From: Hymenobacter artigasi
GTDB lineage: Bacteria; Bacteroidota; Bacteroidia; Cytophagales; Hymenobacteraceae
Assembly (NCBI RefSeq): GCF_012275535.1
Contig: NZ_JAAVTK010000006.1
Coordinates: forward strand, 62,001 to 126,000
Direction of reading: 5' to 3'
Length of the DNA: 64,000 nt
Below are positions 1 through 64,000 of the stretch, piece by piece; positions within the stretch are counted from its first letter, which is position 1, and each line of letters opens with the position of its first letter. Made by a program: the position numbers and the translations under genes. The notes under the pieces were generated by a model, which did not search any database, was not told the origin of the DNA, and worked only from the letters and a program-made list of their open reading frames with translations.

Positions 1-7
1 CGCAGTG

Positions 8-316
8 TTATTCACCCCGGCTACGGCCACCGCCGCCATGGTTACCACCGCCGTTGCCGCCACCCCGGTTACCGCCGCCGTAGTTGCCCCCCCGGCGGCC
101 GCCATCGTAATGGTAGCTGCCCCGGCCCGACCGATAGTAAGGCTGGCGATACACCGGGCGCACCACCACCGGACGGGGCGCGTAGTACGGACGGCCATAG
201 CCGTAGTAGGCCGGGCCGGAAGGATAATAATCGTAGCCGGTACCAACCGAGGCCACGCAGCCACCCAGCATGAGCAAACTTATACTAAGGGCGAAAATGA
301 TGGATTTAGCTTTCAT
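8..316 (-). CDS. Small Gly/Tyr-rich lipoprotein, function unknown
   Basis: The protein has about 102 residues. It begins MKAKSIIFALSISLLMLGGC, a type II (lipoprotein) signal with lipobox LGGC, so it is probably lipidated and envelope-located. I chose this start because the in-frame upstream codons to 388 would bury the signal behind 24 residues. After the Cys, a Tyr/Pro-rich stretch with repeated YYxxxP and RPVY motifs leads into a Gly/Asn/Arg tail (GGNRGGGNGGG). This low-complexity composition is common in small Bacteroidota surface or stress-related lipoproteins, but I recognise no catalytic family. It is separated from preA by a 157-bp gap that holds a hairpin. Its function is not inferred. 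Confidence 0.7.
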   Translation of the reverse strand: MKAKSIIFALSISLLMLGGCVASVGTGYDYYPSGPAYYGYGRPYYAPRPVVVRPVYRQPYYRSGRGSYHYDGGRRGGNYGGGNRGGGNGGGNHGGGGRSRGE

Positions 317-425
317 GATATAGATACGTGCCGAAGCACGGCGATTGACGGTTAAACGATAAACAGGTATATGCAAAAAACAAGCCATACTGACAGTCGC
401 CGGGCCTGCTTATTTATAACGCAAA

Positions 426-453
426 CAGCCGTCAATTAGTTAATTGACGGCTG
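426..453 (-). terminator. Hairpin downstream of preA, possible terminator
   Basis: CAGCCGTCAAT pairs with ATTGACGGCTG across a short loop. On the minus strand it is followed by only TTT, so termination is plausible but weak. It lies 20 nt after the preA stop and would end the pyrimidine-catabolism transcript. Confidence 0.4.
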
Positions 454-473
454 CTAACGTACTGTATAATTGC

Positions 474-1865
474 TTATTCTGCTTCCGCCGGCAGCACGGT
501 TTCGCCCGAGTACAAGCGGGCTTTGCCGGGCAGCGTTTTGTGGCGCTCCTTGCCCAGGGCGGCGCTGGGCTCGGGCACCCAATGGTGGCGGCCGCCGGCT
601 TTTTCATCATTGAACTCGGTGGGGGCGGTGCCGGCTTCGGTGCGCTCCTTCCAGGTGAGGTGCTGGGTGCCGTCGTCGGTGCGCTCCATCGTGATGCACT
701 GCTCGACGGGGCAAACCAGCGAGCACAGGTTGCAGCCCACGCAGTTTTCCTCGATGATTTCGGGCACGCGGGTGCCGGCGTTGAGCCGGATGGCCTGGTG
801 GGCACCATCTTCGCAGGCCGTGTAGCACAGCTGGCAGCCAATGCACTTGTCCTCGTTGATGTTGGCAGTGACCTTGTACTTCATGTTCAGGTCTTCCCAG
901 TGCAGCACGTTGGGCAGGGCCTTGCCCACCATGTCGTAAATGGTATTGAAGCCCTTCTCGACCATGTACTGCTCCAGACCCGAAGTCATTTCCCGAATGA
1001 TGCCGAAGCCAAAGTGCATGGCCGCCGTGCACACCTGCACGCTGCTGGCACCCAGCAGGATGTGCTCCACCGCATCGCGCCAGTTCTCGATGCCACCGAT
1101 GCCCGAAATGGGCAGTTTGATATCGGGGTGCTGGGCGCAGTTTTTCACCATGTTCAGGGCAATGGGCTTCACGGCCGGGCCGCAGTAGCCGCCGTTGCTA
1201 CCCTTGCCGTCCACAATGGGGTACGGGGCAAACTGGTCCAAATCAACGCCCACGATGCTCTGAATCGTGTTGATGAGCGAGATGGCATCGGCCCCGCCGC
1301 GCCGGGCGGCCATAGCCGGCTCCGTAATGTCCGAGATGTTGGGCGTAAGCTTCACGATGACGGGCTTGGTGGCCACTTCCATCACCCACTCCACAATCAT
1401 CTGCAGAATCTTGGGCTCCTGCCCTACCGCCGAGCCCATGCCGCGCTCGCACATGCCATGCGGGCAGCCAAAGTTCAGCTCGAAGCCATCGGCCCCCGCG
1501 TCCTGGCTCTGGCGCACGATGTCGTGCCACTCCTGCCGCGTCTGCACCATGAGCGAGGCGATAACGGCGTGGTTGGGGAAGCGCTTTTTCACTTCCTCAA
1601 TCTCGCGCAGGTTATCAGCCAGCGGGCGGTCCGAAATCAGCTCAATATTGTTGAAGCCGATGAGGCGTTTGTCGCGGTAGTTCAGCCCGCCGTAGCGGCT
1701 CGAAACGTTCACGACGGGCACGCCCAGCGTTTTCCACACCGCGCCACCCCAGCCGGCATCAAACGCCTTCATAATCTGGTAGCCGGAATTGGTAGGCGGG
1801 GCCGAAGCCAGCCAGAAGGGATTCGGCGATTTAATGCCGGCGAAGTTTATAGAGAGGTCGGGCAT
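474..1865 (-). CDS. preA: NAD-dependent dihydropyrimidine dehydrogenase, catalytic subunit PreA
   Basis: PreA reduces uracil/thymine to the 5,6-dihydropyrimidine together with PreT in the cytoplasm. The 463-residue protein has an N-terminal FMN-binding dihydroorotate-dehydrogenase-like barrel (about 1-325; 'KSPNPFWLASAPPTNSGYQI', 'GFELNFGCPHGMCERGMG') and a C-terminal 2[4Fe-4S] ferredoxin module. The Cys motifs are CIGCQLCYTAC at about 341-351 and CVGCNLCSLVCP at about 375-386. The substrate-loop Cys is in 'FGCPHGMCER'. Length and domain order match bacterial PreA. It lies downstream of preT, with a family A-like repeat in the 142-bp spacer, and is the last gene of a cluster encoding the rest of the reductive pathway, which fixes the assignment. 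Confidence 0.95.
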   Translation of the reverse strand: MPDLSINFAGIKSPNPFWLASAPPTNSGYQIMKAFDAGWGGAVWKTLGVPVVNVSSRYGGLNYRDKRLIGFNNIELISDRPLADNLREIEEVKKRFPNHAVIASLMVQTRQEWHDIVRQSQDAGADGFELNFGCPHGMCERGMGSAVGQEPKILQMIVEWVMEVATKPVIVKLTPNISDITEPAMAARRGGADAISLINTIQSIVGVDLDQFAPYPIVDGKGSNGGYCGPAVKPIALNMVKNCAQHPDIKLPISGIGGIENWRDAVEHILLGASSVQVCTAAMHFGFGIIREMTSGLEQYMVEKGFNTIYDMVGKALPNVLHWEDLNMKYKVTANINEDKCIGCQLCYTACEDGAHQAIRLNAGTRVPEIIEENCVGCNLCSLVCPVEQCITMERTDDGTQHLTWKERTEAGTAPTEFNDEKAGGRHHWVPEPSAALGKERHKTLPGKARLYSGETVLPAEAE

Positions 1866-1880
1866 GGTTGCTATTCGGTT

Positions 1881-1995
1881 CTGTCATCCTGAGCTTGCGA
1901 AGGACCTTATCACGGCCGCCGCTGCTTTTCGGACGATTGATTTACTGCAAAATGGGCTACTATCCTTAGGTCCTTCGCTGGGCTCAGGATGACAG
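1881..1995. repeat. Inverted repeat, divergent family A
   Basis: The left arm starts CTGTCATCCTGAGCTTGCGA and continues AAGGACCT to 1907. The right arm, 1968-1995, is its near complement. The loop is about 60 nt. It fills the preT-preA spacer. The arm resembles the GTCATnCnGAGC core of family A but diverges in its inner half. Confidence 0.85.
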
Positions 1996-2007
1996 TTTCG
2001 GTTGGGT

Positions 2008-3333
2008 TTACTTGCTCAAATAAGCGTGAATACCCCGCGCCGTGAGCTTAGCCTCGGCGGCGGCGTTCACCACTTCCGCGCCGCCGTTCCAGGCATCGCC
2101 GGAGGCGAAATACTTCGGGTTCGACGTCTGGCCAGTGTGGGCATTGGCGATGATGCGCCCCTTGCCATCCAGCTTCAGGCCGGAAATCAGGCCCAGGAAC
2201 TCCGTCTGCTTGGCTTGGCCGGTGGCTTTAATCACCATGTCGCACGGTTCCACAAACTCAGAGCCGGCAATTTCCAACACCTTGCCATCCTTGGTTTCGG
2301 TACGAATAAATTTCACGCCCGCCACGTAGCCGTTGCCGGTAATTTCGATTGGAGCCACGTTGAACAAGCCCTTCACCCCCACGCCTTTGGCCAAGTCGTA
2401 CTCGAACTCATAAGCCCCCATTTCCTCCTTGGCGCGGCGGTAGGCCAGAATCACCGTTTCCGCTCCCAAACGCGACGATTCCGAAGCAGCATCCATAGCA
2501 GTGTTGCCGCCACCCAGCACAATAACCTTGCGGCCTACCGCTACTTCGTGGTGATGCTGACGCAATTCAGCAATAAATTCGACGGCACCCGTGCAGTTGA
2601 TTTTATCCTCACCCGGCAAGCCCAATTCATTAGTTTTGCCTAGGCCAATTCCGAGAAAAATAGCGTCGTATTTATTTTCTAATTCGGCCAATTCCTCGCG
2701 GGAGTTAATGGGCGAATTGAAATGCGTGTTGTAACCAAATTGCGCCTGCAAATAATCCATTTCGGCCAGCGTTTCTTCGTTGGTAATTTTATATGGTGCG
2801 ACACCATATACCGTCAGGCCCGAAGGCTGTGCTTTGGCTTCAAAAACGTCTACCGTATAACCCAATGCCCGTAATTCACAGGCCGCCGATATACCGGCCG
2901 GACCAGCCCCAATCACAGCTACTTTCTTCCCATTATCCGCGCCGGGTCCGAACAGCTTTTCGCCGCTCTTTATCACCTTAGTAGTAGCGTAGCTTTGGAG
3001 GCGGCCAATCTCAATCGGCTTCACTTCCTGCAGATTGTATACACAGGCACCTTCGCACAGCACTTCCGTGGGGCACACTTTACCGCAGGCATTACCGAAG
3101 TAGTTAGCCTCATAAATTGTCCGCGCCGCGCCGGTATCATTACCCGAATTTATCTGACGAATAAATTGCGGAATATCAATTCCCGACGGGCACGCTTTAA
3201 TACACGGTGCATCGAAGCAAAACAGGCAGCGGGAGCTTTCGTAAAGCGCCTCGGTGCGGTTCATCACCGGCTTTAATTGCGCGAAATTTTCCGCAAATTC
3301 CTGCTCGGTGGTGGGAGTAAAAAATTCGGCCAT
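2008..3333 (-). CDS. preT: NAD-dependent dihydropyrimidine dehydrogenase, electron-transfer subunit PreT
   Basis: PreT passes electrons from NAD(P)H through FAD and Fe-S clusters to PreA. The 441-residue protein is a GltD/Fer4_20-type flavoprotein. Its N-terminal Cys-rich region (C36, C39, C44, C48, then C83, C87, C93, C97) binds Fe-S clusters. An FAD Rossmann motif (VAVIGAGPAGISAACEL) lies at about 138-154 and a second dinucleotide site (VIVLGGGNTAMDAA) at about 268-281. It precedes preA on the same strand, as in other preTA loci. Local codon use is more AT-rich than in its neighbours, especially in the 5' third. A glutamate-synthase small subunit is the main alternative, but preA and the hydantoinase nearby argue against it. 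Confidence 0.93.
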   Translation of the reverse strand: MAEFFTPTTEQEFAENFAQLKPVMNRTEALYESSRCLFCFDAPCIKACPSGIDIPQFIRQINSGNDTGAARTIYEANYFGNACGKVCPTEVLCEGACVYNLQEVKPIEIGRLQSYATTKVIKSGEKLFGPGADNGKKVAVIGAGPAGISAACELRALGYTVDVFEAKAQPSGLTVYGVAPYKITNEETLAEMDYLQAQFGYNTHFNSPINSREELAELENKYDAIFLGIGLGKTNELGLPGEDKINCTGAVEFIAELRQHHHEVAVGRKVIVLGGGNTAMDAASESSRLGAETVILAYRRAKEEMGAYEFEYDLAKGVGVKGLFNVAPIEITGNGYVAGVKFIRTETKDGKVLEIAGSEFVEPCDMVIKATGQAKQTEFLGLISGLKLDGKGRIIANAHTGQTSNPKYFASGDAWNGGAEVVNAAAEAKLTARGIHAYLSK

Positions 3334-3339
3334 TCTTTA

Positions 3340-3453
3340 GAAGTGTTGAGTTTTGAGTTTTGAATGGTGAGTGGAAAATGTTGAGTGTTAAATTCGAGCC
3401 CGAATACTATCCGGCACTCCATTCAACACTCAACATTCAGCACTCAAAACTTC
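3340..3453. repeat. Inverted repeat, TTGAGTTTTGA type
   Basis: The left arm (3340-3366) contains GTGTTGAGTTTTGAGTTTTG. The right arm (3421-3453) contains CAACACTCAACATTCAGCAC and ends in CAAAACTTC. The arms are imperfectly complementary and run up to the stop codon of the ureidopropionase gene. The same type recurs at 15747-15842. Confidence 0.8.
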
Positions 3454-4319
3454 TATAGCTCCACCAGTTTCTCGTACGTTTCGGGGCGGCGGTCGCGGAA
3501 GAACTGCCAGGTATTGCGCACTTCCTCAATCATATCGAGGTCGAATTCGGCGATGAGCAATTCATCCTTGTACTCGTCGGCTTGCGCGATAATCTGGCCG
3601 CGCGGGTCCACGAAATAGGAGGTGCCGTAGAAGCGGCCCAGGTTCCAAGGCTTCTCCTCGCCCACGCGGTTGATGCAGCCCATGAAATAGCCGTTAGCGG
3701 CCGCGTGTGCGGGCTGCTCCAGCTTCCAGAGGTACTGCGAAAGGCCGGCCACGGTAGCCGAGGGGTTGTACACGATTTCGGCCCCATTCAGGCCCAGGAT
3801 GCGGGCGCCGTCGGGGAAGTGCCGGTCGTAGCAGATGTAAACGCCTACTTTGGCGTACTTGGTTTGGAAAACGGGGTAGCCCAGGTTGCCGGGCTTGAAG
3901 AAGAATTTCTCCCAGAAGCCGGTGGTATGGGGAATATGGTTTTTGCGGTACTTGCCGAGGTAAGTGCCATCGGCATCAATCACGGCAGCGGTGTTGTAGA
4001 GGAAACCGGCTTGTTCGCGCTCGTACACGGGCACAATCATCACCATGTTGTATTTCTTGGCATACTCAGCCATGCGGTCCGTCGTCGGGCCAGGCACCGA
4101 TTCGGCTGAGGCGTACCAGGCTTTGTCCTGGCCGGGGCAGAAATACGGGGTATTGAAGATTTCCTGCAAGCAAAGAATCTGCACGCCCTGGCGGCCGGCT
4201 TCCTCAATTAGCGGAATGTGCTTGGCTTCCATGGCCGCCATGATTTCGGCAATCGTGCCTTCGCCTTCAGTCATCGGCAAGCTCATCTGGATGAGGCCGG
4301 ATTTGATTATTCTTGGCAT
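3453..4319 (-). CDS. Beta-ureidopropionase (N-carbamoyl-beta-alanine amidohydrolase), nitrilase family
   Basis: It hydrolyses N-carbamoyl-beta-alanine (or the beta-aminoisobutyrate analogue) to the beta-amino acid, CO2 and ammonia. The 288-residue protein is a carbon-nitrogen hydrolase with the full triad visible: Glu53 in CLQEIF, Lys126 in GKYRKNHIP and Cys163 in VYICYDRHFPDGAR. The sequence following Cys (YDRHFPDGARILGLNGAEI) is typical of the beta-alanine synthase branch. It lies between dihydropyrimidinase and preT, where this step belongs. Other nitrilase-superfamily substrates, such as agmatine-derived carbamoylputrescine, are possible from sequence alone, but context favours the pyrimidine pathway. 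Confidence 0.9.
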   Translation of the reverse strand: MPRIIKSGLIQMSLPMTEGEGTIAEIMAAMEAKHIPLIEEAGRQGVQILCLQEIFNTPYFCPGQDKAWYASAESVPGPTTDRMAEYAKKYNMVMIVPVYEREQAGFLYNTAAVIDADGTYLGKYRKNHIPHTTGFWEKFFFKPGNLGYPVFQTKYAKVGVYICYDRHFPDGARILGLNGAEIVYNPSATVAGLSQYLWKLEQPAHAAANGYFMGCINRVGEEKPWNLGRFYGTSYFVDPRGQIIAQADEYKDELLIAEFDLDMIEEVRNTWQFFRDRRPETYEKLVEL

Positions 4320-4355
4320 TTGTGGGGAGGGGTGAGTTTTATGTGTTGAATTAAA

Positions 4356-4467
4356 CCGTCATTCCGAGCGAAGCCGAGGAATCTTGCGTGCTTACACTAA
4401 TCCATGACGTTGCTACGATTTGATTACTACCACACGCGAGATTCCTCGGCTTCGCTCGGAATGACGG
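4356..4467. repeat. Family A inverted-repeat element
   Basis: The left arm starts CCGTCATTCCGAGCGAAGCC; the right arm reads GGCTTCGCTCGGAATGACGG at its end. The loop contains ACTAATCC and ACGATTTGATTACTA, which are shared with the copy at 22180. It fills the spacer between the ureidopropionase and dihydropyrimidinase genes. Confidence 0.95.
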
Positions 4468-4482
4468 GCTAGATATTTCGTT

Positions 4483-5856
4483 CTAAATATTCGTCTTTCC
4501 GCGTTTGATGAACTGCCCGTAGCCCTTCGAAACTTTCGTTTCACCAGCATCAACCGCAACTTTGCCGCGCAGCAGCACTGTTTCGATTTTGCCAGTCAGC
4601 TCCCAGCCTTCGTAGCCGGAATAGTCGCAATTCATGTGGTGCGTTTCAGCCGAAATTTTATGCTTTTTATCGGGGTCGAAAATCACTAAATCTGCATCGG
4701 CGCCGATACTGATGGTGCCTTTGCGGGGGAACATACCGAAGATTTTGGCGGCGTTGGTGGAGGTGATTTCTACAAATTTCTGCGGCGTAATTCGACCTTT
4801 ATTCACGCCTTCGGAAAACAGCAATTCCATGCGGTGCTCGATGGCGGGGTGGCCATTGGGGATTTTCGAGAAGTCATCTTTGCCCATCAGTTTCTGCTCC
4901 CACATAAAAGGGCAGTGGTCGGTACCCACCACATTCACGAGGCCCTGGTTGATGCCGGCCCACAGCGTGGCCTGGTCCTTTTTCTCCCGCAGCGGCGGCG
5001 ACATTACCCACTTCGCACCATTGACTTTATCCTCATACAGCCGCGCATCGAGCAGCAGGTACTGAATGCAGGTTTCGACCAGCACGCGCTGGTTGCGCTC
5101 GGTGGCGCGGCGCACCTGGTTGAGCGCACCCTCGCAGGTGAGGTGCACTATGTAGGCATTCACCCCCGTGTAGTTGGCAATGTCGGCGAAGCGGCCTGAT
5201 GCTTCAGCCTCAGTTACTTCTGGCTGCGAGAGGTAGTGGTAGAGCGGGGTGAGCTTGCCCTGCGCCCGGTGCTGGGCGATGAGCGTGTCAATCATGTCGC
5301 CGTTGGTGGCGTGGGCGGTCACAAGGCCGCCGTGCTTTTTCACCTCCTGCATCAGGCCCACCATTTGCGCGTCATCAATCATGAGCGCGCCCTTGTAGGC
5401 CATGAAGGTCTTGAAGGAGGTGATGCCTTCAGCAATCATATCCTTGATTTCCTCCTTGGTGTCGGGGTTGAAATCCGTCACGGCCATGTGGAAGCTGTAG
5501 TCACCCACGGCATTGCCGGTGGCCCGGCCGCTCCACTCCTCGAAGGCCGAACGCAACGAGTTGCCCTGCTTTTGCAGAATAAAGTCGATGACGGTGGTGG
5601 TGCCGCCGTGCAGCGCGGCGCGGGTACCGGTTTCGTACGTGTCGGAGCTGAAGGTGCCCATAAAGGGCATTTCCAGGTGCACATGCGGGTCGATGCCCCC
5701 AGGCATAATCAGCTTGCCGGTGCAGTCGATTACCTCCGCGCCTTCGCCCGACAGGTTGCGGCCGATGGAAACGATGGTCTCGCCTTCAATCATTATATCG
5801 CAGACGGCGTCCGAATCGGCAGTGACGACGCGGCCGTTTTTGAGGAGGATGGACAT
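4483..5856 (-). CDS. hydA: Dihydropyrimidinase (D-hydantoinase)
   Basis: It opens the dihydropyrimidine ring to N-carbamoyl-beta-amino acids in the cytoplasm. The 457-residue amidohydrolase shows the metal motif GGIDPHVHLEMPFMG (His58, His60) and the lysine expected to be carboxylated in SFKTFMAYKG (Lys149). Further ligand regions are the His in TAHATNGD and the Asp in VVGTDHCPF. Length matches the dihydropyrimidinase family (about 460). An adjacent ureidopropionase and PreTA make the hydantoinase/dihydropyrimidinase call much firmer than allantoinase or dihydroorotase. It is the second step of the pathway and part of the same minus-strand gene string. Confidence 0.93.
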   Translation of the reverse strand: MSILLKNGRVVTADSDAVCDIMIEGETIVSIGRNLSGEGAEVIDCTGKLIMPGGIDPHVHLEMPFMGTFSSDTYETGTRAALHGGTTTVIDFILQKQGNSLRSAFEEWSGRATGNAVGDYSFHMAVTDFNPDTKEEIKDMIAEGITSFKTFMAYKGALMIDDAQMVGLMQEVKKHGGLVTAHATNGDMIDTLIAQHRAQGKLTPLYHYLSQPEVTEAEASGRFADIANYTGVNAYIVHLTCEGALNQVRRATERNQRVLVETCIQYLLLDARLYEDKVNGAKWVMSPPLREKKDQATLWAGINQGLVNVVGTDHCPFMWEQKLMGKDDFSKIPNGHPAIEHRMELLFSEGVNKGRITPQKFVEITSTNAAKIFGMFPRKGTISIGADADLVIFDPDKKHKISAETHHMNCDYSGYEGWELTGKIETVLLRGKVAVDAGETKVSKGYGQFIKRGKTNI

Positions 5857-5860
5857 GGAA

Positions 5861-5979
5861 ATTAATTAAAAATTAAAAATGAAGAATTAAAAATTTGAGG
5901 GCAGTCAATTTGGGACAATGCAGATGCAATGCGGCAGAACTTCCCATTTTTAATTTTTAATTCTCAATTTTTAATTAAC
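5861..5979. repeat. AT-rich inverted repeat
   Basis: The left arm is built from ATTAATTAAAAATTAAAAAT and GAAGAATTAAAAATTT. The right arm (about 5945-5979) is the complementary TTTTTAATTTTTAATTCTCA followed by ATTTTTAATTAA. The right arm overlaps the last codons and TAA stop of the aminotransferase. It stands out as nearly pure A+T in a GC-rich genome. Confidence 0.8.
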
Positions 5980-7323
5980 ATACTTGTCCGCGATGCTGAT
6001 GGCTTCCGAAATAATGGCCAAGCCCTCGTCAATTTCCTCCTTGGTGATGGTGAGCGGGGGGCAGATGAAAATGTAGCTCCAGCGCACGAAGGTGTACATG
6101 CCCAGCTCGCGGATTTTGGCAGCTACCTGGTTCATGATGTCCATTTGGGCGGGGGTGGCGTTCCAGGGGGCCATGGGCTCTTTGGTGTCGCGGTTCTTCA
6201 CCAGCTCGAGGCAACCGAAGAGGCCGGTGTTGCGCCAGTCGCCGATGCTGGGGTGGTGGCGCATGAGCTGGGCCACTTGCTCGTCCATGTACTCACCCAT
6301 TTCCACGGTGTTTTCGAGCAGGTTGTCGCTCTCGTAGATGTCGAGCACGGCCACGGCGGCGGCGCAGGAAACGGGATGCGCCGAGTAGGTCAGGCCCAGC
6401 GGCAGGGGCTTGTCGTCGAAGGCTTTGGAGATGGCTTCGTCCACCATTACCGCGCCCAGGGGCAGGTAGCCGGCGGTAATGCCCTTGGCCATGCACATTA
6501 TGTCGACTTTGACATTGTGGTGGTCGGAGCCGAACCACTTGCCGGTGCGACCGAAGCCCGACATCACCTCATCGGCCACTAGTAGGATGCCGTGCTTGTC
6601 GCAGATTTCGCGGATGCGCGTCCAGTAGCCGGGCGGGTACTTGATGCAGCCCGACGTGCCCGACTCGCCTTCGAGAATGATGGCCGCCACGCTGCCCGGG
6701 TTCTCGTAGCCGATGATGCGCTCCATGGCATCGGCAGCGCGCTGGGCGCACTGCTCAGGCGAATCGGAGTACCAGGGGCAGCGGTAGGAATACGGATTCT
6801 CGACGTGCACTACGCCCGGCATGGCCTGGCTGTCCACGGCAAATTTGCGGGGGTCGCCGCCGGCGCTCATGGCCCCGTAGCTGGCCCCGTGAAACGACTG
6901 ATACAGCGTCACAATCTTGTGGCGGCCAGTGTACACCCGCGCCAGCTTGATGGCGTTTTCAATGGCCTCGGCCCCTCCGAGCGTGAAGAAGGCCTTGGTG
7001 AGATTGGGCGCGGTGATTTCGGCCAATTTTTTACCCAAATCGCCGCGCGTTTTGGTAATCATGCCGGGGTACACATAGCTCAGCTCGCGCATCTGGGCGG
7101 CTACGGCCTCGGTCACACGCTGGTCGCCGTGGCCGATGTTCACGTTCATGAGCTGGGCCGAGAAGTCGATATAGCGCTTGCCGTCGCGGTCGTACACGTA
7201 CACGCCTTCGGCACGCTCGGCGTTGATGGGATTCAGGCCCGTTTGCTTCGACCACGAGAAGAGCGTGTGGTCGAGGTTGTCGTGCAGGATTTGCGTGGGG
7301 TCGGGGGCGAGGGTGGTTTCCAT
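5971..7323 (-). CDS. Class III PLP aminotransferase, probably beta-alanine/omega-amino acid type
   Basis: It probably moves the amino group of beta-alanine or 3-aminoisobutyrate to a keto acid, giving (methyl)malonate semialdehyde. The 450-residue fold-type I enzyme shows the PLP lysine Lys280 in IMCMAKGITAGYLPLG and the pyridine-N-binding Asp251 in LLVADEVMSGFGRTG. It also has the class III motifs 'NIGHG', 'FTLGGAEAIENAIKLAR' and 'SFHGASYGAMS'. It is encoded between dihydropyrimidinase and, via the GIY-YIG gene, the semialdehyde dehydrogenase, which is the position expected for this step. Sequence alone cannot separate beta-alanine:pyruvate, beta-alanine:2-oxoglutarate or taurine:pyruvate specificity. 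The final Asn codon and stop fall inside an AT-rich repeat arm. Confidence 0.88.
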   Translation of the reverse strand: METTLAPDPTQILHDNLDHTLFSWSKQTGLNPINAERAEGVYVYDRDGKRYIDFSAQLMNVNIGHGDQRVTEAVAAQMRELSYVYPGMITKTRGDLGKKLAEITAPNLTKAFFTLGGAEAIENAIKLARVYTGRHKIVTLYQSFHGASYGAMSAGGDPRKFAVDSQAMPGVVHVENPYSYRCPWYSDSPEQCAQRAADAMERIIGYENPGSVAAIILEGESGTSGCIKYPPGYWTRIREICDKHGILLVADEVMSGFGRTGKWFGSDHHNVKVDIMCMAKGITAGYLPLGAVMVDEAISKAFDDKPLPLGLTYSAHPVSCAAAVAVLDIYESDNLLENTVEMGEYMDEQVAQLMRHHPSIGDWRNTGLFGCLELVKNRDTKEPMAPWNATPAQMDIMNQVAAKIRELGMYTFVRWSYIFICPPLTITKEEIDEGLAIISEAISIADKYVN

Positions 7324-7341
7324 TTTCGTTGGTTCTATTTG

Positions 7342-7380
7342 AACGTCATGCCGAGCGCAGCCGAGGCATCTCGCGTGCTG
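7342..7380. repeat. Solo family A arm
   Basis: A single left-type arm begins AACGTCATGCCGAGCGCAGC. Its complement is not adjacent; the matching right arm is at 7765-7797, beyond the GIY-YIG gene. The two together therefore form an outer inverted repeat around that gene. Confidence 0.9.
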
Positions 7381-7395
7381 TCGTTGTGGGCAATA

Positions 7396-7692
7396 TCAGC
7401 CGCTCCAGGTTTGTAAATCTATCGGTTCCCAATTGGGATTAAGCGTATTGATTAGAAATTCCTTTTTGGCGCGGTTCCAGTTTTTGATTTGCTTTTCACG
7501 CGCAATTGCTTGGGTTGCATCAGGACTTATTTCAAAATAGATGAGCAAGTTGCACTGGTAGCGTCCCGTGAATTTGCCCCACTCTCCTAAGCCCTCACCA
7601 TGCTCGTAAAGGCGGCGCTCCAGGTTGTTGGTAACGCCGGTATAGAGTACCGTTCGGGCTGGGTTGGTGAGGATGTAGATTAAGAAGCTCAT
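7396..7692 (-). CDS. Small GIY-YIG nuclease-domain protein
   Basis: The 98-residue protein is a stand-alone GIY-YIG domain (UvrC N-terminal/YhbQ-like superfamily). The first strand reads FLIYILTNPARTVLYTGVTN, where YIL and YTG correspond to GIY and YIG. A conserved Arg follows in NNLERRLYEHG, and the expected Glu lies in REKQIKNW. It probably acts as a metal-dependent DNA nuclease or is a domesticated relative. It has no role in pyrimidine breakdown and interrupts that cluster. A solo family A arm lies 15 nt beyond its stop and a complete family A element begins 5 nt upstream of its ATG. Its GC content is visibly lower than that of its neighbours. This arrangement suggests acquisition with, or mobilisation of, the repeat. 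Confidence 0.88.
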   Translation of the reverse strand: MSFLIYILTNPARTVLYTGVTNNLERRLYEHGEGLGEWGKFTGRYQCNLLIYFEISPDATQAIAREKQIKNWNRAKKEFLINTLNPNWEPIDLQTWSG

Positions 7693-7697
7693 CTTGA

Positions 7698-7797
7698 AAC
7701 GTCATGCCGAGCGCAGCCGAGGCATCTCGCTCGAAATCGTTGAACGATTGGTTTACTATTGCACGCGAGATGCCTCGGCTGCGCTCGGCATGACGTT
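7698..7797. repeat. Family A inverted-repeat element upstream of the GIY-YIG gene
   Basis: Two perfectly complementary 33-nt arms (7698-7730 and 7765-7797), beginning AACGTCATGCCGAGCGCAGC, enclose a 34-nt loop with GAACGATTGGTTTACTATT. The left arm duplicates the solo arm at 7342. Confidence 0.95.
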
Positions 7798-7814
7798 CTT
7801 TTTCTGACAACCTA

Positions 7815-9287
7815 CTAGCTCATCCAGTTCACGCGCGACTCGGGGTTCCACTTGGTAGTGGTCTTCTTGAGCTGCGTCCAGAACTCAATCGAGCTTTTGC
7901 CAGTGATGTCGCAGGCGCCGAATTTCGAGTCGTTCCAGCCGCCGAAGGAGAAGGGCTCACGGGGCACGGGCACGCCGATGTTCACGCCAATCATGCCGGC
8001 CTGGGCGTGGTCCATCACGTAGCGGGCGCTGCTGCCGCTGCTGGTGAAAACGGCGGCGGCGTTGCCGTAGGGGTTGGCGTTTTCGATGGCCAGGGCCTCG
8101 TCGAGGGTGTTGGTACGCATGATGGCGAGCACCGGGCCGAACACTTCCTCCTGGGCGATGCGCATGTCGGGCGTCACGTAGTCGATTACCGTTGCACCTA
8201 CATAATAGCCGTCTTCGTGGCCGGGCACCACGGCGTTACGACCGTCGAGCAGCACTTTCGCGCCGGCCGCTTCGGCTTCTGTGATGTGCTTTTCGATGCG
8301 CTCCTTGGCCTCTTTGCTGATGACGGAGCCGAGGTTCTGACCGGCCACAATTTTCCTCGCTTCTTCCACGATTTTGGCCACGATGCCGTCCACGGCGCCC
8401 ACTCCTACCATGGTGGAGCCGGCCATGCAACGCTGGCCCGCGCAGCCCGACATGCTGGCGGCTACGTTCGAGGCCGTCATGTCGGGATGGGCGTCGGGCA
8501 GCACCATGAGGTGGTTTTTGGCCCCGCCGAGGGCTACGCAGCGCTTCAGGTTACTGGTGGCGCGGATGTAGACAACTTTGGCAATGGCGGTGGAGCCCAC
8601 AAAGCTCACCGCCTGGATATCGGGGTGGTCGCAGATGGCTTCCACGATTTCCCGGTCGCCGTTCACGATGTTCAGCACGCCGTCGGGCAGGCCGGCTTCT
8701 TTCAGCAGCTCGGCAATTTTTACGGCGCTCAGCGGCACTTGCTCTGAGGGCTTCAGAATCATGGTATTGCCCAGAACAATGGCGTTCGGGATGGTCCAGT
8801 GCGGCACCATATTGGGGAAGTTGAACGGGGCGATGCTGGCCACCACGCCCAGCGGCTTGCGCTCGGCGCGGGCTTCCACGCCTTTGCTCACTTCCAGGAA
8901 TTCGCCCTGGATGAGTTGGGGCATCGAGCAGGCAAACTCGGTCAGTTCGATGGCTTTCTCGACTTCGGCGCGGGCCTCATCATAGGTCTTGCCGTTTTCC
9001 TCACGCACGAGGTCGGCCAGGGCTTTCATGTCGCGCTCCAGCAGGGTTTTATAGCGATAAAAAATCTGAACCCGCTCCTTAATGGGCGTGGCCGACCACG
9101 AGGGGAAGGCGGCCTTGGCGGCCTGCACGGCGTCGTCGAGCGCGGCGGCATTGCTGAGCGGCAACGTGGAAATCAACTGCCCGCTGAGGGGGCTGAATAC
9201 GTCCATAGTGGGCGTAGAGGCACTTTCTACCGACTGGCCCGCCACGTAGTTGCGAATGGCCGGATACTTCAATGTTTGAACTTCCAT
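7815..9287 (-). CDS. mmsA: CoA-acylating methylmalonate-semialdehyde dehydrogenase
   Basis: It oxidises (methyl)malonate semialdehyde with NAD and CoA, giving acetyl-CoA or propionyl-CoA and CO2. The 490-residue ALDH-superfamily protein has the MMSDH signature around the catalytic Cys287 (MSGCAGQRCMAGSTMVGVG). It also has the FNFPNMVPHWTIPNAIVLGN block, which distinguishes this family from ordinary aldehyde dehydrogenases. The cofactor motif FVGSTAIAK (about 229-237) is present. It is the first gene transcribed in the minus-strand cluster and catalyses its last step, joining uracil and thymine breakdown to central metabolism. It could also serve valine or inositol catabolism. Confidence 0.93.
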   Translation of the reverse strand: MEVQTLKYPAIRNYVAGQSVESASTPTMDVFSPLSGQLISTLPLSNAAALDDAVQAAKAAFPSWSATPIKERVQIFYRYKTLLERDMKALADLVREENGKTYDEARAEVEKAIELTEFACSMPQLIQGEFLEVSKGVEARAERKPLGVVASIAPFNFPNMVPHWTIPNAIVLGNTMILKPSEQVPLSAVKIAELLKEAGLPDGVLNIVNGDREIVEAICDHPDIQAVSFVGSTAIAKVVYIRATSNLKRCVALGGAKNHLMVLPDAHPDMTASNVAASMSGCAGQRCMAGSTMVGVGAVDGIVAKIVEEARKIVAGQNLGSVISKEAKERIEKHITEAEAAGAKVLLDGRNAVVPGHEDGYYVGATVIDYVTPDMRIAQEEVFGPVLAIMRTNTLDEALAIENANPYGNAAAVFTSSGSSARYVMDHAQAGMIGVNIGVPVPREPFSFGGWNDSKFGACDITGKSSIEFWTQLKKTTTKWNPESRVNWMS

Positions 9288-9417
9288 GTTACCTTAATGT
9301 TATGCGGGGTGCAAGCTAAGGGTTTTGTGGGATATGGAGTAATTCCGCAATCGTTTCCGAAGAAATTATTTTCAAAGTAGCTCACATTCAGCCACCTATT
9401 TAACCCGCAAAATCCGC

Positions 9418-9478
9418 CTAAAGTAATCAGGCGCAGGAAGACCACCAATGGTAGCCTGCCTGCGCCTGATTACTTTAG
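9418..9478. repeat. Inverted repeat between mmsA and the WG-repeat gene
   Basis: Perfect 20-nt arms (CTAAAGTAATCAGGCGCAGG and its complement) flank a 21-nt loop. It lies just after the stop of the minus-strand gene at 9499. It might terminate transcription, but it lacks a clear U-tract. Confidence 0.8.
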
Positions 9479-9498
9479 CTGCTTCGGAAGTAATTATT

Positions 9499-11646
9499 TC
9501 ACTTTATTTCCTCACCGTCCTTGTTGATAGTGAAGCTACGGCCGGCTTGTTTCACGCGGGCCTGGCCGTTGGCAAAGTCGGTGGCCTGCTCGTAGCGGCC
9601 GAAGGGTTTGGTGCCCTGGCCGGGGTCGGCGAGGTAATCGACGGTGATAAAGGTGTAGCCATCAGGCAGCTTCACGCGGGCCAAGCCTTCAGCAAACGTG
9701 TATGCTTCTTTGAAGGCGATGGGCGGCGTATCGGGCTCGGTGGGGCCGCTGATATAGTGCCAGCCCCGGTGGTCGAGCACGGCGGCGTGGCCTTCGGCGA
9801 AGTCGAGGGCATTGAAATAATAATGGTCGAACTCCTGGCCATCCTCGTCGATGAAGGTGTAGGCATCGCCTACCCGGGCGCGGGCGTAGCCGCCGGCATA
9901 GGGATTGAGGGCGTCGTAGGCGGCGGGAATTATCTCCTTGCCTTTTTCATCCACGAAGCCATACGCGCCATCTTTCGCCACCACAGCCTGCCCTTTCTCA
10001 AATGGGCTGGCAGCCGTGAACTGGGCCGGAATTACCGGTTGGCCGCTGGCGTCGGCGTAGCCCCAGCGGCCGTTTTCCTGGAAGGGCACGGGTGGCGTGC
10101 TGCCCGCATGGCTCAGGGCCCAGATGCCCAAACCAAGAACGGCCACGCCGCCCGCTGCCAGTACGGCCCGGGGCTGGGCCTGCCCCCACTCCCACCCCTG
10201 CCGCAGCCGGGGCCGCAGGGCAGCAGCGCCGGCCTGCGCCCGGGCGCGCAAGCCGGCAAGATGGTTGGCGATGGCGGAAGCCAGCGGTGATGCCTGAGCA
10301 GATGCGGCTCCCGAATTCGCTGTATATGAATCACTTTTGCCTAAAGCTGGTGCTATTTCGGCAGACTTTGAATTAGGTAAGACAGGTGCGGCGGCAGGTG
10401 GGCTAGCGGCAACCGGCACGGGAGCGGTGGCAGCGGCGGGCTTGCTTTCAGTAACCGGGGCGGCCGCCGTAACGGGCGGGGCAACGGGAGCTACTGGCAG
10501 GGCCGCAGCCACTATGGGCGGGGCCGCAGCCGGAGCCGGGGCACTGGCGGCCGGGGCGGTGCTCAATTGCCCAATGAGTTGGCTGAGCTGCTGAATCTTG
10601 GCATCCAGCTCCTGGTTGCGGGCGGCTAGCTCGTCGCGAGAGGCCTGCATTTCGGCTTCGAGGGCGGCTTTTTCGCGGGTTTCGGCGCCGAGGCGTGATA
10701 CGAGGGCCGTGGCCTCGGCCGCTACGGGAGGGGCCTGGGCCAGCTCGGTGCGAAGCTGGGCAATGCTACGCTCACGCTCAGCTTCGCGGACTTCCAGGGC
10801 TTGTAGCTGGGTGCTGAGGTCGGCCTGCATTTGCTGGCGCAACTGTTCAAGCTGCTGTTTTTCCTCGTTGCGGGCGCTCAGGGTGGCGGTATAGCCGTAG
10901 GGCAGGTCATCGTCGGGCACGTCGTTGGCCCCGAGCCAGCCCCAGAGGGCCCGGGCTTTCTGGCCCAAAAAGGTACTGCCGCTGGTGGCCATCTGGGCCA
11001 GGTCTTGGGCCTGGGTGGCGCTGGCCGGCTCGCTGGCCATGGCTGCACTTTCGGGGGCGGCGGGCTTGGCCACGAAGGCGGCCCATTCGGCGGCCCACTC
11101 GGTTATATCAGCGGCCGTTAGGTTGATTTCGGGCGTTGCCAGGTCCCGCAAGTAGCTTGGCAAGTCGGCCGGGCTAGTGGCAATCCGGAAGCCGGCCGGG
11201 GCTTCAGAGAGGGCAGCTTCTACGTCGGGGCCGAACTCAACCAGCGCTTCAAAAAGCACAAGGCCGGAAACGCCGTTCAAATCGGCCTGAGCGGGAGCGA
11301 AACGCGGCTGGAGCCAACCGGCCAGCGCCGCTTTCTGCTCTCGAAACTGCTCGAAAGGATTGTCAAAATCATCGGGACCGGAGAGAGCTACGCCATCGAG
11401 CTGCCAGCGGCCGTAGCCCAGCGCGGGAATGCTGAGCCGGCCGCCACGGGGCGCAAATACCAGCACGGTGATGCTGTGCGGGCGCACCACCACGGCATCG
11501 AGCGGGGCGGCGCCGTCGGCCAGCACCAGGTTGCCCAGCAGCAGCGTATCGGGGCCGGGGCTGGCTTGCAGGGTGGCTTGCAGGGCCGCAAACTGCCCGG
11601 CGCGGACCACATCAATAAAAGGAGAAGCGAGAAAACAATGAACCAT
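9499..11646 (-). CDS. Membrane-anchored WG-repeat protein with degenerate NERD-like N-terminus
   Basis: This 715-residue protein has four recognisable parts. Residues about 30-115 resemble a NERD (nuclease-related) domain: LDAVVVRPHSITVLVFAP, then NPFEQFREQKAALAGWL. The E-x-K expected in the nuclease core reads V-F-A, so activity is probably lost. Residues about 265-365 are a coiled coil rich in Gln/Glu. A Pro/Ala-rich linker runs to about 490. A single transmembrane helix (AVLAAGGVAVLGLGIWAL) lies at about 494-512. The C-terminal 200 residues are WG-type beta repeats (GRWGYADASGQPVIPAQF, GAYGFVDEKGKEIIPAAYD). The WG domain is typically a protein-binding or surface module. It lies 26 nt downstream of the DUF6799-like gene, probably in one transcript. 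No function is assigned. Confidence 0.8.
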   Translation of the reverse strand: MVHCFLASPFIDVVRAGQFAALQATLQASPGPDTLLLGNLVLADGAAPLDAVVVRPHSITVLVFAPRGGRLSIPALGYGRWQLDGVALSGPDDFDNPFEQFREQKAALAGWLQPRFAPAQADLNGVSGLVLFEALVEFGPDVEAALSEAPAGFRIATSPADLPSYLRDLATPEINLTAADITEWAAEWAAFVAKPAAPESAAMASEPASATQAQDLAQMATSGSTFLGQKARALWGWLGANDVPDDDLPYGYTATLSARNEEKQQLEQLRQQMQADLSTQLQALEVREAERERSIAQLRTELAQAPPVAAEATALVSRLGAETREKAALEAEMQASRDELAARNQELDAKIQQLSQLIGQLSTAPAASAPAPAAAPPIVAAALPVAPVAPPVTAAAPVTESKPAAATAPVPVAASPPAAAPVLPNSKSAEIAPALGKSDSYTANSGAASAQASPLASAIANHLAGLRARAQAGAAALRPRLRQGWEWGQAQPRAVLAAGGVAVLGLGIWALSHAGSTPPVPFQENGRWGYADASGQPVIPAQFTAASPFEKGQAVVAKDGAYGFVDEKGKEIIPAAYDALNPYAGGYARARVGDAYTFIDEDGQEFDHYYFNALDFAEGHAAVLDHRGWHYISGPTEPDTPPIAFKEAYTFAEGLARVKLPDGYTFITVDYLADPGQGTKPFGRYEQATDFANGQARVKQAGRSFTINKDGEEIK

Positions 11647-11672
11647 GAAATACTGAATTGGGCGGCTGGCCG

Positions 11673-12155
11673 CTAGTCGTCGCCCTTGCCGTGGCCGTGG
11701 CCTTTGCCATGGTGCTTTTTGTGCTTCTTAAACTTGATTTTTCCGTAACCTTCGTCGTTATCCGAGCCAAATAGCTGCTCCAATAGCGAAGGAGCCGGCG
11801 CGGGGCTGGCACTGCGAACAGCGGCCGGAGCCGAGGCAGAGCCCAGAGACAGCGCGCCGTTGGCGGCGGTGCGCATGGCTACGGGGCGGCCGCGCAGGTC
11901 GCAGCCCTGGCCCTCGCGCAGCTCGGTGCGCTGGCCGGTGGGGCTCACCACGAAGCCGTCTTTGGTGACGGTGGCGCCGGTGGGCAGGTGGGCGTCGCGG
12001 GTCATGGGGCGGGGCTGGCCGTTGCGCACCACCTGCATCTGGCCGTTGCGGCGCTGGAAGCCGTCGTTGTTGGGCGTTTGCTGGGCGTGCGCCGGCCCGT
12101 GTAGTGCCAGCAGGCTGGTAGTGGCCCAGCAAAGCCAGAAGATGCGCGAAAACAT
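11673..12155 (-). CDS. Secreted DUF6799-like protein with His/Lys-rich tail
   Basis: The chosen start gives a 160-residue protein with a clean signal peptide (MFSRIFWLCWATTSLLALHG, cleavage after AHA). Longer in-frame starts would add 72 residues of non-signal sequence. The mature part carries a repeat-like domain (GQMQVVRNGQPRPMTRD, GATVTKDGFVVSPTGQRTEL) resembling DUF6799, a small beta-rich domain frequent in Hymenobacter secreted proteins. The C-terminus is a basic, His-rich tail (KKHKKHHGKGHGHGKGDD) that could bind metal, which is speculative. It is co-directional with the WG-repeat gene immediately downstream. Confidence 0.7.
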   Translation of the reverse strand: MFSRIFWLCWATTSLLALHGPAHAQQTPNNDGFQRRNGQMQVVRNGQPRPMTRDAHLPTGATVTKDGFVVSPTGQRTELREGQGCDLRGRPVAMRTAANGALSLGSASAPAAVRSASPAPAPSLLEQLFGSDNDEGYGKIKFKKHKKHHGKGHGHGKGDD

Positions 12156-12304
12156 AAGCGAAGTACCCTGAATAGACGAAGCCGCACGGCCCGGAGGCCG
12201 GCGGCAGGCCGTATACGTCAAATACGAAGCCAGGCTGCTTCGGGCACCAATATTATGCACGAGGCTACTGCCCTGGCGAAGATAGCCGCACTGGTTTCGG
12301 GCTG

Positions 12305-12931
12305 TTACTGAGGGCGCAGCAGCACGCGGGCGGGCGCGCCGTCGCTGTCCACAATTTTTAGCGGCAGGCACAGCATCTCGTAATCGCCGGGCGCGATGTG
12401 CTGCAAAGCCAGCCCCTCAATCACGCAAATTCCGGCATCGAGCAGGGCGTGGTGGGCATCGGCTTTGCCCACGGACAGGTAGTCGACCCCCACGCAAACG
12501 ACGCCCGCATCGCGCAGAAAAAGGGCGGCATCACCATCCAGGGCTACGAAATCGGGCTGAAAAGGTATGGTACTCCACTCCGAATCCGACATGCGGGTGC
12601 GGAACAGTAGGCGGGCCCCGGGCTCGATGGCGAGGCGCTGCACTTCGGCCAGGCTGATGCTTTTGGGGTCGCTGATGGCCACGACGCGGGCCGGGCCCAT
12701 GAGGCGGGCTAGGTCCAGGGTGGTGGTATCGCCGGCGTGGGGGGTGAAGTGCAGCGGCGCATCGACGTGGGTACCGGTGTGGGCGCTCATCGACACTTCG
12801 GTGACGTTGGCGGCCGCGCCGGTAGCAATGCTAAGCGTTTTTTTGACGTGAACGGGGGCGTTATCGGGCCAGTGCACCATGCCGTTGCGGATGGGCGTAG
12901 TGGCGTCGAGCCAGGAGGCAGGGGTGGGCAT
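12305..12931 (-). CDS. Cyclase-family hydrolase (kynurenine formamidase-like)
   Basis: The 208-residue protein has the metal-binding signature of the PF04199 cyclase/arylformamidase family: HTGTHVDAPLHF at 51-62 (His51, His55, Asp57). A later partner His is expected in DAHHALLDAGI. Such enzymes hydrolyse N-formylkynurenine, isatin or related amides/lactones in the cytoplasm, with divalent metals. I start at MPTPASW because the upstream 15 residues derive from spacer sequence. No kynurenine-pathway genes lie nearby, so the substrate is open. A family A repeat lies just upstream, between it and the glucosidase gene. Confidence 0.85.
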   Translation of the reverse strand: MPTPASWLDATTPIRNGMVHWPDNAPVHVKKTLSIATGAAANVTEVSMSAHTGTHVDAPLHFTPHAGDTTTLDLARLMGPARVVAISDPKSISLAEVQRLAIEPGARLLFRTRMSDSEWSTIPFQPDFVALDGDAALFLRDAGVVCVGVDYLSVGKADAHHALLDAGICVIEGLALQHIAPGDYEMLCLPLKIVDSDGAPARVLLRPQ

Positions 12932-12969
12932 AATTGGGTGTTGAATTATATAAAAGTGAAGCAATAAGG

Positions 12970-13078
12970 ACGTCATGCAGAGCGCAGCGAAGCATCTTGC
13001 CCGCAGTCACTAACTCAATCGTTAAATAAAAGAATTAGTGGTGGCGGGCAAGATGCTTCGCTGCGCTCTGCATGACGT
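12970..13078. repeat. Family A inverted-repeat element (CAGAGCG variant)
   Basis: Perfect 35-nt arms beginning ACGTCATGCAGAGCGCAGCG. The loop has its own short complementarity (CACTAACTC with GAATTAGTG). It lies upstream of the cyclase gene and downstream of the glucosidase stop. Confidence 0.95.
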
Positions 13079-13108
13079 TCTTTCTATTTCGGCTCCCCCT
13101 TTTTTCGA

Positions 13109-15745
13109 CTACACCCCACTTCTCGGCTGCAGGAGCTTCGCAATCAGGCCGGTCCAGCCGGTTTGGTGGCTGGCCCCGAGGCCGTGGCCGTTCTCGCCGT
13201 TGAAGTATTCGTGAAACCAGAGATAGTCGCGGAAATTCGGGTCGTTTTGCAGCTGCTTGTCGTCGCCGAAGCAGGGGCGGCGGCCGGTTTCGGGGTCGCG
13301 CAGGAAGAGCTGGGTGAGGCGCTGGGTGAGAGCATCGGCTACTTCGAGCAAGGTCACGGTCTGGCCGGAATTGGTGGGGTATTCCACCTTGAAATCGTCG
13401 CCATAGTAGTGGTGAAAGCGTTGCAGCGACTCGATGAGCAGAAAATTCATGGGCATCCACACGGGGCCACGCCAGTTGCTGTTGCCGCCGAAGAGGCTGG
13501 TCTGTGACTCGGCTGGCTCGTAATTCACCGTGAACTGGGTTTCGGTTCCCCGGAAGATATACGGGTGGTCCAGGTGGTAGCGCGACAGGCTGCGCACGCC
13601 GTAGGGCGAGAGGAATTCGGCCTCATCCAACATTCTGGATAACAGGCGCTTAACCCGATGGCCGCGCAGCAGCGAGAGCAGGTGGCGGGCACCCTTGCCG
13701 GGCTCCTGCCAGCGCGACACCAGCGAAGCCAGCACGGGCCGGTTATCGAGAAACCAGTTCATGCGGGCCAGAAACTCCGGCGCACCGGCCAGCAAATCCT
13801 CATCAAGTACCTCCACCGCAAACAGTGGAATAAGGCCCACCAAGCTGCGCACTTTCAGCAGCTCGTGGCCGCGGTCGGGCGTGTTCAGGGCGTCGTAGTA
13901 GAACTCGTCCTCGTCGTCCCAAAGGTCCATGTGCTCGTTGGCCACGTTGGTCATGGCCTCGGCGATGTACAGGAAATGCTCGAAAAACTTGCTGGCCAGG
14001 TCCTGGTACACCGGGTTGGTCTGGCTGAGCTGCAGGGCAATGCGCATCATGTTGAGCGCATACATAGCTACCCAGGCGGTGCCATCCGCCTGTTCCAGGA
14101 AGCCGCCGAAGGGCAGCGGAGCCGAGCGGTCGAACACGCCGATGTTATCCAGCCCCAAAAAGCCGCCTTCAAAAATATTGCGGCCGTCGCGGTCCTTGCG
14201 GTTCACCCACCAGGTGAAGTTGATGAGCAGGCGGTGGAAAATGGTTTCCAGAAACTTCACGTCGCCGTGGCCGCCGTGGGCTTTCTGGTCCATTTTGAAA
14301 ACGCGCCAGGTGGCGTAGGCGTGCACCGGCGGGTTCACGTCGCTCAGCTTCCACTCGTAGGCGGGCAGCTGGCCGTTGGGGTGCATATACCAGTCGCGGC
14401 ACAGCAGCAGGAGCTGGTCCTTGGCAAATTGCGCGTCGAGCTGGGCCAGCGGCAGGCAGTGGAAGGCCAGGTCCCAGGCCGCGTACCAGGGGTATTCCCA
14501 GGTATCGGGCATCGAGATGATGTGCTGGTTGTTGAGGTGCGTCCAGCCGGTGCTGTTGCGGCCGTCGAGGCGCTCGGGCGGCGGGGGCGGCAGGGCGGGG
14601 TCGCCGGCCAACCAGCGGGGCACGTCGTAATAATAGAACTGCTTGCTCCAGAGCATGCCGGCGAAGGCCTGGCGCTGCACCAGGCGGGCATCGGCACTGG
14701 CCAGGTCGCATTGCAGGGCCTGGTAAAACTGGTCGGCTTCGGCCAGGCGCAGCTTCAGGGTCTGGTCGAAATCGGCGAAGGGATTTTGCAGGTCCGGGGC
14801 GGCCAGGCGCAGGCGCACCACGCGGGTAGCGCCCGGCGCGATGGCCAGCTCGTAGTGGGCGGCGGCTTTGGTGCCGGTGCGAGCGGGGTTCACGGCCCCG
14901 GTCTGGCCGTGCAGCAGGTAATCGTTGATGCCATCCTTGAAAAAAAGCTCGTCGGAAGGCGCGTGGTAGAGGCGGCCGTTGTTGGTGGCATTCTCGCAGA
15001 AAAGCAGGCTGGGCGCTTCGTCGCAGTAGAGCGTGAATGCGCCCAAATCGCGGTGCTCGGCGTGGATGTTGTTGTCGGGCGTGGCGGCCAGGTGAGGCCG
15101 GTAGGCGTCCTCGCCCCAGGCCCAGGTGTTGCGAAACCAGAGCTGCGGCAGCAGGTGCAGCGTCGCCTCGGCCGGGCCGTGGTTGATGATGGTGAGCTGA
15201 ATGAGCACGTCCTCGGCATCGGCTTTGGCGAATTCCACGAACACGTCGAAGTAGCGGTTTTCGAGGAAAATGGCCGTATCCATCAGCTCGAATTCCGGCT
15301 TGCTGCGGTCGCGGCGGGCATTTTCCTGCACCAGCCACTCGTAGGGAAAAGCGTGTTGCGGGTACTTATACAGCATGCGCTGGTAGGAGTGCGTGGGCGT
15401 GGCATCGAGGTAGTAATAGACCTCCTTCACGTCCTCGCCGTGGTTGCCCTCCGGCCCGCTCAGCCCGAACAGGCGCTCCTTCAATATTGCATCCTGCCCG
15501 TTCCAGAGGCCCAGGCCGAAGCAGAGGCGCTGCTCGTCATCGCAGAAGCCGGCCAGGGCTTCTTCGCCCCAGCGGTAGGCGCGGCTACGGGCTTGGTCGT
15601 GGGTGGTGAAGTTCCAGGCATCGCCGTTGGCGCTGTAGTCTTCGCGCACGGTGCCCCACTGCCGGTCGGCCACGTAGGGGCCGAACTTACGCCAGGGCTT
15701 GGCACCGGCGTTGGCTTCATGGAGGCGGTTTTGTTCGGGGTTCAT
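13109..15745 (-). CDS. GH63-like glucosidase (MGH1-like glycoside hydrolase)
   Basis: The 878-residue protein resembles bacterial members of the GH63/mannosyl-oligosaccharide glucosidase clan with an (alpha/alpha)6 barrel. Recognisable blocks are 'EDYSANGDAWNFTTHDQARSR' near the N-terminus, 'FYYYDVPRWLAGDP' and 'NNQHIISMPDTWEYPWYAAW' around the barrel entry, and 'FLGLDNIGVFDRS'. 'GGNSNWRGPVWMPMNFLLIE' and 'YFNGENGHGLGASHQTGWTG' follow near the C-terminus. No signal peptide is seen, suggesting a cytoplasmic enzyme acting on alpha-glucosides or mannosyl/glucosyl-glycerate-type compounds. The specificity is unknown. I start at MNPEQNRLHE; the longer in-frame reading to 15811 runs through a repeat arm and is unlikely to be real. 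The SDR gene upstream is co-directional. Confidence 0.85.
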   Translation of the reverse strand: MNPEQNRLHEANAGAKPWRKFGPYVADRQWGTVREDYSANGDAWNFTTHDQARSRAYRWGEEALAGFCDDEQRLCFGLGLWNGQDAILKERLFGLSGPEGNHGEDVKEVYYYLDATPTHSYQRMLYKYPQHAFPYEWLVQENARRDRSKPEFELMDTAIFLENRYFDVFVEFAKADAEDVLIQLTIINHGPAEATLHLLPQLWFRNTWAWGEDAYRPHLAATPDNNIHAEHRDLGAFTLYCDEAPSLLFCENATNNGRLYHAPSDELFFKDGINDYLLHGQTGAVNPARTGTKAAAHYELAIAPGATRVVRLRLAAPDLQNPFADFDQTLKLRLAEADQFYQALQCDLASADARLVQRQAFAGMLWSKQFYYYDVPRWLAGDPALPPPPPERLDGRNSTGWTHLNNQHIISMPDTWEYPWYAAWDLAFHCLPLAQLDAQFAKDQLLLLCRDWYMHPNGQLPAYEWKLSDVNPPVHAYATWRVFKMDQKAHGGHGDVKFLETIFHRLLINFTWWVNRKDRDGRNIFEGGFLGLDNIGVFDRSAPLPFGGFLEQADGTAWVAMYALNMMRIALQLSQTNPVYQDLASKFFEHFLYIAEAMTNVANEHMDLWDDEDEFYYDALNTPDRGHELLKVRSLVGLIPLFAVEVLDEDLLAGAPEFLARMNWFLDNRPVLASLVSRWQEPGKGARHLLSLLRGHRVKRLLSRMLDEAEFLSPYGVRSLSRYHLDHPYIFRGTETQFTVNYEPAESQTSLFGGNSNWRGPVWMPMNFLLIESLQRFHHYYGDDFKVEYPTNSGQTVTLLEVADALTQRLTQLFLRDPETGRRPCFGDDKQLQNDPNFRDYLWFHEYFNGENGHGLGASHQTGWTGLIAKLLQPRSGV

Positions 15746-15746
15746 G

Positions 15747-15842
15747 TTTGAAGGGTTGAGTTTTGAATGTTGAGGGTTGAATTGAGTTTTGAAAGGTGCC
15801 TGTGGGCTCACTCAACATTCAAAACTCAGCCCTCAAAACTTC
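15747..15842. repeat. Inverted repeat, TTGAGTTTTGA type
   Basis: The left arm (15747-15774) contains GGGTTGAGTTTTGAATGTTG. The right arm (15811-15842) contains CTCAACATTCAAAACTCAGC. It fills the gap between the SDR stop and the glucosidase start and is related to the element at 3340-3453. Confidence 0.8.
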
Positions 15843-15843
15843 C

Positions 15844-16659
15844 TCAGCCGTTATCGGCAAAGCCCGGGTACAGGGTCATGCCGCCGTCCATGAAAATGGT
15901 TTGGCCGGTGATGTAGTCGGCTTCGTCCGAAGCCAGCCAGGCGGCGAGGTTGCCCACGTCGTCGGGGTCGCCCACGCGGTTGTAGGGGATGAGGGTAAGC
16001 AGGGCTTTTTCCTCTTCGGGGGTGTCGCGGGCCGTGAGGTTGATGGGCGTGGCAATGGCCCCCGGCCCGATGCTGTTGGCCCGGATTTTATGCGGGGCCA
16101 GCTCCTGGGCCACGCTTTTCATGAGCTGCATGATGCCGCCCTTGCTGGCCGCGTAGTTCACGTGCCCGGCCCACGGAATGACTTCGTGCACCGAACTCAT
16201 GCAGATGATTTTACCGGCCGCCCGGGAAATTTCGGGCTGCACGCCGCGCCGGATAAACTCGCGGGCGGCCTCGCGCAGGCACAGAAACTGGCCGGTCAGG
16301 TTCACGTCAATCACCTTCTGCCACTGGGCCAGGGTCATGTCGACAAAGGACGAATCCTGCTGAATGCCAGAGTTTGCCACAACAATATGAATGGTGCCGA
16401 AGTGCTCGATGGCCTGCTTGAACATGGCCTGCACCTCGGCTTCCTGGCTCACATCGGCCTTGATGGCCAGGGCCGTACCGCCGGCCGCCTCAATGGCAGC
16501 CACGGTGGAGTTGGCCCCTTCTTCGTCGTGGGCGTAGTTCACCACAACTTTGGCACCGTGGGCGGCCAGGCCCTTGGCCACGGCCACGCCAATGCCGGAG
16601 CTGGCCCCCGTGACGAGGGCAATTTGGTTGGCGAGACGCCGGGGGTCGGGAGTGGCCAT
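15844..16659 (-). CDS. SDR-family oxidoreductase (glucose 1-dehydrogenase-like)
   Basis: The 271-residue classical short-chain dehydrogenase has a cofactor motif TGASSGIG at 17-24 and an NNAG-equivalent NSGIQ. The catalytic Ser lies in CMSSVHE and the YxxxK in NYAASKGG. C-terminal motifs are PGAIATPIN and ITGQTIFMDGGMTLYPGF. The closest family feel is glucose/ribitol 1-dehydrogenase, NAD(P)-dependent and cytoplasmic. Being directly upstream of the GH63-like glucosidase, it might oxidise a released sugar, but this is inference from position only. Confidence 0.88.
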   Translation of the reverse strand: MATPDPRRLANQIALVTGASSGIGVAVAKGLAAHGAKVVVNYAHDEEGANSTVAAIEAAGGTALAIKADVSQEAEVQAMFKQAIEHFGTIHIVVANSGIQQDSSFVDMTLAQWQKVIDVNLTGQFLCLREAAREFIRRGVQPEISRAAGKIICMSSVHEVIPWAGHVNYAASKGGIMQLMKSVAQELAPHKIRANSIGPGAIATPINLTARDTPEEEKALLTLIPYNRVGDPDDVGNLAAWLASDEADYITGQTIFMDGGMTLYPGFADNG

Positions 16660-16776
16660 GCGGAAAAACGGGGTTGGTGGGGAGAGGGTTGAAAGGGCAA
16701 TGCTACCGGCGCAACCTGTGCTTTCGATGAGGATAGCCGGGCTGCCGAGGAGCTTGAGTATTAAAGCATATGCTCC

Positions 16777-16866
16777 GGTCCGACCGCCCTAGGCGGTCCG
16801 ACCGGTTGTCGTGAGGACGAAATCGGGGGTACTTCAACCGGTCAGACCGCCTAGGGCGGTCGGACC
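16777..16866. repeat. Family C inverted repeat (nested palindromes)
   Basis: 32-nt arms starting GGTCCGACCGCCCTAGGCGG match with one mismatch. Each arm is itself palindromic (CCGCCTAGGCGG-like), so the element can form one long or two short hairpins. A second copy is at 30525-30620. Together with the terminator at 16951 it accounts for most of the 352-bp gap 16660-17012; nothing else was seen there. Confidence 0.9.
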
Positions 16867-16950
16867 AGCAGGCCCGTCTCGAATACGGTTACTTCTACGC
16901 CAGTACTTACCATTGGCATACGCGCTCCATCCGGCGGGGTTTATTCTGCA

Positions 16951-16990
16951 TAAAAACAGCCCGGCCGCCGCAAGGGCAACCGGGCTGTTT
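16951..16990 (-). terminator. Rho-independent terminator of the PepSY-like gene
   Basis: On the minus strand, AAACAGCCCGG pairs with CCGGGCTGTTT (11 bp) over a 15-nt loop and is followed by TTTTTA. It lies 23 nt after the stop at 17013. Confidence 0.85.
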
Positions 16991-17012
16991 CAGCGGTGAG
17001 AAACGGGAGGCA

Positions 17013-17450
17013 CTATTTCTTTACCTCGGTGCCGTCGGCGTTGAAAAGCACGTCGCGGTGCTTGCCGTTCTGGGTCACTTCGGCTTCGTAGGTAGTGGTG
17101 CCGGTGGCGGCAGTCACGATTTTGGCGGCTTCCGTGATTTTGGCGGTTTTGTAGTTCATGGCCAGGGATTTTTGCACCGGGGCGGGCAATTGGGCCACGG
17201 GCATTTCTGTCTCGGTTTCCATGAGCACGCCGGCGGCGGTGATGACGGCCGACATCTCGGCTTTGCCCATGTCGAAGCCGGCTTCGTAGTCGGCTCCCTC
17301 CTTCTCCCACTTCACGGCTTTCACGGTGGGGAAGGCTTTTTTGAACGCGGCGGTGGCGGCGGCCGGCACCTGCGCGGCGGCCATTTTCTGAGCCTGGGCG
17401 GCACCGGCGGTAAGCACGGCCATGGCAATAGTTAAGAATGCGGTTTTCAT
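17013..17450 (-). CDS. Secreted PepSY-like (BLIP-like) protein
   Basis: The 145-residue protein has a signal peptide (MKTAFLTIAMAVLTAGAAQA, cleaved before QKMAAAQ). It has a PepSY-like/PF11396-type fold: AFPTVKAVKWEKEGADYEAGFDMGKAEMSAVITAAG followed by a second half with YEAEVTQNGKHRDVLFNADG. Such proteins are periplasmic and often accompany two-component systems in Bacteroidota. Here the histidine kinase gene ends only 62 bp downstream of the promoter side of this gene (17512), on the same strand. It could therefore lie at the end of the RR-HK transcript and act as an accessory or target. That link is inferred from position. Confidence 0.8.
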   Translation of the reverse strand: MKTAFLTIAMAVLTAGAAQAQKMAAAQVPAAATAAFKKAFPTVKAVKWEKEGADYEAGFDMGKAEMSAVITAAGVLMETETEMPVAQLPAPVQKSLAMNYKTAKITEAAKIVTAATGTTTYEAEVTQNGKHRDVLFNADGTEVKK

Positions 17451-17511
17451 TGGTTTGCAGAAGGGGATTGGTGAATAAGCTTCTACCCAAACTTACACAG
17501 CCATTCTGGGG

Positions 17512-18825
17512 CTATTCTGTGGCCACCAAACTGATTTCAGCATTTTGCGGCAGGGCTTCGGCGCCCGGTTTCAGCACCACGCGCAGGGTGTGGCAGGTGC
17601 CTTCCTCCGCCACCGAATACGCAACCCCAAAGCCGTAGTAGCCGCATATTTGCTGCACAATGCTCAGGCCCAGGCCCGGCGACTCGGAAGCGGCGTTGTG
17701 CTTACGGAATCGCTCGAAGAACCGGGCCGGGTCGCCCTCCACGGCCGGGCCGGAGTTGGTCACTTTCAACTCAGCATTCGACAGGTAAACGGCCAGCTGG
17801 CCGCCGCGCACGTTGTGCTTCACGGCATTCTGCAACAGGTTTTGCAGCAGCGAGTCGGCTAGGCCGGGGTGCATCTGCACCACCACGGGCAGGCTGCTAT
17901 CGAGGCCGTAGCGCAGCTCGCGGGCCTCAAAAAGGGGTTCGAGCTGGGCCATTTTCTCGGCCAGCAGCTGGTCGAGGCGCACGGGCTGGGCCTGGGCAAA
18001 CTGCCGGTTTTCGATTTTACTGAGCAGGCTCAGCGCCTGGTGCAGGCGCGAGAGGCGTAGCGTGGCCCCGTAGAGGTCGGCCACGAGTGGGGCCACGGCG
18101 GGGTCTTCGGCCAGGGCGGGTACCTGCAGCAGCTGCTCCAGCTGGGCCTGCATGATGGCCAGGGGCGTTTGGGTTTCGTGGGCGGCATTCGCCGTGAACT
18201 CCCGCAGGCTCTCATAATCAGCCACCAGGCGCTGGCTGAAGCCGTTGAGGGCCTGGTTGAGCTCGGCAAATTCGGCTACCGGGGGCGCGGGCAGCGCCAG
18301 GGGCCGGTGCTGCTGCAAGTCGTACTGGCGCAGGGCCGCCAGCGTGTGCCGGAAGGGCGCCCAGAGCCGGGCCGACAGCCAGCGGTTCAGCACCACCATG
18401 CCGCCGAGCAGCAGGGCCAGCACGCTCAGCATCAGGGCCGATACGACGCCCAGCAGGTCTTCGGCCTCCACCAGCGACTTGCGCAACGATACCCACACCG
18501 GCCCCTCGCCGCGCACCGTGAGCGGAAACGTGAGCTGCCGGTGCGGCACCAGCTCATTCTCGGTCCGGTCGAGCAGTATCGTATCGCGGAAGCCCAGCGG
18601 GCGGGGCGTGCGGCTGATATCGAGCAGCACGGCCAGCTGGTCCACGGGCGGCAGCTCATTGGCGCGGGCTTTGGCCAGCAGCTCCTGCCGGCGGTCGGCC
18701 AGCTGCTCGCCCACCTCCGTGCGCAGCGCCCAGTTGATGCCGTAGTACAGGCCCAGGCTGCCCCCCACAAACACAAGCAGGGCCAGTAACAAGTAGTAGC
18801 GCGTGGTAGCGTTGAGGAGGTTCAT
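17512..18825 (-). CDS. Sensor histidine kinase
   Basis: The 437-residue inner-membrane kinase is paired with the OmpR-type regulator encoded just upstream. TM1 is at about 8-30 (YYLLLALLVFVGGSLGLYYG) and TM2 at about 145-168 (SALMLSVLALLLGGMVVLN), enclosing a periplasmic sensor of about 110 residues. A HAMP-like segment follows. The phospho-acceptor box is FTANAAHETQTPLAIMQAQL, and the ATPase N-box (LLQNLLQNAVKHN) and G-box (SPGLGLSIVQQI) are present. I start at MNLLNATTRYY; a GTG 12 codons upstream is possible. The divergent efflux operon suggests it senses a toxic compound or metal. Confidence 0.9.
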   Translation of the reverse strand: MNLLNATTRYYLLLALLVFVGGSLGLYYGINWALRTEVGEQLADRRQELLAKARANELPPVDQLAVLLDISRTPRPLGFRDTILLDRTENELVPHRQLTFPLTVRGEGPVWVSLRKSLVEAEDLLGVVSALMLSVLALLLGGMVVLNRWLSARLWAPFRHTLAALRQYDLQQHRPLALPAPPVAEFAELNQALNGFSQRLVADYESLREFTANAAHETQTPLAIMQAQLEQLLQVPALAEDPAVAPLVADLYGATLRLSRLHQALSLLSKIENRQFAQAQPVRLDQLLAEKMAQLEPLFEARELRYGLDSSLPVVVQMHPGLADSLLQNLLQNAVKHNVRGGQLAVYLSNAELKVTNSGPAVEGDPARFFERFRKHNAASESPGLGLSIVQQICGYYGFGVAYSVAEEGTCHTLRVVLKPGAEALPQNAEISLVATE

Positions 18826-18899
18826 GCGGATAAGCGAGAGCGTGAAGGTAGAACGGGCCACTCCCCTCCTTTGTAAGGAGGGGATTCTTTTATTGTCGG

Positions 18900-19577
18900 C
18901 TACTCGTGGCTCAGCTTATACCCCACGCCGTACATGGTTCGAATATAATTATCGGCCCCTTTTTCCTGGAGCTTTTTGCGCAGGTTTTTGAGATGGGTGT
19001 AGATGAAGTCGAACGAGTCGGCCGCGTCCACGGCATCGCCGCAGAGGTGCTCGGCAATGGCCTCCTTGGTGAGCACCCGGCCGGGGTTGGCGAGCAGGTA
19101 CAGCAGCAGGTCGTACTCCTTGCGGGTGAGGGTGATGAGCTCGCCGCGCACGTGCACTTCGGCCAGTTCGGGCAGCACCAGCAGGTCGCGGAACACAATT
19201 TGCTGCTGGCCGTTGAACTGGCGGCGGCGGATAATGGCCCGCACCCGGGCATTGAGCTCGGAAAGGTGAAAGGGCTTGATGAGGTAGTCGTCGGCCCCGA
19301 GGTCGAGGCCCGCGATTTTGTCGTCGAGCGCATCGCGGGCCGTGATGATGAGCACGCCGGTGGGCGAGCCCCCGGCTTTGAGGGCGCGGAGCAGGTCGAG
19401 GCCGGAGCCGTCGGGCAGGGTCAGGTCGAGCAGGATGCAATCATACTGATAGAGCATGATTTTTTCGTGGGCCTGGGCATAGTCGGCCGCAGCTTCGGCC
19501 AGGTAGCCGGCCTGCTTCAGCGAGGCCAGCAGGGCCGTGCGCAGGGCGGCTTCGTCTTCAACAAGGAGAATTTTCAT
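18900..19577 (-). CDS. OmpR/PhoB-family response regulator
   Basis: The 225-residue regulator has a receiver domain (acidic pocket VEDE, phospho-acceptor Asp51 in CILLDLTLPDGSG, Lys in DDYLIKPF) and a C-terminal winged helix (LTRKEYDLLLYLLANPGRVLTKE, then LRKKLQEKGADNYIRTMYGVGYKLS). The start MKILLVEDE gives the canonical N-terminus; 16 extra residues upstream are not receiver-like. It is transcribed divergently from the TolC-type gene at 19656, with 78 bp between the two starts. It probably binds there and controls the efflux operon, CzcR/CusR-like by arrangement. An 8-bp hairpin lies between it and the kinase gene. Confidence 0.92.
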   Translation of the reverse strand: MKILLVEDEAALRTALLASLKQAGYLAEAAADYAQAHEKIMLYQYDCILLDLTLPDGSGLDLLRALKAGGSPTGVLIITARDALDDKIAGLDLGADDYLIKPFHLSELNARVRAIIRRRQFNGQQQIVFRDLLVLPELAEVHVRGELITLTRKEYDLLLYLLANPGRVLTKEAIAEHLCGDAVDAADSFDFIYTHLKNLRKKLQEKGADNYIRTMYGVGYKLSHE

Positions 19578-19655
19578 GGGCTGGGGGCCGATGAGATGAC
19601 GGCCTGGCCGCGAAGGAAGGCCCAAAGTTTGTATATATTCTGTGAGGTTGTCCGT

Positions 19656-21080
19656 ATGAGGGGCTTTAGCTTGGCAAGTGGCCGATTTTCTTCAGAATTG
19701 CCCCGCAGCTTTGTGGCGCTTATCATCCTCCCCCGTCTGTTGTTCGCTCGTTTTTCCTGCCTGATGTGGTGCCTGGCCCTGAGTGGTCTGCCAGCGCTGT
19801 TTGCCGGCGCGGCCCGGGCCCAGACCGGCCCGGCCGTGCTCGCGCCGCTGCCAGCAGTGGCCGCCGCGCCTGCCAGCCCTCGCCGCCTCGATGATTTCCT
19901 GCTGGTGGCCCGCCAGAGCAGCCCGCTGCTGCGCGAAACCGCCAATCAGGTGCGCCAGAACCGTATCGACAGCCTCGTACGGGCCCGCCAGAACGGCGTG
20001 CAGGTGGGCGGCATCGGCTCGGCGCTCTACTATCCGTCCATTACCAACAGCAAGGGCGAAAGCGTGCTGGGCTACGACAACGCCATTTCCAACGGCGGAA
20101 ACTACGCGGCCTTCGCCCAGGCCGTCAAGCCCATCCTCAACCGCTTCCAGCTCCAGAACGACTACCAGCTGATTGCCAACCAGGGCCAGGTGCTGCGCAA
20201 TACCGGCCGCCTCTCGGCCCTGGATTTGCGCCGCAACATCACCGACCAGTTCCTGACGGCCTACGCCGCCGAAACCCAGCTCAGCTTCAGCCGCACGCTG
20301 CTCACCCAGCTGCGCCGGCAGGATGAGATGCTGCGCCAACTGGTGAACGGCGGCATTTTCAAGCAAACGCAGTACCTGAGCTTCTACCTCTCGGTGCGCA
20401 CCCAGGAGGTGACCGTGGAGCAGAACCTGCTGGCCTACCGCCGCGAGCTGGGCACCCTGCGCGCGCTGGCCGGCGTGGCCGATACGGCCCTCATCAGCAT
20501 CGAAGCGCCGAACCCGCCCACCCACCGCCCGCTGGCCGGCCTGCTGGCCCCCGCCCAGCGCCAGTACACGCTCGACAGCCTGCGCCTGCTGCTCGACCGC
20601 CGCGCCGTGGATGCCAGCTACCGCCCCAAAGTGAGCGCCGTGGTGGATGCGGGCCTGCAGTCCTCGTCTTACCTGCCCGTAGCGCTGGCCCACAGCCTGG
20701 GCATTGGGGGTGGCCTGCAGTTGAGTGTGCCCATTTTCGATGGCCACCAGCGCCAGCTGCAATACCAGCGCATCGAGCTGAGCGAGCGCAGCCGCAGCGG
20801 CTACCGCCAGTTCATCACGGTGCAGCGGCGGCAGCAGTACGAGCAGCTCGAAGGCCTGATTCGAGCGTCGGACGCGCTGCTGGGCCGCATCCGGGAGCAG
20901 CTGCGGGTGGCCGATGCGCTGGTGGGGGCCGCCCGCCAGCAGCTGGCCACGGGCGACGTCGCCATCCTGGACTACCTCAACCTGGTGACCAGTTACCGGA
21001 CTTTGCAGTTTAGCCTGACTCAAGCCCAGACCGACCAACTCCGCAGCCGGTTCGCGCTCGATTACCTGGCCGAGCAATAG
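19656..21080 (+). CDS. TolC-family outer-membrane efflux protein (system 1)
   Basis: The 474-residue protein (from the ATG at 19656) is an outer-membrane efflux channel subunit. It has the two-fold repeated helical-hairpin pattern of the family (LDDFLLVARQSSPLLRETANQVRQ; RRNITDQFLTAYAAETQLSFSRTLLTQLRRQ; QQLATGDVAILDYLNLVTSYRTLQFSLTQAQTDQLRSR). The signal peptide ends near GAARAQ. A second in-frame ATG at 19764 (MWCLALSGLPALFAGAARAQ) would give a neater signal peptide and may be the real start. A long in-frame extension upstream of 19656 overlaps the regulator gene and is rejected. It heads the operon TolC-adaptor-RND pump. Confidence 0.88.
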   Translation: MRGFSLASGRFSSELPRSFVALIILPRLLFARFSCLMWCLALSGLPALFAGAARAQTGPAVLAPLPAVAAAPASPRRLDDFLLVARQSSPLLRETANQVRQNRIDSLVRARQNGVQVGGIGSALYYPSITNSKGESVLGYDNAISNGGNYAAFAQAVKPILNRFQLQNDYQLIANQGQVLRNTGRLSALDLRRNITDQFLTAYAAETQLSFSRTLLTQLRRQDEMLRQLVNGGIFKQTQYLSFYLSVRTQEVTVEQNLLAYRRELGTLRALAGVADTALISIEAPNPPTHRPLAGLLAPAQRQYTLDSLRLLLDRRAVDASYRPKVSAVVDAGLQSSSYLPVALAHSLGIGGGLQLSVPIFDGHQRQLQYQRIELSERSRSGYRQFITVQRRQQYEQLEGLIRASDALLGRIREQLRVADALVGAARQQLATGDVAILDYLNLVTSYRTLQFSLTQAQTDQLRSRFALDYLAEQ

Positions 21081-21193
21081 TAGCGTGGACTCTGCGAGTC
21101 CGCGAGCGAGCACAGCGAGCATCTGGAACCTGCCGTTTGCCCAATGCCAGATGCTCGCTGCGCTCGCTCGCGGACTCGCAGAGTCCACGCTAC
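21080..21193. repeat. Family D inverted repeat, 47-nt arms
   Basis: Arms begin GTAGCGTGGACTCTGCGAGT and match over 47 nt with one mismatch; the loop is 20 nt. It starts at the last base of the TolC stop codon. Related short copies are at 35429, 43527 and 58641. Confidence 0.92.
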
Positions 21194-21206
21194 ATTATTT
21201 TACTCC

Positions 21207-22169
21207 ATGAACCTTCTTCGATTTCTCCTGCTCCTCCCATTCCTTGCGGCCTGCGGCTCGAAAGACCCGGCGGCTGCCGGCGACGCCGCCCCCGCCGGTA
21301 GCGGCGACGAGCCCGCTATGAAGCCTCGGGCGCTGGTCACCATCGGCACCATTCAGACGGATACGCTGACGGATGTACTGCGCCTGAGCGCCGTGTCAGC
21401 CTTTCCGGCCAAGGACGCGCTGCGGGCCACTACCACTGGCTACGTGCTGCCGCCCACGCCTGTGGTAGGCCAGCTGGTGCGCGCCGGCCAAACGGTGTTC
21501 ACCATTCAAACCAAAGAATCGCGGACCCTGCACCTGGATAAGCTTACCGGCGACCCGCGCCTGAAATTCAGCGGCATTATTCCGATAAAATCGGGCCGGG
21601 CGGGCATCCTGGCCACCGTGGATAAGCTGGCCGGCGACTACGTGCAGGACGGCGAGCAGCTCGGCCTCACCTACGACCGCAGTCGCTTCGGCTTCGTTCT
21701 CGATGTGCCCGTTACCCAGCTGCGCTACGTGCATACCGGCCAGAGCTGCCGCATTTTCCTGCCCGATGGCCGCATCCTGAACGGCCGCGTGGCCGAGGTG
21801 CTGGCCACCGCCGACGTGAGCATTCAGACCCAGCGCTACACCATTCGCCCGGTGGGCACGTTTCCGGATTTACCCGAGAACCTGGCCGTGCAGGTTGAAA
21901 TCGATAAGTCCGCGCCGCACCTGGCCAGCACCCTGCCGCGCGGGGCCGTGCTCACCAACGAAACGCAAACCGCGTTTTGGGTGATGCGGCTGCTGAATGA
22001 TTCGACGGCCGTGAAAGTGCCGGTAAAAGTGGGCGCGCAGGAGAAAGACCACATCGAAATCAAGTCGCCTTCTTTCAATCCCCGTGATAAGATTTTGCTT
22101 AGCGGCAACTTTGGGCTGGATGATACGGCGGCCGTGAAGGTGACCCGGCCAGTGGCGGCAGAGCAGTAG
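21207..22169 (+). CDS. RND efflux periplasmic adaptor lipoprotein (system 1)
   Basis: The 320-residue protein starts MNLLRFLLLLPFLAACGSKD, a lipoprotein signal with lipobox LAAC. A lipoyl/HlyD-type barrel follows ('RLSAVSAFPAKDALRATTTGYVLPPTPVVGQLVRAGQTVFTI'; 'IPIKSGRAGILATVDKLAGDYVQDGEQL'). The C-terminal membrane-proximal beta part includes 'LPENLAVQVEIDKS'. It is shorter than typical adaptors because the coiled-coil hairpin is almost absent. It bridges the TolC channel upstream and the RND pump downstream. I start at 21207 because sequence upstream derives from the repeat arm. Confidence 0.87.
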   Translation: MNLLRFLLLLPFLAACGSKDPAAAGDAAPAGSGDEPAMKPRALVTIGTIQTDTLTDVLRLSAVSAFPAKDALRATTTGYVLPPTPVVGQLVRAGQTVFTIQTKESRTLHLDKLTGDPRLKFSGIIPIKSGRAGILATVDKLAGDYVQDGEQLGLTYDRSRFGFVLDVPVTQLRYVHTGQSCRIFLPDGRILNGRVAEVLATADVSIQTQRYTIRPVGTFPDLPENLAVQVEIDKSAPHLASTLPRGAVLTNETQTAFWVMRLLNDSTAVKVPVKVGAQEKDHIEIKSPSFNPRDKILLSGNFGLDDTAAVKVTRPVAAEQ

Positions 22170-22179
22170 TAAGCAAAAG

Positions 22180-22288
22180 AACGTCATGCTGAGCGCAGCA
22201 AAGCATCTCGCGTGCCGCCACTAATCCTTTTTCAACGATTTGATTACTATCCCACGCGAGATGTCTCGGCTACGCTCGACATGACGTT
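22180..22288. repeat. Family A inverted-repeat element
   Basis: The left arm reads AACGTCATGCTGAGCGCAGC. The right arm diverges at a few bases. The loop shares CACTAATCC and ACGATTTGATTACTA with the copy at 4356. It lies between the adaptor and pump genes of efflux system 1. Confidence 0.93.
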
Positions 22289-22315
22289 CTCTGGTTTTCG
22301 ATAATATCCTCCCCC

Positions 22316-25300
22316 ATGCCCAACCGTCCTTCCATTTTCCAAGCCTACAAAGCGCCCATTGCGGTGCTGCTGGCGCTGGCCCTGGCCCTGGGCACGGTGG
22401 CTTACCGGCGCATCAACGTGGCGCTGTTTCCGGAGGTGACGTTTCCGAAGGTGAAGGTGATTGCCGAGAACGGCCTGGAGCCCGTGGACCGCATGATGGT
22501 GACCGTGACCAAGCCCATGGAGGACGCCATCAAGCGGGTGCCGGGGCTGAAGCTGCTGCGCAGTACCACCAGCCGGGGCAGCTGCGAAATCTCGGCCTTT
22601 CTGGACTGGGGCGTGGACGTGGCCAAGAGCCAGACGCTGATTGAGTCGCGCCTGAACCAGATTCGGGGCGACCTGCCGCCTAACGTCAACATCTCCGTGG
22701 AGCGCATGAACCCGGCCATTCTGCCGGTGATGGGCTACACGCTGGAAGCGCCGGGCCGCTCGGCGCTGGAGCTGCGCAAGCTGGCGCTCTACACCATTAA
22801 GCCGTTTTTGTCGCAGGTCGATGGCGTGTCGTCGGTGCAAATCCAGGGTGGGCGCACCAAGGAATACCAGGTGCAGCTGCTGCCCGACCAGCTGGCCGCC
22901 CTCGGCCTGGGGCCCGACGACATAACCAAGTCACTGACAGCTACCAATTTCGTGCAGAGCAATGGTTACCTGAGCGACTACCGCCGCCTCTACCTCACGG
23001 TGACGGACGCCACCATCATCCAGAAGGAAGACCTCGAAAACATTGTTCTCCGCAACGACGGCCGCCGCATTGTGCGCCTGGCCGACGTGGCCACCGTGGG
23101 CCTCGGCGAGCAGCCCGAATACACCCGCATCAACGCCAACGGCTCCGATGCCGTGCTCGTCTCCATTCTGCGCCAGCCCGATGCCAACGTGGTGCTCGTT
23201 TCCGATGGCGTGAAGGCCAAAGTAGCGGCCCTGAAATCGGGCCTGCCGAGTGGTGTGCGCATGGCGCCGTACTATGACCAGGCCGATTTTGTGGCCGAAG
23301 TAGTGAAGTCGGTGCAGGACGCGCTGTGGATTGGCCTGGCGCTGGCCCTCGTGGTGACGGCCCTGTTTCTGCGCTCCTTCCGGGCTACGATGACGATTCT
23401 GGGGGCGATTCCGGTAGCGCTGGCCCTCACCATCGCGGTGCTGTATTTCGGCCTGGGCTACTCGTTTAATATTATGACGCTGGGGGCCATCGCCGCCGCC
23501 ATCGGCCTCATGATTGACGATGCCGTGGTGATGGTGGAGCAGCTGCACCGCGTGGGCGAGGAGCACCCCGGGGCCACGCCCGGCGAGGTAGTGCGCAAGT
23601 CGGTGGGCCATTTGCTGCCCGCCCTGATTGGGTCTAGCCTGAGCACGATTGTAATTTTCCTGCCGTTTGCGCTACTGGGCGGCGTGGCAGGGGCCTATTT
23701 TAAGGTACTGGCTACTACGATGGTGGTGGCGCTGGTATGCTCGTTTCTGGTGGCCTGGCTGGGGCTGCCGGTAATTTACCTGCTGCTGTCACGGAAGGGA
23801 AAATCGCCCTCCCCGGTCACCTCACCCCCCCAGCCCCCCTCTCCCGCGGAGAGGGGGGAGCCGGACGATTTCCGTTCGGGCATTGCCGGTGCCCCCTCTC
23901 CGCGGGAGAGGGAGTCAGGGGGTGAGGTGACCCGTCAGGATTCCGCCCACCACGAAATCCCTTGGGTTAAGGCCGTTATCCGGCACCCGGCCTACTCCAT
24001 CATCGGCATTCTGGTGCTCATTGGCAGCATGGTGCTCATTATTCCGCGCTTGGCCACCGGCTTCCTGCCCGACATGGACGAAGGCGCCATTGTACTCGAC
24101 TACAACTCGCCGCCCGGCACCAGCATCGAGGAAACCGACCGCATGCTGCGCCAGGCCGAAAAGCTCATTGTAAAAGTCCCCGAAGTGGCCAGCTACTCAC
24201 GCCGCACCGGCACCCAAATGGGCTTTTTCATCACCGAGCCCAACCGGGGCGATTACCTCATTCGCCTCAAAATCGACCGCAAGCGCACCACCGAGGAAGT
24301 TATTTCCGACATCCGCACCAAAATTGAGGCCACCCAGCCGGCCCTCACCATTGACTTCGGCCAGGTTATCGGCGACATGCTGGGCGACCTTATGAGCACC
24401 GTGCAGCCCATCGAAATAAAGGTTTTTGGTCCCGATGCCACCAAGCGCTACGCCCTGGCCAACCAGGTAACCAAAGTGGTAGAAGGCGTGGCCGGCACCG
24501 CCGATGTGTTCGACGGCATTGTGCGGATGGGCCCGGCCATCGACGTGCGGCCCGACCCGCGCCGCCTGGCACAGTACGGCCTCACGGCTACCGATTTCCA
24601 GACCCAGCTGCAAACCCACCTGGCTGGCACCGTGGCCGGCAACGTGCTCGAAGGCGAGCAATTGCTCAACATCCGGATGCGCTACCCCAACGCCACCCAG
24701 GCCACGCTGGCCCAGATGCGCGCCGAGCCGGTGTTCCTGCCCAACGGCCAGCGCCACCGCCTCGACGAGCTGGCCACGGTGCGCGTGACGCCCGGCGATG
24801 CCGAGCTGGAACGCGAAAACCTCCAGGCCATGACCGCCGTCACGGCCCGCCTCGACGGCCGCGACCTGGGCGGGGCCATGGCCGAAATCCGCCAGAAGCT
24901 GGAGCGCGACGTGCCGCTGCCGCCCGGCTACTTCATCCAGTACGGCGGCTCGTATGCCGAGCAGCAGCAGTCGTTTCAGGAGCTGCTCACCATTCTGGGC
25001 ACGGCGTGTTTGCTGGTGTTTGCGGTGGCGCTGTTCCTGTTTCGGGATTTGAAAGCGGCGGGCTTGATTCTGCTCATTGCCATTCTGGGGCCGGCCGGCG
25101 GCTCGCTGGCGCTGTACCTCACCAATACGCCCCTGAACGTGGGTTCCTACACCGGCCTGATTATGGTGGTGGGCATCATTGGCGAGAATGCAATTTTCAC
25201 CTTCCAGCAGTTTTTCGAGGTGCTGGCCGAGGGCAACCCCGTGGAGCAGGCCGTGGGCTACGCCATCGCGGCCCGCCTGCGGCCCAAGCTGATGACGGCC

Positions 25301-25483
25301 CTCTCGGCCATTGCGGCGCTGGCCCCGCTGGCCCTCGGCATTGGGGCGGGCGCGCAGTTGCACCAGCCCCTGGCCATTGCCGTCATCGGCGGCCTGCTGC
25401 TGGCACTGCCCCTGCTGCTGCTGGTGCTGCCCAGCCTGCTGCGGCTGGCTTACCAGCAGAAGGCCGCTCCCCTCGTAGCATAA
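22316..25483 (+). CDS. RND efflux pump permease (system 1) with repeat-derived insertion
   Basis: The 1055-residue inner-membrane proton-driven transporter has RND topology: TM1 (IAVLLALALALGTVAYRRINVALFPEV), two large periplasmic loops and the TM4 proton-relay motif AIGLMIDDAVVMVEQLHR with paired Asp. A second half mirrors the first ('GFLPDMDEGAIVLDYNSPPGTSIEETDRML', 'IGENAIFTFQQFFEVL'). Residues about 501-539, in the cytoplasmic loop after TM6, are Pro/Ser/Glu/Arg-rich (TSPPQPPSPAERGEP ... APSPRERESGGEVT). They are encoded by a complete family B inverted repeat inserted in frame. The substrate class (drug or metal) is not clear; CzcA-like metal ligands were not identified. It is third in the operon TolC-adaptor-pump. 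Confidence 0.92.
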   Translation: MPNRPSIFQAYKAPIAVLLALALALGTVAYRRINVALFPEVTFPKVKVIAENGLEPVDRMMVTVTKPMEDAIKRVPGLKLLRSTTSRGSCEISAFLDWGVDVAKSQTLIESRLNQIRGDLPPNVNISVERMNPAILPVMGYTLEAPGRSALELRKLALYTIKPFLSQVDGVSSVQIQGGRTKEYQVQLLPDQLAALGLGPDDITKSLTATNFVQSNGYLSDYRRLYLTVTDATIIQKEDLENIVLRNDGRRIVRLADVATVGLGEQPEYTRINANGSDAVLVSILRQPDANVVLVSDGVKAKVAALKSGLPSGVRMAPYYDQADFVAEVVKSVQDALWIGLALALVVTALFLRSFRATMTILGAIPVALALTIAVLYFGLGYSFNIMTLGAIAAAIGLMIDDAVVMVEQLHRVGEEHPGATPGEVVRKSVGHLLPALIGSSLSTIVIFLPFALLGGVAGAYFKVLATTMVVALVCSFLVAWLGLPVIYLLLSRKGKSPSPVTSPPQPPSPAERGEPDDFRSGIAGAPSPRERESGGEVTRQDSAHHEIPWVKAVIRHPAYSIIGILVLIGSMVLIIPRLATGFLPDMDEGAIVLDYNSPPGTSIEETDRMLRQAEKLIVKVPEVASYSRRTGTQMGFFITEPNRGDYLIRLKIDRKRTTEEVISDIRTKIEATQPALTIDFGQVIGDMLGDLMSTVQPIEIKVFGPDATKRYALANQVTKVVEGVAGTADVFDGIVRMGPAIDVRPDPRRLAQYGLTATDFQTQLQTHLAGTVAGNVLEGEQLLNIRMRYPNATQATLAQMRAEPVFLPNGQRHRLDELATVRVTPGDAELERENLQAMTAVTARLDGRDLGGAMAEIRQKLERDVPLPPGYFIQYGGSYAEQQQSFQELLTILGTACLLVFAVALFLFRDLKAAGLILLIAILGPAGGSLALYLTNTPLNVGSYTGLIMVVGIIGENAIFTFQQFFEVLAEGNPVEQAVGYAIAARLRPKLMTALSAIAALAPLALGIGAGAQLHQPLAIAVIGGLLLALPLLLLVLPSLLRLAYQQKAAPLVA
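23815..23932. repeat. Family B inverted repeat inside a coding sequence
   Basis: The left arm begins GGTCACCTCACCCCCCAGCC and contains the nested hairpin CTCTCCCGCGGAGAG. The right arm ends CAGGGGGTGAGGTGACC. It lies in frame in the RND pump gene and encodes 39 residues without a stop. Confidence 0.95.
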
Positions 25484-25506
25484 GCTTCAGCTTAATGATG
25501 AGCACG

Positions 25507-25680
25507 CTGGCGTGAGTTTAGCGCAGCGTAACTCGTGCCTTGCCACGATGAGGAGGCTGCGCCTCCCCTGCCGCGCCAGCGGCAAGCCAGTCGCACCGTT
25601 CCAACGGGCCGCGCTATGGGAGGCACAGCCTCCCCCGTACAACAAGTCACGAGTTTGGCGCAGCGCTAAACTCGCGCCAG
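25507..25680. repeat. Composite inverted repeat between the two efflux systems
   Basis: Outer arms CTGGCGTGAGTTTAGCGCAG (25507-25537) and the complementary 25648-25680 enclose inner hairpins (GAGGCTGCGCCTC; GGGAGGCACAGCCTCCC). The rest of the 396-bp gap (25484-25879) holds a short direct repeat CCCCGTCGAT(G/A)AAAG near 25700-25735 and a GC-rich imperfect repeat near 25817-25860. No gene is seen. Confidence 0.8.
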
Positions 25681-25879
25681 CAGTGGCCAGTAGTGGCAGT
25701 CCCCGTCGATGAAAGCCCCCCTCCCCGTCGATAAAAGTGACTGCCAGGGCCTCGGGCGGGGTTAATTTTGCGCTATCAACTCAACAAAAGCCCGCGCGGA
25801 TGAGTTAAGACCCCTTGCAGCCGCAGCGGCACCCATTGCGGCCGCAGCGGCGCAGCGGCCAAGTTAGAAAACGGACGAT

Positions 25880-28800
25880 ATGTGGATAGTTAGACTGGCG
25901 CTGGCGCGTCCTTACACCTTTGTGGTGATGGCGCTGCTAATCCTGGTGGGCGGCGGGCTCACAATTCAGCGGATGGCGGTGGATATTTTTCCCGACATCC
26001 CGATTCCCGTGGTGGGGGTGGTGTGGGGCTACTCCGGCATTTCGCCCGAGGAGATGAACCAGCGCATCGTAGTGCCAGTGGAGCGCGCCATCACGACCAC
26101 CGTGAACAACGTGGAGCACCAGGAAAGCCAGAGCCTGAAAGGCGTGGGCCTGATTAAGGTGTTCTTCCAGCCCGGCTCCAACCCCGATGCCGGCGTGGCC
26201 CAGCTCACGGCCATTACCCAGACGCTGCTGCGCATTCTGCCGCCGGGCATTTCGCCGCCGCTCATCATCCGCTACTCGGCTTCGAATGTGCCGATTGCCC
26301 AGACCTCGCTTAGCAGCGAAACCCTGGGCGAGTCGGACCTTTTCGACGCGGCCAATGCCTTCATCCGGCCGGGCCTAGCGGTGGTGCAGGGCGCGTCGGT
26401 ATTGCTGCCGAACGGCGGCAAGCCCAAGCAGATTATGGTGGACCTCGACCCCGACAAGCTAGCCGGCAAAAACCTGAGCGGCAACGACGTTGTGTCGGCC
26501 CTGCTGGCCCAGAACCTTATCATTCCGGCCGGCTCGGCCAAAATCGGCGACCGGGAGTACGACGTGAAGCTGAACTCCAGCCCCGAGGCCATTGCCACGC
26601 TCAACGACTTGCCCATCAAGACGGTGGACGGCACCACGGTGTACATCCGCGACGTGGCTTTCGTGCACGAAGGTGCGGCCGTGCAAACCAACATCGTGCG
26701 TCAGAATGGCCGCCGGACGGCCATCATCCCCATTCTGAAAAGCGGGGCGGCCAGCACGCTCGACATCATCGACAAAATCAAGAAGGCGCTGCCCAATATC
26801 CAGGCCAATGCGCCGCCGGCCCTGAACATCAAGCTGCTGTTTGACCAGTCCTTTTTCGTGCGGGCCAGCATTAAGGGCGTTATCATCGAGGCCTGCATTG
26901 CGGCGGCCCTAACGGCGCTGATGATTCTGCTATTTCTGGGCTCGTGGCGCTCCACACTGATTATCGCGACGAGCATTCCGCTCAGTATTCTGGTCAGCAT
27001 CATCATGATGAATATGCTGGGGCAAACCCTGAATATCATGACCTTGGGCGGCCTGAGCTTGGCTGTGGGCATTCTGGTGGATGACGCGACGGTAGAAATC
27101 GAGAACATCCACCGCAACATGGGCATGAAGAAGCTGCTGAAGCGCAGCATTCTCGATGGGGCCCAGCAGATTGCGACGCCGGCCCTGGTGGCCACGCTGG
27201 CCATCTGCATTGTATTTGTACCGGTGTTTTTCCTGGGCGGGGTGGCGTCGGCCATCTTCGCGCCGCTGGCTACGGCCGTTATTTTTGCCATGCTGGCGTC
27301 TTACATTCTCAGCCGGACGCTGGTGCCTACGCTGGTGATGTACCTGCTGCGCAAGGAGTTGCCCATTTACCACGCGCAGGAAGAGCCCGACCTGCCCAGC
27401 CAGCACCAGCGCAACGGCCAGCCCGTGAGCCAGGTAGAGCGCGACCTGGAGCGCATCCGCCGCGAGCAGTACGAGAAGGCCCACCCCAGCGGCACGGCCG
27501 AGGAAGAAGCCGAAGAAGAAATCACCGATTCGGAGCGTGAGGCCGGCAAGGCCATCACCCAAACCTGGGTCTGGAAGCTGCACAAGGGCTTCGAGCATCA
27601 GTTTGAGAAGTTCCGCGCCGGGTATGGCGGGGCGCTGGAGTGGGCCTTGAGCAACCGTCCGAAGGTCATTGTGGCGTTCATGGTGCTGTTTATCGGCTCG
27701 CTGGGGCTGTTTCCGCTCATTGGCCAGAACTTCTTTCCGACGGTGGATGCCGGCCAGTTGCGCCTGCACGTGCGGACGCCAACTGGTACTCGCCTGGAGG
27801 AAACGGAGGTGCGCTTCCGGCAGGTCGAAAACGTGATTCGGCAGGTAATTCCAGCCAAAGAGCTGGACCTGGTGCTCGCCAATATCGGCCTGCCGGTTAT
27901 CCCCATCAACCTGCTGCTGAGCGACAACCCCACCATCGGGGCCGGCGACGGCGAGATTCTGGTGAGCATGAAGGAGGAGCACGGCCCCACGGGCGACTAC
28001 ATCAACGAAATTCGCCGCCAGATTCATAAGCAGTACCCCGACCTGACCATCTTCTTCCAGCCGGCCGACATCGTGAACCAGACCCTGAACTTCGGCTTAC
28101 CCGCCCCGATTGACATTCAGGTGATTGGCCGCGACAAGGCCGCCAACCAACGCATTGCGGGCGAAATCAAGGAGAAAATCGTGAAGATTCCCGGCCTGGT
28201 CGATGCCTTCGTCTATCAGGCCTTCGACCAGCCCCAGCTGCGCCTCGACATCGACCGCGTGCGGGCGCAGGAGGCCGGCCTCTCGCAGCGCGACATTGCC
28301 AACAACGTGCTCGTGAACCTGAGCAGCAGCACCCAAACCAACCCCAACCAGTGGCTGAACCCAGCCACCGGCGTGAGCTACACCGTGGCCGTGCAAACGC
28401 CGCCCCGCGCCCTCTCCACCCTCGACGAAATCGGCAACATTGGCGTGACCAGCGCCACCCAGAACCAAGCCCAGCTGCTGAGCAACTTCACCACCCTGCG
28501 CCGTAGCCAGACGCTGGCCGTGGTTTCGGACTACAACATCCAGCGCACCGTGGACCTCTATGCCAGCGTGAGCGGCCGCGACCTGGGCGGCGTGAGCAAA
28601 GACATCCGTAAAATCCTGGCTGACACGGAGAAAACCCTGCCCAAAGGCACCACGCTGGCCCTGCGCGGGCAGGCCGATTCCATGCGCACCTCCTTCGCCG
28701 GGCTGGGCCTGGGCCTGGCCGGGGCAATCATATTAGTGTACTTGCTGATGGTGGTGAATTTCCAGAGCTGGATGGACCCGCTCATCATCATCACGGCGCT

Positions 28801-29212
28801 GCCGGGCGCGCTGGCGGGCATTCTGTGGATGCTGTTTGTGACCCAGACCACGCTCAGCGTGCCGGCCCTGATGGGGGCCATCATGTGCATTGGCGTGGCC
28901 ACGGCCAACTCCATTCTGCTGGTCACCTTCGCCAACGAGCGCCGCGAGGAAGAACCGGATTTGAGTCCGCGCGATGCGGCGCTGGATGCCGGCTTCACCC
29001 GCCTGCGCCCGGTGCTGATGACGGCCCTGGCCATGATTATCGGCCTGCTGCCCATGTCGTTGGGCATGGGCGAGGGCGGCGAACAGAATGCCCCGCTCGG
29101 CCGCGCCGTGATTGGCGGGCTGATGCTGGCCACGGTAACAACCTTGTTTTTTGTGCCGATTATGTTTTCATACCTGAAAAAAGTCAAGCCGGTGGCTACG
29201 GCGCAGGCTTAG
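25880..29212 (+). CDS. RND efflux pump permease, HAE1/AcrB-like (system 2)
   Basis: The 1110-residue inner-membrane RND transporter has N-terminal TM1 (PYTFVVMALLILVGGGLTIQRM) followed by the VDIFPDIPIPVVGVVWGYSG signature. TM4 carries GGLSLAVGILVDDATVEIENIHRNM with the Asp pair. The second half is 'GQNFFPTVDAGQLRLHVRTPTGTRLEET'. The cytoplasmic loop after TM6 (about residues 495-570) is long and charged (QVERDLERIRREQYEKAHPSG, EEEAEEEITDSEREAGK), longer than in AcrB. The gene order pump-adaptor-OMF is the reverse of system 1. It probably exports hydrophobic drugs or detergents. Its own promoter is likely within the 396-bp upstream gap. Confidence 0.93.
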   Translation: MWIVRLALARPYTFVVMALLILVGGGLTIQRMAVDIFPDIPIPVVGVVWGYSGISPEEMNQRIVVPVERAITTTVNNVEHQESQSLKGVGLIKVFFQPGSNPDAGVAQLTAITQTLLRILPPGISPPLIIRYSASNVPIAQTSLSSETLGESDLFDAANAFIRPGLAVVQGASVLLPNGGKPKQIMVDLDPDKLAGKNLSGNDVVSALLAQNLIIPAGSAKIGDREYDVKLNSSPEAIATLNDLPIKTVDGTTVYIRDVAFVHEGAAVQTNIVRQNGRRTAIIPILKSGAASTLDIIDKIKKALPNIQANAPPALNIKLLFDQSFFVRASIKGVIIEACIAAALTALMILLFLGSWRSTLIIATSIPLSILVSIIMMNMLGQTLNIMTLGGLSLAVGILVDDATVEIENIHRNMGMKKLLKRSILDGAQQIATPALVATLAICIVFVPVFFLGGVASAIFAPLATAVIFAMLASYILSRTLVPTLVMYLLRKELPIYHAQEEPDLPSQHQRNGQPVSQVERDLERIRREQYEKAHPSGTAEEEAEEEITDSEREAGKAITQTWVWKLHKGFEHQFEKFRAGYGGALEWALSNRPKVIVAFMVLFIGSLGLFPLIGQNFFPTVDAGQLRLHVRTPTGTRLEETEVRFRQVENVIRQVIPAKELDLVLANIGLPVIPINLLLSDNPTIGAGDGEILVSMKEEHGPTGDYINEIRRQIHKQYPDLTIFFQPADIVNQTLNFGLPAPIDIQVIGRDKAANQRIAGEIKEKIVKIPGLVDAFVYQAFDQPQLRLDIDRVRAQEAGLSQRDIANNVLVNLSSSTQTNPNQWLNPATGVSYTVAVQTPPRALSTLDEIGNIGVTSATQNQAQLLSNFTTLRRSQTLAVVSDYNIQRTVDLYASVSGRDLGGVSKDIRKILADTEKTLPKGTTLALRGQADSMRTSFAGLGLGLAGAIILVYLLMVVNFQSWMDPLIIITALPGALAGILWMLFVTQTTLSVPALMGAIMCIGVATANSILLVTFANERREEEPDLSPRDAALDAGFTRLRPVLMTALAMIIGLLPMSLGMGEGGEQNAPLGRAVIGGLMLATVTTLFFVPIMFSYLKKVKPVATAQA

Positions 29213-29214
29213 AA

Positions 29215-29306
29215 TTTTAGCCCGCAGAAGTCGCAGAAGTTTACGCAGATGACGCTGAACGTTCAGCGTCATCTGCGTAAACTTCTGCGACTTCTGCGGG
29301 CTAAAA
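29215..29306. repeat. Perfect 92-bp palindrome
   Basis: The arms of 46 nt are exact complements with no spacer; the centre is at 29260/29261 (CTGAACGTTCAG). The outer end reads TTTTAGCCCGCAGAAGTCGC. It starts just after the pump stop codon and precedes the adaptor gene. It could extrude a cruciform or form a strong RNA hairpin. Confidence 0.97.
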
Positions 29307-29331
29307 CCGCCAGAAATCCTACCTAACGATA

Positions 29332-30516
29332 ATGTCCGACTCCAAATCCTCCGGCCGCTTCTGGCTGATAATTTTCATCCTGCTGGCCGTGTTCGGTGGG
29401 CTGTTTCTGCTGGGCTATATGCCGCGCCACAAGCAGGAAAAAACCCGCGATGCCGAAGCCAAACAGGTGACTGACGCAAACCCGACCGTGACCGTGGCCA
29501 AGGCCAAGGCCGCGCCCGATACCACCACCGTCACGCTGCCCGCCGATACCAAGTCGCTGCGCGAAACCTTCGTATTTGCCCGGGCCAATGGCTTCGTGAA
29601 GTCGTGGAGCGCCGACATTGGCCAGAAGGTACGCGCCGGGCAGGTGCTGGCCGAAGTAACCACGCCCGAGCTCGACCAGCAGGTAGCCCAGGCCCGCGCC
29701 AACCTCGGCCTGGCCAAAACCAGCTACAACCGCCTGGCCGGCGTGGCGCTGCCCGGGGCCATCTCGAAGCAGGAGCTGGACGTGGCCAAATCGCAGTTTT
29801 CGGTGCAGCAGGCCGCTTTGCAGCAGCTACTGGCGCAGCAGGATTTCCGGCGCATCACGGCCCCGTTCAGCGGCACCGTCACGCAGCGGAATGTGGAAGT
29901 GGGCAGTCTCGTAAGCACCAGCAACGCGCCGGGCTCGCAGCTGTTTAAAATTGAGCAGACCGAAAAGCTGCGCGCCTACGTGCAGGTGCCGCAGAACTTC
30001 GCCCCGTCCATCAGAAGCGGGATGACGGCCGATTACCTGGTGCCGGAGTTCGCGGGCAAGCCCTTCGAAGCCAAAGTGGTGCGCAATGCCGGAGCCCTCG
30101 ACCCCAACACCCGCACCTTGCTCACCGAAGTGCAGGTGCCAAACCCGCGCGGCGAGCTGCGCCCCGGCAGCTACGCCCAAGTGAGATTCTACCTACCACG
30201 CACCGCGCCCGGCGTCATCATCCCGGCCAACGCCCTGGTGCCCGGCGGCACCGAAAGCCGCGTAGCCACCGTGCAGGACGGCAAAATCCACTACCAACCC
30301 ATCGTCACGGGCCGCGATTTCGGCAACCAGCTCGAAGTATCGCAGGGCCTGAAAGGAGGCGAGCTGCTGGTCCTGAACCCCGCCGAAACCCTCACCGAGG
30401 GCCAGGCCGTGCAAACCAAAGCCTTCACCCCGCCCGCCAAGCCCGCCGGCCCCCCACCCGCCAAGCCCCGGCCCAATGACCCGGACGCCCCGCGCGTGTC
30501 GTCGCCGGTAAAATAG
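29332..30516 (+). CDS. RND efflux periplasmic adaptor (system 2)
   Basis: The 394-residue membrane-fusion protein has an N-terminal uncleaved anchor (FWLIIFILLAVFGGLFLLGYM). A lipoyl domain follows ('FARANGFVKSWSADIGQKVRAGQVLAEVTTPELDQQVAQARANL'). A short alpha-hairpin is followed by the second lipoyl half ('FRRITAPFSGTVTQRNVEVGSLVS') and the beta-barrel/MP domains ('ELRPGSYAQVRFYLPR', 'VIIPANALVPGG'). The C-terminal tail is Pro/Ala/Lys-rich. It lies between its cognate pump and OMF genes; the latter spacer holds a family C repeat. Confidence 0.92.
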   Translation: MSDSKSSGRFWLIIFILLAVFGGLFLLGYMPRHKQEKTRDAEAKQVTDANPTVTVAKAKAAPDTTTVTLPADTKSLRETFVFARANGFVKSWSADIGQKVRAGQVLAEVTTPELDQQVAQARANLGLAKTSYNRLAGVALPGAISKQELDVAKSQFSVQQAALQQLLAQQDFRRITAPFSGTVTQRNVEVGSLVSTSNAPGSQLFKIEQTEKLRAYVQVPQNFAPSIRSGMTADYLVPEFAGKPFEAKVVRNAGALDPNTRTLLTEVQVPNPRGELRPGSYAQVRFYLPRTAPGVIIPANALVPGGTESRVATVQDGKIHYQPIVTGRDFGNQLEVSQGLKGGELLVLNPAETLTEGQAVQTKAFTPPAKPAGPPPAKPRPNDPDAPRVSSPVK

Positions 30517-30524
30517 GACGTTGG

Positions 30525-30620
30525 CCCGGTCCGACCGCCCTAGGCGGTCCGACCGGTTGAAGTAAGAACGATGCCGCCCCCACGGCAACCGGTCGGACCG
30601 CCTAGGGTGGTCGGACCGGG
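30525..30620. repeat. Family C inverted repeat, second copy
   Basis: 35-nt arms with one mismatch begin CCCGGTCCGACCGCCCTAGG. It has the same nested palindrome as 16777-16866 but a different loop. It lies between the adaptor and OMF genes. Confidence 0.92.
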
Positions 30621-30637
30621 CAAACCGACAACTAGCA

Positions 30638-32089
30638 ATGACCCTCCGCCTCTCCCTTTTTTCCCTCATCCTGCTGCTGGCCGGCTGCGTGCGGCCGCCC
30701 AGCTACGCGCCCCCCAGCCTGCCCACGCCCGCCGCCTGGAAAAACACGGCCGACAGTCTCACCGCCGCCACGCCGCCGGCCGCCGTGGCCAGCAGCACGC
30801 CGCCTACCGTCGACAACCCGCCTGCGCCCGCCAGCTGGTGGACGCTTTTCAACGATGCCGGCCTCAACACGCTGGAGCAGCAGGCCACGGCGCAGAACTT
30901 CAGCCTGCAGGCAGCCCTGGCCCGGGTGGAAAGTGCCCGCGCCAACGTGCGGGTAGCCAACTCCTACCGCTCGCCCCTGGTGACGGTGGACCCGCAGGTG
31001 TACCGCTCGCGGCTCTCGGGGCTGCGGCCGGTGCCATTTCCGGTGGCTACCAATAACCTCGGGGTGATTCAGACGCAGTATTACATTCCCATCAATGCCA
31101 GCTATGAGTTCGACGTGTGGGGCCGCATCCGGAGCAGCATCCGTGCCGCCGAGGCCGATGCGCAGGTGCAGGAAGCCAACCGCCGCACCGTGCTGCTCTC
31201 CCTCACCGCCGATGCCGCGACCTATTATTTCGGCCTTCGCGGGCTCGATGCGCAGTTGCTGGTACTCGATACCGCCCGCCTCGACCGCCAGCACAGCCTG
31301 GACCTGACCCGCGCCCGCTACCAGGCGGGCGTGGATAATGAGATTGCCGTGCACCGCGCCGAAACCGAGCTGGCCAACGTTGATGCCAGTGTGCTCGAAA
31401 CCCGCCGCCAGCGCCTCGGCCTCGAAGCCTCGCTGGCCACAGTGCTGGGCATGCCCGCCAGTGGTTTCGCGGTGGCCGCGCAGTCCGGGCCGCTGGTGGC
31501 CCCGGCGGTGCCGACTTCGCTGCCCGCCACCCTGCTGGCCCGCCGGCCCGATTTGCAGCAGGCCGAACGCCGCTTGGCCGCCGCCAGCGCCCGCGTGGAT
31601 GTAGCCAAGCTCACGCGCCTGCCCACCGTGCGCCTCAACGGCTTCCTCGGCCCACAGAGTGCCAAAATCGGCGACCTGGCCCGTGTGGCCGACAACTACA
31701 CATACTACGTGGGCGGCGGCGTGAGCATCCCCGTCTTCAACGGCGGCCGCAACCGCGCCAACGAGCAGGTGGCCCGCTCCGAAGCCGAAGCGCTAGTGGC
31801 CGACTACCGCCAGGCGGCCCTCGTGGCGTTTCAGGAAGCCGAAACCAGCCAGGCCGACGTGCGCCAGTACCAGGCCCAGGTGGCAGCGCGCCAGCGCGCC
31901 TACCGCGCCGCCCGCCTGGCCAGCGCCCTCACCAAGGAGCGCTACCGGGCCGGCCTCACCAACTACTTTGAGGTGGTGGATGCCGACCGCCAGACCCTCG
32001 ACGCGGCCACGCTGCTCACACAGGCGCAGAGCAATTTATTGGGGGCCAGCGTGGCGCTGGTACGAGCCCTGGGCGGTGGCTGGGAATAG
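30638..32089 (+). CDS. NodT/TolC-family outer-membrane efflux lipoprotein (system 2)
   Basis: The 483-residue outer-membrane factor has a lipoprotein signal (LSLFSLILLLAGCVRPPSY, lipobox LAGC). Two OEP repeats follow ('WWTLFNDAGLNTLEQQATAQNFSLQAALARVESARANVR', 'QLLVLDTARLDRQHSLDLTRARYQAGVDNEIAVHRAETEL'; 'VPTSLPATLLARRPDLQQAERRLAAASARV', 'RYRAGLTNYFEVVDADRQTL'). These are signatures of the NodT subfamily that pairs with HAE1 pumps. It is the last gene of efflux system 2 and is followed by a good intrinsic terminator. Confidence 0.93.
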   Translation: MTLRLSLFSLILLLAGCVRPPSYAPPSLPTPAAWKNTADSLTAATPPAAVASSTPPTVDNPPAPASWWTLFNDAGLNTLEQQATAQNFSLQAALARVESARANVRVANSYRSPLVTVDPQVYRSRLSGLRPVPFPVATNNLGVIQTQYYIPINASYEFDVWGRIRSSIRAAEADAQVQEANRRTVLLSLTADAATYYFGLRGLDAQLLVLDTARLDRQHSLDLTRARYQAGVDNEIAVHRAETELANVDASVLETRRQRLGLEASLATVLGMPASGFAVAAQSGPLVAPAVPTSLPATLLARRPDLQQAERRLAAASARVDVAKLTRLPTVRLNGFLGPQSAKIGDLARVADNYTYYVGGGVSIPVFNGGRNRANEQVARSEAEALVADYRQAALVAFQEAETSQADVRQYQAQVAARQRAYRAARLASALTKERYRAGLTNYFEVVDADRQTLDAATLLTQAQSNLLGASVALVRALGGGWE

Positions 32090-32120
32090 CGGCTAATTCA
32101 ACAGATTTCGCACAGATTCT

Positions 32121-32152
32121 AAATTCCCTTCCGAGTTGAAAGGGAATTTTTT
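32121..32152 (+). terminator. Rho-independent terminator of efflux system 2
   Basis: AAATTCCCTT pairs with AAGGGAATTT over a 9-nt loop and is followed by TTT. It lies 31 nt after the OMF stop. Confidence 0.85.
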
Positions 32153-32271
32153 ATGATGGCAATACCCTATAAGATAACCTGTTAAGATTTTCAACAGAAT
32201 CAAGCGTTACGTTTATGTTATTCGGCCCGTAGTACCCGATTAAACAGCTTACCGATTACATTCTTTCTTTC

Positions 32272-33078
32272 ATGCGTTCTTTTATTCTTACTCGCTTCGC
32301 TGCCGTTGCGCTGCTACTCGGTAGCCTTCCCGCCTACGCTCAGCTGCCGGCCACGGCTCCCTCCGATACCACCAAGAAATACGAAAACCCCAGCGGTGTT
32401 TCTTCGGCCGTAAAGGCTCCTTTTTTTAAAAGCAAGGTGTTCCGGGCCTTGGCCATTCCGGCCGCGCTGATAACCTACGGAGCCATCACGGCGCAGGGCG
32501 ATGCGGGCATCAACCGCAGCGCGCGGGAGTTTACGCAAAAGCAGTTCCGGCCAGTGAGCACGGGTTTTGATAACACGCTCATTATTGCCCCCTACTTCGA
32601 GCTGGCGGCCGTGGCTATTGCCGGCGTGGAGTCGCACAACGACCGCATCAACACCCTGCTCATCATTGCCAAGGGCGAGGCCATTATGCTGGCTTCCACA
32701 TTTGCCGTGAAATACCTGGCCAATGAGACGCGGCCCAACGGGCAGGACAACCTCTCGTTTCCCTCGGGCCACACGGCGCAGGCCTTCCTGGCGGCCAGCA
32801 TTGTGCACACCGAGTTTCGGGAAAAGAGCCAGTGGTACGGCGTGGGCGCCTACACCATTGCCACCAGCGTGGCCGCCCTGCGCATGATTAACGACAAGCA
32901 CTGGCAGAGTGACGTGGTGGCCGGAGCCGGCTTCGGCATCCTCTCCGCCCACCTGGCTTACCTGAGCCACCGCAACCGCTGGGGCCGCAAGTCCATCGGC
33001 CGCGATGTGGGCATGGTTCCGGCCTACTTCGGCAACGGGGCCACGGGCATGAGCATTACCTGGCGGCCGAAGAAGTAA
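32272..33078 (+). CDS. PAP2-family phosphatase, secreted/periplasmic
   Basis: The 268-residue protein has a signal peptide (MRSFILTRFAAVALLLGSLP, cleaved after AYA). The three phosphatase motifs of the PAP2/acid phosphatase superfamily are readable: KYLANETRPNG, FPSGHTAQAF and NDKHWQSDVVAGAGFG, which supply the Arg, the PSGH and the HxxxD base. It probably dephosphorylates lipid phosphates or undecaprenyl pyrophosphate at the envelope. Its C-terminus contains a short basic segment typical of Bacteroidota members. It stands alone: a terminator precedes it and it converges with the molybdoenzyme gene, with a shared bidirectional terminator between them. Confidence 0.9.
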   Translation: MRSFILTRFAAVALLLGSLPAYAQLPATAPSDTTKKYENPSGVSSAVKAPFFKSKVFRALAIPAALITYGAITAQGDAGINRSAREFTQKQFRPVSTGFDNTLIIAPYFELAAVAIAGVESHNDRINTLLIIAKGEAIMLASTFAVKYLANETRPNGQDNLSFPSGHTAQAFLAASIVHTEFREKSQWYGVGAYTIATSVAALRMINDKHWQSDVVAGAGFGILSAHLAYLSHRNRWGRKSIGRDVGMVPAYFGNGATGMSITWRPKK

Positions 33079-33088
33079 ACGTACCACG

Positions 33089-33301
33089 CGTCAACCTCAC
33101 CCCCTGACCCCTGCCGGGCACGGCCCCTCTCCAAAAAAAGAGGGGGAACCGGAAATGCTTTTGACGTAAAACCTGCTAACAAAAAAGAGCCCAGTGCGAC
33201 GCGCTGGGCTCTTTTTTGATTTGTCACCTGGTCCGAACCGGTGCCCCCTCTTTTTTGGAGAGGGGCCGTACCCGGCAGGGGTCAGGGGGTGAGGTTGACG
33301 T
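33089..33301. repeat. Family B inverted repeat, long form
   Basis: Arms of about 63 nt begin CGTCAACCTCACCCCCTGAC and contain CTCTCCAAAAAAGAGG. The loop includes a complete bidirectional terminator. The right arm overlaps the last codons and TGA stop of the molybdoenzyme gene. The loop edge CCGGAAATGCTTTTGAC is shared with the copy at 49871. Confidence 0.95.
33181..33217. terminator. Bidirectional terminator between convergent genes
   Basis: AAAAAAGAGCCCAG and CTGGGCTCTTTTTT form a stem with A/T tracts on both sides. It serves the PAP2 gene (+) and the molybdoenzyme gene (-), and sits in the loop of a family B repeat. Confidence 0.9.
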
Positions 33302-35414
33302 CTGCCGCCTCCACCCACACCGGCACGGCCGACAGCGCCGCGTTGCCGGTCAGCTCATCGAGCCGGGCCTCGTCGGTGAGGTCGTTGATGCTGACGCCGG
33401 CGTGGGCCTGCGCCACTTCCAGGCGGGTGCCGGGGCGGGCATGGCCGTAGCCGTGGGGCATACTGACCACCCCGGGCATCAGGTTAGGCGTGATTTCGAC
33501 GGGAAGCTCGATGCTGCCAACACGGGAGCGCACGCGCACCGGCTGGCCATCAACAAGCTGGCGGGCGGCGGCATCGGCGGGGTTGAGCTGCAGGGTGCAG
33601 CGGTTGCGGCCTTTAATGAGGCGGGGCAGGTTGTGCATCCACGAGTTATTGGAGCGCAACTCGCGCCGACTGATAAGTAATAACTGATTATCAGACACTA
33701 ATAGCCCAGCGGTCAGCACGCAGCGGGCCCTATCTAAGTCGGCCAGGAACAGCGGGGCGGCGATGTTGATGCGCTGGTTTTCGGTGCGCAGGGCGGCAGG
33801 CAGGCGCGGCTGCAGCTCGCCGAGGTCGATGCCGTGGGGGTTGTCGCGGAGCTTATCCAGCGAGAGGCCGGTGCGGCCGTAGGCGCCGTATCGCAGGCCG
33901 AGGTCGATTTTTGCTTCCGGATTTTCGGGGGCGGGCGCGGTGGCCACGTCGAAAGCGTCGCCGGCTTCGAGGCGCTGGCGCAGGCCTTCGAAAATCTCCC
34001 AGTCGTAGCGGGCATCGGGGCCTTTGTCGAACAGCGGCTCGGAGTAGCGGCTGGTGTTGCGGATGGCCAGGGCGTGGAAGCTCACATCATAATGCGCGGT
34101 TTCGAGGCCGGTGGCGGGGGGCAGAATGTAGTGGGCGTGGCGGGTGGTTTCGTTGAGGTAGATGTCGATGGACACCATGAATTCCAGACCGGCCAGGGCG
34201 GCATCGAGCTGCCCGCCATTGGGCGTGGACAGCACCGGGTTGCCGCAGCTCGTGACCAGCGCCCGCAGCTGGCCTGCGCCGGGCGTAAGCATATCTTCGG
34301 CCAGGCAGGCCACCGGCAGCTCGCCCATAAACTCAGGGGCCTGGCGCACCCGGCTGCGGTACCGGTCGTAGCGGTTATAGGGGCCCGGCTTGCCCAGCAC
34401 GTCAAGCGCGGGCGTGGCAAACATGTAGCCGCCCGGCTCGTCGAGGTGGCCGGCAAGCAGGTTCAGGGCATTTATCAGCCAGAGGCATAGCCCGCCAAAC
34501 TCCTGCACCGACACCCCTACCCGACCATAAATCACGCCGCGCTCAGCGGCTGCCAGCTCCCGCGCCAGCGTGCGGATTTCGGCGGGCGCGATGCCCGTGA
34601 TGGCGCCAACGTGCTCGGGCGTGAACTCGGCCACGGCCGCGCCCAGGGCTTCAATACCATCCGTGATGCCGGCCAGCCGGCCGGGCTTCACCAGGTTTTC
34701 GGCAAACAACACCTGCGTCATTGCCAGCAGCAAAAACACGTCGGTACCCGGGCGAATGAAGTGGTGAGTATCGGCTTTGGCGGCGGTTTCGGAGCGGCGC
34801 GGGTCGACGACCACCACCTTGCCGCCCCGGGCCTGAATGGCTTGCAGGCGCTTGGCCACGTCGGGCGCGGTCATCAGGCTGCCGTTGCTCACCAGGGGGT
34901 TGCCACCGAGGATGAGCCAGTGGTCGGTGCGGTCGAGGTCGGGCACCGGTAGCAGCAGTGGGTGGCCGTAGAGCTGCCAGGCGGCGAAGTGGTGCGGCAG
35001 CTGGTCGACCGACGAGGCCGAGAACAGGCTGCGCGAGCCCAGCGCCCGCAAAAAGCCGGGTGCCGCCAGTTGCGTGCCCGAGTTGTGCACACTGGGGTTG
35101 CCGGCGTACCAGGCCGTGGCGTGCGGGCCGTGCGCCTCCCGCTGCTGGCGCAGGGCGGCGGCGACTTCATCCAAGGCCGTGTTCCAGTCGAGCTCCTGCC
35201 AGCCGTCGGCGGTGCGCTTGAGGGGGCGGCGCAGGCGGTCGGGGTCTTCGTAAATGTCCTTCAACCCTACAGCTTTCGGACAGATGTGGCCCCGGCTGAA
35301 GGGGTCCTGCGCATCGCCGGCAATACTGAGGACGCGGCCGTTTTCGTGAGTGATTTCGAGGCCGCAAATGGCTTCGCAGAGATTGCAGGCGCGGTAGTGG
35401 GTTTCGATGGGCAT
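33282..35414 (-). CDS. Molybdopterin-dependent oxidoreductase, formate dehydrogenase/nitrate reductase-like
   Basis: The 710-residue protein belongs to the Mo/W-bisMGD (DMSO reductase) family. The N-terminal [4Fe-4S] motif is CNLCEAICGLE plus GHICPKA. Central domains follow (WLILGGNPLVSNGSLMTAPDV, GGKVVVVDPRRSETAAKADTHHFIRPGTD), and the C-terminal molydopterin-dinucleotide domain is RCTLQLNPADAAARQLVDGQPVRVRSRVG. At the expected Mo-ligand site (about SASSVDQLP) there is no Cys or Sec, so the metal may be ligated by Ser or another group. No signal peptide or partner subunits are seen, so it is probably a cytoplasmic single-subunit enzyme. The substrate is unknown. The last residues (DVNLTP) and stop are encoded by a family B repeat arm. 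Confidence 0.88.
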   Translation of the reverse strand: MPIETHYRACNLCEAICGLEITHENGRVLSIAGDAQDPFSRGHICPKAVGLKDIYEDPDRLRRPLKRTADGWQELDWNTALDEVAAALRQQREAHGPHATAWYAGNPSVHNSGTQLAAPGFLRALGSRSLFSASSVDQLPHHFAAWQLYGHPLLLPVPDLDRTDHWLILGGNPLVSNGSLMTAPDVAKRLQAIQARGGKVVVVDPRRSETAAKADTHHFIRPGTDVFLLLAMTQVLFAENLVKPGRLAGITDGIEALGAAVAEFTPEHVGAITGIAPAEIRTLARELAAAERGVIYGRVGVSVQEFGGLCLWLINALNLLAGHLDEPGGYMFATPALDVLGKPGPYNRYDRYRSRVRQAPEFMGELPVACLAEDMLTPGAGQLRALVTSCGNPVLSTPNGGQLDAALAGLEFMVSIDIYLNETTRHAHYILPPATGLETAHYDVSFHALAIRNTSRYSEPLFDKGPDARYDWEIFEGLRQRLEAGDAFDVATAPAPENPEAKIDLGLRYGAYGRTGLSLDKLRDNPHGIDLGELQPRLPAALRTENQRINIAAPLFLADLDRARCVLTAGLLVSDNQLLLISRRELRSNNSWMHNLPRLIKGRNRCTLQLNPADAAARQLVDGQPVRVRSRVGSIELPVEITPNLMPGVVSMPHGYGHARPGTRLEVAQAHAGVSINDLTDEARLDELTGNAALSAVPVWVEAADVNLTP

Positions 35415-35428
35415 GAAGCAGCAGGTAG

Positions 35429-35455
35429 TACCGTGGACTCTGCGAGTCCGCGAGT
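35429..35455. repeat. Solo family D arm
   Basis: The segment contains CCGTGGACTCTGCGAGTCCG, matching the first half of the arm at 21080. Internally it is palindromic (GGACTCTGCGAGTCC). Confidence 0.7.
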
Positions 35456-35480
35456 GGATGGGAATGAGGTAGCAAGGTAA

Positions 35481-35597
35481 AGACCGTCATGTCGAGCGCA
35501 GCCGAGGCATCTCGCGTGCAGCAGTATTCAATACCGTTTTCACGATTGAGTTACTAAGGCCCGCGAGATGCCTCGGCTGCGCTCGGCATGACGGTCT
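35481..35597. repeat. Family A inverted-repeat element upstream of the TldD/TldE array
   Basis: 36-nt arms with one mismatch begin AGACCGTCATGTCGAGCGCA. The loop has CACGATTGAGTTACTA. It lies in the divergent gap (296 bp) between the molybdoenzyme and the first tldD. The remaining 114 bp before tldD are AT-richer and presumably hold the promoter; no motif is convincing. Confidence 0.95.
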
Positions 35598-35710
35598 ATC
35601 TTTCCTTCATCAGCAACGCAACGTTCCAATATCCTTCATGTCTATTTGATTAAGATTTCGTCCCATCTTTACGAATCTGCTTCCTGCATCACTAAAACGC
35701 TTACCCTCTT

Positions 35711-37363
35711 TTGAAACGACGCGACTTTGTAGGACTATCCGGCCTGGCTGCCGGGGCCCTCTTCCTCCCCGGTTTTCCCAGCTTTGGCGGCACCCTCGTT
35801 GACCCCGCCCGCCTGCTGGAGCCCGGCCTCGACCTCACCCAGAAAAAACGCCTTGCTGATGCGGCCCTGAACGCCGCCAAAGCCGCCGGGGCCAGCTACG
35901 CCGATGTGCGCATCGGGCGCTACCTCAACCAGAGCATTTTCACCCGCGAAAAGCAGGTGCAGAACATCGCCAGCGGCGAAAGCTTTGGCGTGGGCATTCG
36001 GGTGATTGCCAACGGTACCTGGGGCTTTGCGGCCACCAACGTCGTTACCGAGGCCAGCCTGGCCAAAGCCGCCCAGCTGGCCGTAGCCATCGCCAAGGCC
36101 AATGCCAAGGTGCAGAAGGAAAAGGTACAGCTGGCCCCGCAAAAGGGCTACGGCGAGGTGAGCTGGAAAACGCCCATCCAGCAAAATGCCTTTGAGGTGC
36201 CGGTGGCGCAGAAGGTTGAATTGCTGTTGGCCGCCAACGCAAAGGCCCTCGACAACGGCGCCAGCTTCGTGAATTCCTCCCTGTTTCAGATTAACGAGCA
36301 GAAGTATTTCGCCAGCACCGACGGCTCCTACATCGACCAGGACGTGCACCGCATCTGGCCTACGTTTTCGGTTTCGGGGGTAGACCGAGCCAGTGGCAAG
36401 TTCCGCAGTCGCGATGCCCTGAGCTCGCCCATGGGCCTGGGCTACGAGTACCTCACACCCAAGGCCGCCGATAAGATTGCGGGCGCCGCAGGAACAGGAC
36501 TAATCGGCTACCGCAACAGCTACGACATGCTGGAAGACGCCGCCCTGGCCGCCCGGCAGGTAAAGCAGAAGCTGACCGCCAAGTCGGTAACGCCCGGTAA
36601 ATACGACCTCGTGCTCGACCCCAACCATCTGGGCCTCACCATTCATGAAAGCGTAGGCCACCCCCTGGAGCTCGACCGCGTGCTGGGCTACGAGGCCAAC
36701 TACGCCGGCACCAGCTTTGCCACGCTCGACTGGAAGGCCAAGGGCCTGCCCTACGGCTCGAAGCTGGTAAATATTGTGGCCGATAAGCTGCAGCCCGGCT
36801 CGCTGGGCGCAGTGGGCTACGACGACGAAGGCGTGAAAACCAAGCGCTGGGACCTCATCAAAGAAGGCACGCTGGTGGACTACGAGAAAATCCGGGACCA
36901 AGCGCACATCGTGGGCCAGAACGAATCGGACGGCTGCTGCTACGCCGACTCCTGGGACTCGGTGCAGTTCCAGCGCATGCCCAACGTGAGCCTGCAGCCC
37001 GGCAAAGCCAAAATGAGTGTCGACGAGCTGATTAAGGACGTGGACAAGGGCGTGTACATCGCCGGGCGCGGCTCCTACTCCATCGACCAGCAGCGCTACA
37101 ACTTCCAGTTCGGTGGGCAGGTATTCTACGCCATCGAGAAAGGCAAAATCACCGAGATGCTGGAAGACGTGGCCTACCAGGCCAACACCCAGGAATTCTG
37201 GAATTCCTGCGCCGCGATTTGCGACGAGTCGGACTACCGGCTGTTTGGGTCGTTCTTCGATGGCAAAGGCCAGCCCAGCCAGGTGTCGGCCGTGAGCCAC
37301 GGCTCGGCCACCACGCGGTTTAATGGCGTGAACGTGATTAATACGGCCCGGAAAATCGGGTAA
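35711..37363 (+). CDS. tldD: TldD-like metalloprotease with Tat signal (pair 1)
   Basis: The 550-residue protein is homologous to TldD, the Zn-protease half of the TldD/TldE heterodimer that degrades or trims peptides. The active-site HExxxH is H312-E-S-V-G-H317. A candidate third ligand Cys lies in SCAAICDESD (Cys500/504). Unlike cytosolic E. coli TldD, the N-terminus is a twin-arginine signal (MKRRDFVGLSGLAAGALFLP, with RR at 3-4), predicting export of the folded protein. The only start fitting this N-terminus is TTG at 35711; copies 2 and 3 have ATG at the same place. The tldE partner follows after 172 bp containing a family A repeat. It is very similar to the proteins at 38958 and 43624. 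Confidence 0.9.
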   Translation: MKRRDFVGLSGLAAGALFLPGFPSFGGTLVDPARLLEPGLDLTQKKRLADAALNAAKAAGASYADVRIGRYLNQSIFTREKQVQNIASGESFGVGIRVIANGTWGFAATNVVTEASLAKAAQLAVAIAKANAKVQKEKVQLAPQKGYGEVSWKTPIQQNAFEVPVAQKVELLLAANAKALDNGASFVNSSLFQINEQKYFASTDGSYIDQDVHRIWPTFSVSGVDRASGKFRSRDALSSPMGLGYEYLTPKAADKIAGAAGTGLIGYRNSYDMLEDAALAARQVKQKLTAKSVTPGKYDLVLDPNHLGLTIHESVGHPLELDRVLGYEANYAGTSFATLDWKAKGLPYGSKLVNIVADKLQPGSLGAVGYDDEGVKTKRWDLIKEGTLVDYEKIRDQAHIVGQNESDGCCYADSWDSVQFQRMPNVSLQPGKAKMSVDELIKDVDKGVYIAGRGSYSIDQQRYNFQFGGQVFYAIEKGKITEMLEDVAYQANTQEFWNSCAAICDESDYRLFGSFFDGKGQPSQVSAVSHGSATTRFNGVNVINTARKIG

Positions 37364-37379
37364 TTGAACGGTTTTGTCA

Positions 37380-37503
37380 AACCGTCATGCCGAGCGCAGC
37401 CGAGGCATCTCGCTCGGAGTAGTAATCCAATCGTCAGCTCCGTTCGCCTGTGGTTGCAACGATGCGAGCGAGATGCCTCGGCTGCGCTCGGCATGACGGT
37501 CTG
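37380..37503. repeat. Family A inverted-repeat element between tldD1 and tldE1
   Basis: 37-nt arms begin AACCGTCATGCCGAGCGCAG and extend through CTCGCTCG; the loop is about 49 nt. It occupies most of the tldD-tldE spacer, as in pair 2. Confidence 0.95.
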
Positions 37504-37535
37504 ACTTCAACCAACATACTTTCACAGAAAACATC

Positions 37536-38855
37536 ATGGCCATGCTCTCCCAATCCGAAGCCCAGACCATCCTCAAAAAAGTCCTCAGCTTCAGCACCGC
37601 TGATGAGTGCGAGGCCACCCTCACGGGCACTAGCGGCGGCAACGTGCGCTCGGCCCGCAACTCTATCAGCACGGCGGGCGCGGCCGAGAACGTGGCGCTG
37701 GCGGTGCAGTCGCGCTTTGGCAAGCGCAGCGGCACCGCTACCTGCAACGAGTTTGATGAGGCCTCGATTCGCCGCTGCGTGCAGCGGGCCGAGGAAATTG
37801 CCCGCCTCGCGCCGGAAAGCCCGGAGTACGTGCCGCTGCTCGGGCCGCAGACGTATTTGGCATCGCCCAACTCTTTTGCGGCGCGCACGGCGGCCATCAC
37901 GCCCGATTACCGGGCCGAGCAGATTGGGGCCAGCATGGCGCTGTGCGATGCCAAGAAGCTGAGCTCAGCCGGCTTCTTTAATGATTCGTCGGGTTTCGTG
38001 GCCAAGCGCAACTCCAAGGGGCTGGAGGCTTACCAGCCGGTGAGCAACCTTGATTTTTCCATTTCGGTGCGCACGCCGGACGGCACCGGCTCGGGCTACG
38101 CCATTGCCAACTACACCGATTTGGCCCGCTTCGACGCAGCGCGCCTCACGCGGGTGGCAGCCGACAAGGCGGCTTCGTCGGTGAATGCTAAGGCCATTGA
38201 GCCGGGCAAGTACACCGTGATTCTGGAGCCGGCTGCCGCCATCGACCTGCTCAACAACATGATGGGGGCCATGGATGCCCGCAACGCCGACGAGGGCCGC
38301 AGCTTCCTGAGTAAGAAGGGCGGCGGCAACAAGAAGGGCGAAAAGGTGTTCGACGAGCGGGTGACCATCTACTCCGACCCCACCCACCCTGATGTGCCCG
38401 ACCTGACCTTTGCCGGCGACGGCCGCCCCCAAAAGAAGGTGACGTGGGTGGATAAGGGCGTGGTGAAAAACCTCTACACCTCGCGCTTCTGGGCCCAGAA
38501 AGCCGGCATCCCCGACATTCCGGCGCCCGGCGGCTGGATTATGGAAGGCGGCACCCAAAGCACCGCCGAGCTCATTAAGGGCACCGCCAAGGGTATTCTG
38601 GTCACGCGCCTCTACTACATCCGGGCCGTCGACCCGCAAACGCTGCTCTACACCGGCCTGACGCGCGACGGAACGTTCTACATTGAAAACGGGCAGATTA
38701 AATTCCCGGTGAAAAACTTCCGCTTCAACGAAAGCCCGGTGATTATGCTCAACAACCTGGAGGCGCTGGGCAAGCCCGTGCGCCTGAACGGCAGCCTGGT
38801 GCCGCCCATGAAAATCCGGGATTTCACCTTCACCAGTTTGTCGGACGCGGTGTAG
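37536..38855 (+). CDS. tldE: TldE/PmbA-like metallopeptidase partner (pair 1)
   Basis: The 439-residue protein is the TldE/PmbA-type partner of the preceding TldD. It shares the two-domain TldD/PmbA fold but lacks the HExxxH site. Recognisable blocks are MLSQSEAQTILKKVLSFSTA at the N-terminus, NSKGLEAYQPVSNLDFSISVRTPDGTGSGYA, and the C-terminal GGTQSTAELIKGTAKGILVT and ENGQIKFPVKNFRFNESPVI. No signal peptide or Tat motif is present. If it works with exported TldD, it must either hitchhike through Tat as a complex or the pair must meet before export. This is an inference. Confidence 0.9.
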   Translation: MAMLSQSEAQTILKKVLSFSTADECEATLTGTSGGNVRSARNSISTAGAAENVALAVQSRFGKRSGTATCNEFDEASIRRCVQRAEEIARLAPESPEYVPLLGPQTYLASPNSFAARTAAITPDYRAEQIGASMALCDAKKLSSAGFFNDSSGFVAKRNSKGLEAYQPVSNLDFSISVRTPDGTGSGYAIANYTDLARFDAARLTRVAADKAASSVNAKAIEPGKYTVILEPAAAIDLLNNMMGAMDARNADEGRSFLSKKGGGNKKGEKVFDERVTIYSDPTHPDVPDLTFAGDGRPQKKVTWVDKGVVKNLYTSRFWAQKAGIPDIPAPGGWIMEGGTQSTAELIKGTAKGILVTRLYYIRAVDPQTLLYTGLTRDGTFYIENGQIKFPVKNFRFNESPVIMLNNLEALGKPVRLNGSLVPPMKIRDFTFTSLSDAV

Positions 38856-38862
38856 GTAGTGC

Positions 38863-38948
38863 GGTAAGCTTTAGCTTGCCGTGCCGGACAATTAGTTGAT
38901 TCATTGCATTTTTCCGCTGGCCTCCAATACGGCAAGCTAAAGCTTACC
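38863..38948. repeat. Inverted repeat upstream of tldD2
   Basis: Perfect 20-nt arms GGTAAGCTTTAGCTTGCCGT and complement; loop 46 nt. The arm is itself palindromic around AAGCTTTAGCTT. It fills the tldE1-tldD2 spacer and ends 9 nt before the tldD2 start. Confidence 0.88.
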
Positions 38949-38957
38949 TCACAATTT

Positions 38958-40610
38958 ATGAAAAGACGCGACTTTGTAGGACTCACTGGCCTGGCGGCCG
39001 GCGCCCTCTATCTCCCCAGCTTCCCCAGCTTCGGCGGCACCCCCGTTGACCCCGCCCGCCTGCTGGAGCCCGGCGCCGACGTGGCCATGAAAAAACGCCT
39101 CGCCGATGCCGGCCTGAACGCCGCTAAAGCCGCCGGTGCCAGCTACGCCGACGTGCGCATTGGCCGCTACCTCAACCAGGGCATCTTCACCCGCGAAAAG
39201 CAGGTGCAAAACATTGCCAGCACCGAGAGCTACGGCGTGGGCATTCGCGTGATTGCCAACGGCACCTGGGGCTTTGCTTCGACCAACAACGTGACCGACG
39301 CGGGCATCGCCAAAGCCGCCCAGCTGGCCGTACAAATCGCCAAGGCCAACTCGAAAGTACAGAAGGAAAAGGTGCAGCTGGCCCCGCAAAAAGGCTACGG
39401 CGAGGTAAGCTGGAAAGCGCCCATTCAGCAGAATGCGTTTGAGGTGCCCATCAAGGATAAAGTGGATTTGCTGCTGGGCGTGAACGCCAAAGCTCTGGAT
39501 ATGGGCGTGTCGTTCATCAACTCGGTGCTGTTCCAGGTGAATGAGCAGAAGTATTTTGCCAGCACCGACGGCTCCTACATCGACCAGGACATTCACCGGA
39601 TTTATCCCACGTTCGGCGTCACGGCCATCGACCGGGCCAGCGGCAAGTTCCGCTCGCGGCAGGCCATGAGCTCGCCCGTGGGCATGGGCTACGAGTACCT
39701 CACGCCCAAAGCCGCCGACAAGATGGCCGGCCCCACCGGCTCCGACATCATCGGCTACAAATACAGCTACGACATGCTGGAAGACGTGGCCCTGGCCGCC
39801 AAGCAGGTGAAGCAGAAGCTGACCTGTAAGTCGGTGACGCCCGGCAAGTACGACCTCGTGCTCGACCCGCACCACCTGGGCCTCACCATCCACGAAAGCG
39901 TGGGCCACCCGCTGGAGCTCGACCGCGTGCTGGGCTACGAAGCCAACTTCGCCGGCACCTCGTTTGCCACCCTGGAGTGGAAGGCCAAGGGCATCCCCTA
40001 CGGCTCGAAAGTGGTGAACATAGTGGCCGATAAGGTGACGCCCAACACCCTGGGCGCGGTAGGCTACGACGACGAAGGCGTGAAAACCAAGCGCTGGGAC
40101 CTTATCAAAGACGGCACGCTGGTAGACTACGAGAAAATCCGGGACCAGGCGCACATGGTGGGCCAGAAGGAATCGGACGGCTGCTGCTACTCGCAGTCGT
40201 GGCAGGACGTGCAATTCCAGCGCATGCCCAACGTGAGCCTGCAGCCCGGCAAGGCCAAAATGAGCGTGGATGAAATGGTGAGCAAGGTCGATAAGGGCAT
40301 CTACATCGCCGGCAACGGCTCGTTCTCCATCGACCAGCAGCGCTACAACTTCCAGTTCGGCGGGCAGGTGTTCTACGCCATCGAGAAAGGCAAAATCACC
40401 GAGATGCTGGAGGACGTGGCATACCAGGCCAACACCCAGGAATTCTGGAACTCCTGCGCCGGCTCATGCGACGAAAGCGACTTCCGTTTCTTCGGCGCTT
40501 TCAACGACGGCAAGGGCCAGCCCAGCCAGAGCTCGGCCGTGAGCCACGGCTCGGCCACCACGCGGTTTAATGGCGTGAACGTGATTAACACGGCGCGTAA
40601 GATTGGGTAA
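38958..40610 (+). CDS. tldD: TldD-like metalloprotease with Tat signal (pair 2)
   Basis: The 550-residue paralogue of the protein at 35711 is collinear along its whole length. The Tat motif is MKRRDFVGLTGLAAGALYLP. The HExxxH site is H312-ESVG-H317, and the Cys pair is in SCAGSCDESD. ATG at 38958 is chosen; an in-frame ATG at 38904 lies in the repeat and would mask the signal. Differences from copy 1 are concentrated in surface-like stretches ('VAMKKRLADAGL', 'IKDKVDLLLGVNAKALDMGVSF', 'YKYSYDMLEDV'). The catalytic core is nearly identical, suggesting a duplication followed by divergence in substrate recognition. Confidence 0.9.
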   Translation: MKRRDFVGLTGLAAGALYLPSFPSFGGTPVDPARLLEPGADVAMKKRLADAGLNAAKAAGASYADVRIGRYLNQGIFTREKQVQNIASTESYGVGIRVIANGTWGFASTNNVTDAGIAKAAQLAVQIAKANSKVQKEKVQLAPQKGYGEVSWKAPIQQNAFEVPIKDKVDLLLGVNAKALDMGVSFINSVLFQVNEQKYFASTDGSYIDQDIHRIYPTFGVTAIDRASGKFRSRQAMSSPVGMGYEYLTPKAADKMAGPTGSDIIGYKYSYDMLEDVALAAKQVKQKLTCKSVTPGKYDLVLDPHHLGLTIHESVGHPLELDRVLGYEANFAGTSFATLEWKAKGIPYGSKVVNIVADKVTPNTLGAVGYDDEGVKTKRWDLIKDGTLVDYEKIRDQAHMVGQKESDGCCYSQSWQDVQFQRMPNVSLQPGKAKMSVDEMVSKVDKGIYIAGNGSFSIDQQRYNFQFGGQVFYAIEKGKITEMLEDVAYQANTQEFWNSCAGSCDESDFRFFGAFNDGKGQPSQSSAVSHGSATTRFNGVNVINTARKIG

Positions 40611-40620
40611 CAGACGCCTG

Positions 40621-40724
40621 ACCGTCATGCCGAGCGTAGCCGAGGCATCTCGCGTGCAATGGTAATTCAATCGATTAGATTACTACCCCACGCGAGATGC
40701 CTCGGCTACGCTCGGCATGACGTT
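40621..40724. repeat. Family A inverted-repeat element between tldD2 and tldE2
   Basis: Arms of about 36 nt begin ACCGTCATGCCGAGCGTAGC. The loop has GTAATTCAATCG, similar to GTAATCCAATCG in the pair 1 element, and GATTACTACCCCACGCGAG, as in the copy at 22180. Confidence 0.95.
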
Positions 40725-40762
40725 CTGAATTCATCCAGCATACTCCTACACCTGAAAATATC

Positions 40763-42097
40763 ATGGCCATTCTCTCCAAAGACGAAGCCCAGACCATCCT
40801 CAAAAAAGTCCTCAGTTTCAGCACCGCCGATGAGTGCGATGCCACGCTCAATGGCAACATTGGCGGCAACGTGCGCTCGGCCCGCAACTCCATCAGCACG
40901 GCCGGGGCCAGCGACAACGTGTCGCTGGCCGTGGAAAGCCGCTTTGGCAAGCGCGCCGGCGTGGCCACCTGCAACGAGTTTGACGAAGCCACCCTGCGCC
41001 GCTGCGTGCAGCGGGCTGAGGAAATTGCCCGCCTCGCGCCGGAAAGCCCGGAGTACATGCCCCTGCTCGGGCCGCAGCAGTACCTCGATGGCAGCCGCTC
41101 ATACGCCGCCGCTACCGCCGCCATCGACCCCGACTACCGGGCCGCGCAAATCGGGGCCAGCATGGCGCTGTGCGACCAGAAAAAGCTGAGCTCGGCCGGC
41201 TTCCTCGACGACTCGCACGGCTTCGTGGCCAAGCGCAACTCCAAGGGACTGGAGGCTTACCAGCGCACGTCCAACGTCACGTTTTCGGTGACCGTGCGCA
41301 CGCCCGATGGCACCGGCTCGGGCTACGCCTCGGGCGACTACGTGGACTCGACCAAGATGGACGCCGCCCGTTTCACCAAAGTAGCCGCCGATAAAGCTGC
41401 TGCTTCCATGAAGGCGCGGGCCATTGAGCCGGGCAAGTACACCGTGATTATGGAGCCCAATGCCCTGCTCTCGAACGTGGACACCTCGCTCATCGGCGCG
41501 CTCATGGGTGCCCTCGATGCCCGCAACGCCGATGAGGGCCGTAGCTTCCTCAGCAAGAAAGGTGGCGGCAACCGCAAGGGCGAAAAGCTGTTCGATGAGC
41601 GCGTGACCATCTATTCCGACCCGCTGAACCCGGAAATCGCCGACCTGACGTTCAGCGGCGACGGGCGGCCGCAGCAGCGCACCACCTGGATTGACAAGGG
41701 CGTGGTGAAAAACCTGTACGCCTCGCGCTACTGGGCCCAAAAGGCCGGCATCCCCGACCTGCCCCGCCCCAACGGCTGGATTATGGAAGGAGGCACCCAA
41801 AGCACCGCCGACCTCATAAAAGGCACCGCCAAGGGCATTCTGGTCACGCGCCTGTGGTACATCCGCCCCGTCGACCCGCAGACGCTGCTCTTCACCGGCC
41901 TGACGCGCGACGGAACGTTCTACATCGAAAACGGCCAAATCAAGTTCCCCATCAAGAACTTCCGCTTCAACGAAAGCCCGGTCATCATGCTCAACAACCT
42001 GGAAGCCATTGGCAAGCCGGTGCGTTTGAACGGTAACCTGGTGCCGCCGCTCAAGATTCGCGACTTCACGTTCACGAGCCTGTCGGACGCGGTGTAG
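40763..42097 (+). CDS. tldE: TldE/PmbA-like metallopeptidase partner (pair 2)
   Basis: The 444-residue paralogue of the protein at 37536 has no signal peptide and no HExxxH. It has the same landmark blocks: MAILSKDEAQTILKKVLSFS, NSKGLEAYQRTSNVTFSVTV, GGTQSTADLIKGTAKGILVT and ENGQIKFPIKNFRFNESPVI. It carries a slightly longer central segment (EPNALLSNVDTSLIGALMGA) than copy 1. It ends pair 2, followed by a degenerate family A arm and an intrinsic terminator. Pairs 1 and 2 may therefore form one transcript separate from the genes downstream. Confidence 0.9.
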   Translation: MAILSKDEAQTILKKVLSFSTADECDATLNGNIGGNVRSARNSISTAGASDNVSLAVESRFGKRAGVATCNEFDEATLRRCVQRAEEIARLAPESPEYMPLLGPQQYLDGSRSYAAATAAIDPDYRAAQIGASMALCDQKKLSSAGFLDDSHGFVAKRNSKGLEAYQRTSNVTFSVTVRTPDGTGSGYASGDYVDSTKMDAARFTKVAADKAAASMKARAIEPGKYTVIMEPNALLSNVDTSLIGALMGALDARNADEGRSFLSKKGGGNRKGEKLFDERVTIYSDPLNPEIADLTFSGDGRPQQRTTWIDKGVVKNLYASRYWAQKAGIPDLPRPNGWIMEGGTQSTADLIKGTAKGILVTRLWYIRPVDPQTLLFTGLTRDGTFYIENGQIKFPIKNFRFNESPVIMLNNLEAIGKPVRLNGNLVPPLKIRDFTFTSLSDAV

Positions 42098-42126
42098 CGT
42101 ATTCTTGTAGCATCCCTGTTAACTGA

Positions 42127-42156
42127 GCGTCATGCTTCGGCTACGTTCAGCACGAC
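42127..42156. repeat. Degenerate family A remnant
   Basis: The sequence GCGTCATGCTTCGGCTACGT followed by TCAGCACGAC looks like a left-arm start fused to a right-arm remnant, consistent with deletion of the middle of an element. Confidence 0.6.
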
Positions 42157-42193
42157 TTGCTTTTATAGCAACATGACTTTTTAGATGACTTCG

Positions 42194-42227
42194 AAAGCCA
42201 CCAGCCAGCCGGACTGGTGGCTTTTTT
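42194..42227 (+). terminator. Rho-independent terminator after TldD/TldE pair 2
   Basis: AAAGCCACCAG pairs with CTGGTGGCTTT over a 9-nt loop and is followed by TTTT. It lies about 97 nt after the tldE2 stop. Confidence 0.88.
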
Positions 42228-42333
42228 AGTTGCTGGCGAAGCGGAGGCAACTTCCGACCCGCCAACTGCATCTGCCGACTTGGGCGCAGGCATTCCGCGC
42301 CTATCTTGCGGCCTACTCCCCTTCTTTTCTGCG

Positions 42334-43524
42334 ATGAAGTTCTTCCTGATTGCCAGTGTGCTGCTGGCTACTATCATCCGGCCCGCCGCCGCGCAGACGC
42401 GCCTCAGCGGCAAAATTTTGGATGCCGCTACCGGTCAGGCCGTGCCCTATGCCAGCATTTCGGTCCTGAACACCACGGCCGGCACCACCAGCAACGCCGA
42501 GGGCGAGTTCGAGCTACGCGGCATTGCGCTGCCCGCCAGGCTGGTGGTATCGGAACTGGGGCACGAACGCGACACCGTAGCCGTGGCAGCTGCCACGCCA
42601 CTCCAGCTTAAGTTGAAGCCCGCCTCGGTCATGCTTCCGGAAGTAGCCCTTGGTACCTACACGGAGGAGCTGATTAAGCAGGCATATCGGCAGCTGCAAA
42701 GAAGCAGCCTTACCAAAAGGTACAGCCAAGCCTTCTATCGGCAAATTACCCGTTTGGAAGGGCAGCCTACCGAGGTGCAGGAAATGATTTGGCACGCGAA
42801 AACAACCAGCGGCGGAATAGAAGGCACCGCCATGGCGCAGGGCCGGTTTGCGGCGAAGAAAGCCCTGCTCCAATTCAATAACTTTTCCATCTTCACCAAG
42901 TCAATCGTTCTGTTCAATCCCTTAGTCGATAGCACGCAGCAGGGTGGAGTTGTCAGTTTAAACGTGGCCCGCGACTACACGCTGAAGCTGCTGGGAGTGA
43001 CGCAGAGCGGGAGCCAAAACCTGGTGCAGATTGGCTTCGTCAGCAAGTCCACTTTCTCCCCCACCCCGAACCGGGGCACCATTACCATCGACGAAGCCAC
43101 GCACCAGGTGCTGCATTTTCGGGTGGAAAGCCAGAACCTCATCCACATCAAATCAAACAACCCAATCTTTAAATTTAAAGCGGAGTCGTCGGTGTATGAA
43201 ATGGCCTTTCAGCCCTCCGCTACCGGCGCTACCCTGGATTACATCAAAGCAAGTTATCAGGGCACCGTGGGCCGAATGCTGAAGGAAGACATCAACCTGC
43301 AGGCGTCATCCTTCACCTCGTTCTACGCCGTCCAGTCCGCGCCCGCCAGCGGCGTAACTTATGATGCAGCCGGCAAAGTGCGGTCGGACCTGGAAGCCAT
43401 TAAAAAAACAACTTACGACGCCACCGCCTGGCAGAACAACTCCGCCGTCAAACGCACACCGCTCGAAGAGGAGGTCATTAAATCCTTCGAGCAGAAGGGC
43501 GCTTTCGGCACTATGTTGCCGTAG
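42334..43524 (+). CDS. Secreted carboxypeptidase-regulatory-like domain protein
   Basis: The 396-residue protein has a signal peptide (MKFFLIASVLLATIIRPAAA, then QTRLSG). One CarboxypepD_reg-like Ig-type domain follows at about 22-100 (SGKILDAATGQAVPYASISVLNTTAGTTSNAEGEFELRGI). A beta-rich C-terminal region of about 290 residues has no known catalytic motif; this architecture is common in Bacteroidota cell-surface proteins of the DUF5686-like kind. The start at 42334 is chosen because upstream in-frame sequence crosses the terminator region. It lies alone between TldD/TldE pairs 2 and 3 on the same strand. It could be a substrate, partner or outer-membrane link for the exported proteases, by position only. 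Confidence 0.8.
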   Translation: MKFFLIASVLLATIIRPAAAQTRLSGKILDAATGQAVPYASISVLNTTAGTTSNAEGEFELRGIALPARLVVSELGHERDTVAVAAATPLQLKLKPASVMLPEVALGTYTEELIKQAYRQLQRSSLTKRYSQAFYRQITRLEGQPTEVQEMIWHAKTTSGGIEGTAMAQGRFAAKKALLQFNNFSIFTKSIVLFNPLVDSTQQGGVVSLNVARDYTLKLLGVTQSGSQNLVQIGFVSKSTFSPTPNRGTITIDEATHQVLHFRVESQNLIHIKSNNPIFKFKAESSVYEMAFQPSATGATLDYIKASYQGTVGRMLKEDINLQASSFTSFYAVQSAPASGVTYDAAGKVRSDLEAIKKTTYDATAWQNNSAVKRTPLEEEVIKSFEQKGAFGTMLP

Positions 43525-43526
43525 CT

Positions 43527-43605
43527 TGTAGCGCGGACTCTGTAGTCCGCGGGTACGCAATATAAATACAGTTCATTCACTTGCGGACTGAAATTCCGCG
43601 CTACA
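43527..43605. repeat. Family D-like inverted repeat upstream of tldD3
   Basis: The left arm TGTAGCGCGGACTCTGTAGT with CCGCG and the right arm TTGCGGACTGAAATTCCGCG with CTACA are imperfectly complementary. It ends 18 nt before the tldD3 ATG. Confidence 0.8.
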
Positions 43606-43623
43606 TCTTTTTCTCTGCAACCT

Positions 43624-45273
43624 ATGAAAAGACGCGACTTTGTGGGCCTCACCGGCCTCGCCGCCGGGGCCCTGTTTCTACCGAGCCTGCCGGGCTTCGG
43701 CCACACGCCCGTCGACCCCGCCCGCCTGCTGGAGCCGGGGGCCGACGTGGCCGTGAAAAAACGCCTGGCCGACGCGGCCCTGAACGCCGCCAAAGCCGCC
43801 GGGGCCGACTACGCCGACGTCCGCATCGGCCGCTCGCTGAACCAGTACGTGTTCACCCGCGAGAAGCAGGTGCAGAACATCGTGAGTACCGAGAGCTACG
43901 GCGTGGGCATCCGGGTGCTGGTGGCAGGCTGCTGGGGCTTTGCCTCCACCAGCGTCGTCACCGAGGCCAACCTGGCCGCCACCGCCCGCGAGGCCGTGAA
44001 CATTGCCAAGGCCAACCGCCTGGTGATGAAGGAGCCCGTGCAGCTGGCCACGCAGAAGGGCTACGGCGAGGTTAGCTGGAAAACGCCCATTCAGCAAAGC
44101 GCTTTCGAGGTACCCATCAAGCAGAAGGTAGATTTGCTGTTGGCGGCCAACGCCGCGGCGCTCGATGCGGGGGCCAGCTACATCAACTCGGCCCTGTTTC
44201 AGGTGAATGAGCAGAAGTATTTCGCCAGCACCGACGGGTCGTACATCGACCAGGACGTGCACCGGCTCTGGCCTACATTCAACGCCACGGCAGTGGACAC
44301 GAAATCGGGCAAATTCCGCAGCCGCGAGGCGCTGAGCGCGCCGGTGGGCCTGGGCTTTGAGTACCTCACGCCCAGCGCGGCCGAGCAGGTGCGCGGGCCG
44401 CAGGGCACCGATACCATCGGCTACAAGCTGCGCTACGACATACTGGCCGATGCCGCGTTGGCCGGCAAGCAGGCCAAAGCCAAGCTGACGATGAAATCGG
44501 TGACGCCCGGCAAGTACGACCTCGTGCTCGACCCCGGCCACCTGGGCCTCACCATTCACGAGTCCGTGGGCCACCCCACCGAGCTCGACCGGGTGCTGGG
44601 CTACGAGGCCAACTACGCAGGCACCTCGTTTGCCACCCTGGAATGGAAGGCCAAAAACCTGCCCTACGGCTCCAAGGAGGTCAACATCGTGGCCGACAAA
44701 CTGCAGCCCGGCTCGGTGGGCAACGTGGGCTACGACGACGAGGGCGTTAAAACCCGCGAGTGGGACCTCATCAAGGACGGCAAGTTAGTTAATTACCAGA
44801 AAATCAGGGACCAGGCGCACATCGTAGGCCAGAAGGAATCGGATGGCTGCGCCTACGCCCAGAGCTGGGAAGACGTGCAGTTCCAGCGCATGCCCAACGT
44901 GAGCCTGCGCCCCGGCACTGCCAAAATGAGTCCCGACGAGATGGTGAAGGGCGTGGACAAGGGCATTTACATTGCGGGCGCCGGCTCGTTCAGCATCGAC
45001 CAGCAGCGGTTCAACTTCCAGTTTGGCGGGCAGCTGTTTTTCGCAATTGAAAAAGGCAAAATCACCGAGCAGTTGGAAGATGTGGCCTACCAGTCGAACA
45101 CCCAGGAGTTCTGGGGAGCCTGCGCCGGCTCGTGCGACCAGTCGGACTACCGCCTGTTCGGCACCTTCTTCGACGGCAAAGGCCAGCCGGCCCAGGTGTC
45201 GTCGGTGAGCCACGGCTCGGCCACCACGCGGTTTAATGGCGTGAACGTTATCAATACGGCGCGCAAGGTGTAG
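43624..45273 (+). CDS. tldD: TldD-like metalloprotease with Tat signal (pair 3)
   Basis: The 549-residue third TldD copy is more diverged than copies 1 and 2. The Tat motif MKRRDFVGLTGLAAGALFLP and the active site H312-ESVG-H317 are kept, with GHPTELDR in place of GHPLELDR. The Cys pair is in ACAGSCDQSD. Other differences include 'VLVAGCWGFASTSVVTEANLAATAREAV' and 'PSAAEQVRGPQGTDTIGYKLRYDIL'. The export signal and metal site are both intact, so it is probably active. Its tldE partner follows after 157 bp containing a family B, not family A, element. Confidence 0.9.
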   Translation: MKRRDFVGLTGLAAGALFLPSLPGFGHTPVDPARLLEPGADVAVKKRLADAALNAAKAAGADYADVRIGRSLNQYVFTREKQVQNIVSTESYGVGIRVLVAGCWGFASTSVVTEANLAATAREAVNIAKANRLVMKEPVQLATQKGYGEVSWKTPIQQSAFEVPIKQKVDLLLAANAAALDAGASYINSALFQVNEQKYFASTDGSYIDQDVHRLWPTFNATAVDTKSGKFRSREALSAPVGLGFEYLTPSAAEQVRGPQGTDTIGYKLRYDILADAALAGKQAKAKLTMKSVTPGKYDLVLDPGHLGLTIHESVGHPTELDRVLGYEANYAGTSFATLEWKAKNLPYGSKEVNIVADKLQPGSVGNVGYDDEGVKTREWDLIKDGKLVNYQKIRDQAHIVGQKESDGCAYAQSWEDVQFQRMPNVSLRPGTAKMSPDEMVKGVDKGIYIAGAGSFSIDQQRFNFQFGGQLFFAIEKGKITEQLEDVAYQSNTQEFWGACAGSCDQSDYRLFGTFFDGKGQPAQVSSVSHGSATTRFNGVNVINTARKV

Positions 45274-45280
45274 CCGCCTA

Positions 45281-45387
45281 ACCTCACCCCCGGCCCCTCT
45301 CCCGCGGAGAGGGGAGCCTGACGCTTCACACAAGGTGCATGGCCGGTGCCCCCTCTCCGCGGGAGAGGGGGTCAGGGGGTGAGGTGA
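45281..45387. repeat. Family B inverted repeat between tldD3 and tldE3
   Basis: The left arm ACCTCACCCCCGGCCCCTCT with CCCGCGGAGAGGGG and the right arm ending GTCAGGGGGTGAGGT. It is the same GCGGAGAGG subtype as the copy inside the RND gene at 23815. Confidence 0.93.
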
Positions 45388-45430
45388 ACGCCAGAACGTC
45401 CCATCTCTAAACTATCTGCAAAATCATCCA

Positions 45431-46756
45431 ATGGCCATTCTCTCCAAAGACGAAGCCCAAACGCTCCTCAAAAAAGTCCTCAGCTACAGCACCGCCGACG
45501 AGTGCGAAGCCTCTCTGAACGGACGCACCACCGGCAACATCCGCTACGCCCGCAACAGCGTGAGCACGGCTGGCGCCCAGGATTCCGTATCGCTGGCCGT
45601 CGAAAGCCGCTTCGGCAAGCGCAGCGGCATTGCCACCTGCAACGAGTTCGACGATGCTACGCTGCGCCGCTGCGTGCAGCGGGCCGAGGAAATTGCCCGC
45701 CTCGCCCCCGAAAGCCCCGAATACGTGCCCCTGCTCGGGCCCCAAACCTACCTGAGCCCGCCCTCCACCGCCACCACGCTGCTCACGGCCACCACCCGCG
45801 CCCAGGCCGCGGCCGACAGCATGGCCCTGTGCGCTGCCAGTAACCTCACGTCAGCGGGTTTCCTCGATGGCGGTACCCGGTTCGTGGCCAAGCGCAACTC
45901 CAAGGGCCTGGAGGCCTACCAGCAGTCCACCAACACCGACTTTTCGGTGACGGTGCGCACCGCCGACGGCCGCGGCTCGGGCTACGCCATTGCCGACGTG
46001 ACGGACCCCGCCAAGCTCAATGCCAAAGCCCTCACCCAGCGCGCTGCCGACAAGGCCCTGGGCTCGGTGAATGCCAAGGCCATCGAGCCGGGCAAATACA
46101 CCGTCATTCTGGAGCCGGCCGCCCTCATGGCCGGCGACGACCTCTCGCTGCTGGGGGGAATGATATTTGGAATGGGCGCCCGCGAGGCCGACGAAGGCCG
46201 CAGCTTCCTGAGCAAAAAGGGCGGCGGCAATCGCAAGGGCGAAAAGCTGTTTGATGACCGGATAACCATCTACTCCGACCCGCTGAATGCCGAGGTGCCC
46301 GGCAATGCCTTCGACGGCGATGGCCTGCCCACCAAACGCCAGACCTGGGTTGAGAAAGGCGTGGTGAAAAACCTGTTTTACAGCCGCTTCTGGGCTGAGA
46401 AAAACAAGGTGGCCGCCACGGCCTTCCCCAACGGCTTCATCATGGCAGGCGGCACCCAAAGCACCGCCGAGCTCATCAAGAGCACCGCCAAAGGCATCCT
46501 CGTCACGCGCTTGTGGTACATCCGCGAAGTCGACCCGCAGACGCTGCTTTACACTGGCCTCACCCGCGACGGCACGTTCTACATTGAAAACGGAAAGATT
46601 AAATTCCCAATCAAAAACCTGCGCTTCAATGAAAGCCCGATTATCATGCTCAATAATATTGAGGCCATCGGCCGGCCCCAGCGCCTGGCCGGCTGCCTCA
46701 TTCCGCCGCTAAAAATCCGCGACTTCACGTTCACAAGCTTGTCGGACGCTATTTAA
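45431..46756 (+). CDS. tldE: TldE/PmbA-like metallopeptidase partner (pair 3)
   Basis: The 441-residue TldE-type partner of copy 3 has no export signal. The N-terminus MAILSKDEAQTLLKKVLSYS and C-terminal blocks (GGTQSTAELIKSTAKGILVT; ENGKIKFPIKNLRFNESPII) align with the other two TldE proteins. The middle of the protein is the most divergent (LSPPSTATTLLTATTRAQAA; DDLSLLGGMIFGMGAREADE). It ends 117 bp before the DUF4159 gene, with a family A repeat between them. It may be co-transcribed with the downstream MoxR cluster, but this is not shown. Confidence 0.9.
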   Translation: MAILSKDEAQTLLKKVLSYSTADECEASLNGRTTGNIRYARNSVSTAGAQDSVSLAVESRFGKRSGIATCNEFDDATLRRCVQRAEEIARLAPESPEYVPLLGPQTYLSPPSTATTLLTATTRAQAAADSMALCAASNLTSAGFLDGGTRFVAKRNSKGLEAYQQSTNTDFSVTVRTADGRGSGYAIADVTDPAKLNAKALTQRAADKALGSVNAKAIEPGKYTVILEPAALMAGDDLSLLGGMIFGMGAREADEGRSFLSKKGGGNRKGEKLFDDRITIYSDPLNAEVPGNAFDGDGLPTKRQTWVEKGVVKNLFYSRFWAEKNKVAATAFPNGFIMAGGTQSTAELIKSTAKGILVTRLWYIREVDPQTLLYTGLTRDGTFYIENGKIKFPIKNLRFNESPIIMLNNIEAIGRPQRLAGCLIPPLKIRDFTFTSLSDAI

Positions 46757-46757
46757 T

Positions 46758-46850
46758 CTTTGTCATGCTGAGCGCAGCGAAGCATCCTATCAGCGCAGAA
46801 GGTGTCGTTGGCTTCTGATAAGATGCTTCGCTGCGCTCAGCATGACAAAG
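46758..46850. repeat. Family A inverted-repeat element upstream of the DUF4159 gene
   Basis: 36-nt arms with one mismatch begin CTTTGTCATGCTGAGCGCAG; the loop is only 21 nt and lacks the conserved loop sequence. Confidence 0.95.
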
Positions 46851-46873
46851 CTGACCACTACTATTTCTGCCTA

Positions 46874-47497
46874 ATGCCCGCTGCCGCCTTCACTTTCGTT
46901 CGCCTGAAATACCACTCCGGCGACTGGGACGCGGTGGACGAGCGCATGCCCGCCAACCTGCTGCACTCGCTGGTGCAGTACACCAAGGTGCCCGTCGACC
47001 CCAAGGAAAAAGTGGTGGCCCTGGACAGCCCCGAGCTGTTCAACTACCCCTTCTGCTACCTGAGCGGGCACCGGCTGGTGCAGTTTTCCAGCACGGAGAA
47101 ACAGAACTTTACGCAGTACGTCCGCAATGGCGGCTTTGTGTTCGTGGATGATTGCAATCACGACATCGACGGCCTCTTCGCCCGTTCCTTTGAGGAGCAG
47201 ATGCGCCAGTGCTTCGGCAGCAGCGCCCTGAAGAAAATCCCCAAAACCCACCCCATCTACTCCCAATTCTTCACCTTCAAAGACGGTCCGCCCAACACGG
47301 GTTTTGAATTGAACGGCTGGGGCGACGACCTCGTGCACGACTACCTGAAAGCCATTGAAATTAAAGGCCGCATCGGCGTGCTGTACTCCAACAAAGACTA
47401 CGGCTGCGAATGGGACTACGACTTCCGCAACAAGCGCTTCCTTGCGGAGGACAACACCAAGTTTGGGGTGAATATTTTGCTGTATGCACTGACATAA
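46874..47497 (+). CDS. DUF4159 domain protein
   Basis: The 207-residue protein matches the DUF4159 family ('FVRLKYHSGDWDAVDERMPANLLHSL', 'FVFVDDCNHDIDGLFARSFEEQMRQCFG', 'GCEWDYDFRNKRFLAEDNTKFGVNILLYALT'). In structure it looks like a class I glutamine-amidotransferase-like alpha/beta fold without a clear nucleophile. DUF4159 genes in Bacteroidota and Planctomycetes commonly lie beside MoxR/DUF58/BatA genes, as here. The start at MPAAAFTF excludes 24 residues coded by the repeat arm. No signal peptide is seen, in contrast to many DUF4159 proteins. Confidence 0.82.
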   Translation: MPAAAFTFVRLKYHSGDWDAVDERMPANLLHSLVQYTKVPVDPKEKVVALDSPELFNYPFCYLSGHRLVQFSSTEKQNFTQYVRNGGFVFVDDCNHDIDGLFARSFEEQMRQCFGSSALKKIPKTHPIYSQFFTFKDGPPNTGFELNGWGDDLVHDYLKAIEIKGRIGVLYSNKDYGCEWDYDFRNKRFLAEDNTKFGVNILLYALT

Positions 47498-47531
47498 AAG
47501 CCATGAATTTTTCTGATTAAATGGCAGGTGC

Positions 47532-47843
47532 ATGGAAATAGCAAACCTTCAACCGAATACTGGCTTTGAGTTATTTCTGTTGGTATGTGCTGGTTTATTT
47601 GCCCCTATTTTAGCAGTAACAGAGTTCTATTCTCTCTATTACAAAAGGACAGCCCGGCATGAGAAGAGCAAATACCGAATCAACAATATAAAACTCATTT
47701 TATTCTACCTAGCCATTACAGTTTTTGCTTACGTGTTCTGTATGAACCGAGAATTGCGAATATTATTTGGGATACGATTAGGAGCAGGTATTGCAATATA
47801 TTTTCTGTTCACTTTATTAGAATCATTATTTCGAAAACGATGA
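47532..47843 (+). CDS. Low-GC small membrane protein of unknown function
   Basis: The 103-residue protein is not recognised. It is hydrophobic with three likely membrane helices (ELFLLVCAGLFAPILAVTEF; IKLILFYLAITVFAYVFCM; GIRLGAGIAIYFLFTLLESL) and basic loops (YYKRTARHEKSKYR). Base composition is strikingly AT-rich compared with the GC-rich genes on both sides. It sits between the DUF4159 and MoxR genes, which are usually close neighbours. It is probably a recent insertion or horizontally acquired gene. It is a plausible real gene, given its uninterrupted frame and membrane pattern, but weakly supported. Confidence 0.55.
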   Translation: MEIANLQPNTGFELFLLVCAGLFAPILAVTEFYSLYYKRTARHEKSKYRINNIKLILFYLAITVFAYVFCMNRELRILFGIRLGAGIAIYFLFTLLESLFRKR

Positions 47844-47886
47844 ATTTAAATTTCAATTCTGCCTGCTAATTAATAATTCGGACCCA

Positions 47887-48864
47887 ATGACCGAACAAGA
47901 AGTAAACACGCTCCTCGCCAAAATCCCCGTACTGAAGGCCGAAATTGCCAAGGTCATCGTAGGCCAGGAAACCGTGCTCGATGAAGTGCTGGTGGCCCTG
48001 CTGGCCGGTGGCCACGCCTTGCTCGAAGGGGTGCCCGGCCTGGCCAAAACCCTACTCGTGCGCACGCTGGCCGCCGCCACGGACTTGCCCTTCCGCCGCA
48101 TCCAGTTTACGCCTGATTTGATGCCCACCGACATCCTCGGCACCGAGGTGCTGGAGGAAGACCACGGCACCGGCCACCGCTCGTTCAAGTTCAACCCCGG
48201 CCCCATCTTCGCCAGCCTAGTACTGGCCGACGAAATCAACCGCACGCCGCCCAAAACCCAGGCCGCCCTGCTGGAGGCCATGCAGGAAGGCCACGTCACT
48301 TACGCCGGGCAGGAGCATGCGCTGCCCAAGCCGTTCTTCCTGCTGGCCACCCAGAATCCCATCGAGCAATCGGGCACCTATCCCCTGCCCGAAGCTCAGC
48401 TCGACCGCTTTTTGCTGTACGTTCGCATTGGCTACCCTACCGCCGAGGAGGAATTGGCAGTGCTTCGTGGAACCACCGGCGCGGCCGGCCAAAAAGTGCA
48501 GCCGGTGCTGGGCGGGGCCGATATCCGCGAGCTGCAAGCCCTCGTGCGGCAGGTGAGCCTCAGCCCCGAGCTGATGGATTTCGTGAACCGCTTGGTGCGG
48601 GCCACGCGGCCGGCTACCTCGGAAGTAAAGTTCATCAAAGACTACGGGCGCTGGGGTGCGGGGCCCCGCGCCGGGCAGGCGCTGATACTGTGCGCTAAGG
48701 CTCGGGCGCTGCTGCACGGCCGCTTCGCCACCACGCTGGAGGATATCCGCACGCTGGCCCCACCGGTGCTGCGGCATAGGGTACTGCTGAATTTCAACGC
48801 CGAAGCTGAGAACATCACGACCGACGACGCGGTGGTGGAGTTGCTGAAAGCGGTAGCGGTGTAG
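47887..48864 (+). CDS. MoxR-family AAA+ ATPase
   Basis: The 325-residue cytoplasmic MoxR ATPase acts as a chaperone-like remodeller for VWA/DUF58 proteins. Walker A is GVPGLAKT at 48-55. Walker B is LVLADEINR at 111-119. Sensor 1 is LLATQNPIEQSGTYPLPEAQLDRF, and the C-terminal lid (KDYGRWGAGPRAGQALILCAKARALL) is present. The DUF58, BatA-like and DUF4175 genes follow on the same strand, the usual MoxR cluster arrangement. Family length and motifs are complete. Confidence 0.95.
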   Translation: MTEQEVNTLLAKIPVLKAEIAKVIVGQETVLDEVLVALLAGGHALLEGVPGLAKTLLVRTLAAATDLPFRRIQFTPDLMPTDILGTEVLEEDHGTGHRSFKFNPGPIFASLVLADEINRTPPKTQAALLEAMQEGHVTYAGQEHALPKPFFLLATQNPIEQSGTYPLPEAQLDRFLLYVRIGYPTAEEELAVLRGTTGAAGQKVQPVLGGADIRELQALVRQVSLSPELMDFVNRLVRATRPATSEVKFIKDYGRWGAGPRAGQALILCAKARALLHGRFATTLEDIRTLAPPVLRHRVLLNFNAEAENITTDDAVVELLKAVAV

Positions 48865-48880
48865 CAGAATGTTACAGTAA

Positions 48881-48972
48881 ACTGTCATGCAGCGCGTAGC
48901 GAAGCATCTTTACCGCTTAACGCAATCAGTTACCATCTCGGTAAAGATGCTTCGCTACGCGCTGCATGACGT
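48881..48972. repeat. Family A inverted-repeat element (CAGCGCG variant)
   Basis: Arms of about 34 nt begin ACTGTCATGCAGCGCGTAGC, with a 23-nt loop. It lies between the MoxR and DUF58 genes. Confidence 0.93.
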
Positions 48973-48993
48973 CCGTTAGCTTATCAATATCAA

Positions 48994-49869
48994 ATGCTCA
49001 ACCCCGAACTCCTGCACGGCCTGCGCAACCTCTCCCTCGCCGCCCGGCAGGCGGCTGAGGGTTTTCTCAACGGCGCGCACGCCAGCCGGCGGCACGGCGC
49101 GGGCATGGAGTTTAGCCAGTACCGCCCCTACCAGCCCGGTGATGACCTGCGCCGCCTCGACTGGCGCCTGGCTGCCCGCTCGGACCGCTACTACCTGCGC
49201 GAATCGGAAATCGACACCAGCCTGACCGTGCACCTGCTGCTCGACGCCAGCGCCAGCATGAACCACCGCGATGACAACGGCCTCAGCAAGCTCGACTACG
49301 CCCGGCTGCTGCTAGGCGCACTTGCCTACATCGCCACACAGCAGGGCGATGCCGTGGGTCTGAGCATCCTCAGTCCCGCCGGCCTGCGCCACCTCGCGCC
49401 CCGCGCCGATGCCCGCCAGCTGCCCCGCCTCTACCACGCCCTCGAAACGGCCGAGGCCGCCGGCCGCTTCCCCGCGCCCGAAACGCTGGCGCCCCTCACA
49501 GCCCGCCGCCAGCGCGCCCTCACGGTGTGCGTGAGCGACTTGTATGAGGAAGGCCAGGAAATAAACGCCCTGCTCACCCGCCTGCGCGCCACCAGCGGCG
49601 ACGTGCTGCTGCTGCACGTAATGGCCCATAATGAACTCAAATTCAGCTACGAGGGCGCTGTCACTTTCCGCGACTTAGAAACTGGCCAGACCCTGCAAAT
49701 CGACGCCGCCACCCAGCGGACAGCCTACCAACAGCAGCTGCAAAACTGGCTGCGCGACACGGCCCAAAACGCCCGGCGGCAGGGCTTCGACTATCATTTA
49801 CTGGACACTTCGCAGCCGCTGGATGCGGCGATGCGGGAGTTTCTGCGCCGACGTAACCTCACATCCTGA
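48994..49869 (+). CDS. DUF58 domain protein (VWA-like)
   Basis: The 291-residue protein carries the DUF58 signature GAGMEFSQYRPYQPGDDLRRLDWRLAARSDRYYLRESE near the N-terminus. A VWA-like core with a partial metal-ion adhesion site follows (VHLLLDASASMNHRDDNGLSKLDYARLLLGALAYIA; LTVCVSDLYEEGQEIN). DUF58 proteins are the usual clients or partners of MoxR ATPases. No transmembrane helix is seen, so it is cytoplasmic or peripheral. It lies after MoxR and before the BatA-like gene, with a family B repeat in the 190-bp spacer downstream. Confidence 0.92.
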   Translation: MLNPELLHGLRNLSLAARQAAEGFLNGAHASRRHGAGMEFSQYRPYQPGDDLRRLDWRLAARSDRYYLRESEIDTSLTVHLLLDASASMNHRDDNGLSKLDYARLLLGALAYIATQQGDAVGLSILSPAGLRHLAPRADARQLPRLYHALETAEAAGRFPAPETLAPLTARRQRALTVCVSDLYEEGQEINALLTRLRATSGDVLLLHVMAHNELKFSYEGAVTFRDLETGQTLQIDAATQRTAYQQQLQNWLRDTAQNARRQGFDYHLLDTSQPLDAAMREFLRRRNLTS

Positions 49870-49870
49870 C

Positions 49871-50047
49871 GGGTCACCTCACCCCCTGACCCCCTCTCCA
49901 AAAAAGAGGGGGCACCGGAAATGCTTTTGACAACCAATAGTAATATTCAAGGCATCTGTAAAACCTCTCAACGCTCAAGTAACGGTGTCATCCAGACCGA
50001 ACCGGTGCCCCCTCTTTTTTGGAGAGGGGGTCAGGGGGTGAGGTGAC
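49871..50047. repeat. Family B inverted repeat between the DUF58 and BatA-like genes
   Basis: Arms of about 47 nt begin GGGTCACCTCACCCCCTGAC and contain CTCTCCAAAAAAGAGG. The loop edge ACCGGAAATGCTTTTGAC is shared with 33089-33301, so part of the loop belongs to the element. Confidence 0.95.
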
Positions 50048-50059
50048 GCCTGCCAAATC

Positions 50060-51691
50060 ATGTTCGCCCTCCTCCACCCTGCCGCCCTGCTGGCCCTCAC
50101 GGGCCTGTTGGTGCCGGTAGCCATTCATCTTTGGAACCGCCGGCCTGCCCGTGAAGTGGCGGTGGGCAGCCTGCGCTGGCTGGCCGCCGGTGCCAACCGC
50201 CGCCTGCGCAACCTGAAGCTGGAGCAGCTCTGGCTGCTGCTGTTGCGTGCGGCGCTGCTGGCGGTGCTGGCCGTGGCGGTGGCCGGGCCGGTGTGGCGCA
50301 CGGCGCGGCCCACCAGCCGGGGCGTGGTGCTGTTGAGCGCCGAGGCGGCCCGACTGCCAACGCTGGCCGGCATCAAGCCCACTATCGATTCGCTGCGTCG
50401 GAAGGGATATACGTTGCGCTGGCTATCGGCGGGGTTTCCCCGGGTGCCGGGCGCGGCTTGGCGGGCGGTGGCTGCGAGTCGGGCCAGCGCCACCGTCGAT
50501 TCGGCAGCGGCACAGCAGCCTTCCGGCCCGGCCTGGGCGCGGGTGCAGCAGGCGGCGGCCACCTTTGCGGGCCAGCCGGTTTTTGTGGTCACCAGCGCGG
50601 CGCTACGCAACTTTGGCGGTCGCCACGCGCCGTTGCCAGCCGCCGTGAGCTGGCAGGCCCTGCCCGATACCACTACCAGCGCGTGGCTGGCGGCCGCCGG
50701 GTTGGTGGGCGACAGCCTGCACCTGCTGGTTGGACGCAGCAGCGAAGCCCGAACCACCTACCGCCCGCAACGCTCACTGCTGCCGGCCACCGGCCAGGTA
50801 GTTCGGCTGGCTGGACTTGCCCCGCTACGCCTGCAGCCGGATACCACCGGCAGCGGAAGCCTGCGGCTAGTTTCAGCCAACGGCGCTACTTCTGCCTCCA
50901 CCCCAGCTATTGAGGTAAGGAATTCGCCGCTCACCATTCACCTATATGCCACGCCGGAATACGCCGCCGATGCCCGCTATTGGGAGGCGGCAGTACGCGC
51001 TGCCGCCGTAGGGCTGCCCGTGGCGCTGCAGCTACGCCGGGTTACGGACCGGCCCAGGCAGTTGCAGGCTGACTGGACATTCTGGCTTTCCGACGATGCA
51101 TTACCGCAAAACTGGCAACAAACGGTACGCCAAGGGGCTACCATCTGGCAGGAGGCCGCCGGCCCGGGCATGCCCGACACGGCGCGCTTCGCCGCTGCGG
51201 ATGCCTCGGGCGCAGCTGGCCTGGTATTTCGGCGCGGTGCACGCCCACCGGCTTCGGTAAGCGCAACGGTGTGGGCCGATGGCCGGGGACGCCCGGTGCT
51301 TTCGCGGCGGATGCAGGGCCGTGGGGCAACTTATCAGCTGCACACGCGCCTCGCGCCGCCCTGGAGCGAGCTGGCCGACGACCCGCAGCTGCCGGCCCGG
51401 TTACTGAAGCTGCTACAGCCCGCCGCCACCGATGAAGCCGCAGCCGTCCTCTACCATCCCCGCAACCCGGGCATGGAGCAGCAGCTGAGTCGTTTCGACC
51501 ATCGTGCCCTCGACCCCGTCCAACTGACCATGGCACCGCGTATGCAGCCCACCACCACTCCAATCCGGGCAACAGGTGAGCGCACGGCTGATTTGCGGCC
51601 CTGGCTGGTGCTGGCGGCCGGGCTGCTGTTTTTGCTGGAGCGCTGGCTGGCAGGGCGGCAGGCCGGGAGCACATTGCCTACTTCGATATGA
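50060..51691 (+). CDS. BatA-domain membrane protein
   Basis: The 543-residue protein begins with the BatA N-terminal domain: MFALLHPAALLALTGLLVPV, IHLWNRRPAREVAVGSLRWL, then a second helix LWLLLLRAALLAVLAVAVAG. A long periplasmic region has no visible VWA metal site. A C-terminal transmembrane helix (WLVLAAGLLFLLERWLAG) ends the protein. It belongs with the MoxR/DUF58 genes upstream. The next gene overlaps it by 4 bp (ATGA), indicating translational coupling. Confidence 0.88.
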   Translation: MFALLHPAALLALTGLLVPVAIHLWNRRPAREVAVGSLRWLAAGANRRLRNLKLEQLWLLLLRAALLAVLAVAVAGPVWRTARPTSRGVVLLSAEAARLPTLAGIKPTIDSLRRKGYTLRWLSAGFPRVPGAAWRAVAASRASATVDSAAAQQPSGPAWARVQQAAATFAGQPVFVVTSAALRNFGGRHAPLPAAVSWQALPDTTTSAWLAAAGLVGDSLHLLVGRSSEARTTYRPQRSLLPATGQVVRLAGLAPLRLQPDTTGSGSLRLVSANGATSASTPAIEVRNSPLTIHLYATPEYAADARYWEAAVRAAAVGLPVALQLRRVTDRPRQLQADWTFWLSDDALPQNWQQTVRQGATIWQEAAGPGMPDTARFAAADASGAAGLVFRRGARPPASVSATVWADGRGRPVLSRRMQGRGATYQLHTRLAPPWSELADDPQLPARLLKLLQPAATDEAAAVLYHPRNPGMEQQLSRFDHRALDPVQLTMAPRMQPTTTPIRATGERTADLRPWLVLAAGLLFLLERWLAGRQAGSTLPTSI

Positions 51692-53961
51692 CGCAGCCCA
51701 CGGTTACTTCCATTAACACAAGCCGGTTGCCGGAGCAGGGCCAGTCACAGGCGCAGCTGCAGGCGGTTAGGAATAGCTATGCCAGCCGCTACGCCGGCGC
51801 AGGGCTACTAGTTCTGCTGGCAGCCGGTACCCTGTTGGCCGGTTTGGCACACCACTGGCCAGCCGTACAGCCGCTTTGGGTAGCGCTGGTCGTGCTAGGC
51901 TTGCTGACGACCTCGGCGTGGTGGGCGTGGCCCCTGCGTCAGCTGGACTGCGCAGTTGTAGCCCAACGGCTCGACCGGCAGTTTCCCGAGCTGCAGGACA
52001 GCACCGGCCTGCTGCTGCAGGACCCGGCTACTCTGACTTTTCTCGGCCAGCTGCAATTCAAGCGCGTAGCCGGGCAGCTCGGGCAGCTGACTGCGGCAGG
52101 GCCGGGGCTGCTCCCATTTTCTTTTCGGAAGCCGTTGCTGCTGAGCTCCGGACTATTGCTGGGGGCGGCGTTATGCTACCTGCTGCCCATCAGCCAGCCG
52201 GCCCAACCCCTACCGGCGGCCGTCAGCATGCGGTTTTCGCCCCCGGCTCCGGCAGCGGCCGGGCGGCCCGCGCCGCCGCGTATCAGCGAAACAAAGCTGC
52301 TGGTTACACCGCCCGCCTACACCCGGCTGGCGGCTTTTGCCCCGGCGCAGCCTTCGTTTCAGTGCCCGCAGGAGGCGCGGGTGCGCTGGCAGGTGCGGGT
52401 GAGCGGCGATGGCAAATCGGCAGCGCCGATGCTGGAGCTGGGCCGCCAGCGGGTACGTTTGCAGCCGGTGGCCGGGCAGGCGGGCTGGTTCTTCACCGAG
52501 CAAACACTGATGGCTTCCACGCTGTACCGGCTGCGCTACGCGGGCACGGTGTCTGATGACTACGCCATTGACGTGCGGCCCGACCTCGCGCCCGTGCTGC
52601 GCATTCAAACCCCCAAATCCTACACGCTGGTGGCGGCCATCGGCCAGCGGCCGGAAGTCCCCATCCGCGCCACCGTGCGCGACGACTATGGCCTGAGCCG
52701 GGCCGAACTGGTGATAACCGTGGCGCAGGGCCAGGGCGAGGCGGTGAAGTTTCACGAGGTGCGGCGCGATTTGAGCGCGGGCCTGGGCGGGCCGCAGGCC
52801 ACGCTGGGCAGCCTCCTCAACCTGCCCAAGCTGGGCCTGACGTATGGCGACGAGCTGTACTTCTACCTCACGGCCCGCGACAACCACGGCCACAGCACCC
52901 GCACCGATTCCTACCTCGTGCAGTGGCAGGATACCGCCGTGGCCGATGGGGCCCTCGACCTGGGCATGGGCGTAAAAGTGGCCCCCGCCTACTTCCGCAG
53001 CCAGCGCCAGATTATCATCGACACCGAAAAGCTGCTGGCCGAAAAGCCAAAGCTTGATGCCGCCACCGTGGCCAGCCGCGCCAACAACCTCGGCTTCGAC
53101 CAGCAGACGCTGCGCCTGCGCTACGGCAAGTTTCTGGGCGAAGAGTCGGAGGCCGGGATTGGGGTAGAAGCTGGCCCGCACGCGCCCACGGCCGAAGACG
53201 ACGACGCGCCCGCCTCCCCCACCGCCGAAGCCCCCGGGCACGACGACCACGACCACGGCGGCGCGCCGGTTTCGCCCTCCAAAGTCTCGTCCACCGCCGA
53301 AACCGATGCTCTGATGGACCCCTACATCCACAAGCACGACGATTCTGAAACCGCCGACTTCCTGGAGCCTGCCGTGAAGGCCAAGCTCCACGCCGTGCTC
53401 GACCAGATGTGGGCCGCCGAGCTGCGCCTGCGCACCGGCCAGCTGGCGGCGGCCCGCCCCTTCGAGTACCGCGCCCTGCGCCTGCTGAAGGAAGTGCAGC
53501 AGCAGACCCGGGCCTACGTGAAAAAAGCCGGCTTCACCCCGCCGCCCATGCCCGAAGCCACCCTGCGCCTCACCGGCGAGCTGGCCGGGGCCGCCGTGCC
53601 CCAGCGCCAGCAAACCCTGCCCGCCCCGGCTACTCAGCCTGCCATCCGCGCCGCCCTGCGCTGGCTGGCCGCGGCCGACAACGGCCAGCCCACCCGCCCC
53701 GCCGATGCCGCGCTGCTTGACCAGGCCGGCACCGTGCTATCCGGCGCGGCCCTCAGCCGCCCAGGTTTTTACCTGCCGGCCCTGCGGGCCCTGCGCGAGC
53801 TGGGAGCCGACGTGCGCGCCGGCCGCCCCACCCGCGCGGCCAGCCGCGCACCCGTAGCCCGCGCCCTCACCGACTTGCTGGCCGTGCCCACTCCCGCGCC
53901 CGCCGCCCCGCCCGCTGCCGACCGGCTGGCGCGGCGTTATTTCCAGGACTTAAGCCGTTAG
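51688..53961 (+). CDS. DUF4175-like membrane protein
   Basis: The 757-residue protein has two N-terminal transmembrane helices (AGLLVLLAAGTLLAGLAHHW; LWVALVVLGLLTTSAWWAW) and a third near 155-170 (LLLSSGLLLGAALCYLLPI). An Ig-like periplasmic region ('PPRISETKLLVTPPAYTRL', 'YAIDVRPDLAPVLRI', 'VRDDYGLSRAELVITV') and a helical part ('YFRSQRQIIIDTEKLLAEKPKLDA') follow, as in DUF4175 proteins of Bacteroidota. A His/Asp-rich segment (GHDDHDHGGAP) lies near 520-530. Its start overlaps the stop of the BatA-like gene. The role is unknown; it is probably part of a Bat-like envelope complex. Confidence 0.85.
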   Translation: MTQPTVTSINTSRLPEQGQSQAQLQAVRNSYASRYAGAGLLVLLAAGTLLAGLAHHWPAVQPLWVALVVLGLLTTSAWWAWPLRQLDCAVVAQRLDRQFPELQDSTGLLLQDPATLTFLGQLQFKRVAGQLGQLTAAGPGLLPFSFRKPLLLSSGLLLGAALCYLLPISQPAQPLPAAVSMRFSPPAPAAAGRPAPPRISETKLLVTPPAYTRLAAFAPAQPSFQCPQEARVRWQVRVSGDGKSAAPMLELGRQRVRLQPVAGQAGWFFTEQTLMASTLYRLRYAGTVSDDYAIDVRPDLAPVLRIQTPKSYTLVAAIGQRPEVPIRATVRDDYGLSRAELVITVAQGQGEAVKFHEVRRDLSAGLGGPQATLGSLLNLPKLGLTYGDELYFYLTARDNHGHSTRTDSYLVQWQDTAVADGALDLGMGVKVAPAYFRSQRQIIIDTEKLLAEKPKLDAATVASRANNLGFDQQTLRLRYGKFLGEESEAGIGVEAGPHAPTAEDDDAPASPTAEAPGHDDHDHGGAPVSPSKVSSTAETDALMDPYIHKHDDSETADFLEPAVKAKLHAVLDQMWAAELRLRTGQLAAARPFEYRALRLLKEVQQQTRAYVKKAGFTPPPMPEATLRLTGELAGAAVPQRQQTLPAPATQPAIRAALRWLAAADNGQPTRPADAALLDQAGTVLSGAALSRPGFYLPALRALRELGADVRAGRPTRAASRAPVARALTDLLAVPTPAPAAPPAADRLARRYFQDLSR

Positions 53962-53965
53962 CCCG

Positions 53966-55780
53966 TTGCCCATTTTAACTCCGAATCCGGTTCTTTACTT
54001 TGGCCTGCTGGCGGGCTGCCTGCTGCTGGCCCTCGGACTGCTGGTGCTGGCCTGGCGGCGGCCCCGCAAGCGGCAGCGGGCAGCCAGGGTTCTGGCCAGC
54101 CTGGCCGCCGTTGCGGCGCTGTGGTTCAGTACTTTTCCGCCGCTGCGCCACCTGCCCGCCATTCGTACCGAGGCCATTCTGCTCACCCCCGGCTACTCGC
54201 CCGATACCCTGCGGCAGCTCCGCCGGCAGTTGGGTATGGGCACATCGGTCTGGACCTATGGCGATGCCGACCCGCCTGCCAACGCCCGGCCGCTGGCCAG
54301 CCTGCTCACGCTGGCCGAGCAACGGCCGGCGCTGCATCGGCTGCACATTCTGGGCCACGGGCTACCGGCCGCCGAACTGGAACTGCTGAATTCGCTGGCG
54401 GTACGGCTGCACCCGGGGGCACCGTTTGAAGGCTTCTCCACCGCTTTCTGGCCGGCAACATTATCGTTGGGTGAAATGCTGCGGCTGGAAGGCACGGTGG
54501 TAGCCCCCGGCCGGCCGGCCGCCGCGTGGGTGGTGCTGTACGCTGCCGGCACCGGGCGCGATTCGGTGCGTTTGCCGGCCGGTGGCGGACCATTCCGGCT
54601 GCGCTACCAGCCCAAAGCCGCCGGGCTGGCCACCTACGAATTGCGGCTGCGCCGGCTAGGCCAGCCGTTGCTGACGGAGCCGGTACCGGTCGAAATTACC
54701 ACGCCCACGCTGCCGGCCGTGCTGCTGCTCACCGCCACGCCTTCCTTCGAGTTCAAGTTTTTGAAGAACTACTTGGCCGAAGCTCACTATCCCGTGGCCT
54801 TGCGCACGAGCGTAAGCCGGGGCCTGGTCCAGACTGATTTCGTGAACCTGCCGGCCCAGTCGCTCGACCGCCTCACGCCCGCCCTGCTGGCTCGCTATGC
54901 TGTAGTGGTGGCCGATGCGGCCACGCTAGCTGCCCTTTCCACCACCGAAACCCAGGCCCTGCAAGCGGCCTTACGCGCCGGCCGGTTGGGCATCGTCACG
55001 CTGGCTGAATCCGCGCCCCTGCCCCGCACCGCGCCCTCCCGCGCCGATTTCACGGTGCAACCCCGGCCAGCGAATATTGCCACCCAGCCCCTCACCTGGC
55101 CCGACGCGCCCGGCGAGGCCCGCGCAATGCTACCGGCCCAGCTGCAAGCCAACCCGGCGCTGCGGGCACTCATCACCGGGCCGCGCCAGCTGCTGCTGGC
55201 TGCCAGCCAACGGGTGGGCCTGGGCTTCGCGGTGGTGTCGGTAGTGCCCGAAACGTTTCACTGGGGCCTGCAGGGGCATGCCGCCGTCTACGCCTCCTTC
55301 TGGAACCAGCTGCTGACGGCCGCCGTGCCGCCCGCCCCGGCCGCCGCTACCTGGCAGGCGGGTAGCCGTTGGCCCCGGCCGGCGCAGCCCCTCACATTGC
55401 ATCTGGCAGGCGCTTTCCCAACCACCCCGCACACAGTGGCGGCGCTGACCGGCGGCCCCGCCGTGCGCCTGGCCCTACGCCAGGACACCCGCCTGCCCGA
55501 GTGGAGCACGGCCCAGTTCTGGCCTGACACTGCGGGCTGGCACCAGGTGCGCGGGCCGGGGCGCATCAGCCACCATTTTTACGTGTACCCGCCCACGGCC
55601 TGGCTGGGGCCGGAATTGCAGGAGCGTCAGCTGGCCGTAGCGCAATTGAGCGCTGATACCTTGGCCTCAAAAGACGCTGAGGCCGTTCAGGACACAGTGA
55701 CGGAGCCGTGGCCGGCGGGGTGGTTTTTTGGGTTGTTTCTACTAGCCGCCGGGTATCTGTGGCTGGAAGAGAAATTGTAG
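53966..55780 (+). CDS. Membrane protein with GATase-like domain, Bat-cluster member
   Basis: The 604-residue protein starts with TTG at 53966, 4 nt after the preceding stop. N-terminal helices are LYFGLLAGCLLLALGLLVLAW and VLASLAAVAALWFSTFPPL; a C-terminal helix is WFFGLFLLAAGYLWLEEKL. The central region (about 250-430) looks like a class I glutamine-amidotransferase-like fold ('LPAVLLLTATPSFEFKFLKNYL', 'YAVVVADAATLAALSTTETQALQAALRAGRLGIVTLA', 'FHWGLQGHAAVYASFWNQLL') without an obvious catalytic Cys. Such proteins close MoxR/BatA/DUF4175 clusters in Bacteroidota. It is the last gene of the run, followed by an inverted repeat. Confidence 0.8.
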   Translation: MPILTPNPVLYFGLLAGCLLLALGLLVLAWRRPRKRQRAARVLASLAAVAALWFSTFPPLRHLPAIRTEAILLTPGYSPDTLRQLRRQLGMGTSVWTYGDADPPANARPLASLLTLAEQRPALHRLHILGHGLPAAELELLNSLAVRLHPGAPFEGFSTAFWPATLSLGEMLRLEGTVVAPGRPAAAWVVLYAAGTGRDSVRLPAGGGPFRLRYQPKAAGLATYELRLRRLGQPLLTEPVPVEITTPTLPAVLLLTATPSFEFKFLKNYLAEAHYPVALRTSVSRGLVQTDFVNLPAQSLDRLTPALLARYAVVVADAATLAALSTTETQALQAALRAGRLGIVTLAESAPLPRTAPSRADFTVQPRPANIATQPLTWPDAPGEARAMLPAQLQANPALRALITGPRQLLLAASQRVGLGFAVVSVVPETFHWGLQGHAAVYASFWNQLLTAAVPPAPAAATWQAGSRWPRPAQPLTLHLAGAFPTTPHTVAALTGGPAVRLALRQDTRLPEWSTAQFWPDTAGWHQVRGPGRISHHFYVYPPTAWLGPELQERQLAVAQLSADTLASKDAEAVQDTVTEPWPAGWFFGLFLLAAGYLWLEEKL

Positions 55781-55818
55781 AATCTAAGGCTTTTTAAGTT
55801 AGCCAATAATACCGCCGG

Positions 55819-55902
55819 AACGGTGTAGCGACGCATCTTTGCGTCTTGTCGTTGAAGGAAATCGCCCAACGACAAGACGCAAAGATGGGTCGCTACACCG
55901 TT
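55819..55902. repeat. Inverted repeat, GACAAGACGCAAAGATG type
   Basis: 36-nt arms with one mismatch begin AACGGTGTAGCGACGCATCT; the loop is 12 nt. It lies between the convergent Bat-cluster and lipoprotein genes and could terminate both. Confidence 0.93.
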
Positions 55903-55954
55903 TAAAATCAGAAGAATTAACTCAGATAGCTTTTAAGGCTTTTTAAGCAATTCA

Positions 55955-56353
55955 TTACTGGTCATATTTCTTTTCCAATATAGCCTCACCAACCCTATTT
56001 AAATTGGGTATTGCTGCTATTGCCACAAGCTTGTTTTTAGCATTCAAATAATACGCTTGGTTGCCAATATCGCGGCTGCAAATAACAATAGTATCTTTTC
56101 CGGGCCACCAATCCACGGCCCATTTCATCGTATTTGAGGCTGATGTCTGCAGTGTATCAATCAGCTCAAATTTCTGATTATGAACTTCAAGCCTAATGCA
56201 GTGAAATTTCGCTCTGTCAGCGGCATTTTCATTAAGTTCGATTTTTAAATTATATAATCCAGAAGGCGACGCAATTATTACAGGCGGCTTCCGCATGTAT
56301 ATGCAGGAAGAAATAAACAAGGCAGTCACCCAAGGATAATTCTTAAATTTCAT
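55955..56353 (-). CDS. Low-GC putative lipoprotein, function unknown
   Basis: The 132-residue protein is not recognised. The N-terminus MKFKNYPWVTALFISSCIYM could be a lipoprotein signal with an SSC lipobox. The rest is beta-rich ('SPSGLYNLKIELNENAADR', 'LEVHNQKFELIDTLQTSA', 'KWAVDWWPGKDTIVICSRD'), as in small WD/propeller-like or DUF fragments. Codon use is AT-rich, unlike the genes on either side, suggesting a foreign origin. It converges with the Bat cluster and has no operon partner. Confidence 0.6.
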   Translation of the reverse strand: MKFKNYPWVTALFISSCIYMRKPPVIIASPSGLYNLKIELNENAADRAKFHCIRLEVHNQKFELIDTLQTSASNTMKWAVDWWPGKDTIVICSRDIGNQAYYLNAKNKLVAIAAIPNLNRVGEAILEKKYDQ

Positions 56354-56410
56354 ATCTGCCAATCTGAAAACCCAGGGTTTACAACCCTATTTTGGTGAAG
56401 ATAGAAGTTA

Positions 56411-58471
56411 TTATTTCTTCGCCTCACCCCCTACCCGCTTCACCCAGGCCGGGTAGTCCTGCGCGAGCAGTTCAGCGGGCCAGGTGCCGGCGTAGAGGTA
56501 GCCGGCGCGGCGCTCGTTTTCGATTTCGGTGAGCTGATAGTGCACCTGGCTGTCGCGGCCCACATAGATGGGCCGGTTGGTGCCCAACTCGTAGAAACGG
56601 GCCCAGAGCACGGCCCCGGGCGCGGGTACGATGATGCGGTCGCGGCCTTTGGGCTCTTTTGGCGCGGCAATCTCCTTTAGCGCTACGTTGAGCATTTTCA
56701 CTTTTTCGAACCATTGAACTGCCCCCTCGATGGCGGCTTTTTCGGCAGCGGTGGGCTGTTCGATGTCCATGAGAAAGCGGACGATGCTCACCGATTCCTC
56801 GCCGCTGAGGGACGGTAGCTCGAAGGCACGGGCCTTGGCCGGGAGCAGGCTCACGGGGTCGTACTGGGCGGCCCAGGCGGTGGGCTGGCCCTGGCTTACG
56901 TACTGCGTGCGTAGGATGCTGGCAACGCCCCGGGCCACGGCCGCCTGAGCCAGCGGCACCAGCTCGGGGTCGAGGGCGGCGAAGGGGGACTGCTGGCGGG
57001 CTACCTGGCGCAGCACGGTCAGGGCCCGAATCATAGCGTCGTCGTTGTAAGTTATTTCGCCGTGGTAGCTGCTCAGGTCGGGGTAAAACTGTGGAAAGCC
57101 GCCGTTGGCGTACTGCATCTTGAGCAGGTAGCGGATGCCGTTTTCGACGCCCTGGCGGTAGGCAGGGTTGCGGGTTTTCTGGAAGGCTTGGGCCAGGTAA
57201 TTGATTTCGCGGGTCGTCGCGTCGTTGTCGATGGTGGCATCGTTCTGGTGCTTGCTATCGAGCAGGCCGGCGCGGGCGGCGGCGCTGAGGCGGCTGGCGT
57301 AGCTCACCTTCACCTCGCCCAGGGCCTTGGGCCAGCCACCAATAGCGCGCTGGTAGAGCAGCATCTTTTCGGCAATGGTATCAATCGGCGCGGTGGCCTC
57401 GGCCGGGGCCAAGCGCACAACGCCGGTGACCGGGTTCCAGCGCCCACCAAACGTCCAGGCGGCGGTGATTTCCCGGGCTTTCGGCGCGCCCTCGGCGGTG
57501 GCAAGGTTGTCCTTCATCCAGGCATAGTCGCCGCCGGCGCGGTGGCAGCCGGCGTAGTACACGCGGCGGCCCCACTGCTTCGCGCCCGGCCCCGAGGCGG
57601 CGTGGTAGATATCGGCATCGGCCATGTTTTCAGCAAACCTGCAATCAATCAGATAGAACTGCGCCTCGCGGTGGAACCGGCCCAGCTTGAAGCCGTCGTC
57701 GCCGCTGAAAGTGCAGTTGCGCAGCACGGTTTTGGAGTCGCGGCTGCCGGAGCCATCGTGCCAGATGGCGGCCTCCTTGCTGTGGCAGATGAAGCGGCAA
57801 TTTTCGGCGTAGGCCCAGCCGCGCGGACAGTAGAAATCCACACCGCCTTCCATGGTGCAGTCCTGGAAATAGTACGCGCCGGCTTCCGTGTCCCAGGGGC
57901 TCACCGTGTCGCCGCCCAGCGCCCGGAAGGTGCAGTGCCGCACCACCAGCCGGGTGGCGCCGGGCAGGGCGCGCAGGGCCATCTGGTGGCCGGTTTTGCT
58001 CACTGTTTTCTGGCCGGTGGGCGCGGTGGGGCAGTCGATGGTGACGGGACCGGCGGCGGCGTCGAAGCCGTAGCTGTTGATGACGCTGAGGTTTTCGAGG
58101 GTGATATCGGGGCTGTTGCGCAGGTTGAGGGTAGCCACGCCCCAGTCGCCGGCGGTGGCGTTGGCGTCGCAGGTCCACAGGTCGCGGGCCTGCGCGTAGG
58201 TCAGCACCACGCCGGCTTCGCTCTGGCCTTTCAGCACCAGTTTTTCCTTGCCATCGAGGTATATTTTCTCGTGGTAGGTGCCGTTTTTGATGAGCACCGT
58301 GCGCGGTTTGGCGGCTAAATCCGGCAGGCTATTGATGGCTTCCTGAATGGTGCGGTAGTCGGCGGAACCGTCCGGAGCTACGGTCACGGTCTGGGCTTGG
58401 GCCGGCTGTAAGCCCAGGCTGAGCAGCAGTAGTGACAGCAGGCCCGGCAGGCGTAGCGCGGTGGTTTTCAT
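56411..58471 (-). CDS. Secreted pectinesterase (CE8)-pectate lyase (PL10) fusion
   Basis: The 686-residue enzyme has a signal peptide ending AQAQ at about 27. An N-terminal pectin methylesterase beta-helix follows at about 28-330: TVTVAPDGSADYRTIQEAIN, GTYHEKIYL, the active-site region GVDFYCPRGWAYAENCRFIC, and GRRVYYAGCHRAGGDYAW. A C-terminal PL10 pectate lyase occupies about 360-670 (GGWPKALGEVKVSYA, NDATIDNDATTREINYLAQAF, NGGFPQFYPDLSSYHGEITYNDDAM). One protein would demethylate and then cleave homogalacturonan outside or in the periplasm. It is encoded beside the KdgF-like cupin and SusCD genes, forming a pectin utilisation locus. Confidence 0.92.
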   Translation of the reverse strand: MKTTALRLPGLLSLLLLSLGLQPAQAQTVTVAPDGSADYRTIQEAINSLPDLAAKPRTVLIKNGTYHEKIYLDGKEKLVLKGQSEAGVVLTYAQARDLWTCDANATAGDWGVATLNLRNSPDITLENLSVINSYGFDAAAGPVTIDCPTAPTGQKTVSKTGHQMALRALPGATRLVVRHCTFRALGGDTVSPWDTEAGAYYFQDCTMEGGVDFYCPRGWAYAENCRFICHSKEAAIWHDGSGSRDSKTVLRNCTFSGDDGFKLGRFHREAQFYLIDCRFAENMADADIYHAASGPGAKQWGRRVYYAGCHRAGGDYAWMKDNLATAEGAPKAREITAAWTFGGRWNPVTGVVRLAPAEATAPIDTIAEKMLLYQRAIGGWPKALGEVKVSYASRLSAAARAGLLDSKHQNDATIDNDATTREINYLAQAFQKTRNPAYRQGVENGIRYLLKMQYANGGFPQFYPDLSSYHGEITYNDDAMIRALTVLRQVARQQSPFAALDPELVPLAQAAVARGVASILRTQYVSQGQPTAWAAQYDPVSLLPAKARAFELPSLSGEESVSIVRFLMDIEQPTAAEKAAIEGAVQWFEKVKMLNVALKEIAAPKEPKGRDRIIVPAPGAVLWARFYELGTNRPIYVGRDSQVHYQLTEIENERRAGYLYAGTWPAELLAQDYPAWVKRVGGEAKK

Positions 58472-58640
58472 CAGTAAAAAACAGGTTGGTTAGTAAGTAG
58501 CCGGTCATCAGTAGTCGGCAGCCAGATAGCAATCAATTCACTGATTATCAGATGGATGAAATCTAATTACTGATTACTGATTACCCGCTTATAAGTTTTT
58601 GGGCAGCAGCGCCGTTAGAGCATGCCCCCACGGCGCGGGG

Positions 58641-58664
58641 ACGCGGACTAAAAGTCCGCGCTAC
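58641..58664. repeat. Short family D-like hairpin
   Basis: ACGCGGACTAAAAGTCCGCG with CTA forms a 9-bp stem. It overlaps the stop codon of the KdgF-like gene. The rest of the 189-bp gap to 58471 holds short ACTGATTA direct repeats and no gene. Confidence 0.7.
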
Positions 58665-59026
58665 TGCTGACTCAGGAAATCGTCGCGGCGGGGCGTGAAG
58701 GCATCGACCAGGATGCCGGCCGCCGTGCACACCACACTGTGCCACGCCAGGGGCGGCACATAGCAGCTATCGCCCAGGCCCAGGGTGCGCGTTGCCTCGC
58801 CAATGGTGTATTCAAACGCGCCGCTTTCCACGTAGCTCAGCTGGGCGTGCGGGTGCTGGTGGCGGGCCCCAATGCTCCCGGTTTCGAAGGCTACGCGGGT
58901 GAGCATCAGGTCGGGGCCGTGGGCCAGCACTTTGCGGCGCACGCCGGGGCCGGTGGTTTCCCAGGCCGCCTGAGCATCGGTCACGAAGGCGGGTTGCGCC
59001 GTTTCGGCGGGAGGTAGTGGCGGCAT
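58661..59026 (-). CDS. kdgF: KdgF-like cupin, pectin metabolism
   Basis: The 121-residue single-domain cupin matches KdgF, which linearises unsaturated galacturonate released by pectate lyases. The motifs are GPGVRRKVLAHGPDLMLTRV, the metal-binding HQHPHAQLSYVESGAFEYTIG and the second cupin motif GDSCYVPPLAWHSVVC, ending DAFTPRRDDFL. It lies between pectinase and SusD genes on one strand, which fits the role. No signal peptide is seen, indicating a cytoplasmic protein. Confidence 0.82.
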   Translation of the reverse strand: MPPLPPAETAQPAFVTDAQAAWETTGPGVRRKVLAHGPDLMLTRVAFETGSIGARHQHPHAQLSYVESGAFEYTIGEATRTLGLGDSCYVPPLAWHSVVCTAAGILVDAFTPRRDDFLSQQ

Positions 59027-59042
59027 GGTATTGGGTGAAAAG

Positions 59043-59073
59043 AACAGGTCGGACCTTAAAAGTCCGACCTGTT
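59043..59073 (-). terminator. Possible terminator downstream of SusD
   Basis: AACAGGTCGGACCT and its complement make a long stem with loop TAAA; on the minus strand TTCTTTTC follows. It lies between susD and the cupin gene, so it may attenuate rather than fully end the transcript. Confidence 0.6.
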
Positions 59074-59175
59074 TGGAATGTCGACAAGGCTGGCGGGTTT
59101 TTTAATTGCGCAATCGTTCCCGACAACGCCAGTAGTTGACGAGTAGGGCGCGGGGATAGGTTCCGCTCCTACTCA

Positions 59176-60966
59176 TTAATAACCAGCATTTTGCTTGAAT
59201 CCGGGATTCTTATTCGTGTCGATGGTGCCCTGGGGGAAGGGCAGCAGCTCCTTGCCTTTGCCGGGCGCGTACTCCGAAGCGATGTTGGCGATGAGGGCCG
59301 CCGTCACGGCGGTGCGCCAGGCTACGGCCGTGGTGCCGGTAGGCGTGGCAGCCGGCGAAGGGCGGTAGAACGAGCGGGCCCACACCACCTGGCCGCCGGT
59401 TACGCGGTAGTACATGCTGGCGGGCACGAAGGTGTAGGGAGCCTGCGCGCCCGCCAATTTGGTGAGGTTGGCGCGGGCTTCGGTGATTTTGGTATCGAGC
59501 AGGTTCCAGCGCAGCAGGTCGTATTTGCGGATGCCTTCGCCGCCAAACTCCAGAAACCGCTCGTTGGCGATGGCGTTGAACATATCGGGCTGGTTGGCCG
59601 GAGTCGGAATCTGGCCCAGGGTGGTGCTGCCGCCAAAACCGCGCTGGCGCACTTCGCGCAGAGCCGCCACCGCCGCCGCCGTCGGGCCTTTGTTGATTTC
59701 GTTATCGGTTTCGGCAAACATCAGCAGCACGTCGGCGAAGCGGATGAGGGGCCAGTTGTAGCCCAGGTAGTTGCCCGTGCCGGCCAGGGTGGGCACGCGC
59801 CAGTCGCGCCGGAACTTGCCGTCGGTGAGGGCGCTCAGCAGCACCCCTTTCTGGTTGTTAGTGCCGTCGATGCTATAGGTAGTCAGGGTGATGTCGCGGC
59901 GCACATCGGTCGAGTCGAAGGCGTAGAAGTAGGTGGGCAGGGGCCGAATCTGGGCCTGGGTGCTGCCGTAGATGGGCGAGGCGCTCAGCAGCGGGCCGCT
60001 GTAGTAGCCCAGCTTGCTATCGCCCGTAATGCTGGAGGCACCCATGGCCACCTGAAACATAATCTCATTCGACGACTCCGACCGCAGCTCGTTGATGCTC
60101 TTGAACAGCTCGCGGAAACTCGGGTTGAGCGTATGCTCGCCGCGCTTGCTCATCAAATCGAGGCACTCCTGGCGGGCAATGGCGTAGGAGGCCAAGTAGT
60201 CGGCGGGGCGCGTCATCTGGGTGCCGTGCAGGGCATAGCCGCCCCGGAACAGGGCCAGGCGGGCACGCAGGGCCTTCACCGCGCCCTTGGTGATGCGCTC
60301 GTTGGTGGTGCCGGCGGCCGAGCGCCAGGGCACCAGCTTCTCGGCCTGCAGCAGGTCGGCGATGAGGCGGTCGTAGGTGGCGAGGCGGTCGGTGTTGGGC
60401 TGGGTGAGCTCGCCGCCGCTCAGGGCCGTGGTGTAGGTCGGCACCAGCGGCGCGGGCACGTCGCCCCAGTTCCGCATCAGTTCAAAGTAATACTGCGCCC
60501 GCAAAGTCAGCACCTCGCCGTAGAGGCGGTGCAGTGCGGCGGTATCGGCCGAGGAGCCGGTGGTGTAGAGCGCCATTTTCGGGATGCTCTGGATGCAGAT
60601 ATTGGTGCGCTCCACTCCCTGGTACAGGTTGTTGAAGGGGTTGGTGACTTCGGGGTTGGTGGGCTCGGCGGTGTAACGCGCAATGCTGCGCGAGCGGCCG
60701 TCGAAGGGGCCGGGCGCGCCCTGCATCTCGTCGGTATCGTAGGGGTAATACATGCTCAGGCGGGTGCCGTAGCCGGTATCGCCCGAGAGCATGTCGTAGG
60801 CCCCAATCACGGCGCTGGTGGCACTGCCCACGCTGCTGAAAGCCTGCTCGTTGGTGTAGAGCGAGTCGGGCTTCACGTCGAGGTAGTCTTTGCAGGCCGG
60901 CAGGGCAGCAGCAGCGGCCAGCGCGGCGGCCACGGCCAAGGTGGAACGGAAAAATATCGGTTTCAT
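59176..60966 (-). CDS. SusD/RagB-family nutrient-binding outer-membrane lipoprotein
   Basis: The 596-residue protein has a lipoprotein signal (MKPIFFRSTLAVAAALAAAA, lipobox LPAC) followed by KDYLDVKPDSLYTNEQAFSS, a typical SusD N-terminus. TPR-like helices and the C-terminal region 'NERFLEFGGEGIRKYDLLRWNLL' and 'LPFPQGTIDTNKNPGFKQNAGY' complete the family. It captures oligosaccharides for the SusC porin; the pectin context suggests oligogalacturonides. I start at 60966; the in-frame extension to 61029 is coded by an inverted repeat. It is the partner of the SusC gene upstream. Confidence 0.93.
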   Translation of the reverse strand: MKPIFFRSTLAVAAALAAAAALPACKDYLDVKPDSLYTNEQAFSSVGSATSAVIGAYDMLSGDTGYGTRLSMYYPYDTDEMQGAPGPFDGRSRSIARYTAEPTNPEVTNPFNNLYQGVERTNICIQSIPKMALYTTGSSADTAALHRLYGEVLTLRAQYYFELMRNWGDVPAPLVPTYTTALSGGELTQPNTDRLATYDRLIADLLQAEKLVPWRSAAGTTNERITKGAVKALRARLALFRGGYALHGTQMTRPADYLASYAIARQECLDLMSKRGEHTLNPSFRELFKSINELRSESSNEIMFQVAMGASSITGDSKLGYYSGPLLSASPIYGSTQAQIRPLPTYFYAFDSTDVRRDITLTTYSIDGTNNQKGVLLSALTDGKFRRDWRVPTLAGTGNYLGYNWPLIRFADVLLMFAETDNEINKGPTAAAVAALREVRQRGFGGSTTLGQIPTPANQPDMFNAIANERFLEFGGEGIRKYDLLRWNLLDTKITEARANLTKLAGAQAPYTFVPASMYYRVTGGQVVWARSFYRPSPAATPTGTTAVAWRTAVTAALIANIASEYAPGKGKELLPFPQGTIDTNKNPGFKQNAGY

Positions 60967-61001
60967 CGGAGGATGGGAGTTTTCAGGGTTGGAGAGGTGC
61001 T

Positions 61002-61135
61002 GCTGGCGCGCGTCTGCGACGCGTGCCAATTGGGTTCGAGCCTTCGGCTCGGGTTAAGGTGCGGGCTGGTCGCGTTTGCAATGCCCGAGCCACAGGCTCG
61101 AAGCCAGTCGGCACGCGTCGCAGACGCGCGCCAGC
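61002..61135. repeat. Nested inverted repeat between susC and susD
   Basis: Outer perfect 26-nt arms begin GCTGGCGCGCGTCTGCGACG. Inner arms TTCGAGCCTTCGGCTCGGG and the complementary 61084-61103 are imperfect. It fills the 182-bp spacer between susC and susD, which are normally adjacent. Confidence 0.93.
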
Positions 61136-61148
61136 CTCGTTGAATCAG

Positions 61149-64000
61149 CTACAGCGACAGGTTCACGCCGAACAGCAGCACGCGGCTGCGGGGGTAGCCG
61201 GCGTAGTCCACGCCGGGCGTGAGCGGGGAAGCGCGGCGGGTGTTAGCCTCGGGGTCGTAGCCGCTGTACTTGGTCCAGGTGTAGAGGTTGTTGCCGGTCA
61301 CGTAGAAGCGGAGCTGCGTGAGCTTGGCCTTCGCAATCAGCGCTTTGGGGAGTGAATAACCGATGGTGAGGTTGTTGAGGCGAATGAACGAGCCGTCCTC
61401 AATGGCCCAGCTGTGCACGAACAGCGTGCGGGTGGGCTGCCAGATTTTGGCGTCCTGGTTGAGGCTGCGCGAGGTTTCGAGGTCGGTAATCGGCACGCCG
61501 TTGTTGTCAATGGTGCGGTACCGTTCATTCATCATCGTGAGCATATTGCTGAACGGATTCACGGCCGTGGTGAACTCCACCTTGTTGGCATTGAACACCT
61601 GGTTGCCATAGATAAAATTAAAGAACACGCTGGCATCGAACCCCTTGTAGGTGAACTGCTGGTTGATGCCGCCCGTCACTTTGGGGTTGGCATTGCCGAT
61701 GGCCACCCGGTCGTTGGCATCCACGATGTTGGTGGCCGCGCCGGGCGTGTCCACCACGTTTTTCAGCTTGATGATGCCGGGGGCCAGGGGCTGGCCCTGC
61801 ACGGCCACGTCGTTGGCCACACCGGGCTTCAGCGTCCAGGTGCGGGTGGTGGCGTTGTAACCCGTGAAATCATCGGCGGTGTACCAGCCGTCGGTCTGGT
61901 AGCCGTAGAAAATACCCACCGGGTCGCCCACGCGGGCCAGGAAGTCGCTGGCGATGGTGGTGCTGGCCCAGCCCGAATACACGCCGGGGATGGCCGTAAT
62001 CGGCCCCAGCTCCTCGATGCGGCCCCGGTTTATGGAGGCGTTGCCGCTGGCCGACCAGGTGAAGTCCGGCGTCTTGAGCACGGTGCCGGCCAACTGGAAT
62101 TCCAGGCCGCGGTTGGTGGTCAAGCCCACGTTCTGGAACTGCGTCTGGTAGCCCAGGGTGGGCGAAATCGGCACGTTCACGAGCAGGTCGTGGGTCGTGT
62201 TGTAGTAAGCATCCACGGAGAGCTGCACGCGGTTGTTGAACAGGGCCAGGTCCACGCCCACGTTGCGGGCGGTGGTGGTTTCCCACTTCAAAAACGGGTT
62301 GGGCAGGCCCGTTACCACCGTGCCCAGCGAAATGGCGTGGTTGAGCGAGTACTGGCCCAGGCCGGTGCGGTAATATTCGCTGTAGCCGAAGTCGTTGATG
62401 CGGTTGTTGCCGGCCAGGCCGTAGCTCAGGCGCAGCTTCAAATCGGAAACTGTGTTCGAGAGCGACTTCATGAAATCCTCCTTCGAGATGCGCCAGGCCA
62501 GCGAGGCGGCCGGGAAGTAGCCCACCCGCCGCCCAGCAGCAAACTTGGACGAGCCATCGGCCCGGAACGTGAGCGTGGCCAGGTACCGGTCATCGTAGGA
62601 ATAGTTGAGCCGCCCGAACCCCGACAGCAGGTGCTGGAGCGAGGGATTGTCGCTGGTGGGCGTGGGCTGCTGGAACGAGGCCGACGGCAGCACGCCCTGG
62701 TTGATATTGGCAATGGCCTGGTCGGCGGTGATATCGAGGGGCAGGAAGTTGGTTTGCACCGTCAGAATCCGGCTGCTTTGCTGGTAGATTTCCTGGCCCA
62801 GCAGCGCATCAAACGAGTGCTTGCCCAGCTGGTGGGAATAGGTCAGCACGTTCGACTGGTTGATGGACAGCGCCGAGCCGGTGGCGATGGACACGAAGGG
62901 CTGCAGGTTGAAGCCGCCGCCCGGCTGCCGGATGGCCGGCGAGTTGCGCCCCGAGAAGCTTTCCAGGGTCGAGTTGCCGAAATCGAAGCCCACTGTGGAG
63001 CGGAAGGCCAAGTCCTTAGTGAAGTTGTAGGTGGCATTGGCGGCCAGGTTCAGGGTGCGCTGCTTGTCGTGGCGGATGTCGCTGCCAATGGCCAGAATAG
63101 GATTTACCAGCGTGGTATTGGAAGCGAAGGTTTCGTCGAGCGTGCTGGGGTCGAGGCCGCCGGGCAGGTTGATAGCCAGCGGGATATATTCGATGGAGTT
63201 GCGCAGGCGCGTGGTGGTGGTCGAAAGCTGCGACGAGGTGCCCAGGCCTTCCACCTTCTGGTCGTTGAAGCGCACGTTGATGCCGAAGCGGAATTTCTCG
63301 GTGGCCTTGTTATCAAAGCGGAAGTTCACCAGGTTGCGGGTGAAGCCCGAACCCAGCTGAATGCCGTCCTCGTTGTTGCGGGTCAGGCTGAGGGCGTAAG
63401 TGGTGTTGTTGCCGCCGCCCGAGAGCGAGATGTTGTGCGTCTGCTGGAAGGCATCGCGGCCAAACACCTGGTCCTGCCAGTCGAGGAAGGGCGAGTTGCG
63501 GCTCTGGTTCAGCGTGTCGCTGTTGTAGATTTTCGATTTGAAGAACAATTTGTAGGTGTTCAGACCGCCAAACGTGGTGGAGTTGCCGGCGGCGCGGTCA
63601 ATGTTCAGGGCGCGCTCGTACTGGTAGTTCACAAAGTCGGCGGGCTGCATCACGCCCAGCTTGCGCGACAGTTGGCGCACGCCCGCGAAGCCGTTGTAGG
63701 CCACCACCAGCTTGCCTTCCTTGCCGCCCTTGGTGGTGATGATGACCACGCCGTTGGCGCCGCGCGCGCCGTAGATGGCGGTGGCGGCGGCGTCCTTCAG
63801 CACGTCCACCGACTGAATATCCTGGGGCGAAATCACGTTCAGGGCATTTTCTACCTGCACGCCGTCCACCACGTACAGCGGCGAGTTGTCCTGCGTCACC
63901 GACCCGCCACCGCGAATGCGAATGTTCACGTTCTGGTTGCCGGGCGTGCCTTCCGAGCTCGTGACCTGCACGCCGGCCAGCCGGCCGCTCAGGGCCTCGG
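61149..64000 (-). CDS. SusC/RagA TonB-linked outer-membrane transporter (N-terminus outside window)
   Basis: About 950 C-terminal residues of a SusC-family TonB-dependent receptor. The frame runs open to the window edge, reading [20 protein letters not shown], then the plug motif [20 protein letters not shown] and [20 protein letters not shown]. The beta-barrel ends with the family C-terminus [38 protein letters not shown]. The signal peptide, carboxypeptidase-regulatory-like domain and first plug strands lie beyond position 64000. It forms the transport pore paired with the SusD lipoprotein and probably imports pectin oligosaccharides with TonB energy. Confidence 0.95.

Follow-up and report, generated by a model that had tools for sequence, protein, structure and literature searches.

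A small GIY-YIG nuclease gene framed by CGTC-tagged hairpin repeats whose address triplet follows the nuclease clade

The GIY-YIG gene and its flanking arms

The window analysed here, a stretch of 64,000 nucleotides from Hymenobacter artigasi, contains a solo GIY-YIG gene encoding 98 amino acids, whose product matched PF01541 (E = 1.3e-17) and no other Pfam family. Judged by translation alone, the neighbouring genes presumably encode a dihydropyrimidinase, an aminotransferase, and a methylmalonate-semialdehyde dehydrogenase-like protein. A solo family A arm lies 3' of the gene and a complete two-arm element (7698–7797) lies 5' of it (Table 1), and both the coordinates and the Pfam match confirmed this arrangement as given in a preliminary description of the sequence. 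The outermost arms, described there as an exact inverted repeat of 33 nt, are indeed exact but extend over 38 nt (7341–7378 and 7761–7798), and the internal direct copy of the left arm was recovered in the arm beside the start codon (89% identity over 45 nt).

The window arms begin AACGTCAT, carrying the tag CGTC and the tail CTCGC, and the GTAG tag of RAYT-associated REPs is absent. The repeat had been estimated at about a dozen copies; this held for the wider family, which forms 10 two-arm elements in the window (+/−, head-to-head; one mismatch per arm), but not for strict family A, whose nine arms (one mismatch) make up four complete elements and the solo arm.

Table 1. Nuclease gene, repeat arms, and two-arm elements in the window (positions in the 64,000-nucleotide stretch)
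Feature	Position	Strand	Evidence
Solo family A arm, CGTC-tagged, 3' side of the nuclease gene	7342–7380	+	Exact 38-nt inverted repeat with 7761–7798
98-aa solo GIY-YIG nuclease gene	7396–7692	−	PF01541, conserved residues, AlphaFold2 model, PDB fold matches
Inner arm of complete element, adjoining the start codon and repeated directly at 7342–7380	7698–7740	+	
Outer arm of complete element	7755–7797	−	Hairpin with 7698–7740, −51.1 kcal/mol
Complete family A two-arm element	35486–35592	.	
Complete family A two-arm element	37384–37497	.	
Complete family A two-arm element	40624–40721	.	
Two-arm element, address CCT	1883–1993	.	
Two-arm element, address TCC	4358–4465	.	
Two-arm element, address GCA	12972–13076	.	
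Two-arm element, left arm GCT, right arm found with one mismatch	22183–22285	.	
Two-arm element, address GCT	46762–46846	.	
Degenerate two-arm element, detected only with a mismatch allowed	48884–48970	.	

Six residues of the protein (Y17, G19, R27, H31, E66, and N85) were invariant in an alignment of 16 homologues, and we take these to be catalytic-type residues. The AlphaFold2 model was confident (pLDDT 89.9), and its best PDB fold matches were GIY-YIG proteins. The UPF0213 protein 1zg2 was the sole match below E = 0.001 (E = 5.2e-5), followed by weaker matches to Slx1, UvrC, and I-TevI (E from 0.02 to 0.7); it was also the nearest solved structure by sequence (E = 9.5e-5), so that UPF0213-type small GIY-YIG proteins are the closest solved relatives of the window protein in both respects. 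Domain match, fold, and conserved residues thus place the protein in the GIY-YIG superfamily, whose members share the homing-endonuclease fold and cut DNA by hydrolysis. The Y1/HUH tyrosine transposase domain was absent from it in the Pfam search, and it shared 42% identity over 91 aa with a Neisseria gonorrhoeae homologue. When two proteins were scanned, PADLOC returned no match and PHROGs one weak match, to a family of unknown function (E = 8.7e-4); a defence-system reading is therefore unsupported here.

Arms frame the nuclease gene across phyla

Within 160 bp of the 61 nuclease genes in 60 Hymenobacter loci, a GTCATNCNGAGC arm was found beside 59 genes and on both sides of 48, versus 92 and 12, respectively, of 353 control genes in the same loci (odds ratio 105, p = 3e-39). 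Among short control ORFs, 14 of 107 had an arm and two had arms on both sides. The two nuclease genes with no such arm within 160 bp were those of L092 and L093. These loci are not independent, as 62 labelled genes represent 23 sites. The 60 regions were chosen from about 150 places listed, in order of E-value first, with some short contigs skipped, and weaker ones were then picked by hand; except for the loci of the window's own genome, the arms were unseen at the time of choice.

After the Hymenobacter analysis, the core motif was widened from GTCATNCNGAGC to GTCATNNNGAG. It was first used in this form on other Bacteroidota genera, where 26 of 27 loci contained at least one match under a lax rule (one mismatch, within 350 bp, no control), and was fixed before the cross-phylum set was examined. 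The latter comprised 80 loci picked by protein similarity alone, representing approximately 19 phyla or candidate phyla by record titles, with many metagenome bins; it includes five Hymenobacter loci, and L127 is the same locus as L095. Arms were present within 250 bp on both sides in 66 of the 80 loci, on one side in 11, and on neither side in three (L142, L168, and L194). Within 160 bp, with four loci near contig ends left out, 64 of 76 nuclease genes had arms on both sides, as did 6 of 237 controls (p = 8e-47); when the core had to match exactly, the corresponding numbers were 56 of 76 and 3 of 237. The result was similar when the five Hymenobacter loci were removed (60/71 vs 6/224 controls) and when all Bacteroidota were removed (56/64 vs 5/205 controls, p = 6e-43).

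From a plasmid collection, 14 of 41 matched records, some of them chromosome-sized, were examined for flanks and 11 further records for alleles, one of which (L307) carries the gene and was left out. GTCAT hairpins stood on both sides of the gene (350 bp, no control) in seven of the 14 records, namely those of N. gonorrhoeae (with dRS3-type repeats), Azospirillum lipoferum, Rhizobium, Shinella, Aeromonas, Planktothrix, and Spirosoma, and on one side in a Photobacterium record. When the tag was afterwards relaxed (CCTC or other CGTC forms), hairpins were also seen on both sides in Sinorhizobium meliloti, Novosphingobium, and Sphingobium, and on one side in Rhizobium tumorigenes. The Acidiphilium and Xanthomonas homologues (38–40% identical to the query) had no hairpins even with the relaxed tag. 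The proposed enrichment of such arms beside small GIY-YIG genes, relative to other genes, thus held very strongly, and far beyond Bacteroidota; the framing is not due to chance.

Two features of this collection may be recorded. In the Planktothrix agardhii plasmid (L268), the nuclease gene has an MmeI-type restriction gene on one side and the DISARM gene drmA on the other. NZ_CP119140.1, NZ_AP026896.1, and CP090106.1 are of chromosome size (2.2–4.9 Mb) yet labelled as plasmids.

The address triplet of the arms follows the nuclease clade

Each gene was labelled with the three nucleotides after GTCAT in its flanking arms, and label changes on the protein tree were counted and compared with shuffled labels. 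For all 162 genes, 40 changes were counted, versus a mean of 98 after shuffling (minimum 91 of 200). The counts were also below the shuffled values among the 62 Hymenobacter genes (13 vs 35), the 28 genes of other Bacteroidota (13 vs 18.4, minimum 15), and the 72 cross-phylum genes, 51 of which carry TGC (16 vs 20.5, minimum 18). When TGC was set against all other labels in the cross-phylum genes, five changes remained (mean 18.3, minimum 11 of 500).

Shuffling labels only among paralogues within a genome (11 genomes) gave a mean of 23 changes against the 13 observed, and none of 500 shuffles was as low. With one gene per genomic site (23 sites), the mean was 7.9 changes versus 13.7 shuffled, no shuffle being as low, and with one gene per site and label, nine changes were counted versus 16.0 (minimum 12 of 500). 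Mere shared descent of gene and flank was rejected as the source of the clustering, as the signal survives with one gene per site; from the within-genome and per-site tests together, the arm follows the enzyme rather than its genome or site. In one relative (G051), all three arms at the window site are of another subtype. Putative cognate recognition of the arm by the nuclease is well supported by these patterns, and the co-evolution of gene and REP that is a RAYT trait has its counterpart here in the arm triplet and the nuclease clade.

Hairpin structure of the arms

As single-stranded DNA, the complete element at the nuclease gene folded at −51.1 kcal/mol (z = −13.9), and none of 200 shuffles was as good. 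Single arms folded weakly, with z near 0 (+1.0 for the solo arm of the window). Among 857 arms, a set with some overlap between the window and L037, the exact complement N'N'N'AT occurred at 15–25 nt in 366, versus a mean of 64 (maximum 86) when the triplets were shuffled, and the base before GTC was C or T in 334 of these 366 paired arms. The inferred structure consists of a 5-bp outer stem, an internal loop, a 2-bp inner stem, and a 3-nt loop. A–T followed by T–A formed the first stem pairs in 42 of 42 arms, these having been pre-selected by 5' GTCAT and its exact complement. At the inner pair, which was unused in the selection, nine double changes were found in the 42 arms, and the next inner pair was unpaired in 18 of them. 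The Photobacterium arm, of the N. gonorrhoeae type, has a stem of 8 and a loop of 4.

The loop is GAA in 19 of the 67 arms that match GAGCNNNGC[GA]A; this gives GCGAAGC, which is described as a very stable DNA mini-hairpin with a Tm of 78 °C (PMC4686876). Such stability would fit recognition of the arm as single-stranded DNA.

Alleles with and without the gene

Across 173 genes, the nearest arms were ordered +gene− in 73, −gene+ in 31, −gene− in 30, and +gene+ in 11, while 24 genes had an arm on one side and four had none. The +gene− order is that of a two-arm element in which the gene replaces the spacer; at the window site the order is −gene−, with inverted outer arms.

At the window site, 30 orthologous spacers from 101 Hymenobacter genomes were examined, and the gene was present in six. 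The window-site gene is common to eight genomes in the same context, which suggests that it is mostly inherited there and not hopping now; likewise, the distribution of 62 Hymenobacter genes over 23 sites indicates that the gene is often inherited in place. In G089, which is 97% identical over the flanking 107 aa, a two-arm element alone occupies the site. The left flank of that element is similar to the sequence outside the window's element, and the right flank to the solo arm's flank; by eye, therefore, the gene and one arm are missing. G046 and G025 carry a family A element alone, and the remaining spacers contained elements of other addresses, unrelated palindromes, another ORF, or nothing.

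In the same spacer, between mmsA and the aminotransferase gene, a small open frame of another kind is found in two relatives (L211 and L212). Relatives whose spacer has no CGTC element often carry other long palindromes, of the CTAGCCCCCTCTCC type and others or of the GCTGTTAGCCTTTAGCTG type (L209, L226, L229, L231, L234, L235, and L216), as if the spacer tends to hold a hairpin.

Gene-free alleles were also found in other taxa. In A. lipoferum 4B, the cassette is located between sufB and sufC in the suf cluster, and 11 other Azospirillum records cover this locus at 81–82% without the cassette (five by sequence and six by coverage); neither the gene nor a CGTC hairpin was found in the five loci examined. 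The gene is present in seven Sphingobium records; coverage of the locus is less complete in four others, three of which were examined. In TomTYG64, a single collapsed palindrome occupies the place, and its outer tags join the flanking sequence at the same points as those of the cassette (by eye); TomTYG74 has a more degenerate form of this palindrome that fails the hairpin rule, and TomTYG72 an unrelated palindrome. The two Shinella relatives examined were without the gene and without CGTC hairpins. For Azospirillum, gain of the gene would be the simpler reading, whereas loss by recombination between the repeated arms would explain the gene-free alleles at the window site and in Sphingobium equally well.

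Neither a base-exact insertion nor a target-site duplication was found, either between the window and six relatives or for 163 elements in 79 loci, the spacers being too diverged. An element-free allele was seen in 2 of 568 flank pairs, both concerning one element (in two relatives), where 9 and 20 nt at the edges failed to align. The search for a clean empty site, suggested earlier, yielded gene-free alleles at orthologous sites but no base-exact insertion.

Comparison of the two-arm elements at 1883–1993 and 4358–4465 with G029, G019, G070, and G089 indicated that spacers often stay occupied while the address subtype changes. In G029, the element corresponding to 12972–13076 has collapsed to one palindrome of approximately 33 bp, like the gene-free Sphingobium allele.

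Repeat abundance in the genome and the genus

The genome containing the window has 319 sites of the family-wide pattern (≤2 mismatches), versus one for the reversed pattern, and 106 family A sites (≤1 mismatch). PF01541 matched in six places, corresponding to four small solo genes and two long frames (531 and 623 aa). All four small genes had nearby GTCATNCNGAGC arms, each of another subtype, and one contains an in-frame stop; no such arm was present in the 3.2-kb loci of the two long-frame genes.

The nuclease family was present in 86 of 101 Hymenobacter genomes, with one to six copies among the matches listed, several with in-frame stops, and in 182 of 296 Bacteroidota genomes, with up to 16 copies. 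Copies with an in-frame stop include those of L003, L008, L014, L023–L025, and others, which suggests steady gain and decay. The other 15 Hymenobacter genomes contained no family member even by profile search, a search with no positive control inside these genomes, although the same profile matched G000, G042, and G092. These 15 genomes nevertheless keep 12–528 arm sites.

Equal occurrence of family A in genomes lacking the nuclease had been named as a point against a mobilising role. This objection applied in part. The wide family was about equally abundant, with medians of 207 sites with the nuclease (65 of the 86 genomes) and 178 without it (15 genomes; p = 0.25), and a strict dependence of the repeats on the nuclease was accordingly not found. 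Family A itself followed the window-site nuclease, with a median of 60 sites (0 to 112) in the eight genomes with that gene versus 0 in the 72 without it (one-sided p = 0.002), a comparison confounded by kinship. G051 and G055 have the window-site nuclease with different arms and no family A sites; among the 72 genomes without it, 10 have at least 10 family A sites, and G049 has 164. For GCA-address sites, the difference was weak (median 32 with a GCA-framed nuclease, n = 9, vs 8 in those without or unclassified, n = 71; p = 0.09), and G087 contains 185 such sites and zero nuclease genes.

Relation to CGTC REPs, REPtrons, and Ssn

In a survey by Di Nocera et al. (2013, PMC3733652), CGTC REPs form one of the two large super-families of hairpin repeats in bacteria; they apparently lack a dedicated transposase, and no CGTC-flanked tyrosine transposase is reported there. 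The super-family includes dRS3 of Neisseria and RPE-4 and RPE-6 of Rickettsia conorii, and A. lipoferum appears in the species list. Its described traits are an unpaired CGTC (TGTC, CCTC) tag, AT as the first stem pairs, a stem of 8–9 bp, a loop of 4–5 nt, a CCA-type tail, and head-to-head dimers (PMC3733652). The arms reported here agree in the tag outside the stem, the first two pairs, and the head-to-head doublets, whereas the Hymenobacter arms differ in having an internal loop in the stem. A CCA tail is present in the A. lipoferum, Rhizobium, and Aeromonas arms but not in the window, where the tail is CTCGC. The homologues of N. gonorrhoeae and A. lipoferum sit between CGTC-tagged repeats, and the survey covers both Neisseria and A. 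lipoferum; where it records no dedicated enzyme, a linked nuclease is found here.

The RAYT/REPIN system of Proteobacteria (REPtron) comprises a small gene framed by inverted REPs together with dispersed extragenic palindromes, often doublets (PMC2817692, PMC3116915). The window system is similar in its small gene framed by inverted repeats, its dispersed hairpin doublets, and its clade-matched gene and repeat; that cognate repeats are commoner where the gene is present applies here to family A only. It differs in its enzyme, a GIY-YIG nuclease rather than an HUH tyrosine transposase, in its tag (CGTC, not GTAG), and in its hydrolytic chemistry, no transposition intermediate being seen here. 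The parallel to RAYTs drawn in the preliminary description is partly supported: the inverted flanking arms, the matched subtype, and the gene-free alleles fit it, and the wide repeat family is about as abundant without the nuclease.

A family of site-specific single-strand GIY-YIG nucleases, Ssn, was reportedly first described in Neisseria in a 2025 paper. Ssn is said to be a small solo GIY-YIG protein whose cognate repeat occurs in hundreds of Neisseria copies, with thousands of homologues having their own sequences, and the Neisseria enzyme reportedly cuts such a repeat as single-stranded DNA and modulates transformation. The N. gonorrhoeae gene between dRS3-type repeats is presumably Ssn, which the window protein would then resemble as a small solo GIY-YIG protein. 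That work probably covers part of the present findings. Among the titles and abstract openings of the literature matches listed, no paper joined GIY-YIG proteins to REPs; here, CGTC REPs gain a linked nuclease, from whose clade the repeat address can be predicted.

Proposed mechanism and alternatives

For one of the two large families of bacterial hairpin repeats, a recognising enzyme has long been missing; the nuclease probably fills this role, and it may also spread the repeats. Its target would be the hairpin of its own flanking repeat (GTC-AT-NNN-GA...-N'N'N'-AT-C), with the variable NNN serving as an address matched to the nuclease clade. We consider it reasonably probable that a small site-specific nuclease and its own flanking hairpin constitute a REPtron-like cassette, in which the gene is enclosed by inverted arms, and that the 100-bp two-arm elements are non-autonomous derivatives of this cassette, as REPINs are of RAYTs. 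The protein may bind and nick arm hairpins in single-stranded DNA, be it in replication, in repair, or in the course of DNA uptake; host enzymes might repair the cuts with another copy, whereby elements would spread, be replaced, or be removed. Since GIY-YIG enzymes cut by hydrolysis and would not rejoin strands as RAYTs can, spreading would depend on replication or repair by the host.

Four things were observed directly: the linkage of gene and arms across phyla, the agreement of address and clade, the covariation in the hairpin, and orthologous sites at which some alleles have the gene and others lack it. Mobilisation of the repeats by the nuclease is likely, given the architecture and the alleles, and is the reading most at risk. 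In its broadest form, which we put forward tentatively, the proposal is of a domain-wide kind of miniature mobile DNA whose hairpin REPs are propagated by a hydrolytic GIY-YIG nuclease in place of an HUH transposase, by addressed cutting of single-stranded hairpins and host repair, with a three-nucleotide address per clade.

The strongest alternative is a host function, in which the nuclease trims or restricts incoming single-stranded DNA in transformation or conjugation, or handles replication hairpins, the repeats being landmarks rather than cargo. It would accommodate the Neisseria homologue framed by dRS3-type repeats with the reported role of Ssn in transformation, the inheritance of the nuclease in place at shared sites, and the persistence of repeats in nuclease-free genomes. 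However, a trans-acting enzyme need not sit between its own repeats across species, as most do here, and the cassette in the A. lipoferum suf cluster is missing from the 11 other Azospirillum records; we regard this alternative as unlikely.

Selection of the repeats as terminators or mRNA-stability hairpins, with the gene tolerated in spacers and the linkage reflecting a common intergenic preference, is highly improbable. Several orthologous spacers do hold another hairpin type in relatives, as if a palindrome were kept, but control genes are rarely framed (2 of 107 short control ORFs on both sides), and address matching is left unexplained. As a full account, shared intergenic preference is largely refuted by the controls and the address matching, although it may hold for individual elements.

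We attach still less weight to the idea that a RAYT or other transposase moves the repeats, with the nuclease gene trapped between them as a passenger. Y1 transposase genes do occur in the genome containing the window (seven matches) and in 9 of 12 relatives searched; yet 0 of 27 Y1 loci were framed by these arms on both sides and five had an arm on one side, which disfavours a RAYT-driven model. These 27 loci (of 35 matches) comprise the seven of the same genome and 20 of 28 matches in the 12 relatives, and for each match the longest frame spanning its midpoint was used, a choice that in L280 may have picked a frame other than the transposase. Moreover, a passenger gene would not match the arm address across sites, and a CGTC-flanked tyrosine transposase is likewise unreported in the survey (PMC3733652).

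A homing-type process is very doubtful. In it, the nuclease would cut alleles that lack the element or carry one of another address, and gene conversion would copy the cassette or element into them, leaving the sites fixed while their occupants change. The homing-endonuclease fold, the weak I-TevI match, and the different-address elements held by the same spacers in relatives speak for it; against it, the address matches the enzyme's own arms, so that the target looks to be the resident elements and not empty sites.

The CGTC REPs comprise dRS3, the two Rickettsia elements, and, on the evidence given here, the GTCATnnnGAG repeats that abound in many phyla; the survey left open which enzyme serves them. 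With a tightly linked nuclease whose clade predicts the address, the question of the enzyme becomes directly testable using a 98-residue protein and short oligonucleotides. If the nuclease also spreads the repeats, it would represent a second, chemically different solution to the role of RAYTs, and a large natural set of addressed hairpin nucleases would be a useful toolbox.

Many of the Y1 genes, often of RAYT-like length, share other repeats across the gene (L271, L273–L275, L279, L281, L285, L287, L288, L290, L291, L295, and L296) and probably represent a second REP system in the same genomes. At G000:C4:313174-314530 (L004, L270), a long-frame GIY-YIG match adjoins a Y1 transposase match.
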